Source of the DNA: Anthostomella pinea
Lineage: Eukaryota; Ascomycota; Sordariomycetes; Xylariales; Xylariaceae
Assembly: GCA_963556695.1 (NCBI GenBank)
Contig: CAUWAG010000020.1
Location: 1,860,001-1,924,000 of the forward strand
Length of the DNA: 64,000 nt
Direction: 5' to 3'
Shown: piece by piece, positions 1 through 64,000 of the stretch
Position numbering within the stretch: the stretch's first letter is position 1
Layout of the letters: each line of letters begins with the position of its first letter
The notes under the pieces: generated by a model
Told to the model about the DNA's origin: nothing
What the model saw: only the letters and a program-made list of their open reading frames with translations
Database searches by the model: none
Made by a program: the position numbers and the translations under genes

Positions 1-563
1 TAAGTCAGGAGGCCTCTGAGATTACAGACAGGGGGCTAATCGTAATGGATGATCTTGCAGCAAGGCAAGCGACATGAGGTCAAGCTTCCAGGGAGGTGAC
101 AAGTGCTGTTCAAATACGCGTGAGATCATATACAGGTGGTAGCTAAAGTATGCACAAGAAAGCAGTTTTCATCCACTTCGAAGCTATAACTGGCTGGGAG
201 GCTGGAATCTGGTAGATCTATTTTTGATTAGGATGGCTTGACACAACAAGTAGAGTTGTCATCATTGTGAGGTGCTGGGAAGGATATTACATGTACAGGG
301 GAATACTCATGCTCAGTACCTGTATAGCAAAAGTCGCCAAGGACACGTTTGAGAGCAAGGCCCACCTGCATGTTTGAGTAAATGCAACATAAAGCATCAA
401 TCTCATGTACCGGTCTAGGTGGCCGCCCAATACAGTTTGCTTATGTCCATCTCATTGGTATCGTTATCATCTATGGAGCAATGCAGACAAACACGCGGCG
501 TGAGAGTTGCATGTTACGTTATTCTATCTTCACGTGCGAGCTTATCCTTCCTTGTGGTTGTGT
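1..563. other. Region downstream of phosphoglucomutase, no gene seen
   Basis: This stretch holds the presumed 3' untranslated region of the minus-strand phosphoglucomutase gene. Only short overlapping open frames of less than 100 codons are present, with no recognisable domain. I see no RNA gene or repeat. Confidence 0.6.
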
Positions 564-2546
<1,983 letters not shown>

Positions 2547-3330
2547 GATGGATGTCAATTGAGGACCAGTAAGTATTCTAGAAATGAATGGGTAGGTGAA
2601 AGCTTGGAGAAGTGAGGAACCAAGCTTCAAGGAAAGGTGGTGAGCTAAAATAAAGTATCACGGACGAGGAGGATCGCGGGGTTCTAGCAAGCAAGACTAC
2701 CTATAATGAGCGCCGGTGTGGGGCCGTACAGTGATTTTGAGGGGATCTCCAGGGCTGTCACAGTGCTAGCAGACCATCATTCTTACAGCTGCTTTACCGA
2801 CACGGTGACATAATTTCACATGTGAGACCATAGCATATCACAGTGCTCATCGCACAGAATACCGTGCACTCCCGTCACCGTGGGTGGGCTTTACACAGTG
2901 TGAAGTCGCTATGGATGCAACCCCTGAGCCTGGCCGCCGCGAGAAGTGATAGCGAACTCGTCCTGCATTTTATCGGGTATCGAGTCCTAAACGGGGGCAT
3001 CTCTGGGCCAAACAATCCGCCACGAGAAGTCTTCCGGCCAGTATTGGCACGATTACGTCAATTTGACATGGATATGATTTCAATGTTCGCTACGCCATTT
3101 CAATGTTCAAATCTGGTGGGCGCACGAACAGCTTTTTCTATTGATTTTCCTACTGTACAAGTTGAAGAAGGCCGAGGTTGAAGACGTCTTCAAGCCACCA
3201 TGAAGCTATTCCCAAATTAGTGGTTGACTGACAGCCGGGCAATGGTCTAGATCTGCCAGCCCCTGACGCTTTATTGACGGCCGCCTCCTGAGGTCCAAAC
3301 TGGGGTCCCGTCTAGCTGAACCTCGATGCA
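2547..3330. other. Promoter region of phosphoglucomutase; no gene seen
   Basis: This spacer lies between the 5' end of phosphoglucomutase and the 3' end of the oligoribonuclease gene. It should contain the phosphoglucomutase promoter and the oligoribonuclease 3' untranslated region. A plus-strand open frame at 2843-3181 has no recognisable features and I do not call it. Confidence 0.5.
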
Positions 3331-3953
3331 CTAATCGTCGGCAGGGAAGATGACCTCCTTGTAGTATCGCGCCTCAGCGATGCTTTCGAGGATATCCTCT
3401 TTGGCTTGATGAAGACCCTGCTTATGCGGCGCATTATGGATAATCTTCTTCGGACACCACCGACGTGCCGCCTCCTTGATGGAGCTCACATCCAGGATTC
3501 GGTGATGCAGATAGTCAACCACCTTCTTGTAGGGTTCTTTCCGGAGAAACGCGCGATCCGCGTGCACGCTGTTCCCAGCAAGGATGGCGCCTCGTTCCGG
3601 GATGTGCTTCTTGATGTAGGCGAGAAGCTCGTCAGCCGCCTGCTCGTGGGTCACCTTCGACGCCAGCACGGCCGCCGTCAACCCGCTCTTCTCGTGTGTC
3701 CGGGTGCACCACTCGTCCATCATGTCCATGCGCTCCTTGGATTGGTGCACCACCGTTCCCCAACCATCCTTGTCGACCACATCCAGCGTGCCGGTGGTGA
3801 TGATGCAGAAGATTTCAATGATCTCTTCGCGGTCGACGTCCAGCCCCGTCATCTAATAATCATGAGTCAGCCATCTGCCCATGAGAAAGAAGGCTTGGGA
3901 GTCATCGCGCGCACCTCACAATCGATCCACACCAGAGCTTCTCGACCCGCCAT
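3331..3953 (-). CDS. REX2: Oligoribonuclease (DEDDh 3'-5' exonuclease)
   Basis: Degrades 2-5 nt oligoribonucleotides to mononucleotides; the yeast orthologue Rex2 works in mitochondria. Two exons: 3915-3953 and 3331-3852, separated by a 62-bp GT-AG intron (3853-3914). Splicing creates the signature ALVWIDCE-MTGLD, which supplies the first D and E of the DEDDh catalytic set. Further family motifs are NSVHADRAFL (second D), HHRILDVSSIKE, and HNAPHKQGLHQAKEDI with the H and last D. From the ATG at 3953 the protein is 186 aa, close to bacterial Orn. An in-frame ATG at 4061 would add 36 residues that could be a mitochondrial leader, although that extension is poor in arginine. It is divergent to the accessory gene starting at 4240, so the promoters lie in 3954-4239. 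Confidence 0.93.
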
Positions 3954-4239
3954 GGTACTTGCTGATGGGTTGAATCCTGTCGGCGTGGGATATCTGCAGT
4001 CGCTGGATTGGGGTGATACGAATGCAGCTGGGTAAGTTGCAAAAGGTGAAGCCGAGCACAAGCAAGCAATATGTACAGTGGTACCAGTGTGATTGTTGAC
4101 AGGCCGTGCCTGCTCTCTCTCTCTTTCCCTTAATGGCGGATTCCTGACAATGAATCATCCTAAGCCTGCTTCATCACGTGACGACCTGTCTAGGTACTCT
4201 ACCTACCTATCGGCGACCCTAGCCTGTTCATTGTCTTCA

Positions 4240-4787
4240 ATGGACGACGCATCTTCATTCTCCTTCCCGGAAATCCCATACCACTGCGACTGCACCATCT
4301 GTGTGTGCCACCAGTACCTGGCCCAGTACCAGGTCTCGTACCGGTACGACAAGCCTGCCCCGTCGGACATCAAGAAGCACAACGGGCTCTTTGTACGCCA
4401 CCCGAGAAACAGTACCGCCTCAAACACAACTTCATTGTCGACATGGTCATCCATTATTACGTGACCGCCTTCAAGAAAGCCAATACAGTAGGCGAACCCG
4501 TCACTGCCTCGCCTCTGGTTGCTTTCGCCCTCATCGGCGTAGCAACATGGATCTATAAAACTGAAGGCCTCGATTACCCAGTAAACGTTACGCGAAACAA
4601 CGCAATGATTCATCAGATCATAAAGGCTCACGCGGAAAGAATCTCTCGCAAAAGATCCAGAACCACTAGCGAAGGCAAGGTTAACGACGATGAGCAAGAG
4701 CTCAGCAAGGACGCGCAGCTTTTAGACCTGCAAGCCACTACTAGAATATGTAGACAATGTCAATACTTGACCATTCATTGTGTTTAG
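4240..4787 (+). CDS. Uncharacterised protein with Cys cluster, frame-broken
   Basis: I do not recognise this family. The frame from the ATG at 4240 gives a short protein with a tight cysteine cluster (HCDCTICVCH, about residues 15-24) followed by a charged segment. At about 4400 the likely reading moves to another frame, where the sequence continues sensibly (EKQYRLKHNFIVDMVIHYYV, then a hydrophobic ASPLVAFALIGVATWIYK and a basic KRSR tail) to a stop at 4785-4787. One missing base in the run near 4398-4404 would join the two halves. There is no room for a normal intron. The change may be a real mutation, a sequencing error, or two unrelated frames. The opposite-strand frame at 4203-4697 looks like a shadow. 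Confidence 0.4.
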
Positions 4788-5117
4788 CTTCGCAAATTCC
4801 CCGTCGACCAACTTTGCTACGGAGCGAGATTATACGTGCCCTGGAATCGAGGGCGTCCGGCTTCTAGTTGTACACGGTTCACAGTCACATCCACCATCTT
4901 AGCCCCGAGGAAAAACAGGTAGTTAGGGGAGAAGGTCACTCTCTCCCGCAAGGGGCCAAAAAAACATATTCTCCTGCAGTCCAACGAGTAGATCAATCTG
5001 ATTCCCTTACTTCTAATTATAAACCTCGGACACCCCAAGTTTGTGTGCCCCATTCCCTACCTACCAACTTCTCCCCCTAGTCCTTCTAACCCCAACACAG
5101 CGAACATGTCTGCTGCC

Positions 5118-5501
5118 TTAGTGCTTAATGTTAGGAACGAGTATATCATCGTCAGATTTATCAGAGCCCCTCGCTGCCGCTTGTTCGGACTTGGCTGCTT
5201 CAGTCTTCTTCGAGGTATCATTAGCCTTTTGAAAAGCCTTCTTTATAGACTTATGTATAGCCTCGCCTCCGGAAGGCGCCCTGGAGGCCTGTACGTCTTG
5301 CGCGTAAGTGCGAGGCATGTTGCTGGATTCTGTGGTTTCTGAAGATGCTGCTGTGGCTTTTGGTAGTTGTTGGGTTGGTTTTGCTGGAATGTGTGTTGTG
5401 GAAATGTTTGGTGTGGAAAGGGTGCTTAGGTTCATGGGGTTGGGCAATTTGGCCAATCTGTAGTTAGAGGGTAGGGGTGCAGACTGTGACCAATGAAGCA
5501 A
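5118..5501 (-). CDS. Small disordered hypothetical protein
   Basis: A 127-codon open frame with no domain I recognise. The first half is rich in Pro, Ser and Thr. The second half is charged and probably helical or disordered (HKSIKKAFQKANDTSKKTEA) and ends in an acidic DKSDDD segment. A shorter start at the internal Met (MPRTYAQDV) would give about 66 aa. It could equally be the last exon of a longer gene whose other exons I did not find. Codon content looks coding, but nothing else supports it. Confidence 0.3.
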   Translation of the reverse strand: MLHWSQSAPLPSNYRLAKLPNPMNLSTLSTPNISTTHIPAKPTQQLPKATAASSETTESSNMPRTYAQDVQASRAPSGGEAIHKSIKKAFQKANDTSKKTEAAKSEQAAARGSDKSDDDILVPNIKH

Positions 5502-5816
5502 TTTAGGTGAGTAAGTGGTCAGCTGTATGTCTGGACGCCCGCATTTATTTGTAACTAATATACCTCCGTTGATTCCCAGACTCTGCGCAACAAAGATATG
5601 CCGATGACTGCGAGTCTCTGGGCCTACGATTGTATTTTCTAACTTCCACCCCTTTCATCGATGAAGTTTCCCCCTCCATTGGCCTTATTAGCTGAAAAGG
5701 GTCCGTGGAAACAACACCCCGAAAGGCAAACCATATCCGTGAGTGGAACGAATGCGAGGTACCCGTGTCTATTTTATAGACCAGAGCCCGGTAGTTCGAG
5801 TTGTGCCACAACGCGG

Positions 5817-6590
5817 TCAGCCTAGGTGGCGGCACCAACATTGCAAGCGCCCTTGGACGAGGCAGGGGATCAGTATAGGCGGCGTTCGCGCTGTCGTTTC
5901 CAGCACTGAGAGCCAGAAACAAGCTTGCGCGTGATCGTGAATCTGCTCCCGAGGAACATGCTGGCAACGGGGCTTCTGGAACAGGTGAGAGTGGTCGCAT
6001 CGTCCGTGACGGAAGTCGTGCCTGAAACAAGGAAAGCCAGGCGGACGAAAGGCATGTATGACACTGGTTCCTGGGCTGGGGAACAGTTTACTTACGCCGT
6101 GATCGACGTAGATAGCGGCGTCGAGGAAGCACGCACATGTCCTCACCAGCGAAGCTAACATACACGTAGATGGTGGTGGGATCACTCTGGGAGATACGGT
6201 ACTTGCCGCACGTGGCACCAGACGGGCTAATGTACAAGTTGATGCTGACGAAGGCATCCTGCTGGATAAAGTCGACCTGAGAGTGGCTCGAGAGAATAAC
6301 ACCGAGAGTCCGCGTTGAAGAGGAATGGGAGATTCATTGAAGCCCTTGGTGGTCCACGTGTGCTCGGCCTTGGGTTTGAAGTTGATCAGGGCGGTGTAGA
6401 GCGCAGACATCTCCGCATCGTCGTAGAGATTCACGATGTACTGACAGGCAATGACATTCTGACCGCGGGGGAAGATTGTCCACGCAGACCTAGCATCACT
6501 GGCTGGGGCAGAGATGGGAAAAAGTGAGATATAAGGAGAACGCACATTGGCAGCTAGGGAGTGCATGGAGTGGATGCTGTTTTGAGGCAA
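5817..6590 (-). pseudogene. Possible degenerate multi-exon gene, unknown family
   Basis: Coding-like sequence is scattered over two frames. A plausible first intron (GTGCGT to CCCCAG, about 6503-6545) leads into FPRGQNVIACQYIVNLYDDA and TALINFKPKAEHTWTTKGF. Near 6290-6310 the sensible reading jumps frame, continuing as VDFIQQDAFVSINLYISPSG. Another GTAAGT to TTTCAG intron (about 6026-6097) follows. I could not assemble one unbroken model. This may be a decayed gene or a real one that I could not splice. I do not recognise the product. Confidence 0.25.
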
Positions 6591-7208
6591 TTGAAACGAG
6601 GGCCTTCCTGACTGGTTAGAAAGGGAGAAAGATGCTCCCTATGGCGGGAGTACTACCCATTTTGCTAGGTAGTCATGGTTCATTAGAACCCCGACTATCG
6701 TATACACCTCCTCGTCCTTGCCAGTTTTTCAGCTTGCTGGCGAGGAACCGGATAAGGATATTGACTCTGGGCTAGCCTACTACGTGAAATTTTCACGACG
6801 TAAGCGCTTAACTTATGACTTGGTTTCCATGGCGTGAGGAAATTGAGGAAAGTTTTGCAGACAACCGGCAAGAGAACCAAGCCCAAGAGTGTCCTTTGCC
6901 AAGGAACAAGTGCTGGGCATACCTTAGAGACTTCAACCATCTAGAATACAGTGTAGGTGATGATTTATCTTCTTTAAGTCGAGTAATCCAGTCCCCTCTT
7001 CCCCCGCCGGGTGACCCTATCTACAGTATCCAGCGTTTCCCAAAGGGAAGTCGACATTGTTCTATAACTTTCAAGTGAATAGCACTGAATACAGGTACCT
7101 CCTCAAAGCCAAAAACGCTGTAAATAGACACCTCACTAGGACTGACTGACCTTGCTGCCCTCCACAGTGAGTCTCAGTCCCAAACTGAGAAATCGCTCTG
7201 TATCTTGA

Positions 7209-9478
7209 TTACGCGAATACCATCTCGTCTATACTACTCTCATAGCCTCCAAACATGCTATTGCTGCTACCCGTTCCACTTGTTGGAGACGAGACGGCCG
7301 ACGAGACCGACGTCATTGGGGACGAATGCTCTTCCTCCCAGTTGGTGTCGTCGTCCCAGAAGGGCTTGTACTCGTCATCGGGCTGTAACAACCCTAACAT
7401 TAGCGATCTGAAGTGATATAAGCGGCCTCTGATAATACTGACCTATCTCGTCTGCGCACTCAACACATAGTCACGCACCCATCTCCCTATCTCCTCGTCG
7501 CTCTCCCTGTCTCCGCTGAGCTGGGCGTTGCTATCAGCTGCAACGATCCCGGCGCCCACCAGCGCAAGCAACTCCTTGAGGCCTGGGCGGTTTGCGATCG
7601 CTTCTGCCGTGCACCGGGCAATCAGCTCTCGTAAGGCCTGGTCGAAGCATCGGACGTGTTTCCTAGCGGCGATTTTGTTGGCCCGGATGATAAAGTGGGC
7701 GTGGGTTTCCAGCTTTTGGCCGTTGGACTCGAGGGTGACCCATCTCGCTCCCTCTTTTGTCGGGCGGGGGTGTGCTCGTACCACAAGGTTGAACATGACC
7801 TAGAAGTTAATTTATGTCCGCCAGTACATGCTTTTCGATGCTAGCCATTGGCAACGATTGGAGAAACTTGCGCAACCTACCATTCCTATTTGCCAAATGT
7901 TGGTGTGAGATCCGAAGACATCTACAGAGTCTGGACCGTCGAGTTGTTCCTATGAAACTCATTAGTCGATGATACACAAGTCATTTACCAATGGTCTCTG
8001 AATGTTTGGGACGGCGGCATCAAGTGCGCCCGAGACGCCCAAACCACCAAGTGCTGCTTTCGCGGACACATGCGCCAGACAGTCAGTACTCGTGTGGGCT
8101 GGAATGACTTACTGGAGCTCGATAGAGCGAGCTCCTTGCCTATTTCTTCGGATTGTCTCGTACTACACGTCAAATTTAGTGACACAAACGCGTGGATCGT
8201 GCATTTGCATGGAAGACGTACGCGACTTTGTTGTATCTGGCCTCGTCGGTGAACTCGGTGGTGATACCAAAGTCTCCGGTCTACGAAGTGTTAGCTTTCA
8301 TGCCATCTCAGCTGGTGTGATAATTGTGTTTCTCAGTTGAGTGTGTCTGATGAACACAAACCATTTCCTGCGTCTAGATCAAAGTGCACGATCCTTCTCT
8401 CAGCTTTATCTTTGATGGTCTCTCGAATTGACATATTGGTGAACTCGGGCATGGTTTGGAAGTCGGCTGGAGGATACACCATCACAACGCAAGCTCTCGT
8501 GACTAGAAGATAGGGTCTCATGAGTTTCAGGTTTTATTCAAAGCATTTCCTGATGCAGTCAACAAACTTACGGCATAGGAAGATTCGCCACAGAACCCTG
8601 TTTGGGATTTCCCTAGTGATATGCGGATCAAACAAATCCATCTCGGCCCTTTCGTTCATTTCCTCTATTAGTCCCTTGAGGCTGCCATTCACCAGAAACT
8701 CCATGGCGATCATCATGCGGCCTCCAACCCCCAGCTGGGCCCAAGGCACAGTTTGCGCAATGTGTTCTGCTCCCCTGAGCGTATGATGCCTCTGAAGTTC
8801 TCTCCCAAGGGGGTCCTCGCTGGGTTTGCCTTTATCATGGGCCATTTTGAGAGCCACGTATCGTTGATGCTCGCCATACCGGTTGAGTTGTTGGTACTTT
8901 GAAACCACACCACCTCCACTAAAACCAAGGACACCATTGCTGCGGAGCGATGGGTCGGTACTGAAACAAGCTTTGATGTCCTGATAACCAGCCCGCGCGG
9001 TCAAAAAGTTTTCGTCGTCGAGTTCGGGAAATTCCCTTTCGCCGTGCATGATGAGCTCCAAGTCGCCCCCCGCGAGTACTGAGAGAAATTGTGAGCAATA
9101 ACTGCGATGAAGAATGAATGAGAGTCGTGGGGCTTGGTGAGGAAGTACCGTAGTTTTCCCCAAGCTCTCGGTCACGGACAGCACGCTTCTTTAAGGCTTT
9201 GACAAATAGCCTCTCTCTAGATGCTTTTGACAGTCTCTGGGCCATTTGCAAAATGCGCTGCATGAACGTGAGATTATCGTCGACAGCGTGCGGGCCGCTT
9301 CCGCTGCTGTTGGAGCGTTTCCACCTTCGCTTCGCTGTGGTGCATTTTGACTGCTTATGGGGGCGCGACTGTACCACCCCCCGAAAAGGAGGCCGGAGAG
9401 AAATACTATCACGGTATACACCACAGACGATCTTAGTGACGGAGGAGATATATGCAGAAGATTGTATAGGTCCAACAT
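7209..9478 (-). CDS. Membrane-anchored protein kinase-like protein, frame-broken
   Basis: A eukaryotic protein-kinase-like gene of a fungal accessory type. Exons on the minus strand, in order: 9149-9478, 8572-9078, 8362-8502, 8222-8280, 8113-8162, 7989-8053, 7881-7949, 7479-7799 and 7209-7382, mostly with clean GT-AG signals. Visible kinase motifs are the glycine loop GFSGGGVVSK, the lysine strand VALKM, the hinge AMEFLVNGSL, the catalytic loop HFDLDAGN in place of HRDLKPEN, and the DFG triplet in GDFGITTEF. The start at 9478 gives MLDLYNLLH, followed by a hydrophobic stretch (SVVYTVIVFLSGLLFGGWY, residues 18-36) that looks like a membrane anchor, then a basic segment. Two faults are seen: a one-base frameshift at the G run 9359-9363, and a phase clash between the 8362 donor and the 8280 acceptor, just before DFG. 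It may be a pseudogene. A SINE sits about 90 bp upstream. Confidence 0.6.
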
Positions 9479-9556
9479 GATGCAAGTCAGGCCGTGGCGC
9501 AACAGTCGGTGGTGGTAGATTCTGCAGCGCAGGGTCTCATCACTCGAGCACAAATT

Positions 9557-9569
9557 ACCTAATGGTTCC
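9557..9569. repeat. Target-site duplication of SINE copy 1 (13 bp)
   Basis: The 13-mer ACCTAATGGTTCC occurs here and again, perfectly, at 10138-10150. The two copies bracket the SINE, which is direct evidence of retroposition by target-primed reverse transcription. Confidence 0.92.
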
Positions 9570-9570
9570 G

Positions 9571-10137
9571 GGCCGTATGGCGCAATGGTCAAATGCGCCT
9601 GGTTGTGTTCTCGTTTGTGCGGTGGGCGACGAGAACAAGTGGGTTCGAATCCTGCTATGGCCCCCTTTCTGACCCGGCTTGTGCGAGTCGATAACCAGCA
9701 CACGACAGTGGAGAGGCCCCATTTTATCGCAGAGCCCGATAGCCAAGCAGCTTGTCTCCACAATACCCACTCCTGCGAGGTTTTCCCCCTTGTGGTTTCC
9801 CTCGCCAGCAGATAACAAACACCTACTCCACCCACCAATGCGACATATATCGAACGGCTACTGGAACGATATGTACACCAGAGAACTGAGGTTCACTGGG
9901 TCGCTTTGTCACTAGATAGGAGGTTTTTCTGACGGAATCGTGCTTGGGTATTGACTAAAACCATCTGAACACTCCAGATTGGTACCGCTACAGCGAGGAT
10001 AGGCTCGTGCGCGGATCTGAATGTATCTAATTTGACACCTCTACAACCTTGCGATGCAATGGCTCTGGGAGGCGTGGTTTGCACTACTGAGGAGCTACCC
10101 CCCACGTTAAATACAAAACAAACAAACAAACAAACAA
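9571..10137 (+). mobile_element. tRNA-derived SINE, copy 1 (full length)
   Basis: A non-autonomous retroposon of about 567 bp. The head (9571-9662) resembles a tRNA gene: 7-bp acceptor stem GGCCGTA with TATGGCC, A-box-like TGGCGCAATGG, and a perfect B box GGTTCGAATCC, so RNA polymerase III transcription is expected. The gap between D and T arms is about 16 nt longer than in a normal tRNA and contains a 9-bp hairpin (9606-9614 with 9629-9637). The body (9663 to about 10034) is unrelated to anything I know. The 3' end (about 10035-10137) is nearly identical to the end of the LINE at 12575-12678 and closes with an (AAAC)n tail. The flanking 13-bp duplication begins one base before the head. A second copy lies at 56545-57090. 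The insertion sits just upstream of the kinase-like gene, where it could alter its promoter. Confidence 0.92.
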
Positions 10138-10231
10138 ACCTAATGGTTCCAATATAACATTGTGGCTTTTCATCTCAAAGCACCTGGGTAAAGCTCAAGG
10201 TCGTTCACGGATTCAAGTAGAGGCCGCATTG

Positions 10232-10699
10232 TCAATGGTCTTTGATGCCTGTCCGTGAGATAGTTATCCAATAATTGCCCTGCAGGTGGCCCTTCGGTAA
10301 CGTCTTTGTCTTAAGAATACTGCGGTGCTTGGTAATCACTGCCGGTGGCACCCACAATTGTTTGCGATGAACTGGCATATTCAAATAAGTCTTGAAATAT
10401 TGGTAGAACATCCAGTCAAAGCTGTGTCGAGCCATGATAGCTATCTTCCACTCCTGCACCAGCATGCTCAAGAAAGCCACACAAAACACAAGCGAGGTGA
10501 GACATTCGACACCGCCGACAATAAAGTGTGGATTATATCGAGTAGTAGCACGGATGAATAATGTTTTCGCCGAAAAAGCATCGGGTTCATTTTGCGGTGC
10601 AGCTTGCCTCCTAGGCAAATTGGCAATCACACCCATGTTCAATTTCCTTGGTGGACAAATCCTGCTTGTTTCATCTACAATAGTAATCAAATGGATCAC
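10232..10699 (-). CDS. Hypothetical protein, weak support
   Basis: A 155-codon open frame with a basic N-terminal part and a central hydrophobic segment (CLTSLVFCVAFLSMLVQEWK). No family is recognised. An overlapping plus-strand frame (10434-10784) also has hydrophobic stretches, so I cannot decide which strand, if either, is coding. Confidence 0.18.
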   Translation of the reverse strand: MIHLITIVDETSRICPPRKLNMGVIANLPRRQAAPQNEPDAFSAKTLFIRATTRYNPHFIVGGVECLTSLVFCVAFLSMLVQEWKIAIMARHSFDWMFYQYFKTYLNMPVHRKQLWVPPAVITKHRSILKTKTLPKGHLQGNYWITISRTGIKDH

Positions 10700-11029
10700 T
10701 CATCCCGACGTGAAAACATATCTGATTGGGTTATTCGGGAGAAAAGCGGAATCTCTGGCATCTGCAGCCATGGGTTTTGCTTAGATTAGGAGAACTCCTG
10801 ATCATGATGTTAAATGGCGGCTCGGCACCCGGCCGCTGTTTGCCACGCAGGCTTGACACTCTCAAAACTTCACTACAAGAACTCACGTACTCCTCGAATG
10901 ACTCCTTCGCTTCCAGTCATTCCTAATAGATCGAATCGTCCACTCAATATAACACCTCCTACGCACAACTCAATCAGCGGGCGAAGCGCTCTATACATCC
11001 CCTCCGTCTTCACATATCTCCACACAGCG

Positions 11030-11873
11030 ATGTTGGTCAGACTGGCGAAGTCGGTCTCAATGGCCCTTGGACTTACACTCCTTTCAAACTGGGCGAGGCC
11101 GTTGGCTTGTGCGTGTCCCGTCAAGGATCACTCCCCTCATCGAACCTCAGCGGCAGTCACGGGAACCTCAGCGGCCGTCATCGGAACCTCAGCGGCCGTC
11201 AGCGGAACCTCAGCGGCCGTCAGCGGAACTTCCACATTCTACGGCGGGAACCTCAACGGCGGAATGTGTTCTTTCTCCACATACACTCTCCCCTCCGGCA
11301 TCTACGGCACCGCTTTCTCGGGGTCGGCATGGGCCACAGCTGCGAACTGCGGAGCCTGCATTGAGGTCACTGGGCCCAGCGGTGATCCCATTACCGCCAT
11401 GGTGCGCTATCCGCAATTCCTCCGGGACTCTCGTGGAGTCAGCGAGCACTAACATAGTACAGATCGTCGACCAATGTCCCGAGTGCGACGCAGGACATCT
11501 CGACCTCTTCGAGGACGCCTTCAAGAAGCTGTCACCATCGTCAAGCGACCCACTGTCGACATCATACACCTTCGTTGACTGCGGCATCAAGACCCCTTTG
11601 GTTCTACACAACAAGTCCGGAACCTCGCAGTACTGGTTCGCCATGCAGGTTGTCAACGCCAATGAGCCTGTATCCGTGCTCGAGGTCAGCACCGACGGCG
11701 GCTCGACGTGGAAGTCGACGACGCGCACGGAGTACAACTTCTTCCAGAATGAGAGCGGGTTTGGAACGACGACTGTGGCTGTTCGTGTTACCAGTGCCTC
11801 GGGGAAAACTGTCGTGGTGAAGAATGTTGGCGTGGTGTCGGACTCGCAGATTACGGCAGGTTCTAACTTCTAA
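11030..11873 (+). CDS. Expansin-like secreted protein
   Basis: Probably a secreted, non-hydrolytic wall-loosening protein of the expansin, loosenin and swollenin type. Two exons, 11030-11401 and 11463-11873, are split by a 61-bp intron with a CTAAC branch site and TACAG acceptor; the protein is 260 aa. The N-terminus is a signal peptide (SVSMALGLTLLSNWARPLACA). Next comes a short linker of 7-residue repeats (GTSAAVx) coded by a 21-bp tandem repeat. The double-psi beta-barrel domain follows: TFYGGNLNGGMCSF, NCGACIEVTGPSGD, then IVDQCPECDAGHLDLF across the intron. DQCPEC carries the conserved Asp of the barwin/expansin fold. The last 90 residues (SQYWFAMQV, STDGGSTWKS) look like the C-terminal expansin/CBM63-type binding domain. 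The start is placed at the ATG directly before the signal peptide. Confidence 0.85.
11141..11230 (+). repeat. 21-bp tandem repeat in expansin linker
   Basis: Four copies and a partial fifth of a 21-bp unit containing AACCTCAGCGGCCGTCA start near 11143, 11164, 11185, 11206 and 11227. They encode GTSAAV plus one variable residue. The first copy is the most diverged. The length of this linker is expected to vary between strains by slippage. Confidence 0.85.
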
Positions 11874-12325
11874 GCATACCTTGGTGCTTTTGGGAGGAAG
11901 AACCATTCAAGGACGCGTCATCGAAATGTCGAGCAGGAGGAAACAGAGGATAAACTCCAGCATATCCCCTGAAACACCATTGTACAAGATGCGGGAGTAC
12001 ATTAGACTACTACCTAGAGCAGTGTAGGCCAGGGATATTAAGACCATCAGGGTCATATGAGGACTTCAGTTCCGAGTGATCCCGAGACATAGGCCCATTT
12101 AGCCTGAGCAAAGAATCACAAATACTAACGCGTCTATGTGAGAAGCACCTTCCTCCTTGGCTGAGATAAAGGGGCCTGTTGGCAAGGCATTCAACGCACC
12201 ATCCCTTCTACACTGTCACCTGAATGCACATGTCGATAACCACTTGAATAATAAGTCGCATTATTTCACGTAGCCCAATCTCATAAACTACACGCGCTAT
12301 GAGAAACGAGATCCCCAAAAAGTTC

Positions 12326-12560
12326 CTAAAGAAGTATCCACCAATCGCCGCAAGGTTGACCAGGCCCGAAGAGTAGCTGCCTAGGTAGATAAACCGTCCA
12401 TGCCCTTAGCCACAGGAAATCCGACAAGCAGACGCGACTCCGATGAGCATCCGATACAACAATCCAGTCAAATAATTTGACTTTCATTCCAAAACATCTG
12501 GTCCCATTGGAGAGGCTAACAAGAAAAGGGTGTTCAGTAATTTGTCCAGTGCGGAAGAGA
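12326..12560 (-). pseudogene. 3' part of a host gene split by the LINE
   Basis: This open frame continues in the same reading frame from the 5' part at 16253-16698 once the LINE and one copy of its 14-bp target-site duplication are removed. The join reads SSLQ-DLFRTGQITEHPFLV and continues to the stop at 12326. The family is not recognised. As the DNA stands, this fragment has no natural start and should not be expressed as part of the original protein. Confidence 0.55.
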
Positions 12561-12574
12561 TCCTGCAAGGATGA
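12561..12574. repeat. Target-site duplication of the LINE (14 bp)
   Basis: The 14-mer TCCTGCAAGGATGA is present here and perfectly repeated at 16239-16252. The pair delimits the LINE insertion exactly and shows that everything from 12575 to 16238, including the SINE-like tail, arrived as one unit. Confidence 0.95.
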
Positions 12575-12678
12575 TTGTTTGTTTGTTTGTTTGTTTTGTA
12601 TTTAACGTGGGGGGTAGCTCCTCAGTAGTGCAAACCACGCCTCCCAGAGCCTCTGCATCGCAGGGTTGTGGAGGTCTC
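12575..12678 (-). repeat. LINE 3' tail shared with the SINEs
   Basis: Reading on the minus strand, this segment ends in GCACTACTGAGGAGCTACCC, the CCCACGTTAAATACAAAAC block and an (AAAC)n run. It matches SINE copy 1 (10035-10137) almost base for base and SINE copy 2 (56545-56632) with more changes. This is the likely recognition site for the LINE reverse transcriptase. Confidence 0.9.
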
Positions 12679-15600
12679 AAGATAATAAGTACAGTCAGTC
12701 CCGCTCACGGGCCCATCCCCGTTGTTGCGGCGGTATGACCTTGGGGTCATCCATCTGGTCCTTCGAGAAAAGCTATCTATCGGGGACAGATTGTTGAAAA
12801 GAACTTGCTCTTCTTCACGAATTTTGCCCATTTTGTGCTCCTCTCCCCTAAGTATTATAAACAAGCTGTCCTAGGCGAGTACCTAGGCAGTAGCCGATTT
12901 TTTCCCAGTCTCTTACAAAAGAAAATATGTTGTGGTGTTTTTTTCTTACCACAACTGCAATGGTCATTTGAGTCTGTATGCCCAAAGCGTTCATGGTATC
13001 TGGCAAAGTCGCCATGTCCAGATCTGGCCGCTAGAAGTCTGTGTAAAGTACTCCTCTTAAAAGATATCAGGTCTCTTTTAGTTACTGCGTGTGAGTATAC
13101 TTCTTGATACCTAGATTCTGATTGGTCTTTCTACCATTGGTTGAACTCCTTTCTGCCCTTTCTTTTGAGATCTCTTTTGACCCAAGAGATTGTAGGAAGG
13201 CTTGTTGTGTCTGTTTCCAGCATGGCACCCTCTTTTGCTAATGTGTCGGCAGCTTCATTGCCATTAATATCTCTGTGTCCAGGAATCTACTTGACGGTCA
13301 CTCCAGGAGTGTGTGCTGTGGCAAGTTCTTGAAATCGTAGAAAAATATTCTGTGATGTCTCGGGTGGAGTCCCATTGAGCCCATCTACCACTGACGTGTT
13401 GTCCAGGCAGACATATAGCTGTTTTCTGTGTCCAATTGCCCTGGCTGCTGCAAGACCTTGGAGAGCACCATAGACTTCAGCATCTATTACTTCTGCTTGT
13501 AGAAGTCTAGCCTTTCCCCGGTATACTTCTTGAGTAGTGTTGCCTTTCCTGATGGTGTAACCCCATCCAGTGCGGGTTGTACCTTGGTCAACCAATTGTG
13601 ATCCATCTGAGTAGATGACAAGGTCAGTGTTCACATTTCTTTCCTGTAACCATTGCTTGAAGAGCTCTGTTTCTTTGTCTTTGTCTTTACGGACTGGGGG
13701 CTTCTTCCATGATAGCCTGGTAAGTGTTGGTCTCTGGAAGTCAGGGACTAGCTGGAAGCTCCTTTGTAGCCTTGTTGGATCCTTGCGAGCTTGTATTTGG
13801 AGCCTGCTAACAAGAGGGTGTCTCTGGTCTATTCGTCCTAGTCGGAGGCCGTGACGTCGTCATATTGACTCTGCAAGAACGCCAGCTGGGGGAATCTGCG
13901 ATTCAAAATGTAGGATATGCCCAGGGTATGTTTTCCAGACTGGCAAGATAGCCCTGATCGCCGTTCGTAGTACAGCATCTATTGTCCCAAGAAGCCCCTT
14001 AATGTGACATGTTGATGTCTCACCTGAGCTCCTGATTTTTTCGATTCCTGGGTACCAGGTCTCTAGGCCGTGTGTAAGAATAGGAATAACACGAGCTTTC
14101 ACAGCCCTCCTGGTTGATTTTACTGGGAGTCCCTTGACTGTGTTGCATAGTCCTCGAAGGTGATTTGCTACCCTACTAGCTTTCTTGGCCCAGTGAGAAA
14201 CATGAACTTTGAAGTTTAGTTTTCTATCCAGAAGGACACCTAGCTATCGCATAGAATGCTTAGCTATTTTGTTTATTGTCCTGTGGCAGACTGGAGGGTT
14301 GTCTGAGTTCTTTTTCTGTGAGAAGTGCATGATCTCGGTTTTGTTGGGGTCAAACTCAATAGCATTATTATGTCCCTATTAGTTAAGCAAATAAAGATTT
14401 TTAGAAGCCTCTGTAGTTGTTTCTTTAAGGTTCTTTCCAATACAGAGAGTTGCTAGGTTGTCTGCATATCCAAAGCGTCTTCTTTTCATGCCAAGTTGGG
14501 CACAGATTGGCTCGGTATACAGCATATAAAGGATTAGAGAGGCTGGTGAGCCTTGTGGTAGCCCACAAGTGAGAGCTTTTATATCGGTCATAATACCTTC
14601 AAACCGAACTCTTGTGGACCGCTCGGACATGAATGACTGGACCCATCTTATGAGAAAGCCCGGCCAGCCCTGTTCTCTCATGCGAACCACCAGCCGTCCC
14701 ATTAGGGCAGCATCAAAGGCCCTTTTCACATCTGACGTGACTACTGTTGCAACAAGGCCTTGATCGAGGGCCTGCTCAATATCGTGTATGAGTGCAGCTA
14801 CCAGATCAGTGGCAGAGCGCTTTGGTAGAGCTCCAAATTGTTGTGGAGCTAGAATTCTAAGTTTGACAATAAACCAGGTAATTCTTTTTGTGATGAATCG
14901 TTCTAGGCCTTTGCCAAGACACGACAATAGCGATATTGGTCTGTAGGCCCTGGGATTGCAGTAGTCTTTCTTTCCTGGTTTTGGGATCATCACCACCTCA
15001 GCTGCTTTGAATGGTTTAGGGTGGTGTCTAATCTGTAGGCAGGTCTGGAAAAGGGCTCTGATATGTTCACCAATGACCAGCCAGCAAGCTTTCAGAGTCC
15101 GTACTGTGAGGGTGTCTATTCCCGGGGAGTTGCTCTTGGTTCCTAGAGTGCACCCTTCAGCCTCTTCCAGTCCGACATGGTATTCAAGGGGGATGTATGG
15201 CTTAGGTTGTATGATCTGCGCAGACCAGGGGTCGATGATATCGTTGTCTGAAGTACTTCGTTCAAGCGTGGCTGAGCGTAGTGCATTTGCCTTGCTCTCT
15301 TGTGATTCGAATATTTGGTCTCCTATGATGATTGGAAGGGAACACAGTCCTGCTGATAACTTGTGCCAAGAGACGATTCTCTATAGGTCCTTTGGCTCAG
15401 TTGCTGAATTGATTAGAGTCTGCCAGTACTCTCTCTTAGCTTTGCGAACCACGCGACGAAATTCCCGTCGGGCTGAATTCCGCCCTTCTTGACTTGTAGT
15501 CTGTTTGGAAAGGACTCTGTATGTCTGAATAGCTGATTTATAGTCATCATTCCACCAAGCAGTGGGCCTAGATTGACGGGGCTTCTTGCCCACTGTCCTG

Positions 15601-16238
15601 ATACAGCCTTGAATCATATTGATCAAGCTTTGTGTAAAGGTATCCACCTGGCCAGGGGATACACCCAGCCGGGGGAGTTCATGAATCCTGGTTTGGACAT
15701 TGTCTGCCAGCTCTTGTAGTTTATCATCCGGTACTATCCAATGATTGGCCTTAAGAACTCGGTCCCGATCTCCCTGAATTGGAATGACTATTCGTAATGT
15801 CTCATGATCTGAGGTGCACTGAAGTGCATCATTGACTGAGGCTTCAGCCATGGGGACATCTGAGAACACCAGATCTAGTACATTTCTGTCATCATGTGTT
15901 GGAACATCTGGTTCAGAAATCAGATCCAGTCCATGATCTGCCATAGTCTGTGCAAGTATGACACCACCATGATATCCTGGATTGCTTGAGTCCCAGGATA
16001 TATCGCCAGCATTGAAATCTCCAGCTATAACGCAGCCAAAAGGTGGAGTCCATACTTCCAGAATGTCATTCACTTCTTGTGGGTTGTCACAAGGCCGGTA
16101 GACACTGGCAAATATAATGCCTTGTACCTTGACCCAGGTGATGTCTCGTGTAGCATAGGGCCGAAGTTGATCCGCTTGAAGGTGTTTTCTCACATAGATG
16201 AGAGATCTGGGCCGTGTACTGTCGCTGTCCCAGGAATC
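12575..16238 (-). mobile_element. 5'-truncated LINE retrotransposon (Tad1-like)
   Basis: A non-LTR retrotransposon on the minus strand. Its 5' end (16238) starts inside the apurinic endonuclease domain, so ORF1 and the beginning of ORF2 are missing. Domains in order: endonuclease (16193-15381, with VIAGDFNAGDISWDSS and CTSDHETLRIVIP), reverse transcriptase (14996-14379, YRPISLLSCLGKG, TSDVKRAFDAAL, LPQGSPAS, FGYADN), RNase H (13634-13287, IYSDGSQ, AEVYGAL, CLDNTSVV) with IPGHRDINGNEAAD after it, and a C-terminal Cys-His cluster (CSCGKKKTPQHIFFC) near 12930. All pieces are in one frame, interrupted by at least seven stop codons and no frameshift. The polymerase box reads YADN rather than YADD. 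The last 100 bp or so match the SINE 3' end. It is clearly dead. Perfect 14-bp target-site duplications flank it. Confidence 0.93.
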
Positions 16239-16252
16239 TCCTGCAAGGATGA

Positions 16253-16698
16253 GGTATTAGAACTCACATGCAAGGATTCGTAGGCTGCCGCCTCGAAGTT
16301 CCAGAGCAGCCCATCCCAGTAGATGACTGCATGGGCTTGGTTGATGGCCTCTTTATCCCTGAAGTTCATGACCGTGTCGATTCCGTGACTCCAAGCTCTT
16401 GCAGCCCGGTTGAATCGAAGTTTAAAGTCGGCAAAGGAGCTGGCTGCCAATGATATCGCAGTCGTTCGTAATCCGGCTTCGCCCGTTGGCACTTGAGGCC
16501 GACACCCTTCTGGTCGGCTATGACCAACACACCATTCTCGCCGCCGTCTATCTGACTCTTATACCCAGGGAGGACTATGCCGCGGTTGTTCAGGATGTAC
16601 ATATACACAGGGGCTTTGGTAGCGTCGGAGTCTTCGGGGAGGTCAACCACAGTAAGGTCAGTGCGCTGGGTCGTGTCTGTGTAGTCAGAGACAGACAT
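16253..16698 (-). pseudogene. 5' part of a host gene split by the LINE
   Basis: The ATG at 16698 opens a frame (MSVSDYTDTTQR, then PVYMYILNNRGIVLPGYKSQ) that stays coding-like to about 16450. There the sensible reading moves to another frame (ADFKLRFNRAARAWSHGIDT, HAVIYWDGLLWNFEAAAYES) and runs into the LINE target site. A single missing base between about 16400 and 16490 would join the two frames. The frame then continues into 12560-12326 beyond the LINE. Family unknown. The gene is broken twice: by the frameshift and by the 3.7-kb insertion. Confidence 0.55.
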
Positions 16699-16904
16699 GA
16701 TGTGGGCGTGTGTGGGGAGTCGTTCGTGATTTGCTGTGGCCTGCGTCGAGTGAAGGATGGTCGAATTGTGTAATGGTCGAATTGCGTTATAGCCGAGTCC
16801 CAGGAGACCTCTTCTGCGAGGGCGGATACTGATATTTATCTTCAAATGGTAGTTCCATGGACTCGTAATCGACTCGACGGATGACGGGACGCAGCCATTC
16901 ACCT

Positions 16905-19476
16905 CTTGGATAGCTAGTCACTTTCTCCCTCTGTCACACGATGGCGAACAAATACATATCCTCGAGTCCTTGAAACACCATAATCCAGCAATCATGGTAG
17001 CAAACAACGTTCCACGCACTTGTCGACCAGTCATTCACCGCTCATGCTGGTAGTTGGAAACTTTTCGACGCATACAATGAGTGCAAGATTTACATTACCT
17101 TTCCTTCCCGTAGACCAATGTTTCTGCATGCTGTCATAGTTGTCATTTACTGGTCAAGTGTCAAACATTGGGGCTCGGAAGCACCGTGATGAAGCATGCG
17201 CATTCCCAAGCTCATTCGCCGACCCAGCCAGCTTCATTACATAGGGTAAAGTTATGGAGCTATTCCCAGCCTCCCACATTGCCCATAATCTCATACTCAA
17301 TCGTAGTAGGGGCTCTTAAGGCGTCATAGATCCGACCTCCAACGTACCATGGAAGCAGCATTAAGTCGGCAAACTTCCTGATACCAGGGCGCGCTGTGAC
17401 TGTTCACCTGATGGACGGTTGCTCATCGTCGTCCCGTGTCACAGAACGGCGCCGTGCGAACAAAGCAAGGGCCCACCGTATATATATGTAGGACTCATCC
17501 GAAGCCAATCTGCAGACTCCTCAGCAGACATCATTGGCAATCTTCCTGGCCTGTAATTCACAGCTTGGGCTGCGCGTTCGGGATTGTGGCCTCTGAGAAT
17601 GAGTGACAGACCCACGGCTCCTGTATTGACCGCCTTCGTCATTCACCGAAAGCATCGTCGAAATTATGCGCCTTCCCATGCTCCTCCTCCTTGACTGCCT
17701 CCGAGTGCCCATCCGTTCCGACCGGCCGCAAATGAAGCGGCATTCACACAGTCGGCCAACCTTCAACCTACCATGGACGCTGTATTGAGTCAGCGGACTC
17801 CCTGGCCAACATCATGACTGAATCATTGAGCCTTATTCAGTGTTGATAGCATGTCCCCGTGCATTCCATTCCCCCATCTGGCTGATCAAGACACCGAGGA
17901 CTTCTGCAAAGGCCCAAATCCTGGCAGGATGCCTTCTCGAGACCAACATTGTTCTGCAGCTGGTCGGCCTCAAGCTCTTTTCATAGTCGATGTGCCTCAC
18001 TCGAAGCGTGCGAGGCAAGGTTCGTCGTCGTCGCAAATGTGTGTGAAGACTCGTTCGACTGTGCCTTCATTGTGCCTTAGGAGACCGTCTCTACCGTAAC
18101 CCGGCGGGCTGGTTCGGGTTGTCTGTGCTGAAGCTCGAACTGGAGCTGGTTGGTGGCCGGGCTCCTACTCATCGTGCACTTTCTGAATGGCGACGAGGAC
18201 GCCTTCGGGGAAGCCCATCATATGCCATGGGCGCTTGAACTGGTCTATAGCGGCCGGGGTAGATGGGAAGAGACACAAACCAGGAGCAGCGTGTCCTTCT
18301 CTAGGCTGGAATGTGGCAATAATAACATCTTCTCGCATGTATCTGTGAGACGACCGAATGGGTCGGCCGGGCATGTGATTGATGATGAGAGTGTTCGAAG
18401 CGTAAGAAGCCCGACCGAAGAATCGATGGGTAACCCCCGGGGGCGATATTGCCTGTGGAATACGTGGCAGGCGAGTAATGAGCATCGCAATGTTACCAGA
18501 GGATGGTGCACCTTACTGATACATCATTTCGCCGCAGATGCTATACGTCCAGCCACTCCGGCTCAGGTCGTCAGTCTTCTCGTCTGCGTTTGGCCTGGGG
18601 ATGTTGACACAGGGGGTAGTCAGTAGTCCACAAGTTGTTGCACACAGCAAGATGGTATGGGCGGTGCCATGCGAAGTTGACGAACACCGGCCCCCCAAAC
18701 CCTATTCAGAGTACGAAGCTGAAACCTGGCAGGATAGTCGTCGCAATGAGATACTGTAGAGACTGTATTCGAACCGAAGACGAACCGTTCTGATGACGTG
18801 TGTGAGCTTCGAGTCTGTGAGTGACACCGTCTTTCGTTTCGCGTAGGTCACTTCCGAACTGCTCTATGCGGCGCTCAATCCTAATGTCGGCGATGGGCGC
18901 CAGCAGGCCAAGGACGAACTCGTAAGAGCATTCCGATTATGATCCAACACGGTCAGACCCCTTGATCCGTCGGTCATCTTGCTATGGAACTTTTCCAGCA
19001 CATGGACTCTTGCAGCTAAAACGAATCGGGGATGACAGGACGGCGGCACAATGTTTGCCCTGGGCCTCAATCCTGTGGTGGCTCATGGTCCAATTCTCCC
19101 CCCTGGCGGTGGTGCCACCGTCGCGCGAGGAGGATCCCAGCGCCGCGGACCTGAGCTGCCAGGGCCTACGCGCTGCCAAACCTGCAGCACCGCATTTCGG
19201 AGTGGCCCGAGAATCACCCCATCAGTCGGTCACACTCTCGTGACCAGCGAAAGAATCCGGGGCAGAATCAAGCAGCGCCATAATGGCCAAATGGATTTAT
19301 ATCTGTGTACGGTCTTGTTGTCTCACTCGAAACGGCCTCAGTGTTTCACTACAGACATCAGCATCCAACCAAATCAAACCCTCAACTTCCAAGTCACACA
19401 CATTCTCGGCTACCAACCGTCACCGGTGTTACCTACGTCTTACCCGGTAACAACATCACACCACACCATCGCCAAT
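16905..19476. other. Gene-poor stretch, no supported gene
   Basis: Only scattered open frames of about 60-190 codons on both strands, none with a domain or consistent splice structure. Frames at 18150-18626 (plus) and 18165-18485 (minus) are the longest that could hide decayed exons, but I could not place either in a family. Confidence 0.45.
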
Positions 19477-19851
19477 ATGCCCGCCTTACACACCACAATG
19501 CACGCAGCTGCAAGGGTCCAGCCCGCTACCCAATTACACGCACTACCGAAATCCGGCGCTGTAGCCTCCAAGTACGTCTCCGCCGCAACCATCCAACCTC
19601 CCGACCTTCCTTCATGATCTCTAAACTGACAGAACTATAGGGCTCTGTCAATATTAGCCACCGCCGCTTCCGCATTCGCCGTCATCTCGTACGTCACGTA
19701 CACGTTGAACAAGGACTCGTCTGAGATGGACCGCATCTTCGCCCAGCAGAACACTCCCGAGGTCGAGGCGGCGCGGAAGCGAGACCTGCTGGTCGACACG
19801 TACGGGGACCCTCGCAACAGCCTCATGAACATCCTGGGGTGGTCGAAGTAG
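19477..19851 (+). CDS. Small single-pass membrane protein
   Basis: A 101-aa protein in two exons, 19477-19571 and 19641-19851, with a 69-bp intron (GTACGT to ACTATAG). Residues about 34-50 (SILATAASAFAVISYVTYT) form one hydrophobic helix. The N-terminal 30 residues contain basic and few acidic residues, so a mitochondrial location is possible. The C-terminal part is soluble and charged (PEVEAARKRDLLVDTYGD). The clean splice phase and the conserved-looking C-terminal half suggest a real gene. I do not recognise the family. Confidence 0.6.
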
Positions 19852-20967
19852 TGGAACATCGGCATCTTCTGTACCTCTTTCCCTTTGTCGGCTGGGGCGT
19901 TTGGGCAGCATCTCGGAGCAATGGGCGGAGGTAATCACACGATTCTCGTTTCTGGCCGTTCTGTGGACAGGCTTACACTGTATATACCTTGTGAACTTGA
20001 ATCTCAAAAGCTAATCTGTCATCATCTGTCAATGCCTAAGGGTTGGGGCATGCTTGCGGCGGTCGTGAATACCTCAAACTGTTTTGCGTCAGCTGACAAT
20101 ACCGCCGGCACCACGAATGAAGTATTACTTAGCGTGGCCTGACTTTAGAGCACTCGGGTGCTCCTTATCATTATATTAGAACTTTCTCGGTAATCGGGCC
20201 TGGCTCATAGCGCCGCAGATACCTAGACAGGATTCGCGACTTTAGGCGATGGATGCGATACCCTGTCTACCATGAGGTCACCAGTCCCGGAATGAAGTGC
20301 GCACAGCCTGATGATGTCTCTATCTCTGGGCTTTTGGCATTCTAATCCTTAGGACACCCGGACCCTTATTGAGCCTCATGCGTACATAGCACGGTCGCTC
20401 GTATATGACTTGGAGGAAACGTAGGGTCGCGAAGGGGCTATACTTGCGCCCCTAGTTTCTTGATGGAAGTTCCTACTAGAGGCACGCCGTCTCTCTCGAA
20501 GGACCATAAACCTCTATATATAGAGGCTGGTGCCTCTGCCTACATATGGTGGTAAGTTCCGATATATTTATATAATAATACATGCGATCAATTGCCTAAA
20601 TCGATAAGATCCCACTGTCTTTTCACTCCTGCCAATCCCCAAAGGAACTGCAACCTGTAACATTTCTCTCAGTGATGTCACCTGTCGTCCCCGTTGGTAT
20701 TGCGGTGCCTTCAGGTAACTTATTACAAGCGTGGTCGGCAACGCTGATAGACCACATGGTTTACTTCTCCAGATCAGTCTAAGTCCCCTCTCTTTCTTAC
20801 CGCCAACCCCAGCATTCAGAATCTTTGCGATCGCGACCTCCGAGATACATTCAAGACATCTTGCCGCACGGGCAGTTTCCGTACGCCCAGCAGCCAGAGA
20901 ACCGGAGTCTTCGGTCTTCTTTCTTCCCCCTTACTCCGTGCGACCGCCACTACCAGCTGCCTGGAAT
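19852..20967. other. Intergenic region with a small inverted repeat
   Basis: No supported gene. It contains the inverted repeat at 20478-20537 and should hold the promoter of the downstream secreted-protein gene. Confidence 0.5.
20478..20537. repeat. Nested inverted repeat (hairpin-forming)
   Basis: Outer arms AGAGGCAC (20478-20485) and GTGCCTCT (20530-20537) enclose a perfect 16-bp palindrome CCTCTATATATAGAGG (20511-20526). It could extrude as a hairpin, or be a remnant of a miniature inverted-repeat element. No flanking duplication is evident. Confidence 0.5.
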
Positions 20968-21627
20968 ATGAGGTGGCCACGTGTCCTGGCTATCGGGCTA
21001 CATGTACTCCATAGCTATGGTGCATCCGCCAGGACCGCGCCCACGAGCCGGCGGTCTCTAGACACACGTGAAGATGAAATCCCCGAGGAGTGCATCGTCC
21101 TGCCAGCCTGTGCGCTACCAACGGCGCGGAGGAGCGCCAAGTTCCGGCGGGACAGCGACTGCTCGACACAGGCCTTCAAGAAGTGCCGGGTCAACCTCAA
21201 CACCGAGACGGAAGTCATGGCCGATAGCGGCAACGACAGCGAGGACGAGAGGGAGATTCTGAAGATGGTTTATGTCACCATACCGTTCTTGAGCCTGGAC
21301 ACCATCCGCGCCTACGCCAGCGGCAAGCAGACCGACCAGTCCAACCAGGAGACGAGCGAACTGGCCCAGCTCTGGCGACAAGAGTACACAAAAGAGAACG
21401 GCGACGACCACGACTTCAAGGAGAACGCGGGAAAGCTCAAGAAGAAGTACAAGAGCCCAAGTGAGTTTGCCAAGAAGTGGGCGGGCAAGCTGTCGGGCAG
21501 CGACAAGCTCAGGAGTAATCAGGGCTCCACGGGTAGGCTCGCCTTGGCGCTCGCATTAGGCTTAGAGGCGACGTTAAACGTCGTGTTAATTATTTTGTGG
21601 GTTGTGATTATGATTTTGGGGGCTTGA
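20968..21627 (+). CDS. Secreted or membrane-tailed hypothetical protein
   Basis: From the ATG at 20968 the protein has 219 aa and starts with a signal-peptide-like segment (RVLAIGLHVLHSYGASA). Four cysteines lie in the first half (EECIVLPAC and DCSTQAFKKC), as in small secreted proteins. The middle is highly charged (SGNDSEDEREI, ENAGKLKKKYKSPSEFAKKW). The C-terminus is strongly hydrophobic (LNVVLIILWVVIMILGA), so it is either a tail anchor or, less likely, a GPI-addition signal. A longer start at 20731 would place 79 extra residues before the signal peptide and is disfavoured. Single exon. No family recognised. Confidence 0.5.
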   Translation: MRWPRVLAIGLHVLHSYGASARTAPTSRRSLDTREDEIPEECIVLPACALPTARRSAKFRRDSDCSTQAFKKCRVNLNTETEVMADSGNDSEDEREILKMVYVTIPFLSLDTIRAYASGKQTDQSNQETSELAQLWRQEYTKENGDDHDFKENAGKLKKKYKSPSEFAKKWAGKLSGSDKLRSNQGSTGRLALALALGLEATLNVVLIILWVVIMILGA

Positions 21628-22984
21628 AATTCACTTTGGGGTTCGTCCAATATGTACGACACAGGACTTTGAACATGGAATGGATACTACCAATATTCCC
21701 ACGACCTGGTGTCTGGAAAGCTCAAATCGTAATTCAAGTCGTGCAAAACTTCAGTCATGCATAAAGTTGTTTTCGATCGGGTCTATACAGCGGAAGTTAA
21801 AAAGTGTGAGCGCCTATGTACGTCGCTACGAACTAAAGGAAGAACCATACGATCTATACTTAACTCGGGCTTTCCGAGGCCCCCTTATTAACGCTTTGAG
21901 GGCATGTCAAGTTTATATGCTTGAGTTGTTTTATTAAGAGTTCGTTCTTCGGATGTGGTGTCTTGTGAACTGGCACAGCCGCCCTGATTGTCGCTGTCCG
22001 GATCGCTTCAACCTCTGCTGCTACGATTCGGCCCAGGCAGACAGAGCATGAGATGACCGTAGTATGAGTTAAGTGTGCGGCGATGGGCTTCGCTGATGAT
22101 GCAGAGCCCACCCTGGCTTGAGCTAAGTTCCAACCCTCCTCCCTTGCCCGCCCGTTCCTCAGTCCGCCTGAACATCACGGGCTTTCCGCGACGACAATAT
22201 CACCCCAAAAGCAACGTCGCCCGCAAAGTTGTCAGCCGACCGCCGCACGGCAGGACAGGCCGTCCGGACCGAACACCGAATCAAGGCCCGCGAGGTTCTG
22301 CCTGCAAGACAACCCTAGAACCAGAACACCAGGCTGGGCGCTGCTAACGCGCGTCGACATCACGGCTACGCTTTTCGGCCTCTTACTTACAGCGCGCATA
22401 CGGCATTCACCGACGGGGTTTATCTATTTGCAAGGAGGAGAGTTCAGTCTTGTGCCAGTCCGAGAGTCCAAAAACAGGTCTGGTAATAGTACGATGTTCA
22501 ACGTGAGCGGCGCACCTAGAATATCCTGGCGTCCGGTGAAAGGTCAGCGCCCGGCTCACAACGACCAGTTCCAGACAACGGTGGAAAGGGGAACCCGATT
22601 GTCGACAGACAACACCACGTACGACGACGCAATACAATCAGACGATGCCCCAGACTGGACTCCGTCACGTAATCTCGTCTTGTGGCACCCGTTTGTGAGT
22701 CGACAAGACAACACCACGTACGACGACGTGATACAGTAAGACGACACCACGGACCGGGTCTCATCCCAGGTTTTCGTGTATGACGCTGCCTCGTCGTGTC
22801 GATGGCAGTGAATAGCAACCAAAGACGATAACCCCCCATCGCTAAGCTTAGATGGCAGGAGCCATCCGTACCCAACAGATCCATAGAATCTTAGTGCTCG
22901 GGACAGATTCAAAGCCCGATGGATACCCAGATCAATCAATCAGATACCTCGAAGTGTCGAATGATTTTTGTTCATTGCCTCCCC
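21628..22984. other. Intergenic region with an imperfect direct repeat
   Basis: No supported gene. The block ACAACACCACGTACGACGAC occurs twice (about 22609 and 22707) within an imperfect direct repeat about 95 bp apart. The remainder shows only short frames. Confidence 0.45.
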
Positions 22985-24710
22985 CTATTGCTGCGAGATC
23001 TCAACCTTAACCCACCAAAACAGACTCTCCCTCGCCGCCCACTCATCCTTTACCACAACCGCCGCCTCGCCGACGTCCCCACCAACTAACTCCTCATTCC
23101 CCCCTCCGAACACCATCTTCATCGGCTCCGCCTCCCCCCGATGCGGCACCCAGTCCGGCCTACCCTTTACCACCCCTTCCGCCTTAACAGCATTCGGGTC
23201 CCCCGTGCAGATAAATTAGTAACATACGCATGCAGCACGCCCGCCAGCTCCGCCTGCGTCGCGGATTTTTCACACACAGCCCGCTCGCGCGCCTCGTACG
23301 CCATATTGTCGCCGTGACTGGCGCCGCCGACAACACTACTACAGGCCGCCCAGTGGTACAGGTAAGTCGGCACGAGTGCCCCGACAAAGTGCGCCGTCTG
23401 GCGCACGGGGGCGACGTAAGCATAGTGCGCGTACGCCGCCTCGATGCGCTTGTACTGGTCGCCCACGCCCAAGCTCTGGCGGTCCTCCCTGTAGGCCGAG
23501 TCCGGGACGGTGACGGGGTCCGGGTACAGCGCGTCGATAGCGGCGAGGTCCTCGTCTGTTAATTGTGGTAGTAGTTTGCGGAAGAAATCCGTAAACTCGG
23601 CCGACGTCGCCATGGCCTTCGGCGCGTAGAGCGACCCCTCGTTGCCGGTGAACCCCGTCATGATCGGCACGCGGTGCCAGCGCCCGCTGCGCCAGCCGTC
23701 GATGGGGCGCCCGCGGATGAGGGTGCCGTCGATGACGGGCTGGAAGGCCCACCGCAGGCTCGGGTTGTAGGCGTCGAAGACTTGGACCTGCGCGTCGGCG
23801 ATCGCAGACGTGGGCAGGGAGCGCAGGAAGGGGAAGACGTCCGAGTCCTCGAGGTCGGGCGGGCAGCCGGCGGCGCGGAGGAAGTCTCTGAATTGCTGCT
23901 CGTGGATCTCGGCGTCGTGGTGCCGGACGGCGCGCGAGGTGGGCGCGCCGGACTCCATTACGACGCGGTGGAAGAGCGGCTTCTTGCCCTCTTCGTAGTC
24001 CAGGAGGTGGTGTCCGATCTGCGCAATGTCGTCAGTAAACGCATCTTTCCCGATCCACCTAGGAAATTAAGTGAACATACCGAGTGAGCACCGGCAGACA
24101 GGCCGATGAGCGTGACGTTATTCTTGTCGCCGCCGAACTGCCCGATGTTCTCCTGCACCCACACCATGAGAAGGATCTGGTCCTTGAGCCCCAAGTTCAG
24201 CACGCCCTCCTTGGCACTCAGGCTCGACGGCAGGAACCCCAGCGCCCCTATCCGGTAGCCGCACGACACCATGACGAACGGCTCCGCGGACCAGCCGACC
24301 ATGGACGCGCTGTCGTGCATCGCCGCGTTGCCCCTGTTGAAGGCGCCGCCGTGCAGATATATGGCGACGGGCAGCAGCTTGGAGCCCGCGCCGTTGCCCT
24401 CTGCCGGCGACGTCTGCCGGAAGACGTTGGCCGTCAGACAGTCCTCGCTGGTCTCGAGCTTCGGACCCCGGACGACGAACTGCTTGGCCGGGGCGCGCGG
24501 GCCGAAGCGAGACGCGTCGATGGTCTCGGTTGAGTGGGGCACTGGTTCCGGGTTCCGGAACCGCCGGTCCCCTGTTGGGGGGAGGGCGTACGGGATTCCC
24601 AGGAAAACATCGATGGGACGCGGGTAGGCTCCCTGCTGTTGGATGCCCACGACGGTGCCCTGGTTTATGGTGACCTTGGGCCGGGCCGTTGAATCCCCGT
24701 TCGTCGCCAT
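22985..24710 (-). CDS. Type-B carboxylesterase, one frameshift
   Basis: A fungal alpha/beta-hydrolase of the carboxylesterase/lipase type. Exon 1 is 24081-24710, exon 2 starts at 24018, and a 62-bp GT-AG intron lies between. Family motifs: GIPYALPPTGDRRF near the N-terminus, EDCLTANVF, oxyanion-hole YLHGGAFNRGN, and the nucleophile elbow GLSAGAHS, where the usual GESAG is GLSAG with the catalytic Ser intact. The acidic residue is likely in TGFTGNEGSLY and the histidine in VVGGASHGDNM. No signal peptide is seen, so it is probably intracellular. Near 23212 the frame breaks by one missing base in AATTTA. On the other side the expected CTGDPNA motif and C-terminus continue to a stop at 22985. It is divergent to the MFS transporter, with a shared 0.5-kb promoter. 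Confidence 0.82.
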
Positions 24711-25223
24711 GATCAATATGGGAGTGCTCCCCGAAACCTTTATTTCCTCAGTACCGGCCGTTGGCAGTCAAGATGATACACAGGCTGGTTGTATGTCGTC
24801 GAGTAACCCCTTTCATCCAGCTTCTGCCGGTCTGTGTGCTGCACTTATCAGCCGCAGACTCGGCAAAGCCGACCTGATGCCGGCCGGCTCTAATTCCGAG
24901 ATACTGCTATCTATAGGCCGGGCTAATCGTTGTATTACGGGTGGCTCATGATATTAACTCGTGCCCCTATTGGTTTTAATAGCTTGACTCCCCACTATTA
25001 TCGCCCATACTTATATCACCGGTCGTCGGTGAAGCCCCGATAGTCGTTCTCCGATATCAACGCCTTGACCTGCGATAAGTGTCATGTTGATAGGCAAGGC
25101 GAGTGTCAGACCTCTTATTAAGGAGCATGTAGGTCAGAGGCTGTGAGCGGCTCTGTGTCAAGTCAGGCACCTTGTGTTGTGAGTACTCGTCAATCCTGCC
25201 TGACATACATCGCAACCGCAACG
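24711..25223. promoter_or_regulatory. Shared divergent promoter of esterase and transporter
   Basis: These 513 bp separate two genes transcribed away from each other, so both promoters must lie here. Co-regulation is an inference from the arrangement. I did not identify a specific factor site with confidence. Confidence 0.4.
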
Positions 25224-26882
25224 ATGGATACCCACGACGACAAGAGGCAGGAGGCGGTCTTCGCGCAAGGAAAGGTCGACATAGAAGTCGTTCAGGACCT
25301 CGACGAAGCCGAGGTGTTCCTCCAGGAGAACAACTTCAGCAATGAGTACGTGCAGGAGCTGCTCGACGACAAGGCGTCGATCAAGCGTCTGGTGCGGAAG
25401 GTCGATTTCCGGATCATACCCTTGCTCGCCGGCACCTACTTGCTACAGTACATCGACAAGCAGGCCATGAGCTACGCAGCCGTCTTCGACCTCTTCGACG
25501 ACACCAACATAAACCTGACGCAGTACTCCTGGTTTGCCAGCATCTTCTACATCGCATACCTCGTCGCTGAGTACCCATGGAGTTTCCTCGCACAGCGCAC
25601 ACGTATGGCTAGGGTCGTCGGGAGGTTGTGTCATGGCGTGGGGCACCGTCCTCATGGCCACGGCCGCCTGTAGCAACTTTGGTGGTCTGGCGGCGTGTCG
25701 GTTTCTGCTGGGGGTTTTCGAAGCTCCCATCACGCCTTGCTTCATGATGATAGTCGCCATGTGGTGAGTCTGCCTCTCCAGTCCCTGATTTGATATCCTC
25801 TACAGCCTCCGCAGTTTACTGACTTGATGCAGGTATGTGCGAGAGGACCAGCCCTTCCGCGCTGGGGTATTCTACAGCTGCAATGGATTCGGGTCCATGA
25901 TCGGCGGTATCCTCTTCTTCGGCATCGGACAGATCAAGACCTTTCCGGTCTGGAAGACCATCTTCCTCTTGTGCGGCGGCGTCACGATCCTGTGGGGTGT
26001 CGTTCTGCTCCTCTTCCTCCCGGATAACATCATCTCCGCGAAGCGCTTCAGCCCCCAGGAGAAGGCAGCGCTGATCGGCCGGGGCAAGCTGGGTCGCACG
26101 GGAATCCTGAACCACAAGATCAAGCCTTACCAGATCAGAGAGGCGCTCTTGGACCCCCAGATCTGGCTGTTGGTCTTGTTCACGCTGTTGAACGAGATCA
26201 TCAACGGCGGCATCGCCAACTTTGGAAAACTCATCATCAAGGGTCTCGTCCACAGCCCGCTCGAGACGACAGCCCTCGGTATCCCCCAGGGTGGCTTCCA
26301 AGTAGTTTTCATCCTGTCAGGAACGTATCTGGCGTCGCGATTCCGTAATTGCCGCACCATAATCATGATGCTCTACATGATACCAACGATCATCGGAATC
26401 GGCGTGCTGTGGCGGCTGGACCGTAGCGACAGAGTCGGCGTGCTGATGGCGTACTACATTGTCGGAGGCTTCGTCTCTTCGCTCGTCGTCGCGATGCAGA
26501 TGCCGTCGGCCAACCTCGGAGGATACACGAAGCGCATGACTGGCACGGCGGTGGTGTTCATGGCGTACTGCATAGGGAACGTCATGGGCCCGCACGCGTT
26601 CCTGGCGAGCGAGTCTCCGACGTATCCAACGGGCTGCAAGACTATTCTCGGCTGCGCGGTTGGGCAGGTCTGCGCTGCATTCGCGCTGCGGCTCCTGCTG
26701 GTATGGCGGAACAAGAGAAGAGATGCCGGGGCCTCGTCTGCTGATACGTCCGACGAGGCGGCGGTGGTTGATGAGGTCAGCACCGACTTGACGGATTTCG
26801 AGGTAAGCTGCGCGCCGACCTGTGAGTTTTGGGACTTGCTGACTGACTCTTGCAGAATCCACACTTCCGATATGTGTATTGA
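25224..26882 (+). CDS. MFS transporter, allantoate permease (Dal5) family
   Basis: A plasma-membrane symporter of the anion:cation symporter family, whose members import small acids, vitamins or ureides. Exons: 25224-25763, 25833-26802 and 26856-26882, with introns of 69 and 53 bp. Family signatures: KVDFRIIPLLAGTYLLQYID at helix 1, CRFLLGVFEAPITP with MWYVREDQPFRAG, and the typical C-terminal NPHFRYVY supplied by the tiny third exon. About twelve hydrophobic helices are expected. One fault is seen: near 25620, in GTCGTCGGGAGG, an extra G shifts the frame; dropping it gives VVGGCVMAWG, exactly the family pattern. The substrate cannot be told. Pairing with the esterase suggests that it might carry the esterase product or substrate. 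Confidence 0.85.
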
Positions 26883-28095
26883 AGCTGCTCTGGAAGATAA
26901 TTGCAGATGCGTTCTCTTTTCAAAAGGTCTGATACTAGATAGCGAAACTGATTCGCCAATTCTTGCTGCTGGGCCGGACGTCCGTGACATTGTTGGACAG
27001 GGACAGTCGAGGTCCTCCACACTTCTGATAAGTGTGCCGCCAAGAGACTTATAAATAGCGATAGTGTTGCCTGCCTTAGTCCCCTCCACATACTGGGTCT
27101 GTCAGCAATTAGTATTGTTATTTCCAAAGCAAGCAGAATAGCCGATCAGAAGACCCTTGCTGCAAAAGTCTTTCTATTGCATCCATCGCGCGGTATTAAT
27201 TAATGCTGACGATAGCAATGGGTGGATGCAACGGCGGCCAACGCAGCAGGTTAACAAGTTCGGTGAGCGATCCTTGACCCGAACCCTTGGGTTAAAGTTG
27301 AAACCGACCGGAATGTCTAAGGTAAGGTGGTGACGTCGGACAAGCAGCCATCTCTCGGATAGTCTTCGGTACGAGTTGCGGAAAGTCAATTGACCTCGGG
27401 AGTGGTTATATCCAAGAGGCTAGGTTCCGGTTGAAGACAATGCCGTCCCTTAGCACTCTTACCAGCAAACATCTCCAACGCTGACGTTGGACTCGCCACG
27501 GTTTATCGCTTATCTGCCTGTCAGCTGAGTGTCTGAACAGTGAACAGTGAACAGTGAACACCGTCTAGACCGGGCATCCCCCACGTGTCAGAGTGGGCTC
27601 TCCCGGCCGTCCTTTGCCCTTCCCCTTCCCCCGGGTCGGTGTACGAGGTCAAACAGGCTGTGAACGCCAACCAACTAGTTCCAACGCTTTATCTGCCGTT
27701 GGGCAGTTGGCTGCGTGTGTGTGACGGTGCCCGTCGCCCACATGCATGTTGGGGGCTGATGGACCTTGCCATCATCCCTAGACTCGATATAATCAGCATG
27801 CTGGGATTCCCCCCCACCACAGCGTTCCCCGTTGCGTGCTGAACGCCCAGGCTCCAGCTTGAACATCCCGGCATCATCCATCCCCCAATCCTCGTACTAA
27901 CGGACAAACCGCGAGCTAATTATGGAATTTGCCTGTTAGCTGGGCTTACGCCGGGAAAAAGCAGAACTACCAACGCTCTTCACAACCCTTCACCTTCTTT
28001 TCTACTGCTCCGCGTGAACGCAAGAAGAACCAAGCCATACCCAGGTTGACGTAGACATAACTTGTAAGATAGCCGCCCCCTCTATATCCGCGACG
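26883..28095. other. Intergenic region, promoter of the DUF7053 gene
   Basis: No gene supported. A short tandem 7-mer (TGAACAG, about four copies) lies near 27533-27560. The sequence directly upstream of 28096 is pyrimidine-rich, as is common before fungal starts. Confidence 0.5.
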
Positions 28096-28889
28096 ATGCT
28101 TCGCAAGAAAGAAGTGTACACGGTCTGCACACCAATCCCGGGCTTCATACCCCGCCAGCTGGCCATCGACATCCTCCACAGCCACGGCGAGGTCATCACC
28201 CTGAACCCGCTGGTCCTGTCGCACAAACAGATTAAGGCGCCTCGCGATGCGGCCGCCGACGAGTACTTCTCCACCTGGTACGAGATCACCGAGCGCATAC
28301 AGTATGTCCCAGGTCTCGGTCGCTTCGGCTCCGGCAAGCTGGTCTTCACCGGCTGTTTCCACGACCTGCCCTGGGGCCTGCAGAGTCACATCCTCGTGCC
28401 CATGGGCGTCGACCTCCGCAACAAGTACCGCATCGCCGGCAACCAGCCGGGCGTCGAGCCGCCCGAGCACGCCGAGATCGGGCTCGCCGCCCTCGGCGCG
28501 CCCAAGGACGGCCTCTACCTGCGCGAAGACATCGAGATCCGGTGCAACATCGCCATGGTCGGGCTGGTCAAGTCGCAGATGAAGACGGCCAGCCGGGAGA
28601 TGGTGCAGCGCATCATCAAGAAGGCCGAGCTGCTCGACGCCGGGGTCCTGCAGGCCATGATCGAGGACGGCAAGATGAAGACCTTCAACCCGAACGACAA
28701 GACCTACACCGGCGGCCTCACCGACGCGCTGCGATCGCCGCAGTTGTCGCCCGCGAGCCCCTACCAACCGCCCATGTCCCCGTCGATCCCTTACCAAGTC
28801 CCGCGACCGAAATCGATGCAGCCGCAGCACCTACAACAGCAGCAAAGCCGTCCGGGCACGGCTGGCTCCCTGGGGTATCCGGCGCATTG

Positions 28890-28920
<31 letters not shown>

Positions 28921-29520
28921 CACCAAGACCACCAACACTACGCCGAACTCCCCTCCAACAACACGGGCCAACAAATCCCCTCCCCGGTGCCCCAGCACTT
29001 CGTCAACGAGCTCCCGGGCGACTTCTACCACACGCACCCGCACTCGCAATCCTCGCCACACCTGCAGCCGCCCCAGCCCTCGCCCACGATCCCGCAGCAA
29101 GCCTACGGCCGGCAGCACTCCCACTCCCCGACGTCGATCTATTCACAGCCACAGTCGCAGCCGCACACACCCGAGCCGCGATGGTCGCACTCGAACGGCC
29201 AGCCGAGCCCGTCGATGATGAGCGTCAGCTCGCGGCCCACGTCGTATAACTCGGACCCCGGGACCAATAATGGCTTCGGCGGCGGTGCGGGATACGGCTC
29301 GCCGGCGCTGGACCACAAGGGCTTCGCGGCCGAGCTGCCGACGCATCGCGAGACGCTGGAGGAGCATGGGCCTGAGAGCGGCGGGCGGAGGCCGGCGTCG
29401 CATCAGCCGATGGGGCAGCGGCAGGGCTCGGTTTCGAACTTGAATGCGAATGTGAATCAGGGTCATGGGTCTTGGGGGTATGCTTATAACCCGGCGGACT
29501 ACTCGCGGACGAGTCGATAG
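28096..29520 (+). CDS. DUF7053 domain protein with Gln-rich C-terminus
   Basis: A single-exon protein of 474 aa. The first 200 residues match my memory of the fungal DUF7053 domain, an uncharacterised START-like or lipid-binding-like module: TPIPGFIPRQLAIDILHSHG, EVITLNPLVL, FSTWYEITERIQYVPGLG, CFHDLPWGLQSH, LYLREDIEIRCN. The C-terminal 270 residues are low-complexity (Pro, Gln, Ser, His), with a polyglutamine run from a CAG repeat at 28891-28920, and are probably disordered. Function unknown. The start codon at 28096 follows a pyrimidine-rich leader and agrees with the short N-termini of relatives. Confidence 0.8.
28891..28920 (+). repeat. CAG microsatellite (polyglutamine)
   Basis: Eight CAG units followed by CAA and CAG code for uninterrupted glutamine inside the disordered tail of the DUF7053 protein. 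Length variation between isolates is likely. Confidence 0.9.
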
Positions 29521-30412
29521 GACCTGGCTGGGTGTTAATGAGTGGGTTTGGGTGATCATCAGCGGACGCATTTGCTGTCCGGGAGCTGACATGCAGCGTT
29601 TTGGATTTTGAGACAAGTTGGAGTTCTGGAGGTTTCTTTTGTTGGCGTGGGTTGGATACACCAGTAGTCTGGCGTTATTGGCGCTCTTTTTTTAATTTTT
29701 TTATAGCCTCGCTGGGATTTTCTGAGGGGCGTGTGTTGGTCTCGAAACCAATCTTTGAAGCAAAAGTTCGTGTGCGACGGGTTCTACGTCTATGTGCTAG
29801 CGCTTGTTTCCCTATGAGATGCGAGGCGGTGCCATGATCAGACCCTCTCGCAGATATCGGGTCCAACGAGCATGACCGTGTTCATTCGAGATTACGTATA
29901 GAATTCGTTCAAACACAGGTTCGCTCTCCAACGACACACTCGTGCTGGACGCTTACCCCTATCCCTCAGTGACTTGGCAGGGCTCCTTACACGCTACATT
30001 GATATTGACATACTGCCGGATGGTCTTCGTCGTTGCGGCGTGAGTTATCCAGACATGGCAAGCCATTAACACGAGAAAAAAGCTTTGGTGGGCGTGGAAG
30101 CGAGATTGATGGACTGTGACAACCTAAGCGCCATTGGAAAACCAACAGTCCTGAGTACCCAAGTATTTTCTTTACAGTATGCTGCTGGGAACAGGAAGAC
30201 TCATCACATTCCGTCTGCTCTTCCTACAAGCTGCTCAGAATCATATGAATGCACGAGGGGCTTGTGTATGGCCCTTGGTGCTCTCCGTAGATTATGGCCT
30301 CACCAGACCTCTTATACCTAGGAAAGGGGAAGGCCATAAGCTCAGACCCATAAGCTCTCTGTTTGGGGTTGGACGACATGGCCAGCCGCAGGACACACTA
30401 CCACCATCGCAG
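29521..30412. other. Convergent intergenic region
   Basis: This lies between the 3' ends of the DUF7053 gene and the minus-strand acetyltransferase. It includes T-rich stretches (about 29688-29703) compatible with 3' untranslated sequence. No gene supported. Confidence 0.55.
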
Positions 30413-31294
30413 CTACGTATCCCGAGGCTGCCGAACCATATACCGGAAAGTATACTCGCCCCATCTCCCCCGCGCCGTACCATCCCCAGTTCCATCCCCA
30501 TCCCCTTCACCCTCCTCTTCACCCTCCCCTTTCCCCGACGGCGGCGGCCCAACCGCCCACTCATCCAACCCAACCGTCAACCTCTCCACCTCCCTAAACC
30601 CCAGCCTCTCAAACATCCCCCAGCCGCCCTCTGACGAACACACCCAACAGAACACACCCGCGCGATCCGCCTGCTCCGTGCCCCAGCGCACGAGCTGTGT
30701 TCCGACGCCTTGCGCCTGGTACGCCGGGTCGACGGTCACGCCGCCGATGTACATGCATTGTGTGTTGTTATCATCGGGCATGATGCGGCGCTGGAAGGCG
30801 GCGAGGTGGGCGCTTGTCATGGTTTCGAGGGCTTTTATGCGGGCTGTGGGTTCGGTTTGGATCTGCTGCTTTTCAGGTGAAAGCCTCGAATGCTCACCCC
30901 CATCCAACACCTCCTCATCGGCAACAACATCATTGGCAGGCCCAGTTAAGACCTCGGCAACATGAGTACGACCAACCGGCACGCCCCGGAACCCCCACTG
31001 CACCGACCCCACGATTGTATTGTTGCGGTCGTTCACGGCCTTGAGGACGGCGCACCGCTCGGGGGTCTGGATCCATTGCCTGAGGCCCCCGGCCATGCCG
31101 GCCATGCCGGCCTCGAAGGCGCCGGGGGGCTGGGCGGCGGCTTTGAGTTGGGTGTTGGTGTCGTTTTTGAATGCGAGGGCGGCGATTGCGGCGAGGGTGG
31201 GGATGTCTTGGAGGGTGGCGCGGGAGAGGGTGAAGGTTGGGTTTGCCATGATTGGGCTGCTGGCGGACATGAGGGTACGAAGTTGTCTGGACAT
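30413..31294 (-). CDS. GNAT-family N-acetyltransferase
   Basis: Transfers an acetyl group from acetyl-CoA to an amine; the substrate is unknown. The 293-aa frame begins with FTLSRATLQDIPTLAAIAA (helix 1) and contains the acetyl-CoA pyrophosphate-binding motif in VTVDPAYQAQGVGTQLVRWG, where QxxGxG is conserved, followed by WGMFERLGFREV, the usual GNAT C-terminal strand. A Gly/Glu-rich low-complexity insert (GKGEGEEEGEGDGDG) precedes the last strand (YTFRYMVR). The ATG at 31249 (MANPTFTLS) may be the true start, because the 15 residues before it are not family-like. Fungal relatives are often described only as GNAT-domain proteins. Confidence 0.82.
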   Translation of the reverse strand: MSRQLRTLMSASSPIMANPTFTLSRATLQDIPTLAAIAALAFKNDTNTQLKAAAQPPGAFEAGMAGMAGGLRQWIQTPERCAVLKAVNDRNNTIVGSVQWGFRGVPVGRTHVAEVLTGPANDVVADEEVLDGGEHSRLSPEKQQIQTEPTARIKALETMTSAHLAAFQRRIMPDDNNTQCMYIGGVTVDPAYQAQGVGTQLVRWGTEQADRAGVFCWVCSSEGGWGMFERLGFREVERLTVGLDEWAVGPPPSGKGEGEEEGEGDGDGTGDGTARGRWGEYTFRYMVRQPRDT

Positions 31295-32298
31295 AGGTCT
31301 GCGATGGGGTCCTTTGAGGTTTTATGTGGTCGGTTGTTGGGTATGTACCTGTTTGTTGGGTGTGTAGGTAGTTGGGTTGGAGAAGTCGCCGGTGAGTCAT
31401 GCGGCGTCGCACTCGGTGCTGTTGGAGTGCTGATATGCCAATCATTGGTCCAAAGTTGGTAAAGGGGTAACTTGATGGGGTTTCACATTCCGCTAGCAAG
31501 GGCACTCGAACAGACGTTCTCGTACTGAGCCATGAAAGATGAGATGTCCGAGCCCGGGTCTTTGAGCTTCACCAAGGTGTACATCGATGCATACAACGCC
31601 AAGGTCGTCAATCGGCAGACGTATTTCCCGGAGACCGACCTCGAGTAGACCAGTACAGGTTGGTATATACTGTGAGAAGAAATCTTCAGTGATAATTTGA
31701 CAGTATCGAGGATCAGCAGCCAGAAAGTATCCAGGCACTAGCTGGGACACTAATTTCAGACATATCAGTGACGGAGCCTGGGGGAAAAGTAGTAAATACC
31801 AAATACGAAAACGATCGACACATTTGAAGAGCCAAAAACGTCGAGGACAAGCTTTCCATTCCTTATTCTCTTATGTGGCAAACTGACTGAGTATAGAACC
31901 ATCAAGGTTTTATATACGGATGGTGACCGAGCGTAGCAACCTCGACACCCACAACATAAACAACCTCCCCAGTATCTCCCTCCCAAAGGCCCGCCATCCA
32001 TCCACGATCAGTCCCATGAGTACATGTCGGTAAACCACAACGCCCTTCGCTAGCTTCATTATCCCACACGTAATCAATGGATAGGGTATGAGCCCCTCGC
32101 CGGACTGCGATTTCAATACTGGCTAATACACCCAGCGACGCTCTTGTAAAAGAAAAAAAGAAAAGAAGAAGAAAAAAAAAAAAACAACCCTATAACTGAC
32201 TCTTGGCCATACATACATCAAAAAACCCATCACACCAAGCAAGAGAAACATAAGAAAGGAAACGCTGGGAATGCCGGGGGGTATCATGCAATCTGCTG
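31295..32298. other. Intergenic region, no supported gene
   Basis: It holds the acetyltransferase promoter and, at 32150-32190, an A/G-rich simple tract. An 85-codon minus-strand frame at 31493-31750 is the best candidate coding piece but has no recognised features. Confidence 0.45.
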
Positions 32299-32688
32299 CT
32301 AATAGTAGTCGTGGTAGTCGTCAATCTCGTGTGGTCGTCGTAAATCGTGAATCCATGGTCCCAGTACGTGAGTGCGGCGCCAAAGCGATAGGCCCCTTAT
32401 ATTAATTGGAAGGTCTTGAGGTGCATCCATGCATAGTGGTAGCGTACGTATTCGTGCGGCTGATGTAGCTGATATAGTTGCACACTGATTTGCCGACAAG
32501 GTGGGCATGGGGATGGGCGGAGTATCCACGGAAGCGAATTCGGTATAGTCGATATAGGAAAAATCTTCCAGTGGGAACACAGCCCCCAGGTATGGCAGTG
32601 TCGATAGAGTATTAGGTGTTGAGTCCATGTCTGGCTGTGTCAAATCTTGGTTGCGTGGCTTGGCTGTGAGGGTCCGATGACCTAGCAC
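32299..32688 (-). CDS. Hypothetical protein, weak support
   Basis: A 129-codon open frame; the likely start is the Met at about 32628 (MDSTPNTLSTL). It is rich in Pro, Thr and Asp, with a basic region near the end (INIRGLSLWRR) and the C-terminus EIDDYHDYY. No homology recognised. It could be a last exon of an undetected gene. Confidence 0.25.
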   Translation of the reverse strand: MLGHRTLTAKPRNQDLTQPDMDSTPNTLSTLPYLGAVFPLEDFSYIDYTEFASVDTPPIPMPTLSANQCATISATSAARIRTLPLCMDAPQDLPINIRGLSLWRRTHVLGPWIHDLRRPHEIDDYHDYY

Positions 32689-32822
32689 CGCACGAGATCA
32701 TGTGAATCCCTCAACAGTGCGTCATCGTCTAGGGACCCAGAAGCTCCTGTTGTTCGCTTCGATAAGTATCCGCCCCTCTTCGAGACCAGTCGGGACAGGC
32801 TGTCCAATCTCATCACTTGTGA

Positions 32823-34906
32823 TCAGCCACCGCTAGGACCAGCAGCAGCATCGTCGTCTTCGCCCTCATCCTCATCACTCGACGAGACCTCCACCGAGAT
32901 GACAGTCGGTTCGGGGTCCGGGCGAAAGAGTCCACGAAACTTCCGCGCGCCATTTGTCTGTAAGAAACGGATCTGGAAGGCGCCGAGCTTGTTCTTGCGC
33001 TGGTGGTGGTCCCGGTATTCGTCGCAGAAGGTGTAAATCTGAATGTCGCGGAGCCAGACGCAATGGCGAGATTTGCGGAGGACCCATGACTCTGAGATGT
33101 CAACTGGTACTGCAACGCGAGTCAGAGGGTCAAGGCGTTGTGAATGTTTGTTGGGTAGTAAGGGAGACGGGGATAAGGGGACTAGGTGTGGGTTGGAGAA
33201 CACGAACTGAAGGCTGTCCATACAGGACAGTGCTGCAATTTGCCGTCCCAGACGCAGGCGTGCAGACGGACCCCCTTCGTGACTTGATCTTCGTACACGT
33301 TCAGACAATGGTAGAAACGATCATCGACTATTTTGCTGCCCTTCAAGTCAGCGCTATACCCCGTGCTTCGTATCCGAATATTGTAGCGGAATACTCACGC
33401 CTGAAACAAGAGTTTCTCTCTCTCAAGGACGAACTCGCTCGATTTGACGTTGATTCTGAGCAGACTGCGAGCCTTGAGGCAGACGAAGGTGCAATAGAAC
33501 AATACCATATCTGTGTCCGATTAGCCATGTCCATCTCCTGCAGACAAACGACAGGTTCACTGAATGCCATCAAAAAAGGTACTGACCTTCCCAAGTCGAG
33601 AAGGACAGCTCGGCCCAGGGCTTCGCCCTGCGTTCCGAGTTACTCCATCTCGTTAGATCCAAGCGCGAGTCCTTTGCTCGATTAATGCAAAGCTCATGAA
33701 CACCACGTAGCGATACCCATGGCGACCTTTTTTTTATGGTGCGGACGAGAAAATACGGAGCCTGGGCAATTGGGTCGAGAAGTATGATGACGGATACTCG
33801 GTCATTACTGAAAGATCTACGAGCCTGTCAGCTTCCCAACAAATACTAAGTGCTAGAAAATGGTAGGTAGAACCAACGCCCAGGAAAGATCATGAGGCAG
33901 CAGATGGCACGTACCTCGTGGCTAGAGTTCTGATGGTGGGTTGAAACGGTGGCAGGCGGCCAAGCTCAAATAAAGTTCCACATACGACAGACCTGAACAG
34001 TGTCAGCTCCTCGAATGTCAGCCGCACAGGGGAGGCATGACGCACTTGTACTTGGTTTTAAAGACTCTTCGGGAGGGTAATGGTTGCGAGAAGATGGCCT
34101 CCGCCCAGTGAGGTCGCTGCATCAGGTCAGTGACTGCGGTATTCCGGAACATCGAACGTGCTGACAAACAGTTTCCTGGCCCCAGAAGTCCATTACACTT
34201 TCTTGTCTGACAAGTTCTGTGCTCGTAATCCTCGGAGGAGCTGCGTCGCGAGGTGAGTTGATGAGGGTCGCATCGGGGTGTGACTGACGGACATATCTGC
34301 CTGGCTTCGCGGAGTTGGAATATTCGAAGGCGGAGCGACGCCATGGCATTGTAGTCAAAGAATGGAGATCTATCACCGCAGATCGTCAGTTTTGCACGAC
34401 ATAGTTTCGGCGATATGGCGCCTTTACCTGTTCAAAAGGAATTGGAGGAGGCTGAGGTATTGATTGTATAAGATAAATCTCGCCACGAGCGTAGTTCCGG
34501 GCAGCTCATTGCTCATGACATAGTACATGTTCCTCCAACGATCATCCTTGGACTTAGACTTGTCGTTGTAGAATTCGTCGATATCGCATAGAGTCTTTTG
34601 TAGACATGGTAGGATCACATTGAGATAATCGATTATATTGGAATTCCACATGTGGACCTGTGACTGATCCGCCAGATAGCGGAGCCGGGCACCGATCATG
34701 CGAATTTCCGCGATGATAGCGTTAAGAGCGTCAAGGTTAGGACGGCCGTCGACTGCGAGAGCATCTCGCAGGCCATGGAGGCGGAAAGATGTGTCGTCAG
34801 CACGCGCCGCCTCAGTGTAGCATCCACTGAGTAGTTGAGGGCCCAGGGGATGAACTGCCGGTGCCCTGACAGAAGGAGCCCTTGCCCTGGTCTGGATGGG
34901 GTACAT
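32823..34906 (-). CDS. Multi-exon fungal protein of unknown function, possibly decayed
   Basis: Several exon-like blocks on the minus strand resemble one lineage-specific fungal family that I recall without a name. The first block (34424-34906) holds ADQSQVHMWNSNIIDYLNVI, LPCLQKTLCDIDEFYNDK and RFILYNQYLSLLQFLLNR. After an intron it continues SPFFDYNAMASLRLRIFQLR. Further blocks are TELVRQESVMDFWGQE, IFSQPLPSRRVFKTKYK, DRVSVIILLDPIAQAPYFLV and MVLFYCTFVCLKARS. The last block (32823 to about 33115) ends in an acidic SSSDEDEGEDDD tail. Between some blocks the frame changes without a clear intron, so either the model has very short introns or the gene is degenerating. I cannot give a function. 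Confidence 0.4.
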
Positions 34907-37373
34907 CGTGGGTCCGGCGTACTAAGGTCCCATGGCCGCTGATAGTGTGTGGTTCCTCGGTCAATGCCCAGCAATTCTCCCCTCCGCTGGCCGCCAACGA
35001 CGTTATGCTGCCCGGTGCGATTGTTGATGATGTCGAGACTGAGGACAATCTGAGGATGCAAGTTCTTAGCTGCGAAATCCGACGTCAGTATAGACAGATT
35101 TCATTGGCATGATTGCTAAGAAATCAGCGACGTCTCCGCATGGGCCGGCAGAGCGGCCGTGTGGGGAAAGTTGTAACGATCACGGCACCGAAGAGATAAC
35201 GGCAGGTGAAGACTTTGCTCGTGCTGACAGCTCAAAACAATAGTTGGATACGCGGGAATTCTCCATCAAATGAGGCTCATCTGACGTGGCGAGAGCCCAA
35301 TGGGGGTGGGGTTTTGAGGTAGGCCAACCCAGCGAGGAGGTCGACAACTAGGCTTGCACCACATTTACAGCAGGTAGCGGCGGTTGCCAGAATGAATAGG
35401 ACCTTGACATGACAGATGAAATGAGAAGGACTGGGCGTATCGCTGGGCGCTTCAGTCCTGGTCTAACCAGAGGGAGCGGCTCGTAACCCTTGACGGAGTG
35501 AAGGGAAGTAGAGCCAAGTTACTTTGCTGTGTCCGTCGACTGAGGGAAAACAAAGACCCTTTGCGAGGGGGATAAAACGCCCGAGGTTATTCGCAGGAAA
35601 TGCATCAATTCCAGCCAGAGCACCTAATGGCCGGAAGAGAATAAGAAGGGATCTCCTCGCTCGGCTGGAAGCTCGGGAATATGCCTGTGTGGGCAGCTCG
35701 AAAGCGATAGTGGTCCCTCACGACCGCCACACTCGAGGCTCACTGAGCGTCTGCCACGAAGCCAGCACATAGACTTCGAGGAATCGTATGCACAGATAAT
35801 TGGACGGCTCGAGGCCGCGGTCCGGATCAGGTGTAGTCGGCAGTGAGTGCTGGTGCTGGCTCGCAAGTCACGGCGCCGAGGAGGGGAACACTTGCATAAA
35901 CAATCTGCAGAGCCGAGAAGAGACCAGACTGGAAGAGGATACATGCCTGAGTATACCTGCTGCTGATGGGCTGCCTCGCCCGTACCATCATGTATGTAAT
36001 GTAACCCGGAGCCAGGCAGAGCAACATCTGGACTGAAGAGACGAATACAAGAATCAGAAGGCGCATGAGCTGTTGCACCATATTCCACCTGTGCTCTCTC
36101 ACTAATAAGCACGAGAGACAGCCAGTGCTACATGTTTCAATCCAACACATTGGACTGGGTCGGATTGGGTAAGTGAGACGGGTGAAACGCAAATTGACAC
36201 AGCAAGCGCTTTCGCACGAGTCTGCAGGAAGTGAGAGCGCGAGACTGGCTGGCTGCAAATCGAAGATGTTTGTTGCCGCCGCACTGATGGCGTGCCGGGA
36301 CCAACAGACGAGTGTCCGTTTCGGTATCAATTGGGTACACGCACCCGTGATGACCGGTACAGACCAAGCTGTGATTGAGCGAAGAGCCGCTCCGGACGCT
36401 TGGGGACAGACGGGTGACGATGGGCTGTATGTCGAACCCGCAGAGGCGGGCTTGGTGGGCGTGTATTGGCCCATGCCAATGCTGGGTTCCTGCAGTCATC
36501 CTCGGGTAGCTCTGGTGAATGTCCAAGGTGCATGTCCGCGGGTAGCTGTCTCTGTGACCGGTTGAGCTGGGACGCTGTCGTGAACAAGCCACTTCGATTC
36601 AGAAGCAAGAAGAGCAGGCTTTCAGCCACTGGATAGTAAGTAGCATCATCTAAGATGCAGATTTTGGATGGGGACGGCGCCATGGCAAGCAAGAGAATTG
36701 CAGTGCAGCGTCAGCTTTGCCCCAGGATGCCCAGGCGATGATCGGTTCAATGTTGTGTGGTTGATAATGGAGAAAGGAAGGCGGCGAACGGTCTGCCTGT
36801 GCCGACAGCACTTGCCCTCTACGGTCAGACCCCGGTCTGCCTACCCAGATCCCCGGGACCGGATCTCCCAACTTGTGCACGTCGGGTTCCCATCTGACCT
36901 CCCACGTGGGACGGTCCTAACTCACTGGTACTTATCAATTATTGCTGGTTGCTGAATGTGACATCATCTTCACAAATTCTAGAGTGTTGGTAATGTAGGA
37001 ATGGGTGAGATAATGCATCGCAGTTTGATGCATCGAGGCTTAGGTATTGTACATGGCGTTGTCGTCGATTGCCCCCCAAGTAGACTGATGACCGACTGAC
37101 TGGATGGTGTGCGACAACGCTATCAGATCTAGAGATTCCCTGGCTCTCTCATCTCTGGTGAACAGGACGACGACGCGGTCGATCCATGGAAAGCAAAGCG
37201 AAACATAATGTCCTATTCCCGTGCTTCAACACCGACCGAACCCATACGCATTGACGAAAAGGAAACCTCTGGCCACCTTCGCCTGAAGCCTCCAGAGCAG
37301 AAGACCATCTGCGCAGTCATCTCGTCGTGATATCTTTGGAGTGATAGAAGACAAACAGAGAGAGATGATTCCA
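34907..37373. other. Gene-poor stretch
   Basis: No secure gene. On the minus strand, 35827-36474 contains hydrophobic segments (MRLLILVFVSSVQMLLCLAP) that could be a transmembrane exon, but no start, splice pattern or family could be assigned. Confidence 0.4.
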
Positions 37374-37908
37374 TCATTCGCTCTCCTCCTCAGCAGCAGC
37401 CTATTCAAGTCCGTCCTAGTTAGCAAAGTTCAGTGCGATTCACCACTAAAGATGGGAGAGGTAGGCGCATTGGCCACTTACCTGGTAGGCTTGCTTCTCG
37501 TCCTCGTATCGCTTCTTGTCGGTGGCGGCCTTGGCCTCGTACGGGGTACGCTGCTTGTCGTTCAAGGCCTTCCATCGCTCACCGAGGATCTTGCCGACTT
37601 GGCCGAACGAGATACCAGGGTTCTCATCACGGACGTTCTCACGTTGCTCGTTGGCGAAGAACATGTAGGCAGAGAGACCTCGCTTGGGCGCGTTGGGGTC
37701 TACGGCATTGGGTCAGCCGAGATCTCTTGTATGGCGCACAAACTCGTCGAGTTGAACTATTCCGAACCAGAACAGACTGGAACGGCCCAGCTGCATATGC
37801 AATCGAATCGTGATGGAGGTGGAGGATGAAATGGTGCTTACCCTTCTTGGCGCGCTTAGACTTCTCGACCTTGCCGGTCTTACCGCGCTTGGTAGATTCC
37901 TTAGGCAT
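37374..37908 (-). CDS. NHP6: Nhp6-type HMG-box chromatin protein
   Basis: A small non-sequence-specific DNA-bending protein of chromatin and a partner of the FACT complex. Three exons (37842-37908, 37482-37699, 37374-37400) with two introns of 142 and 81 bp give 103 aa. The basic N-terminal arm ([20 protein letters not shown]) joins across intron 1 to a single HMG box, [20 protein letters not shown] to [19 protein letters not shown]. The third exon adds a short acidic tail AAAEEESE. The tail sits behind a phase-0 intron whose acceptor is TTGAATAG. Length, single box and basic arm are all typical of Nhp6 and separate it from larger HMG proteins. Confidence 0.93.
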
Positions 37909-40900
37909 GATGACTGGGTTCTGCGAGGTGCAATGTCAGTTTGGTGCGTACTAAAGGTTGTGGTTTTGTGTAGTAGGGTGGTGAGGTAGACCAAGTGCGT
38001 GTTATATGTGACAAAGGATGCGATGTGGTGATATATGCAAGGTGAAGTGATTCAGAGAGTCGCTGAGAAATGCGTTGTAGTGTGTTGGTTTGCGGTGCCA
38101 GTTGGATGACGCGCTTTGGAGGGGCGGTGATGGAAAACGCGATTGCGGTGATGGGCGGTTGAGGGAGCGACTGTTGGGCGCGATGCACGGCTGTCGCAAA
38201 TGCAATTGCGCCCGCCAACATGCGAAAATCGTGGTTTGAAGCTCGGAATAGTGTCAAGTAGACCCAAATGCATACCTGAGGTGATTCTGGGAGAGATCGT
38301 AGTGTGGTGTTGAGGTTGATGAAGCTGTCGCGTTCAATCGTCGTCAGTGGGATGTTGACTTTGGGTGGTTGATGATGACGGACGGGGCAACGGCTCTAAT
38401 TGCGAAGGTTGGATAACGAAGAGGGAAGTGCAAGTGCAGGTGTGTAGATAGAGATAGGTCTGACTGATGCAAGAACACCAGAACGACGACGGATGCCACG
38501 ATGCAATCAATCAACCCAATGCAATCAAGCAGAGGCAACTGAGTGAATGCGCTTGGTGGGCAGCAGAAAACGCGACAAGGCGATGCGATGCGATGCGGTG
38601 GGAGTGGTAGCGGCTAAGTGACTTGGTGTTTGCAGTGCAGGGCCATATAAACAGAGGTACTCACGATTGTTGGCTGCGCAGTCGGCAGTGTGGTGAGGTT
38701 GAGTGTGGGCGGTGTTTGTATGGGAGGGACGATTTGGGTGGGAGATTGTATGAGGAGAGAGAGGGAGGGAAATTTGTATGGGGGGAGTGTTGGCCTACTG
38801 CCCTTTTCACTGCGGGTGGATTAAGCGGGTGATTGTGTGAGCAGACGTCCAAGACACTCTCCAATTTCTGAGGGAGGTGCGAGTCGGCCAGGCAAAGCGC
38901 AAAGGTCGGGTGTGAGGGAGGGGGGGCAGCACCAAAAAGCGGGCAGCAGCCAGCTGGAGGCTCGCCAGGCTGACAGGCAACTGCAGGTGCAGGGAGGCCT
39001 GTCTGGGCGGACTGTGTGGCTAAGGAGATCTGCAAGCAGTCTAAGGGACTCCAACTGCACAAGGCACTAAAACGACGGTGGAGTGCATACTGTACGGCAG
39101 CGACGAAGGGTACTGCTGGGCTACAGCAGCTTGCAGGATTTGCACAGTGAAAAAAACACTGTACGGGCGGGGCTAGGATGATAAAGGGGAAAGTGCAGCG
39201 CACATGCAGCGCGGCGTGGCCCTTCCATCTCTGCCTCTGTTACCTTGGCTCAGTGTACCGTACTGTAGCTCCACCTCTCCAAGATACATTCGATGCCTCC
39301 TGTTCCTGTCTCGATGATTCCTTTCTGACCATTTCCCTTCATCAAGAGTCATCTCAATTCCTCCCTTTTACCTACTGAAGTGTTCTCTTTCGACAGCGTT
39401 CTTGACAATGCGGGATGAATCAAACATCAGCACACATGCTGGTACAGACAGCAAGATGCCAGGGACAGGCGCAAGAAGGCTGGCTGGCTGACCGCTACGA
39501 CATCCATCCTTTATTACACAGTCGCTCGCCCCCTCTCACCACCAAACAGATCGACGACATTGACACTTCTGACTACCTAGATGGAGGCAAATGCAGACTG
39601 GCAAGCCGCGGAAGTTCAGTGCCGCTTGAATCGCATTCAATATGGTATAGTCATGTGCTCTCTGCCCCAATGCAAAGACACCTCTAGCAGTGGAAGTCCT
39701 CGTTGTCTTCAAACCAGCTCTACAGTTGCATGCCGCTAGCTTTGTTCAGGCGTGCTTCAAGGTTTCGGGTGTATCCAACCGATGGTCTTTTGTTGATTCA
39801 TTCACATCACTCCCGAGCGTCTACCCCCATCATCAAATTGCAGTGAACCCTCCCATTCCCACCAGTCCTTCAATCAGCTGCCTGGCTGGTGCCGTCCCCT
39901 ATCCTCGAATTTTTACCTGCACCCTCCCAACCAAGGCATAGGGGCACGCCTCACCCTTTTATGATGGGCAGGCAGGCAGGCTCTCTTTTCCCCTGGTGGG
40001 GGATGCAGTCGAGGTGTTTCGTCCGACATGCCGGCTCCCTCATGCCACTATCTACGCTGCCAGCCTGCTCTGCAAGCCAGGCTGGTTGGTGGACACTGGG
40101 ACGACTGGGCAGCCCGCGGGTGTTGATCACCAGCCGAAGAAGGCCACCAAGGGCGGGCACACACAAGTACCTCCCCGTCCCTTGTTAGCGCAAGGATACT
40201 TCTCTCAATGTTACCTACAGGCTGGGCCATGACAGTCCTTGACTCCAGTTCCTTGCCTTGCCTTTGCCTTGCCTTCCTTGGCTGGTCTGGTGGGTGTTTT
40301 GCTTTGCCCGATCCCACTGCTGGTGCTTGCAGCTGATTACGACCACATGCAGATCTGGCTGGCTGTTCTGGGAGTCTGCCAGTCCCCTCTCTGTGTGCCT
40401 CTGCGCGTTTCCTCCGTCTCTCCTCCCTTTTCTGCCCACCCAACCAACCGACCACCTGCCAACGTGCATGGCCACTCTATCTGCTGCTTGCTTGCCAGCT
40501 GCTGCCACTCCCGCTCCCAAACGGAGCTGGCAGTGGCGTATGGACTCTGTGACCGATTGACTACACTCATCAGAGTCATCACGCGGCAGTAGTCGTGTGT
40601 GAAGTTTGAAGTTTGAAGTCACTGATTCGCGCGCCTTGGAAGTGATGATTTGAAATGCATGGCTGTGACCGCTGCTGGCTATCAGGATGGCTACTGTGCT
40701 GCCTTGCAGCATCACCATTAGCTGTTGCTACCAGTGGACGACATTCTCACTTCAGTCCGCGCAGTGTCCGCCATTGGAACACACCCATACACATAGTCCA
40801 GGTCCTTCTCGTGGGTAGCTGCAACTACCAGACTGTCTCTGAACAGGCGAATGTCTTTGCGCAAGGGTCCAATAGCCAATGACCTGTGCATCCGGTGGTT

Positions 40901-42495
40901 TGCATCTGGAGGAATCAAGGTTGTCGCACTGGCGCAACACTCCGCAGAGACCCGCGGACCACCCAGTCGAGCTTGCGTGGGCTCGACATATTCCCCCTTT
41001 AGCAATATGGGGAGAGAAAAGCCCGTCACACGGGTTAGTAGCCGTGCAACCACATCCTCGAGACATAGAGACACACGCGCTCGCAAGCTTCACCGAGGAT
41101 GTTTTTCTGGGTGATACGATAGGTGCAACAACAAGATACGAGGCAAGGCGAGCAATGCATCAACCTCATGCTATCTGCCGTCAATGATATCAGCACCCAC
41201 GAATAGCCAGCTGACACCGCTAGTGTTGATGGACTACCAGTCACAGCTTCATAACGGAAATCAAGCTTGCGCAGGTCGCGCAGGATCAGGATGCGCCTGA
41301 TGGCATGCCCAGACCATGCTGCTTTATGCACACAAGCTGGGGGCAGGTGGTGGTGTCTCTTGCTCATTCCGTCGGAGAGAACCAAGTGTCTTGCTAGCCA
41401 GAGTGATGAAGCTCAAAATGGCGAAGGGCACCAGGCCAACGTGATTCGCGCGGGGGACACAGCACTGTACCGTACTGGCTACACCGGGAGAGACTTGCCC
41501 GCCAGCCATGCAGAGAACATCCACACTGTGCCTCTTGAGCAGCTTCTGATGGCGCTCCAGCCGTCCAGGAGCTGTGTCTCCACCATCAACGACACCACGG
41601 CAAGAAACCACACCAAATCTTGCTCCGGCAAAGCCAAAGGCAGCGCTTGCGCCTCCACCCTGGCTGCCTTGGTCGTGATTAGACAGCACCCTCCTTCCCT
41701 GGCGTCTGGACGCCATGAGCGAGTGATTGCAACGCGCCGTTTGTTGACATCACGTGTGGAACAGGAAGCAATAAGTAGGTGGTGAGGCGGCATCTACTCG
41801 CTCCCTCCGAACCACCACGAGACACACTGCCAGAACTCCAGGGGAGCTCCCCAAGCTTGTTCCCATCCCATGGCTGATGGCTTGGGCAGCCGTGCCAGCA
41901 ACCAATGCGATGAGTGTACGTCGCATCGCACACAGACATCCCAAAATAGATACGGAAATCACGTGGCTGCTGCCCAGCACAGTCAGTGGCCGGCCAGATC
42001 GCCGACCCGCGCTAAGCCCTATCGATCTCTGTCAGCCAGGAACACATGCTGTCGCATTGGTCGCGGAAGCTGCTTGGGTTCCTGATGCTTGCGTCCGATC
42101 CCGGGTACGCCGCGGAAGACGGCGGGCGGGTGACTGGTTTAATGTCACAAAGGGGTTTGTTAAGCGGTGATGAGACGACCCTCCCTGCATGTGGTGCTTG
42201 CATGCGACGCTGGGTCAGAGTGACTTGACTGGAACACCTTCGGATGACCAGTCTCAGCGTTGAGGCCGTACTGATTGACGGAGAGGTGACGATTTGAGCA
42301 CCATATCGGCCGACTTCAAAAGCTCTAGCCATTCACCGTGATACGGAGATGATAGGTGGGATGTACTTGGGTTTGTCTTTCCTTAGTGTGGCCTCCTAAG
42401 CTTGGGTATCATCGAATCGACCAACGCCCTTCCCACAACTCCTTCCGTGAACATCTTAATCACAAAGCTAACAACCCAACATCAACCACATAGCC
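37909..42495. other. Long gene-free region upstream of NHP6
   Basis: About 4.6 kb with no supported gene. Open frames of 60-180 codons occur on both strands but overlap one another and have no domains. The sequence shows many reiterations of GCTGGCTG/TGCCAGCC-like words. It must contain the NHP6 promoter, perhaps with 5' untranslated exons and long leaders. Confidence 0.5.
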
Positions 42496-43442
42496 CTAAA
42501 TACCATCACCCTCCCCGTCCATCACCATCCCCCTAAGTTCCGCATCCCGCGCCCAATCGACCCCACTGCCCGCCACCACCGCGCTCGCCGTGCCCTTCAA
42601 GACGCGCCACTTGCGGCGGCCCGCGCGCACCTCGTCCTCCAGCGCGGCCATCTCGGCGCGCAGCTCCGAGTCCGGATCCAGCGCCGACGCCTCGCCGCCG
42701 GGGTGCGCCGTCTGCTCCGCCAGCGCCAGCATCTGCGTTGCGAGGTGGACGTTCTCGCGCGCGAGGCGCTGGTTCGACGCCTCGGTTGCGAAGAGAGCGT
42801 CTTGGAGCGCGCGGTGGGCGGACGCTTGCTGCGCTAGGGCGGTGGTTGTTTTGTCGCGGGCATGGAGGTGTGGGAGGAGGTCTCTGGGAGGGGCGTTAGG
42901 GTGGGTTTTTATTATAGACGAGGGCGACGGTGGTGGTAAATAGGTACCGGGTAATAGATGATGAATTAGAGGTGAGAGGTGGGAAGTGGATGAGTGAGTA
43001 CATGGATGGGAGCTACGAAGCTTATGAAGTAGAGTGAAGTGAGGTGAGATGCAGGTAGGGTATATGTAGACATACCTCTCAACAGGCGAGGCCCTCGTCC
43101 CGTTATGCGCCGCCTGGAGGATCGGCCTGGCGATCATAGCGCCCTCGACCTTGTCGTTGCGGAGGACGTAAAGGGCCCGCGATTCCAGGACCTGCTTCTC
43201 GGCTGCGTCTCTGCTGCGTTCTGAATCTGGATCTGTGTTGTGTTGTCAGACGGTTTTGGTGCTACATTGCTGATTGATTCGAGGATGAGGACAGGACACT
43301 TACCTGGCACGTAGTTCTTCTGGGCGGTGATGATCGCGATCTCGAGTTGCAGCTGCTGGAGCCGGTCGTGCAGCTCGAGGACTCGTTTCTCGTCGTCTGA
43401 GAGACGGAGGGGTATTGGGGCTTCGGGGTCTTGGTCTGCCAT
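42496..43442 (-). CDS. Centromere protein H (CENP-H), kinetochore subunit
   Basis: Likely a member of the inner kinetochore (CCAN/CENP-H-I-K) complex. Three exons, 43304-43442, 43076-43232 and 42496-42883, are split by introns of 71 and 192 bp; 227 aa. Family-like features: an N-terminal coiled coil (LHDRLQQLQLEIAIITAQKN), the conserved block VLESRALYVLRNDKVEGAMI, then RPILQAAHNGTRASPVERDL, and a second long coiled coil (SNQRLARENVHLATQMLALA). The splice after GTRASPVER lands exactly on DLLPHLHARDK, as in relatives. A start three bases upstream (43445, Met-Met) is possible. Identification is from memory of fungal CENP-H sequences, so the family is fairly, but not fully, sure. Confidence 0.75.
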
Positions 43443-43445
43443 CAT

Positions 43446-44230
43446 CGTTGCGAACTGGGTTCCGATGCTTCGAAAATGAGGATCAGCTGTGTATGAATGC
43501 TTATAGAAGAGTTGTAGAGATTATGAATAGGAGCTTTCGATCTCATTTCAACACCACCTCATAGGCTCATACAACGCGTCCTGATTGAGACCGTGGTATT
43601 TGGTGATATGTGGCGTAGACTAGAGTGTGGCTGACCCGTTCAATTTGTGGCGTCATTATTGCCATTACCACAGAGACAAGCTGAATCAACAAAGCCGCAA
43701 AGATGAAGTCATCCTTCAGCTTGTTCTCTTCGATCCTTTTGATCCTACCTAGGTAGTTCTCTAACTCGGTTATTTACCTGCCCATGATACCTATCGCTAT
43801 CACTATACCACCTGTCCAGCGCTGCAACTTGCGCATCACGAGGCATAATCACCGGTCCGCGCGTTGCACCCCGGACTTTGTGGTGGACCGGAGTCTTGGC
43901 TGTTGACCTGAAGGGGTGCCCTGCTGATTCAGCCAATCCAGCCCGTCGTCGGTCGAAGTGGTGGTGACGCCGCGCGCCCGATATCGAAGTGGAAGCCTTG
44001 TCTGGGTCGGGCTCTTGGGTGACAGGCTGACAGCTGGGTGCAGATAGCGATAGAGAGCTTCACCGTCATCTCGGACCTTTTTCCATCCTACACGGTCTTC
44101 CTGTCAACCTCATCTGTCCTGTCTACGGTCAATAATACCGCTTTCTTGCGACCCTCGTACCTACCTACCTAGACATCACCTCTCGCGATAGTGTCTCTTA
44201 GATTCTAGCAGGGGATGGAATACGTGCATC
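43446..44230. promoter_or_regulatory. Divergent promoter region, CENP-H and ATG11
   Basis: The two genes are transcribed away from each other, and the 0.8 kb between them must carry both promoters. Pyrimidine-rich sequence precedes the ATG11 start. No gene seen. Confidence 0.5.
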
Positions 44231-47200
44231 ATGGCCTCGCAGACGCAGGTGTTGATTGCCCCCACGGGCCAGCGCCTGCAGGTAGACATCTCCCAGTTCT
44301 CGTCGTAAGTGCTGCCTTCGTTTCCTCCGCTCCCTCTGCTATCGGTGTACACACGCAGCGACTGACCGCCTTGCTCCTCCTAGCCTCGATGATTTCAAAG
44401 CATGGGTCGCCCGACAAAGCTCCATACCGGTACAGAATATCGTTGCGCTTATGTCGCAAGGGAAGACCGTCAAGATCCAGACCATACAGTCGGAGGTCAG
44501 TACATGCCCGGACCGACTGGAACCCCGGGATGGGTGCTGACATTGCTTCGTAACAGAAAGAGATCTATGTATACGATATCCGAATAACTCAAGCTTCATC
44601 CCCAGGCACATCGACCTCCCTGGTCTCCGAATCTCCTCTCCCTAAGCGATACATCATCGCGCCCGCGCCGAATTCGATCGACGATACCCATTCTTTGCGA
44701 TCATGGCAGGACCTCTTCAAGAGGCGCCGCGACTGGGCGCTGACCGTCGTCGAGGACTGCGCAAATATGGCCGGCGCCGCAGAAACGCGTTACGGCGAGA
44801 TGGATGTTATGCTCAAGTGCCTTGATGCAGCTGTGGCGAATCTCGACACAGCACTGAAGCCGATAGAGCCGAAATACTCAGAGCTGAAGAAATGGGTCAC
44901 GCCAGCACAGGACGAGTACGGCACCCTGGCTGCGAACTGGGAAAACTATCTTGACTTGGCTCGAAACATCAACATCTCCCCAACAATGGTGCGCTTCATG
45001 ACCGGGCAGGATCTGAGGAAGTCTCGCCAGGCCACACTGGAGAACCTGATCGATCCAGAGCCCACGCGGAAAGCAGGCAAGCTTGCAGCACCGTCATTGC
45101 GAAAGTTCAACAACAAGATCGCAGAACTCGACAAAGGTGCCGATAAGATGTTCAGCGGGTGTGAAGAGCTATTCCAGGAGTTTGACAAGCTCGTCTCTCG
45201 CTCGGCAATGCAGCATAGCAGTGACTGCAAGCAGCTCCTGGAGGATATCGAGGCCGTTGGGAGAAAGATTGATACAGATTATCAGACTATCTTGTCGTAC
45301 GCAAACCAGGCAAAGGATGTACCGCAGGCTTCCAAAACAGCTGTCAACCATACAAAGCAGCTGTTGCCCAGCATACAGAATCGAGCGGCGGAGATGGATG
45401 ACATGCTGCGGTATGCCACCCAAGCTCGCAATGACGTGGCAGCAGACTCCCTCGTTTTCATGCGCAGCATTGCCGAGATCACTTCCCTCCACCACTCTGT
45501 CAAAACCCAGATAAACGTGGTCAACCAGGGCGAAGAGGAGATGACCACCTTCGACTATCTACGGCTTATCCAACAACTTCCGTTCATGTATGCTTCGTTT
45601 GCAGTTGAGGCTATCAGACGGAGAGAGTGGGCCGACAAGGTAAAAACAGACTCTTCCACCCTTGTGAACGAGATGGCGCTCTTCCAGGACGAGGAGTCGA
45701 AGAGGAGGCGAAAGTGGCAGAAGATGGTAGGCAGTACATATGGGCCTGAGAAGGACGACAATCGTGTACTCGGTCTTGAAGTTAACCTCCTTGGCGAGGA
45801 CGAGCAATGGCCTGCTATAACGAAGCAGGATCTAGACGAGTTCCTCGCCGTCATCCGGCGCCAGAACGCGGACGCAACTATAATAGCAGACGTCACCAAA
45901 CTTATCAACGAACTCAACAACCCCACGAAACAGCAGTCGAAGCGACTTAAGGCTTTCAAAAACGGCAGCGTTCATGAGGCCGCGTTGGGAAGAAGTGGAC
46001 TGCTCATGCGCGGAGATGATGATCTGCTGCGGAATCTACAGGGCGACAAGTCTAAGCTGGAGAGCAGGCTGAAGACGGCTGAAAGCCGGGTTCGTCGATT
46101 AGAAGACCTATTGCATCGTCAAACCCAGGCGTCTAGACCATCTCTGTTCCAGCCGCAGCAACAGTCAGAGAGGATCGAGTCTTCACCCACAATCAAGACA
46201 CCGCGCCCATCCGGAGACCGTCGGCAGCCTTCCATTTCCGAAAGCACTCAGCCTTTGGTGCAACGCATCGCGCAGCTGGAAGGCGACTTGGTCGCGCAAA
46301 AAGAGCACATGAAGGGCCGGATGGACGAGGCGAATTCGACCAAACAAGATCTTCTGGGCAATATGGAAGCACTAAAGAGGGAGTTTATGGAAGAACGCAA
46401 GTCCCTTGAGGAAGAGATCAAACAGCTGAAGACGCGACTCGAGGAGACCGAGGATGAGATCGAGCACTTCGGCGAGTCCAGGGAAAACGAGAAGTATACC
46501 TACGATGAGAGGCTACACTCGCTACAGGATGAAGTGGACCGCCTCAACGAAGAGAAACGAAACGATGCGCTGAAGACGCAAGGCCAACTCGAATTCCTTC
46601 GTAACGAGACCCGAGTACAGAGAGAACGCAACGTATCACTGGAAAGGGAGCTGCGGGAGGCCCGTGACGCCATCAAGGATTTGGCTAAACGTTCAGAGGC
46701 AGCCGATGAAAGCACGGAGACACATGCTCAAACGCTTAGGGAGCTCCACGGACAGTTGTCGCCGAATGATAATGCGCCACAAGACTTTGCGGATCTCATG
46801 GATGCCGTCGCAAGCAAGTCAACTGATGTCCTATCCAAATGTCAGTCTCTTGAAGGAGATCTCTCGCTAATGAAGGCCGACTTGGATTTTGCGAATGGCG
46901 CTGTCAAGGAGGCCAAATCCGAGCTTACGACAATGAAGGAAAAGCTCTCAGCCGAAGAGACGACTGCCGTGCACTTGCGTGAGACACTGGATAAGGCGAA
47001 GGCCAGATGCAGTACACTTGAAGCCGAAGTCAATGACGGACGAGATCAACTCAATCAGCTCAGGTTCGAGATGACCGAAGGCGTAACCGGATCAGAGACC
47101 CTTCGAGAGAAGCTGGAAGACGAAGAGAAGAGACTCGCTGAGCTTACTGAACACCTAGCATCGAAACAGTCACAGGTGGGCAGTCTCGAAGAAGAAGTTC

Positions 47201-48738
47201 GGATGTCCCAAGAAAAACTAGAGTCTACCGAGTCGAGCTTTGCTGCTCTGAAGAGTCGATTCGAGGATCGCAATGGCCGCACCAAAGACCTCACACAGCG
47301 ACTGTATACGCACAACGAGAGACTAGTCAGACTTTTGGAGCGCTTGGGCTTCTCTGTTACCCGAAAGGAGGGATCAATGGTAATTCAGAAGATTCCACGA
47401 GCGGAGCGAGTAGCACAGAACCCCGGCGATTTATCTGACCCGGGTACCTCTGTCAGACGTTCTGTATCTGCCACAACCAATCTGCTCGCCGATAGCACTG
47501 ACCTCAAGTTACTCTACTGGATGAATGCCGATGACGCCAGTACGGAAGACGAGCAGTATCAAGCGTACATGGCTGGCCCGGGCTACTTCGACGTCGATGC
47601 CTTTTCTGAATCCATTTACCGCCGCGTCAAGGAGATTGAGCACACGGCACGAAAGATGACCCGTGATGCCAGAGGTTATCGTGAGCGCTCCCACGCACTG
47701 GCCAAGGAAGCCCATGAAAAGATCTCCTTCAAGCACTTCAAGGAGGGTGATCTGGCTCTATTCCTCCCTACCCGCAATCAGACAACTGGTGCTTGGGCGG
47801 CCTTTAACGTTGGATGTCCGCACTTCTTCCTCCGTGAGCAAGAAGGCCACCGGCTACGCAGTCGCGAATGGATTGTGGCCCGAATCACTCGCATCCAGGA
47901 GCGTGTCGTCGACCTTTCTAAGAGCTTACAGTCCACCAATGCGCCCCCCTCCGAAGGTGAGACCGACTCGGTCAATACCGGCGACGAGCACGATAACCCC
48001 TTCGACCTTTCAGACGGCCTACGTTGGTGGCTCATTGATGCTCACGAAGACAAGCCTGGTGCGCCTTCCACTCCTGGGCTGGGCAAATCGACTGTTGCTT
48101 CTAATAACGTAGCAGCAGTTGCAGACATGCACGCACACGGGCGGCCCGGAAAGCCCAAGTCCAAGCTTGGTTCTAGTGGTGGCATAGAGGGCGTGAGCAG
48201 AACCTTAAGCAAAAGTCTTGAGAGTAGACGCAGCAGCACAGGTTCTAAGAAATCTCTACCGGTCGCTGGTGGTACGGTTGCTGCTAAGGGCAGTGCCTTG
48301 GCAAGCGAAACGAACAGCTTGCGTGCTGTTGCTGCGGACAGCCCGGCTGATGCACCGAGCCCGACCATGGGACAGAGCGTAGCCGGCCCGAGCGGGACGA
48401 AAGACGAATCTCCGGCGAAGCCCAAGGCAGATAAGAATGCCGGGCCGACGACGACGACGGCGGACGATCAGCCTGATGAGGTGCGGCATGACGTTGACTC
48501 CCTCCTCGGTCCTTAAAAGCGCTTTGGGACTGATGGGATCTAGGGCCGTCGAGTAGACGACACTCCGCATACGCATCCGAAGCAAAGTCCGGAGAAAGGG
48601 CCGGGTGAGCCTGGAGCACAACGACATCCCGCACAGCTCCAACGAGACGTGAGTTCCGCCTCGACTGCAGACAGCCCGAACAAGAAGAGCGTCGTGTGGG
48701 ACTCGTTGTGGAACCTGGATGTCAGCTACACGGGGTAG
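44231..48738 (+). CDS. ATG11: Autophagy-related protein 11 (selective autophagy scaffold)
   Basis: Large coiled-coil scaffold that links cargo receptors to Atg1 and Atg9 in mitophagy, pexophagy and Cvt-type pathways. Four exons: 44231-44304, 44384-44495, 44557-48480 and 48544-48738 (1434 aa). The N-terminus is ubiquitin-like (VLIAPTGQRLQVDISQFSS), followed by the Atg17-like region (44.7-45.6 kb), a long central coiled coil (about 46.0-47.3 kb) and the conserved Atg11 C-terminal domain (FKEGDLALFLPTRNQTTGAW, CPHFFLREQE, EWIVARITRIQERVVDLSKS). The third intron (48481-48543, 63 bp, GTGCGG donor, CTGAT branch, TCTAG acceptor) removes a stop at 48514 and restores the typical terminal motif KKSVVWDSLWNLDVSYTG. 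Without it the protein would end 1381 aa along and lack that tail. It is convergent with the bL9m gene. Confidence 0.93.
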
Positions 48739-49398
48739 TGGTTGTCGTTGTGACATCCTCTTCATCCCATCATCCGACGCCCACCCTACCGACCTATCTA
48801 GATTAGTTTGGGCGGAATTCAAAAGATCATCATGTTCAGTCGAGTGTACCCGGTTTGTGTCGTCTTGTTTCGCTGTTTGTTGGTTACTAGATTCCATTGT
48901 ATGGGAAGAAGCGGCGGCGTCTGGTCGTTCTTGGCGAGGCTCTTTGGTCGGGTATGGACAGATATCAACATGCCCGGCTCCGCGAGGAACTCTGCATCTG
49001 TTTTGGCAACTCGTTTGTCAACCATCGCCAGTGGCTGTGATGGACCAGGGGGAGACTGATGGCCCGGGAAGAATCGAGGCAAGGGGGGGAGCCTAAAGAG
49101 GTCATATATCTAATCAACATACTTTTCCAAACACGGTGATATGATAAGCATACTGATGTGTCCAACCCAGCCGAATCGTATAAAGTTTTATACATTCTAC
49201 AATAGCACCACGAGCTTGCTTTAGTCTACATACACAGCTCATCACATTTTGATATGCCATTCATACATATAGTACACCCACCCCAAAACCTTCTCTGCTC
49301 CGGGAGCACATCACGCGAAATCTCATCATAGTCGCAATTCTCCCTCATCCCACGATCACCTCGGCGTTCCCAGCTATCTCCCTATTAGCAAAGTCTAC
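48739..49398. other. Convergent intergenic region
   Basis: This lies between the 3' ends of ATG11 and the bL9m gene. It holds presumed 3' untranslated sequences only. Short frames here have no recognised features. Confidence 0.6.
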
Positions 49399-50552
49399 CT
49401 ACTCCTCAGCAACAACCTCCACAACCCGCCTCACGGGCTCCAGATCCCTGCCGGGCGATATCAACACCTCGAACGTGCCGAGCCGCTTGATGCGGTCGTC
49501 GCTGTCGCCCTCCTCGTCCAGCCCTAGGATCGTTATGGCCTCGGCCTCGAGCGCCACGCGGCTGCCCTGCGCGTCGGCCGCTAGGAGTTTCTCCTTGATC
49601 AGGGCTAGGATGTCGTTTGTGGAGACGGAGCCGAAGATGGGGGTGTGCTGTTGGGCGGGCTCGGCTTCGGGTGAGGTTGGTGTTGTAGGGGTGGTAGGAG
49701 TGGTGGTGGTGGTGGAGGAGGTGGTGGAGGTCGCAGCGTTGGCGGCGAGGGAGGGCGAGCGTGTGACTGTTGGTTCGGGGGCTGGTGTTGGCTCGGCGGG
49801 CGCGGCTGGGGCGATGGGCTTGCGGGCGAAGGTTAGGATGTCGGGGAGGAGGGTCGTGAGGAGGGCTTGGGTCTCCTCGGGCTGTGTGTTCAGCATCGTC
49901 AGCATTCCGTTCTTCATTCTTCATCATCCCACATCCTCGTGGAAAGCAAAGCTCCTCCGAGCAATAAGGAGGGACATTAATCACTCACCGGCAGTGTAAG
50001 CACCTCCTTGCGCTTATTCTTGCCCGGCATGTCCTCTCGCAGCAGTATACCATCACCTTGGGTAGTATCGTCCTCGCCGTCCACCATGGCGAGCTTGGAC
50101 CCGAACGTGCGGTCGCGCACCCCGATCGCCGCCTCCGTCAGCCCCATGTCCTTGAACCGCTGGCGCGTCATGTACTCGGCGAGCGCCTTGGGGAACCAGA
50201 AGTTGCGCATGCGGCCCGGCTTCACGCGGATGATGGCGTCTGCTCTCCCTCCCCGGGGGTGTTGTTAGTGCTTGTAACTGTCATTGCAGATGCTTCTGGG
50301 ATTGGGATTGGGGACGAAGGAGAGCATGGAATAGGTAGAGTAGAGTAGAGCAGAGAACGTACGTTTACGACCAAAGGCTGGGATGTCGGCCAGCAAGCGC
50401 ACGGGAATGCCCTGCAGGTCCTCGAGCTCGGCCTTGGTCGTCCGCGCCCGGGTCTGCGTCTGCATCAGCGAGAGCGGCGAGGGGGGCGGCTGTGCCAGGC
50501 GTCGCAGGCAGCTGATACATGTTGGCGAGCGGGCAAGGCGTGGTGTCACCAT
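49399..50552 (-). CDS. MRPL50: Mitochondrial ribosomal protein bL9m
   Basis: Component of the large subunit of the mitochondrial ribosome, homologous to bacterial L9. Three exons: 50363-50552, 49989-50239 and 49399-49911, with GT-AG introns of 123 and 77 bp; 317 aa. The start at 50552 gives a basic, acid-free leader (MVTPRLARSPTCISCLRRLA), a good mitochondrial presequence. The L9 N-domain follows: IPVRLLADIPAFGRK, then IIRVKPGRMRNFWFPKALAE and YMTRQRFKDMGLTEAAIG. A Thr/Pro-rich linker precedes the L9-like C-domain (IFGSVSTNDILALIKEKLLA, GTFEVLISPG). The symbol follows yeast Mrpl50. Reading exons without splicing gives two false smaller proteins. Confidence 0.9.
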
Positions 50553-51341
50553 TGTGTCGGTGGATCGGTTCGTGGTTCGTGGGTACTGGTTCTGAAGACG
50601 GGCAGAGCTCTCCTTTGTGAGCTTCGCGATGTTTTTTCGGCGGTCGGGTTTAAGTGGAGCGGTACTTGCCATCGGGGAATTTAGGCGAATGAGAGAGCTC
50701 CGCAGTGGATTAGGGGTCCCTCTCCTATCAACGGCCGACGACAACGACTACAGGTGTGACTTTATTTCTGCATACCTCTGTCTCGCCTGTCATACTATCG
50801 GCCTATTACTGTGGATTTGTTGGAAACTTTGTCACAATTATGGAATTAACTTGTTGAAGGAACACTCCTCGTTCTGGGATGCTTGAGCCTTGTTCCTGCA
50901 CTCTGATGAATCAAATTAAGTAGTTACCTATAGGTCACTATCTTTGAACCCCTGGTGCTTGGGTGGATTCTGTGCCATGGATCACTATGCATTGTAAAAC
51001 TCTCCTCTGTGCAAATCGAAGGATTCTCTGCTAGCTAGCGATATTTCGCTCCTCATCAGTATCTAGAAGTCAACGCTGACTGCATTACGCAGTGAATGTA
51101 TCCCATGCCTCGACCAGGTTACCATGTGGTCTAGGTGATTACCCAAATGATCACCTGGGCTATGCAACTTTTCCAGCGCCAAATGAATGAAATAAGTGCC
51201 CGGGTGATGCTTTTCCCACTCCCAGTTCTGTTTTTGACCGTATGGTCACCCTGCCCGTGGAAAGGAGGCTTTCGGTCCGACGGTCCCTTGACAGGCTCAA
51301 CCTTAACTCACGAGTCCTATCATCTGAGGTTCTTGGCGTGG

Positions 51342-52500
51342 CTAAATTTCCCCATTTTGTGCTTTGCGTCGCCACTCGAGCGCGGTTGCCTCATCCCATT
51401 GAGTCCGTTGAGCCGAGCATCGTTGGTCCAGTGAACGTCCTCCGTCCTCCAGGTATGCCTCCCAGTCCTTGTCGCCCCAATCCCATGTCTTCTCGCTCAT
51501 CGCTTTGGGGTCCTCTTGGAAGCGGACACTTGACCATTCTTTGTTGGTCAGTGGACGCCAGCCCGGTCCTCCTACCTGGAGATTTACGAGATCGGCCTCA
51601 CTCAAGGGTGTCTGGTCAACGAATTTCATCCACTCTCGATGGATGCAACGCGTCTTCGATCCGCAGCTCCATGAGTATAGTTGTTCGACGCCGACCAGAT
51701 GCGAGAACAGGACTGGGCGTGGAGGTTCCGTGGACTCGTAACCATAGCCTTCGAGTTGCCATTTTTCGAAACAGTGACAAGTATCACCCGAGACGCCCTT
51801 GCGGCCCTGAGGACAGTTGAGGCCAGAGATTTTAGACCATGCTGTGGAAGTGAAAGTTGGCTAACCGTACAAGAAGCTCGGAAATGGGGGACTTACCGTC
51901 AAACAGGATGGGCGGATATGCGAATTGATGGCCCGCTACCTCACTGATCTTACCCCGTGAGAAGTTCTGCCAGTAGGCATCAAATAATCCTTGGTACGGT
52001 GGCTCACATAGCAGCGCTCCATATTTGCCTGGTAATCGATGGAAAAGGTTGAGACAGACCTCTTGCATCAAGAAGTTCCGCCGTCTTCGTGCCAACTCGG
52101 TGGGCGTTTCGGGGACGATTGCATGGCGTTCATGATATGCATCTGCGTTGTCGACCGCGATCACATAATCCAGTGCCTCGTTGAGTCGAGGCAAGTTGTA
52201 GGCGGTCTGCATCCGGAAGAGTCCCAAATCGTATTCCTGGTGGTGCATGAAGTCTTCGATGAATTTCTCGACACCTGCCCTCTCCAGCGGATCCACTTGG
52301 CGCGATTCAATGACCATCACGCTCAGCTTGTAGTCGCGAGGATTTGCAAGTTGTTGAAATATCTGTGCTTTTGAGATGTGATGCGCGCTTCCCTTGAATG
52401 CATTGTAGGTCTTCTTGCATGTAAGCAACAAGGAGTGCACGCCCTCGAGGTCCGTAAAGCCGAAGATAGCCACGAGGGTCTCGGTCGCTAGTTTCTCCAT
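51342..52500 (-). CDS. F-box domain protein
   Basis: Probable substrate adaptor of an SCF ubiquitin ligase. Two exons, 51897-52500 and 51342-51841, with a 55-bp GT-AG intron; 367 aa. The degenerate F-box is at the N-terminus (LATETLVAIFGFTDLEGVHS, LLLTCKKTYNAF). The rest has no repeat domain (no LRR or WD40) and resembles fungal F-box proteins of unknown target, with Trp-rich segments near the end (TWDWGDKDWEAYLED). Without splicing, the first exon would read into a stop soon after the donor. The 5' flank contains a 7-bp tandem repeat (52568-52618). Confidence 0.8.
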
Positions 52501-52567
52501 GTTGCAGATGGTGGTCGGTTGTGTATGTGGTCGGCGCGACTGGTGGACGGTGGTAGATGGTAGATGA

Positions 52568-52618
52568 TGGGTAATGGGTAATGGGTAATGGGTAATGGGT
52601 AATGGGTCATGGGTAATG
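52568..52618. repeat. GGGTAAT tandem repeat (7-bp unit)
   Basis: About seven head-to-tail copies of GGGTAAT, one reading GGGTCAT, lie just upstream of the F-box gene. It is surrounded by further GGTAGAT/GGTGGAT-like words to about 52680. It is a minisatellite in the promoter or leader of that gene, not a telomeric TTAGGG array. Confidence 0.9.
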
Positions 52619-55600
52619 GTGATTGGTGGGTGATAGTGAATGATGGTAGATGGTAGATGGTGATGGTGGTGGATGGTGGGTGGTCAAGCTGTTGGAATGA
52701 GACTGGGCCAGATCACCTTGTCCTAGGGATTAGTCCAGAGAAGGTTGTTTGGAGCAGATAAAGGATCGATGCTTCTTCCTCTGCAGACGGTTCGTCTCGT
52801 GAATGCCGTGGGTGGTCTTGGAGAAGCAGTGAGGCCATTGCCTGAGGTAGATACAAAGGGAAGGCAGGTGCCCAGTGACCAGATGGTGATGGTGACCGAG
52901 GCAGCTACAGTCCACCCTTCCTAGTTTCCGTTTGTGCATTAGGGTTATTGTAATGCAAGTTTGAGCACCACGGGGTTATGATTCCTACTCTGCAAGTACT
53001 TACGTACCTAGCTAGTCAGCCTCTCAGCTGGGAAGACCCAAGATTATCACTTGTCATTCCGAATGAGAATTAGTTATATGCAGAGGGCTGAATGTCGTCG
53101 ATGATACCAGAAGGGTTGACATTTACAATATCTCTACACGATTTACCAGCTTGATGAGGAGGTGTGCTGAGGCTTTTGAGGAACCAGTCTACCAAAACCA
53201 CTTCTCTGGTGGCAACTGCTGCCCATGCCCGACCTCACTGGGCACCAAAGCAGCCCTTCTCACCCCGTATCCAACGAGTAAAAATCAGTCCAAGAGCTGA
53301 AGCAAGCAATTTTAGCAGGCTAGGAGTACACATCAAGGGGAGCCGCCGCTGCCGCGCTTGTCCCATCGGTCTTCCACTACTCAACGAGGTTCGTTTCACT
53401 ATCGACGTTAGTATAGTTGTTCGTGATCGCAAAGTGCTATTCGCTGAACTTGGCCGGCATGACCGCATTGGCGTCCCCACCACTTCTCGTCGTGAGCAGC
53501 AGACATAGCTGCTTCGTGATGGCACCCGAATCCACGTCCAGCTGAAAGAACATCGGCTACGCGGCTGCTCGCTGAGGCCGTCGCGTACTTTGGCGAGTCC
53601 GCACTGCTCTGCGAGACGACTACTTCTTCAACCCAGCTGTTAGGGCCTGCCTGGTAACCGGTTAGCAGAATACTTTGCTCTTGCTCCGATCTCTCTAGCC
53701 TGCTGATGCATGTTGAGGCTTACTCGTAGAAAATCATCGTGTAACTCATGTTCGCGTAGGTTAGCATGCGATGCCGGTAATGGTGTCTCTCCCGTAGATC
53801 CCGATCGCTCTATTGACCTCGTACGCGACATACATATACTGCCCCAGCAGGTGCACAGCCAGATGTCTCGGATCCGCCTCTATGGGCGCGGTCACAGACT
53901 GAACCTCCTCAGCGGCCTCTGTCTCGCTGCCGTATAAATGTGCGCGTATATTGACGATGCTAATCGTTGCTGAGCGAGTAATACAATTTAACGGTAGTTA
54001 GAGTAGGTCAGCAGCTTGGTAAGTCCGCAACTTAAGGAGGCGAGAAGGCTTTATATGCGTATCATGCCGACTAAATCGGGCAACTGGGGCTGTAATCTGA
54101 CATGCGAGTCCACCGACCACATGTCTGCGCTGGTGTCCATGCAGTGATATGGACGATCGCATCCACACGGCATTGCCCCTAGAATGATGTACGTGTACAT
54201 GAACATCTTGCGAGCATCATGGATTCAGGAAGCTCGACGGAGCGCACCACACTTGACTCCCCAAAGCAATATATCTGGCTGCTAGGATCACCAACGAGAT
54301 GACAGGGCCATTCAAGGGATATGGAGGGGATACGCCTCCTGATCTTTCACTGCTTCTTACATCATCGCCAACGAAGACTTCGTCATCTCAACACAGTCCC
54401 GAGTACAAGGCCCTTCACAATACTTTGATGTGTATTAAGCGGTTTGATTTAGCTGCTGTTTTTGCCTCGGCTTCGACGTAAACTAGACAAAGGCCTGGTT
54501 ACGGCGTCTTGTTGCTGGCCGCCAAATCCAGATTGGGAACTAAGGACTCAGGCAGCCGGCTAGGGGTCGACAATTCTGTGGTTTCCGGGCTGAACATGGG
54601 CAAAGAAAATTCCCACTTGAAGCTTGTCACATTTGATTGCAATCCAATGGGATGCAATATAGAGGAGACAGAAAAAGGTGTGTATCGACCTTTGATGCTC
54701 CAGAGAACCGAGAAGATCCCATTCCACTTGCTAAGTTACTTGCTAACGGTGCCAATGTCAAAGCCAAAGTTGCTTCTGAGCAGCAGTGGCCAGCCATCCT
54801 AGTCTTCCAGGAGCCGTCAAGAAAAAGTGGCCAAATGGAGCCCCCTTCTTCGCTTCACAGTGCTAGTTGGTCTCAATGAGTTGATGTTAGCGACTTTATT
54901 TAGGGCATTGGCGATCCGTTGAGGGCAACAAAGATACCAGAGACCACAGTGGTCAATCCCTGAGGTCTATACATTGAAAACTAGCTGAAGCCGTTGGATG
55001 GGTTTCTAGACAAGAAAAGCAGACCCATCAATCTGGCTATGTTGCCTGACTGAAAGGATGGAACCTGGCAAGGCGACATAAGTCATATTGGATGGTGCCT
55101 GGCACATTCACTGCAGGTGATGAGTGCTTGCAAGTGAATGCACCCTAAAGTGCATACCTTACAGCACAAGTCAACTGTACAAACGAGCTGAGCGCCTGGT
55201 TATCTGCTCCGCACTCCAGTCGCTTAGATGTTGTGCCCACAGCAACGACCATCCGAGCAGAATCTTCCGACCTTCGTTCACCAGGCCGCAGGTCCATCAA
55301 CTTTCCACCAATTCTTCGCACTTTCCTTATCACCGCCCGATCTACAACAGCTGCATCGCTTAACTCTCCCACAACTTTGCACTTAACTTTCTTTCTTTTT
55401 ATTTTCGCTTCTTCTGAGCCCATACGAGCGCATGCTGGCGGAGCTTCTCGTTGCGATCTCCTTCCTTACAGACAACCCCTGCCATGTGCACGCAACGCTG
55501 CGCGCGTCCAAAGCACTGAACCACGTGTTTCCAGGCAGCACGCGCAGACTTGCAAAGATGCATATTCCCTGTGAGTTATGCTCGACCCGACCGACTACAA

Positions 55601-56530
55601 GCCTGTATCATCCTGAGAGACTTGCGACTGACGTGTGTCTGAAGTACTGGACGATTCCTAGTCAAGGCGAGCGGAAGGTGGCGAGGAGGCTGTGAAGGGG
55701 ATGGGGAGGATGGGAATGGATGGGATGTGAAGCTTACAATCAGTGGTTCCCATGAGCATGCCTCTGCCGCCGGCTTTGTCGCCGGCTCTGGGCCTCCAGC
55801 TGAACCTTTCGAGGCAGGGGGGCGCTTCCTGGTGGTATTCCTCACGATGTTCACTGGCAAGATCTGCACAGCATGAGGCCAACCGCCAGGACCCTAGACT
55901 CCGACAACCGCAACAAGGCCATGCAGTACATCGGATTCACCAGCTGTTGCTGAGTCCGCTCCTGTTAGCGAGGACACCGTCTTAAGGTTGAAGATGCTGT
56001 CGTATTCCCCGAAACGCATTACGGCTTACGCTTCCTTCGTTGCAGCGGGTTTGGGTTAACCTGTGCCGCCTGCTCATCCTTTTCCCTGCTATCAACGAGG
56101 TAGGAAATGGATGGCTCTATTACGCTCATCCGCCCGCCTGCTTGGCGCCACACCAATCAAAGAGCTTGACATGGGATATCGTTGTCGGAATGGATTCGAA
56201 ATACCTAGAACCCAATCCGGGGGTTCGCGGGAGGTTCCTCTGGTCCCTAAGCGAGACGCAAAAGTCTATGGCGACAACGGTCTAAAGTTGGAATGTGGTC
56301 CGCCTTCCAGGTCGTTGCCCTGCGGCGAGGAGCATATGGCTCGTGGCGTCCTCTTCTGCTGTGGAGGCCTCTTCCCAGAACACCTGGTCCGCAGTCACTG
56401 ATGGGACGAAAGACATCGCGTCGATGCGTGGTATTGCTGGCAACACTGTTCGCGGCGCCTACTCCCGGTCTCGATGGAACTTACAGCCATGAGAATGCTT
56501 CCAACTTCCCGTTCTCCTAGAGTATGACCG

Positions 56531-56544
56531 AATTCTCGGATATG
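56531..56544. repeat. Target-site duplication of SINE copy 2 (14 bp)
   Basis: The 14-mer AATTCTCGGATATG is present here and perfectly repeated at 57091-57104. The two copies abut the SINE ends exactly. Confidence 0.93.
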
Positions 56545-57090
56545 ATTGATTGTATTTATCGTGGGTGCAGTCCCTCCATAGGGCAAACCACGCCTCCCAG
56601 AGCCATTGCATCGCAAGGTTATAGAGGTGTCAGTCTAGATGCATTCAGATCCGCGCACGAGCCTATCCTCGCTGTAGCGGTACCAACCTGGAGTGACCAG
56701 ATGGTTTTAGTCAATACCCAAACACGATTCCCTCAGAAAAACCTCCTGTCCAGTGACTAAGCGACCCAGTGAACCTCAGTCCTCTGGTGTATACATCGTT
56801 CCAGTAGCCGTTCGATATATGTCGCATTGGTGGGTAAAGTAGGTATTTGTTATCTACTGGCGAGGGAAACCACAAGGGGAAAAACCTCGCAGGAGTGGGT
56901 ATTGTGGAGACAAGCTGTTTGGCTATCGGGCTCTGCGATAAGGGGCCTCTCCACTGTCGTGTGCTGGTTGTCGACTCGCACAAGCCGGGTCAGAAGGGGG
57001 CCATAGCAGGATTCGAACCCACTTGTTCTCGTCGCCCACCGCACAAACGAGAACACAACCAGGCGCATTTGACCATTGCGCCATACGGCC
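56545..57090 (-). mobile_element. tRNA-derived SINE, copy 2 (full length)
   Basis: The same element as 9571-10137, in the opposite orientation. The tRNA-like head occupies 56999-57090, with the A-box-like and B-box sequences identical to copy 1. The body is about 95% identical by eye, and many differences are C/T or G/A. The 3' end (56545-56632) is the LINE-shared block but ends in ATACAATCAAT instead of the (AAAC)n run. The element begins at base one of the head, directly after the 14-bp duplication, so it is full length. The perfect duplication suggests a fairly recent insertion. Confidence 0.92.
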
Positions 57091-58487
57091 AATTCTCGGA
57101 TATGGTTTCGTGGTTGCGGACGAAGCCGGGATCGATTTTGACAGCAGCAACGATTGAGCCCGAGGACGACTGGGAGGGCGAGGAGTCTAGCGAAGAAGAC
57201 AAACAACCGTAGCCAGACCAGGTCTGAACTCATGGCTGCACAGGTCGCACCCCCCTACAGCCATGAGGATGCTTGCGATGGAATCATGAGATGTAGACCC
57301 CTCGACCACCGGCCTCGACACCGCGACTCCTCCCACCTCGGGCCCCAACCACGACTCCTGTCATTGGCACCGAGTCAAGTATGCAGAAGACGGATTTTCC
57401 CCGCCCGAAACACCGTCAGAGAGAGCACAGACGGTTCGAACCACCTTGAAGTGCCGCGCCTCACCGGCGATGACTGCGACAGCCCATTCTATGACTACCA
57501 GGCCGCATTGGGGAATTGTAGGCGGCTGACGACGAACCAGCCGCTGAAGATTTACGATCGCCAAGCATGAAGCAGTCGCTAGCATCGCAGTCCGCGACAA
57601 TGACAACTCGCAACATGCGAGGTTTCTCCGCTGGCTGGTCGGCTTTGACGAAGATTACAGTTTGGAGCACGGACTGCCAAAGATCCTCCCTCCAGTGTAG
57701 CTACAAAGGCGATAAGAAGGGGATGGAAAAGCCTTATTCCCCTTATTTGTGGAACTCGAATATTCATGGCGACATCCTCATAGCATACAAGGCCACATGA
57801 AACCGAACCCGGCTCAATGGGCTGGGGATCTGCCGCGAAGGACGACAAGGGCGCAAACGCGAAGAAGCGGCAGCAACCCCTCATCATTTCATCATTCACG
57901 AGGCCGAAAACGATATATTCCAGCCGCCATCCAAGGTATAAAGCTGGAAACTAGGCCAGTTGGCCCAAAACAGACACCTGGCCTCCGGGCACTTAGAGGC
58001 TACGGAACGGCTGGCCGATATCTGCGCTTTAGCTGAGGAGAATGCAAAGCAAATGGGTAGCTGGCTCCACGTCGGTGATTGCAATTCATTGGCCTGTAAA
58101 CTGCCGCTGGATTTGGTGAAGACTTCATTGGCTATTTACCCTGGTAGACTTGGGAGTACGGCTGACCCATCCTGCCCTGTTCTTTTGATACGAGGGCGGG
58201 TCATTGCAACGGGGCCAACTGGTTATGAGACCTCTTCGCACAAGAGTAGAAGTAACCAAGAATCTGAATCGTCGGGGAATGTCAGTTGATCCAAATCGTT
58301 CATCTGTTTTGGATATCAGGTTCGGATGGTGCAACGACATGGAGCAACGCAACACAATCATGGCGATGCTAAACATGTTGCATGAAGAGGCGCGTCACGA
58401 CTCAGGTCTGGCTTTCTCTACCTTACAACGCTTCCCAACCGCAAAGGAGGAGGAGCAAATCACAGCAAAAAGAAACAACCTTAATAC

Positions 58488-58568
58488 CTCTCGATCGGGG
58501 CATCGAACCCCGGTCTCCCCCGAGCTGCACACGACAAGCCGGCATCTTGACCACTGGACGAATCGAGA
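58488..58568 (-). tRNA. tRNA-Asp(GUC)-like sequence, probably defective
   Basis: On the minus strand, 81 nt fold partly as a tRNA: a perfect 7-bp acceptor stem (TCTCGAT with ATCGAGA), D-arm words CAGTGGTCAA, anticodon-loop TTGTC giving anticodon GTC (Asp), and a perfect T arm CGGGG-TTCGATG-CCCCG. A T5 run about 20 bp downstream could terminate polymerase III. However, the 3' strand of the anticodon stem does not pair with CCGGC, and about eight extra bases (near GTGTGCAG) follow the anticodon. It is therefore either an intron-containing tRNA with a changed stem or a pseudogene. Confidence 0.55.
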
Positions 58569-59637
58569 TATGAGGAGCCAAGCAGTTGACTGCTCAACTT
58601 GTTGATGGGATTGCCAGGAAAGAGCATCTACTTAGTGAAGAAGCGATGATCCCACCCGCAGGATGTGTCGAAGCAGGAGAACTCACTTCCGGCGATGAGT
58701 CAACGGGATTTAAGGTTCTGGCTGCCACGTTCCTTCCTCATAATCTGTTGTTAGACCATCTGTTGGCATATCTGTGGCTGCTGCGGACTGGTGGTGTCCA
58801 TGCAAGCCCAAGGAAGGCACGTCGAAGCGATGTGCTGGATAGCGGAACGTGACTGCCAACTAAAATTCTGACATCTGGAGTACCTTGATTCTTATGCTGC
58901 TGCGTCGGACACGTCCTGGGTTTTCATTCTGTTATCCCACGTGTTGAACTGTCGAAGTAGGTGCTGGACCTTGTCGACATCAGCAGGGCAGGGGCCATTG
59001 CCAAGTGTTTGAAGCCCATTTGATACTGACAATTTCGGTCGAAGGCAGCCAGCCTCTTCCCAAAAGCCAAGAGCAAAAAGCCAGACCGTGAGGCCAAGTG
59101 CACGCAGGCAGCTGTCTAACTGTTGTCCAGATGCTCGAGTTCTTGCAAACGCGGTAGTCTTGTGAATGTACGGTGGAGACCGAGAACCGGGGAAAAGGGG
59201 GGAAGAAGCCTTACCCCAAGTGGCAAACAAAACACGGGTTTGAAACGCCACCAATTAATTGACTTATGATTATATCTTACTATGAGCGATTGGGATCATT
59301 TGCGATCTCACCGTACGTCATAACACTGCGCCCTGAGGAATGGGGTCCTGCTCCTGTGGGATTCGATCTACGCAGCATCTAGATGGCAAGACTCAGCTGG
59401 ACCCCGAATCCTTTGCTCGGCAGACCCTGATGGATTTGCCACTTGGCACCAACACCCAAATCTATTTTGGTCGATTCCTTCAAACGTCAGGATGCCAGAT
59501 TTCCGCCGAAGCAACCTGGCAAGAACGGACTTCTTCAACTTCGACGTCTACATCATCTCCTCGCGCTCACCGAGCGTTTCGAACTCTCGACATTCGCCAC
59601 TGCATCCACCAAGCAGTCCTCATCGCGAACTCCTAAG

Positions 59638-60540
59638 ATGCTAGTACCGCGACGGGCCACATTTGCCATCGAACTGGGGCTTTACCCCCTCGTCATCGCC
59701 GCGATCGTCCTGGTCATATCGAAACACTGGCGACGGAAGAACGTGGAATGGCTCGCCCCCGGCGTCCCCATCATCATAATGTCGGCGATGCGTATCGCAA
59801 GCGCTTCGCTTGGCCTGGCGTCAGATGGAGTGCCCTCGAGACCCGATCTTTTAGCCCAGTCTGCTAGGATCGACACCGTGCTCATAGGTCCGCTGGTGTT
59901 GACCCTCGTCGGTCTGCTCAAGGCAGCGTAAGTCGCCCAACCATCGAGGTCCCGGTCCTTGAACTGGCCTGCTTGAGTGATTCGTGCTCACGGATATCCC
60001 AGGAACGCCCCTGTGCCGAGCGGATACCGCTCACCGTACATCATCCCCATGCAAATCGTCGGTGTGATGGGCGCAGTATTGGCCGGGGTCGGCAGTGTTC
60101 AGGTCTTTGGAGGTGCGTCGACGGACGGGCTGCAGGCCACAGGTCACACCTTGATGCGCACCGGTGTCCTCGCCCTGCTGATTCCGGTGTACCTCCTGAC
60201 GATCGGACTGGCCGTCGCTTCGCTATACAACGTATCCTTCCGGTTCTACCGCACCGAGACGAACATGATAGTGTGTCTGCTGTCCTGTACGCCTTTCGTA
60301 CTGGTCCGAATCGTCTACTCAACCATCTCGCTGTTCGCGAGCGAAGGTTCGGTGTTTAGGCTACTCACGGAAGACACGGGTGCTGTTGGGCTTCATTTTG
60401 CTATGGTGGTTCTTGTTGAATTGGTCGTCACTTTCAATGTGTGCGTTACGGGAATGCTGGCGGCGGGACTGAAGGGCGAAATTGACCCTCCCGTCGATCT
60501 GAAGGAGCTGAACGATATAATTAGTGTCAAAGCCATATGA
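59638..60540 (+). CDS. DUF7702-type multi-pass membrane protein
   Basis: A fungal membrane protein of about seven helices, function unknown. Two exons, 59638-59927 and 60003-60540, with a 75-bp intron (GTAAGT to ATCCCAG); 275 aa. Helices are visible at LYPLVIAAIVLVISKHW, PGVPIIIMSAMRIASASLGL, VLIGPLVLTLVGLL, IVGVMGAVLAGVGSVQVFGG, LALLIPVYLLTIGLAVASLY, CLLSCTPFVLVRIVYSTISL and FAMVVLVELVVTFNVCVTGM. The VRIVYSTIS segment and overall layout agree with DUF7702 proteins as I recall them. The short cytosolic tail ends in LKELNDIISVKAI. Confidence 0.75.
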
Positions 60541-61579
60541 TGTAGGATATAGATCAATGCATATATCATAGTATCATTTACTCATAACGACTCTGAACTA
60601 CTCACGCAGCTCAACATGTCTTCCAATCCACCTATGTGGACAAAAACTCCATCTGACAGACTACCGTTGTAGACAACCTCGCGGGGGTCACAATCGCCCC
60701 CGTGCTCTCCAAAACCCTCCAAGGGTCGTCCAGTCGTGCTTCATCGAAGCGGATAATGTCCCAATTTACCACAGATGCAGCTCGACCTCAAGGACAGGGT
60801 ATTGTTTCGTAACAAGGCCCATGCCAACGGACAATGGGTAGAAGCGAAAATGCTGAAGAGGTTTGACATATTGAGAGGGCAATGGGGCCGTAACCGACAA
60901 TACACAGCCTTGCATAGCAAGCCCTTGTCGCATTATTTCTCTTTACCCGATCGGTAGGCGGTATGTTGAAAGAGGACAGGTTGAAAGAGCATATGCGTAC
61001 CTTAGATGGCATGTGCAACAGCGCGATGCCACGCAACGTGGCCTCCCAATATGAACCCACCTGGCGCAAATGGGCATTCCATCGTGATCCTCTATTAGTG
61101 TGCTATCATGCGGTCACGAAGGCCCAGTAAGTAAACAGGGATGTTAGTGATTTTGGAAGTGTCCCCTTTTCAAAGGATTCAGTGGATAGCAAGAACGGGG
61201 CAAGACACTATTTTAGGAATGGTTGAAGAGCTTGACAATAAAAATAGGTCGTATATGTACCACTCTGTGCCTGCTGCCTTCTTCCTGCTGTCTGCTTAGC
61301 TCACCCGCCACCCGGACCGTCCGCAGTAACCGGAGAATCCGATCCTTTCGCCGTTCCAGGTCCTGTACGGTCGCCCATATCAGTATTAATTGATTATATC
61401 AAGGTGGGAGGTTGGTTCAGTCATAGCATTTCAATTATTACTTCCTGAACATTGCAGCACGAAAAATTCTCGTTATACCTTCCACAGCGCTTCAAGCGCA
61501 AAGCGCACCGCCCACCAAACGACGACAAGCCACAACATCCAGTCAGAGAACTTCTTGTTGACCATTGCTGCGAGACAAA
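60541..61579. other. Intergenic region
   Basis: No gene supported. It contains the presumed promoter of the secreted-protein gene at 61580. Confidence 0.55.
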
Positions 61580-62370
61580 ATGAGATTGCAAAGCTGCTTG
61601 ATAGCAGGGACCGGCGTTTTGTCGAGCCTTTGCTTACTCGCTGGCGCCGAAAGCCCCCCAGCTGTTTCATCCAGAGCCGAGGTCAATTCAGCTGAAGTCT
61701 ACGGCCTCACGAGACATCCGTCGCATAAAGGCGAAGTGGACGCTTGGGTGAAGCAGTTCATCTACTATAAAAATGAGAAGTTCCAGCATTTCTATGTTGA
61801 AAACCAGGACAAGGAACTCATCAACACGTACGCGGTATCGTTGAGTAACGGAGCCTATGTAGGCTTTGGTACCAACATATATGGGCGCGGCGGCAAGCAG
61901 TTGACCGAAATGCGCTACAGGGAATTAAGGATGGATAACTGGATGAAAAGCGTCGGCAAGACAGACGCGAAAGACCTGAGAAAGCTTTTCTCCATGCACG
62001 TTACGAATCCAGCTGCAAACACTGCCACCCAAGCGGCACTCGAGGCTGTGGGGGAAGAATTTAGTGGCCCTCTTGAAACCTCGGATCCCTTTGCAGATGT
62101 GGATTACCACAAACACGAATTCGAAGAGGGTAAGACAGGATGGAATGTTAGTACTAAACGGCTGCTGCCTAGCCACCTCCGTACACGTGATAGCAGAACT
62201 GACAGCCACAGGAACTTATCAGGGGTAACCCGATCATTGGAGGCATCATAAAGATGTGTGACGTGTACGAAGACCTTTTGGGGTACGTTCGGGTGAGGGA
62301 GGTTACGACACTTACTTCGAGGAACAATGATGGCAGCGTGAACCTGCACTACTACACCCGATTAGGCTGA
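61580..62370 (+). CDS. Small secreted protein, unknown family
   Basis: A 241-aa protein with a clear signal peptide (MRLQSCLIAGTGVLSSLCLL, cleavage near AGAES). Two exons, 61580-62146 and 62212-62370, are joined across a 65-bp intron (GTTAGT, CTAAAC-like branch, CCACAG); the splice is phase 0 and gives GKTGWN-ELIRGNPIIGG. A nearer GTAAGA at 62130 was tested and shifts the frame to a quick stop. The mature protein has only one cysteine (KMCDVYEDLL), so it is not a disulfide-rich effector. It is rich in aromatic and charged residues (VDAWVKQFIYYKNEKFQHFY). No family recognised. The upstream in-frame ATG at 61565 adds five residues. Confidence 0.65.
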
Positions 62371-63706
62371 TGGGCTGTATCAACGGACGAAGACGGCAAT
62401 ATGCTTCATTGTATCTATACAGTTTCATCGGAAGATTAGGAGTTTCAGGGCAACAGCATTTCCTAGGTAGACACCATATGGGCACCACAATACAAGCAAA
62501 CGCATCATTACTGAGCAACGCCGAACTTGAGCCGTACTCTTCTCCTGGTATGCAAACAGTGATACCTTACAGGCTCCCATTCGGATAGCCAGTAGAATGG
62601 GTTTCAGAACATATTCATCAGTCCGGGCGATAATACCATGTGCTGCATGGTCACGTGACCCACTTGGGTTGGCATATTGCCCACATCCACTGCAGCTGCG
62701 CACCACCAGACAACAACAACAACAACAACAACAACACCAATACAGCAGATATGCAACCTTTTGGCCTTCTTACTGTGCAAAACCATGCGCCTGATATCTC
62801 CCCCAGCGCACTCCTGCTGGCCACCAAGTCTTGCGCCGACGTTGCCCGCCACAATTCATGGAAACTGCTGCAGCCTAAGACTGAAAAACGTGCTATCGCG
62901 GTCGAACGGGGCTTACCATCACCTGTTTAGACCAAGCGATGGACCCCATGCACGACGACTTCTTCAGTTCGATACCTCAAGTTACCTTCCAAGAGTGTGA
63001 CTGTTGCCAGTGCAGGCCGAACGAGGCACCCTACTGGCCGGAGAACGTAACGCTAGGCGAACAGTACCGGAAGCAGATAGACGACTGAGTCAGTTCCGAT
63101 TCCCAAGGCGAGAGGGTCATGGCGGATGGTGTGCATTACGTATCCGTTGAAAAGAGACACATGACTTCAGTACCATCCTCGAAACTGCTGTTGAGTTAAC
63201 TACAGACCAACTGGGGCAGAGGCGAATTATGCAAAGCTAGATGGAACAGTGTCAAATTAGAAATTGTTGCCGAAAATCACCTGCTTGGGCACGCATTGAA
63301 CTTGCATAGCATCGGATGAGACTGTAATGACCGACTGAAGAGTGGCATAAAGTCCACAATTCACCGAGAGCGATTCTGACCGCCCGCATCTCCGCCGGTC
63401 TTCAGGATCAGGTGACTCATGTAGTTTAATTGGCATGATTCGGTCCGTGGTATTTCTCTTTGATCAGTCTCGGTCCCGTGGTCTTGGATGACCGTCAGCT
63501 GAAGGATCTGCCCTGGTAGGAACAATGATACGCGGGCGTAAGCGGCATTGGCCGGGGATAGGGGGAGTCTCGGCCGACATACGGGCTTTTGGGTCTATGC
63601 TTAATATATTATATCCCTCGCTCTCCCGGTGTCCAAAGGTCTGATAAATTCGTTCACGTTGTCGAGATCCACTCTCTGTGTTGCGGGCTATTCTCTTTAT
63701 TGTATT
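62371..63706. other. Intergenic region with CAA microsatellite
   Basis: No gene supported. An (ACA)n run of about nine units lies at 62710-62737. The far end should contain the promoter of the monooxygenase. Confidence 0.5.
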
Positions 63707-64000
63707 ATGGATCGAGGGCTGCAAGGTTCATCATCAACTTTGAGAAGCGGTCGAAACGCCCGATATCTCTTCGCATCAATCACCCGCGTCGGCCAGCGTG
63801 CTCTGCAGCCAACCCGACGATCATTCAAGACCAACATCTCCAAACGCAACATCAGCACTAGACATTTCAAAACTCTGCACTCATCAGTCGCAATGCCTCT
63901 CAATATCCTCATCGTAGGCGCGGGTGTCTGTGGCCCGGCCCTCGCCATGCTCCTGCAAAGCTCCGACCCCAGCTACAACATCACCGTCGTGGAGCGCTCC
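63707..64000 (+). CDS. FAD-dependent monooxygenase, 5' end only
   Basis: The window ends inside this gene. The Rossmann fold of a salicylate-hydroxylase-like FAD monooxygenase begins at MPLNILIVGAGVCGPALAML (GxGxxG present), followed by the first acidic residue at ITVVERS that binds the FAD ribose. The ATG at 63893 directly precedes this. An in-frame ATG at 63707 adds 62 residues rich in Arg and Ser with almost no acids (LRSGRNARYLFASITRVGQR), resembling a mitochondrial presequence; I use it here, but the shorter start is equally possible. The substrate cannot be inferred from the fragment. Confidence 0.8.
   Translation, partial: MDRGLQGSSSTLRSGRNARYLFASITRVGQRALQPTRRSFKTNISKRNISTRHFKTLHSSVAMPLNILIVGAGVCGPALAMLLQSSDPSYNITVVERS

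Follow-up and report, generated by a model that had tools for sequence, protein, structure and literature searches.

Why do a short, protein-less element (SINE) and a LINE within one stretch of fungal DNA end in the same sequence? We considered this question in the window, that is, the whole analysed stretch of 64,000 nt from Anthostomella pinea (Xylariales), a pine-needle fungus. The window contains one member each of a matched LINE/SINE pair. The SINE has the following parts.

9557-9569, plus strand: 5′ target-site duplication (TSD) of the young SINE, ACCTAATGGTTCC, read from the sequence
9571-10137, plus strand: young SINE copy (type Y), protein-less and short, with near-identical genome copies and a TSD
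9571-9665, plus strand: tRNA-like head (ARAGORN, tRNA-His(GTG); Rfam RF00005)
9578-9588, plus strand: A-box-like TGGCGCAATGG in the head
9642-9652, plus strand: B-box-like GGTTCGAATCC in the head
9666-9984, plus strand: body, without detected LINE similarity
9985-10060, plus strand: outer portion of the LINE-derived stretch, differing from the LINE at 18/76 aligned sites
10061-10082, plus strand: 22-nt block GGCTCTGGGAGGCGTGGTTTGC, near-invariant among tail variants, the proposed template-switch interval
10083-10114, plus strand: terminal 32 nt, equal to the window LINE and unlike older SINEs
10115-10137, plus strand: (AAAC)n run, read from the sequence
10138-10150, plus strand: 3′ TSD of the young SINE, ACCTAATGGTTCC (13 bp), read from the sequence

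The sequence-only reading of this DNA had recommended a search for SINE copies with a tRNA-like head and a repeat tail, and a dispersed, TSD-flanked family was indeed found. Among the best candidates within the matches listed, 40 of 41 matched the young SINE over its full or nearly full length at 99-100%, and exact SINE-type tail words number 229 genome-wide. Against the Rfam tRNA model RF00005 the head scored 28.2 bits (E 0.0014), just missing the gathering score of 29, and it includes TGGCGCAATGG and GGTTCGAATCC, which by their similarity to the box consensus we take to be A-box-like and B-box-like. We class the SINE as tRNA-derived, with predicted internal Pol III promoter boxes in its head; an internal T5 run is a potential Pol III stop. 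When the SINE was compared by blastn with a full-length LINE copy, the 3′ region alone matched and the body gave no LINE similarity.

The LINE lies on the opposite strand.

12561-12574, minus strand: TSD at the 3′ end of the LINE, TCCTGCAAGGATGA (14 bp), read from the sequence
12575-16238, minus strand: 5′-truncated LINE copy with broken frames (ORF fragments; domains named after the open copy L041)
12575-12730, minus strand: 3′ tail common to the SINE, with an (AAAC)n end (alignment and genome survey)
13287-13634, minus strand: RNase H-like fragment (domains by L041)
15381-16193 and 14379-14996, minus strand: endonuclease/reverse transcriptase (EN/RT) fragment ORFs (domains by L041)
16239-16252, minus strand: TSD at the 5′ end of the LINE, TCCTGCAAGGATGA, read from the sequence

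The complete element is about 5.6 kb long, and the family has both ORFs open in at least one copy, L041 (from stop to stop, ORF1 has 547 codons and ORF2 1255). A second copy, L042, is 99.9% identical to L041 over their shared part and has both ORFs open as far as they are present. ORF2 of L041 gave Pfam matches to endonuclease, RT and RNase H; its ORF1 gave no Pfam match. With EN and RT in ORF2, 5′ truncation and TSDs, the LINE is a non-LTR retrotransposon, and its anatomy (an ORF1 without a Pfam match and an EN-RT-RNase H ORF2) and its fungal relatives appear compatible with the Tad1 clade.

The 3′ ends of the two elements aligned over 156 columns, 136 of them identical (87%, 3 gaps, E = 8e-52), and the upstream edge of the match is sharp, at SINE base 413 of a 568-base query starting at 9573. 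The last 90-100 bp had been described as nearly identical, ending in the same block and (AAAC)n run. The shared tail and the common ending held, with 54/54 identical nucleotides preceding the tetranucleotide run; the extent did not, as the region is longer (about 155 bp) and only its last third is identical. Upstream of the 54 nt, 18 of 76 aligned ungapped sites differ (Fisher p = 3.7e-5 for the contrast). The genome contains the 20-mer CCCCACGTTAAATACAAAAC 428 times and its reversed control 0 times, so the sharing is not due to chance. Among the 38 other LINE copies with the best scores, 35, L041 included, have a tail C run one C shorter than that of the SINE, and six Cs, as in the SINE, were counted in 8 of 10 AAAC LINE copies sampled by pattern.

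To which element does this tail belong? An origin of the LINE tail as a SINE fragment, nested or transduced, is extremely improbable. First, in the window the tail lies inside the 14-bp TSD of the LINE, and the bases just upstream are diagnostic for the LINE (GCAGAGG in LINE copies, GCAATGG in the SINE). Second, all 38 long copies of the LINE that were read terminate in the tail, whose end is slightly altered in L043 and L045; these copies scored best against a query that itself contained the tail. Third, in a survey independent of that query, a LINE 3′-UTR word located just upstream of the tail had 312 exact copies, 276 of them followed by exact ACGTTAAATAC at 105-130 nt. Among the 36 words without exact ACGTTAAATAC, seven were read: five had a mutated tail, one had a young SINE inserted in the tail, and one continued into other LINE sequence. 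On the long copies, the word survey and the misses read, we rejected a SINE nested in the LINE. Neither of the two refuting findings turned up: no tail-less full-length relative was among the 38 long copies, and no SINE fragment flanked by a separate TSD was found, the tail being within the LINE TSD and following LINE-diagnostic bases. The matched autonomous/non-autonomous retroposon pair proposed in the sequence-only reading is therefore real.

How might the SINE be copied? We propose that SINE RNA would be produced from the internal promoter, that the LINE protein would bind this RNA via the shared 3′ tail, and that reverse transcription would start from the tetranucleotide run at a nicked target, leaving TSDs of 11-17 bp. 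Such trans-mobilisation is suggested indirectly by the TSD lengths and by a weak common site preference. TSDs of 11-17 bp (median 14) were present in 30 of the 30 best-scoring SINE copies read, with a gap of 12 bp between TSD and SINE start in copy L029; among 28 LINE copies whose 5′ start was recognised, 19 had TSDs (median 14), and the lengths do not differ (Mann-Whitney p = 0.62). An A occupies position -3 in 19/30 SINE and 9/19 LINE sites, and the two site matrices are correlated (r = 0.48, permutation p = 0.016).

Fungal LINE/SINE pairs of this kind are not new, and the remark that they are known mainly from animals and plants understated a published record. In Magnaporthe grisea, Mg-SINE and MGL form such a pair (PMC2104539, PMC3747384); as described there, this is likewise an ascomycete with a tRNA-derived SINE that resembles, at its 3′ end, the end of a LINE from its own genome, with LINE-type TSDs and reported template jumps. 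The portions of the Magnaporthe description compared here do not include older SINE copies with another end, which is a difference from A. pinea at the level of description. As described for Aspergillus fumigatus, the 3′ end of AfuSINE2-1a is similar to the 3′ UTR of the Tad-type LINE I-1_AF, and LLE#4_3.0 shows a further likeness in its overlapping ORF1/ORF2 and 13-bp TSDs; in contrast, AfuSINE2-1a ends in ACT repeats, and the LINE-like copies are mostly said not to be intact (PMC5063351). Blumeria graminis is likewise listed as a fungus having a tRNA-promoter SINE with a LINE partner, SINE2-1_BG with Tad1-24_BG of the Tad1 clade (PMC3747384).

Do all SINE copies in A. pinea share the LINE-type end? 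The window holds another copy that does not.

57090-56552, minus strand: older SINE copy (type O), with another terminal block, an (AATC)n run and the TSD CATATCCGAGAATT

Older SINEs differ from the young SINE in their last ~34 nt and mostly carry an (AATC)n run; we found at least 106 exact old tails and 15 intermediate (type I) SINEs. Young and older SINEs differ by 4-6% in the body and by about 25% in the last ~34 nt. Measured against the window copy, the terminal block differs by 25% in O (body 5.1%, binomial p = 1.7e-4) and by 24% in I (body 4.0%, binomial p = 4e-5), and the old and intermediate ends are also about 25% different from the LINE end. Body divergence in the exact-tail-word sample was 1.25% for Y-Y, 2.9% for I-I, 5.8% for O-O, 4.5% for I-Y and 5.7% for O-Y; with the best-scoring Y copies the corresponding values were 0.13, 2.9, 5.7, 4.1 and 5.2%. 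Runs and ends were cross-tabulated on contig C2 plus C3:1-3.5 Mb. The 45 SINE words there comprised 15 with the LINE-type end and AAAC, 17 with the old end and AATC, 2 with the old end and AAAC, none with the LINE-type end and AATC, and 11 left unassigned; the 75 LINE words comprised 50 with the LINE-type end and AAAC, 11 with the LINE-type end and AATC, none with the old end, and 14 unassigned.

These patterns suggest that the young SINE end is probably a replacement of the older end: older SINEs would have carried another last ~34 nt, mostly with (AATC)n, and a young, uniform lineage would have taken up the LINE terminal block together with (AAAC)n. That the LINE 3′ end was re-acquired stepwise, the AAAC run first and the terminal block second, has in our judgement slightly less than an even chance. 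Alternatively, the LINE-type end might be ancestral in the SINE and kept by constraint with the LINE, without any replacement; the older SINEs would then form a side branch, their last block having drifted or become adapted to a different LINE. In the alignment, a single informative site within the outer shared part groups Y with the LINE; the nesting of Y within O in the midpoint-rooted SINE tree is only moderately supported (ultrafast support 78-82), and O-Y divergence is not clearly under O-O. We nevertheless consider an ancestral end unlikely, because the combination of LINE-type end and AATC occurs in 0 of the 34 assigned SINE words, Y is the most uniform SINE group even in the pattern-based sample, and the excess of change is restricted to the terminal block.

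The older end was not seen on a LINE in the 20 places that were fetched out of at least 106 with an exact old tail, 16 of the 20 being picked as having no exact SINE-type word alongside: 19 are SINEs, and the remaining one, L126 (extended as L139), is a short fragment with no LINE protein or RT match within 8.2 kb. The LINE copies with AATC runs were at one point regarded as an older generation, on divergences of 8.6% versus a median of 1.0% that set pattern-picked AATC copies against AAAC copies chosen by best score; with both sampled by pattern, the pairwise values were 8.4% for AATC (14/20 used) and 8.8% for AAAC (6/10 used), and the claim was therefore dropped. One LINE 3′-end tree was set aside because truncated copies with foreign flanks had been mixed in. 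Repeat-induced point mutation was set aside as a possible source of the divergence of old copies, in which C-to-T changes are enriched but CpA is not dominant.

By what route might the end have been replaced? In our reading, reverse transcription probably switched template from LINE RNA to SINE RNA inside the 22-nt identical block (10061-10082). Transfer of the end between SINE and LINE copies as DNA, through gene conversion or unequal exchange, seems to us rather improbable. LINE copies on C10 and C2 do have swapped flanking duplications, suggesting recombination between copies; against such a transfer, an identity of just 22 nt is short for gene conversion, and template jumps of LINEs, Mg-SINE chimeras among them, are described for Magnaporthe grisea (PMC2104539). 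An exchange of SINE parts ascribed to template switching is also described for HaSE1 and HaSE3 of Helicoverpa armigera, which share a 3′ tail with their partner LINE HaRTE1.1; in those elements it was the head that changed while body and tail stayed common (PMC3272025), whereas in A. pinea the body stayed common and the end changed. We regard a joint account, with a LINE-derived SINE 3′ end, LINE-driven copying and later replacement of the end by template switching, as likely.

How much of the tail would the LINE enzyme need? What is known of the part of LINE RNA that the LINE enzyme recognises comes mainly from animals. Because O and I SINEs have spread although their end differs by about 25% from that of the LINE, the last block may not have to match exactly, or a further partner LINE is missing; the last ~34 nt of the older SINEs (at least 106 copies) are unlike any LINE tail read. 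Given this and the lack of an outstanding tail hairpin, recognition of the stringent type, which the sequence-only reading had brought up, is no more than a possibility for this LINE. Recognition might be relaxed, with the enzyme needing the tetranucleotide run alone, or the run and a short core, and identity of the last 54 nt merely mirroring a recent common origin. The spread of O and I SINEs with another terminal block would agree with this, as would the presence of AATC and AAAC runs on both elements and the lack of an outstanding tail hairpin. Tails folded no better than shuffles (MFE z -0.78 and 0.03), the predicted folds differ among variants, and a weak covariation test gave one compensatory pair, equalled in 61 of 500 shuffles; a conserved hairpin gained no statistical support, its changes being wobble-compatible yet not significant. 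We hold such relaxed recognition to be possible but doubtful, since the 22-nt block GGCTCTGGGAGGCGTGGTTTGC is identical in six of the seven aligned LINE and SINE tail variants (the seventh has two differing sites), TAAATAC is common to all seven, and the LINE-type end is carried by the most uniform of the SINE lineages.

What is particular to the A. pinea pair is that SINE copies from before and after the probable end change are both preserved. The genome offers a graded natural series of tails, namely the LINE with AATC or AAAC, the old-end SINE with either of the runs, and the SINE with the LINE-type end, and this series points to a testable core comprising the 22-nt block, TAAATAC and the tetranucleotide run. 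If the stepwise reading is true, a single fungal genome would retain copies from each stage, earlier, intermediate and later, of a SINE in the course of renewing its access to the enzyme of the LINE. The series may also illustrate a way in which a SINE restores its fit to a partner LINE, by adopting the partner's end.

The young SINE and the LINE of the window end in a common 3′ tail that runs into an (AAAC)n repeat, and a second, older SINE lies further along the window. The three elements, with their target-site duplications (TSDs), are:

9571-10137, plus strand: young SINE (type Y), flanked by TSD copies ACCTAATGGTTCC
12575-16238, minus strand: LINE, flanked by TSD copies TCCTGCAAGGATGA
57090-56552, minus strand: older SINE (type O); its TSD is CATATCCGAGAATT, its terminal block is not that of the young SINE, and its run is (AATC)n

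The sequence-only reading had described the last 90-100 bp of the pair as nearly identical. The common tail is real, but its identity (87% over 156 alignment columns) falls off away from the (AAAC)n run: 0 of the 54 sites adjoining the run differ, against 18 of 76 aligned ones in the outer shared part (Fisher p = 3.7e-5). The SINE body gave no match to a full-length LINE copy. The young SINE head is tRNA-like according to ARAGORN, and scores 28.2 bits against the Rfam tRNA model, whose gathering score is 29. For A. pinea, 199 tRNA genes are given in the published annotation, predicted by tRNAscan-SE with the pseudogene check off; SINE heads (window 9571-9665 and others) may be among them. Elsewhere in the window, the long ORF at 44695-48516 is a 100% match to A. 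pinea Atg11.

The tail is the LINE's own. Tail-less full-length relatives were sought, and all 38 other long copies end in the tail, two of them in a slightly altered form, which bears out the earlier assignment of the tail to the LINE. Moreover, ACGTTAAATAC stands at the expected distance after 276 of 312 exact 3′-UTR words located just upstream of the shared part; seven of the 36 misses were read, comprising five mutated tails, one interruption by a young SINE and one continuation into other LINE sequence. The C run of the tail varies in length: six Cs in the SINE and the window LINE, but five in 35 of the 38 LINE copies that scored best; among ten pattern-sampled AAAC LINE copies, eight have six, one has five and one falls outside the motif used. 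At locus L158 a SINE sits within a LINE 3′ tail, and at L004:1501-1715 a second tail, 93% identical, lies directly behind the first in one LINE copy.

Both elements belong to families in the genome searched (53.7 Mb, 16 contigs). The tail 20-mer, the SINE-type tail and the LINE-type tail occur as exact words 428, 229 and 362 times, and the reversed control word of each 0 times. The SINE query gave at least 41 matches, 40 of them full-length or nearly so (99-100%) and the other a partial match of 86%; these counts are lower bounds because the best candidates alone were scored. All 30 SINE copies that were read have TSDs of 11-17 bp, although in L029 the TSD is 12 bp off the SINE start. The LINE query gave at least 39 long matches, including the window copy, and 4 partial ones; a 5′ start was recognised in 28 of 38 copies, 19 of which have a TSD of at least 10 bp (median 14). 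Young SINEs lie inside LINE copies at L019, L022 and L032, where the flanks look LINE-like by eye, and LINE copy L066 (C9:4854726-4858380) stops exactly at the contig end, within its AAAC run. Flanking duplications look swapped, by eye, between two oppositely oriented LINE copies at C10:1271846 (plus) and C10:1302225 (minus) (L064/L102 and L056/L094), as expected if the intervening ~30 kb had been inverted by recombination, or misassembled; more complex swaps were seen by eye in three copies at C2:4.14-4.23 Mb (L052, L067, L069).

The LINE may be autonomous. Among the four long stretches checked for open frames (L039-L042), L041 has ORF1 and ORF2 open over 547 and 1255 codons, stop to stop. 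The 310 bp that open the alignment are missing from L042, which is otherwise 99.9% identical to L041; what it has of the two frames (486 and 1254 codons) is open. The frames are broken in L039 and L040. ORF2 of L041 has Pfam matches to endonuclease, reverse transcriptase and RNase H, and its ORF1 matched nothing in Pfam. Among the proteins found, the nearest is a partial sequence from Neoarthrinium moseri, at 67% with 68% of the query covered.

How might the young SINE have come by its end? The SINEs fall into three types: in O and I the old end is followed by AATC and AAAC, respectively, and in Y the LINE-type end is followed by AAAC. Genome-wide, the old end with AATC occurs exactly 106 times, the old end with AAAC 15 times and the LINE-type end with AATC 135 times. 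Nineteen of 20 fetched places of the first kind, chosen mostly for absence of an adjacent exact SINE-type word, are SINEs; all 15 of the second have the SINE tail, 10 with the exact head word; and 20 fetched places of the third match the LINE in 20 cases and have the SINE-type word in none. In the regions for which the lists used were complete (contig C2, and C3 from 1 to 3.5 Mb), 45 SINE-type words comprise 15 with LINE-type end and AAAC, 17 old with AATC, 2 old with AAAC, 0 LINE-type with AATC and 11 fitting no class, and 75 LINE-type words comprise 50 LINE-type with AAAC, 11 LINE-type with AATC, 0 with the old end and 14 fitting no class; exact matches were required, so older copies are undercounted. 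Among AATC copies, end type is associated with element (Fisher p = 4.7e-8). A short older-type tail fragment with an AATC run, at position 7868 of L139 (C3:1943200-1951400), is not preceded by a SINE body, and no TSD of at least 10 bp was found for it.

In the exact-tail-word sample, from which 1/15 Y, 2/15 I and 1/19 O copies were omitted as too short, SINE bodies diverge by 1.25% for Y-Y (n=14), 2.9% for I-I (n=13), 5.8% for O-O (n=18), 4.5% for I-Y and 5.7% for O-Y; with the best-scoring Y copies instead, the values are 0.13% (Y-Y), 2.9% (I-I), 5.7% (O-O), 4.1% (I-Y) and 5.2% (O-Y). The terminal block, the last ~34 nt before the tetranucleotide run, differs from that of the window Y copy by 24.5% in I (body 4.0%, n=13; binomial p = 4e-5) and 25.3% in O (body 5.1%, n=20; p = 1.7e-4), with 2/15 I and 1/21 O omitted as too short. 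By these figures the youngest of the SINE groups is Y, whose change is concentrated in the end. The LINE copies do not follow this order. We considered those with AATC as an older generation, but in pattern-based samples AAAC copies diverge by 8.8% (6/10 used) and AATC copies by 8.4% (14/20 used), so that no difference is left; an earlier, unequal sampling had set 8.6% pairwise for AATC (13/20 used) against a mean of 2.4% (median 1.0%) for best-scoring AAAC copies. Old LINE copies have either run, and the near-identical recent ones that were read have AAAC.

The end of the young SINE was probably replaced by the LINE-type end. Older SINEs have a terminal block of their own, in most cases followed by AATC; in a few the old end is followed by AAAC, and the lineage with the least variation joins AAAC to the LINE-type end. 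A 22-nt block (10061-10082), just upstream of the terminal block, is common to six of seven aligned tail variants, and the young SINE has SINE-type bases just upstream of it and LINE-type bases after it. A template switch within this block during reverse transcription would account for the junction in one step. The young SINE is nested in the older SINEs with moderate support (78-82 ultrafast bootstrap) in a tree whose midpoint root is an assumption, and O-Y divergence is about that of O-O.

SINE tail exchange occurs in vertebrates. Template switches have been held responsible for chimeras of MGL, Mg-SINE and a cellular RNA in M. grisea, where Mg-SINE is described as mimicking the MGL end (PMC2104539), and for a moth SINE chimera (PMC3272025); zebrafish LINE ORF2 proteins are reported to recognise tails strictly (PMC4176376). 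The matched SINE/LINE pair in this fungus, as proposed from the sequence, is real, and such pairs are on record from other fungi as well as from animals and plants: a table in PMC3747384 gives the fungal pairs Mg-SINE/MGL and SINE2-1_BG/Tad1-24_BG, and PMC5063351 gives AfuSINE2-1a/I-1_AF. In the literature searched, which excluded most subscription journals, we found no account of this A. pinea pair or of a replaced fungal SINE end, and the main text of the A. pinea genome paper, as available, contains no word starting 'transpos' or 'sine'.

Folding and covariation analyses demonstrated no stable or covarying hairpin in the tail. The TSD starts of SINE and LINE share an A at -3 and a pyrimidine at -1, a weak signal, possibly biased at -1 by the repeat run. 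None of the LINE copies read has the end of the older SINEs, and the older SINEs spread without the LINE-type end. Either recognition needs less than the whole tail, or another LINE partner has been lost or missed. The core that is recognised would perhaps be made up of TAAATAC, the 22-nt block and a tetranucleotide run, and we propose that the SINE would be transcribed and moved by the LINE enzyme.
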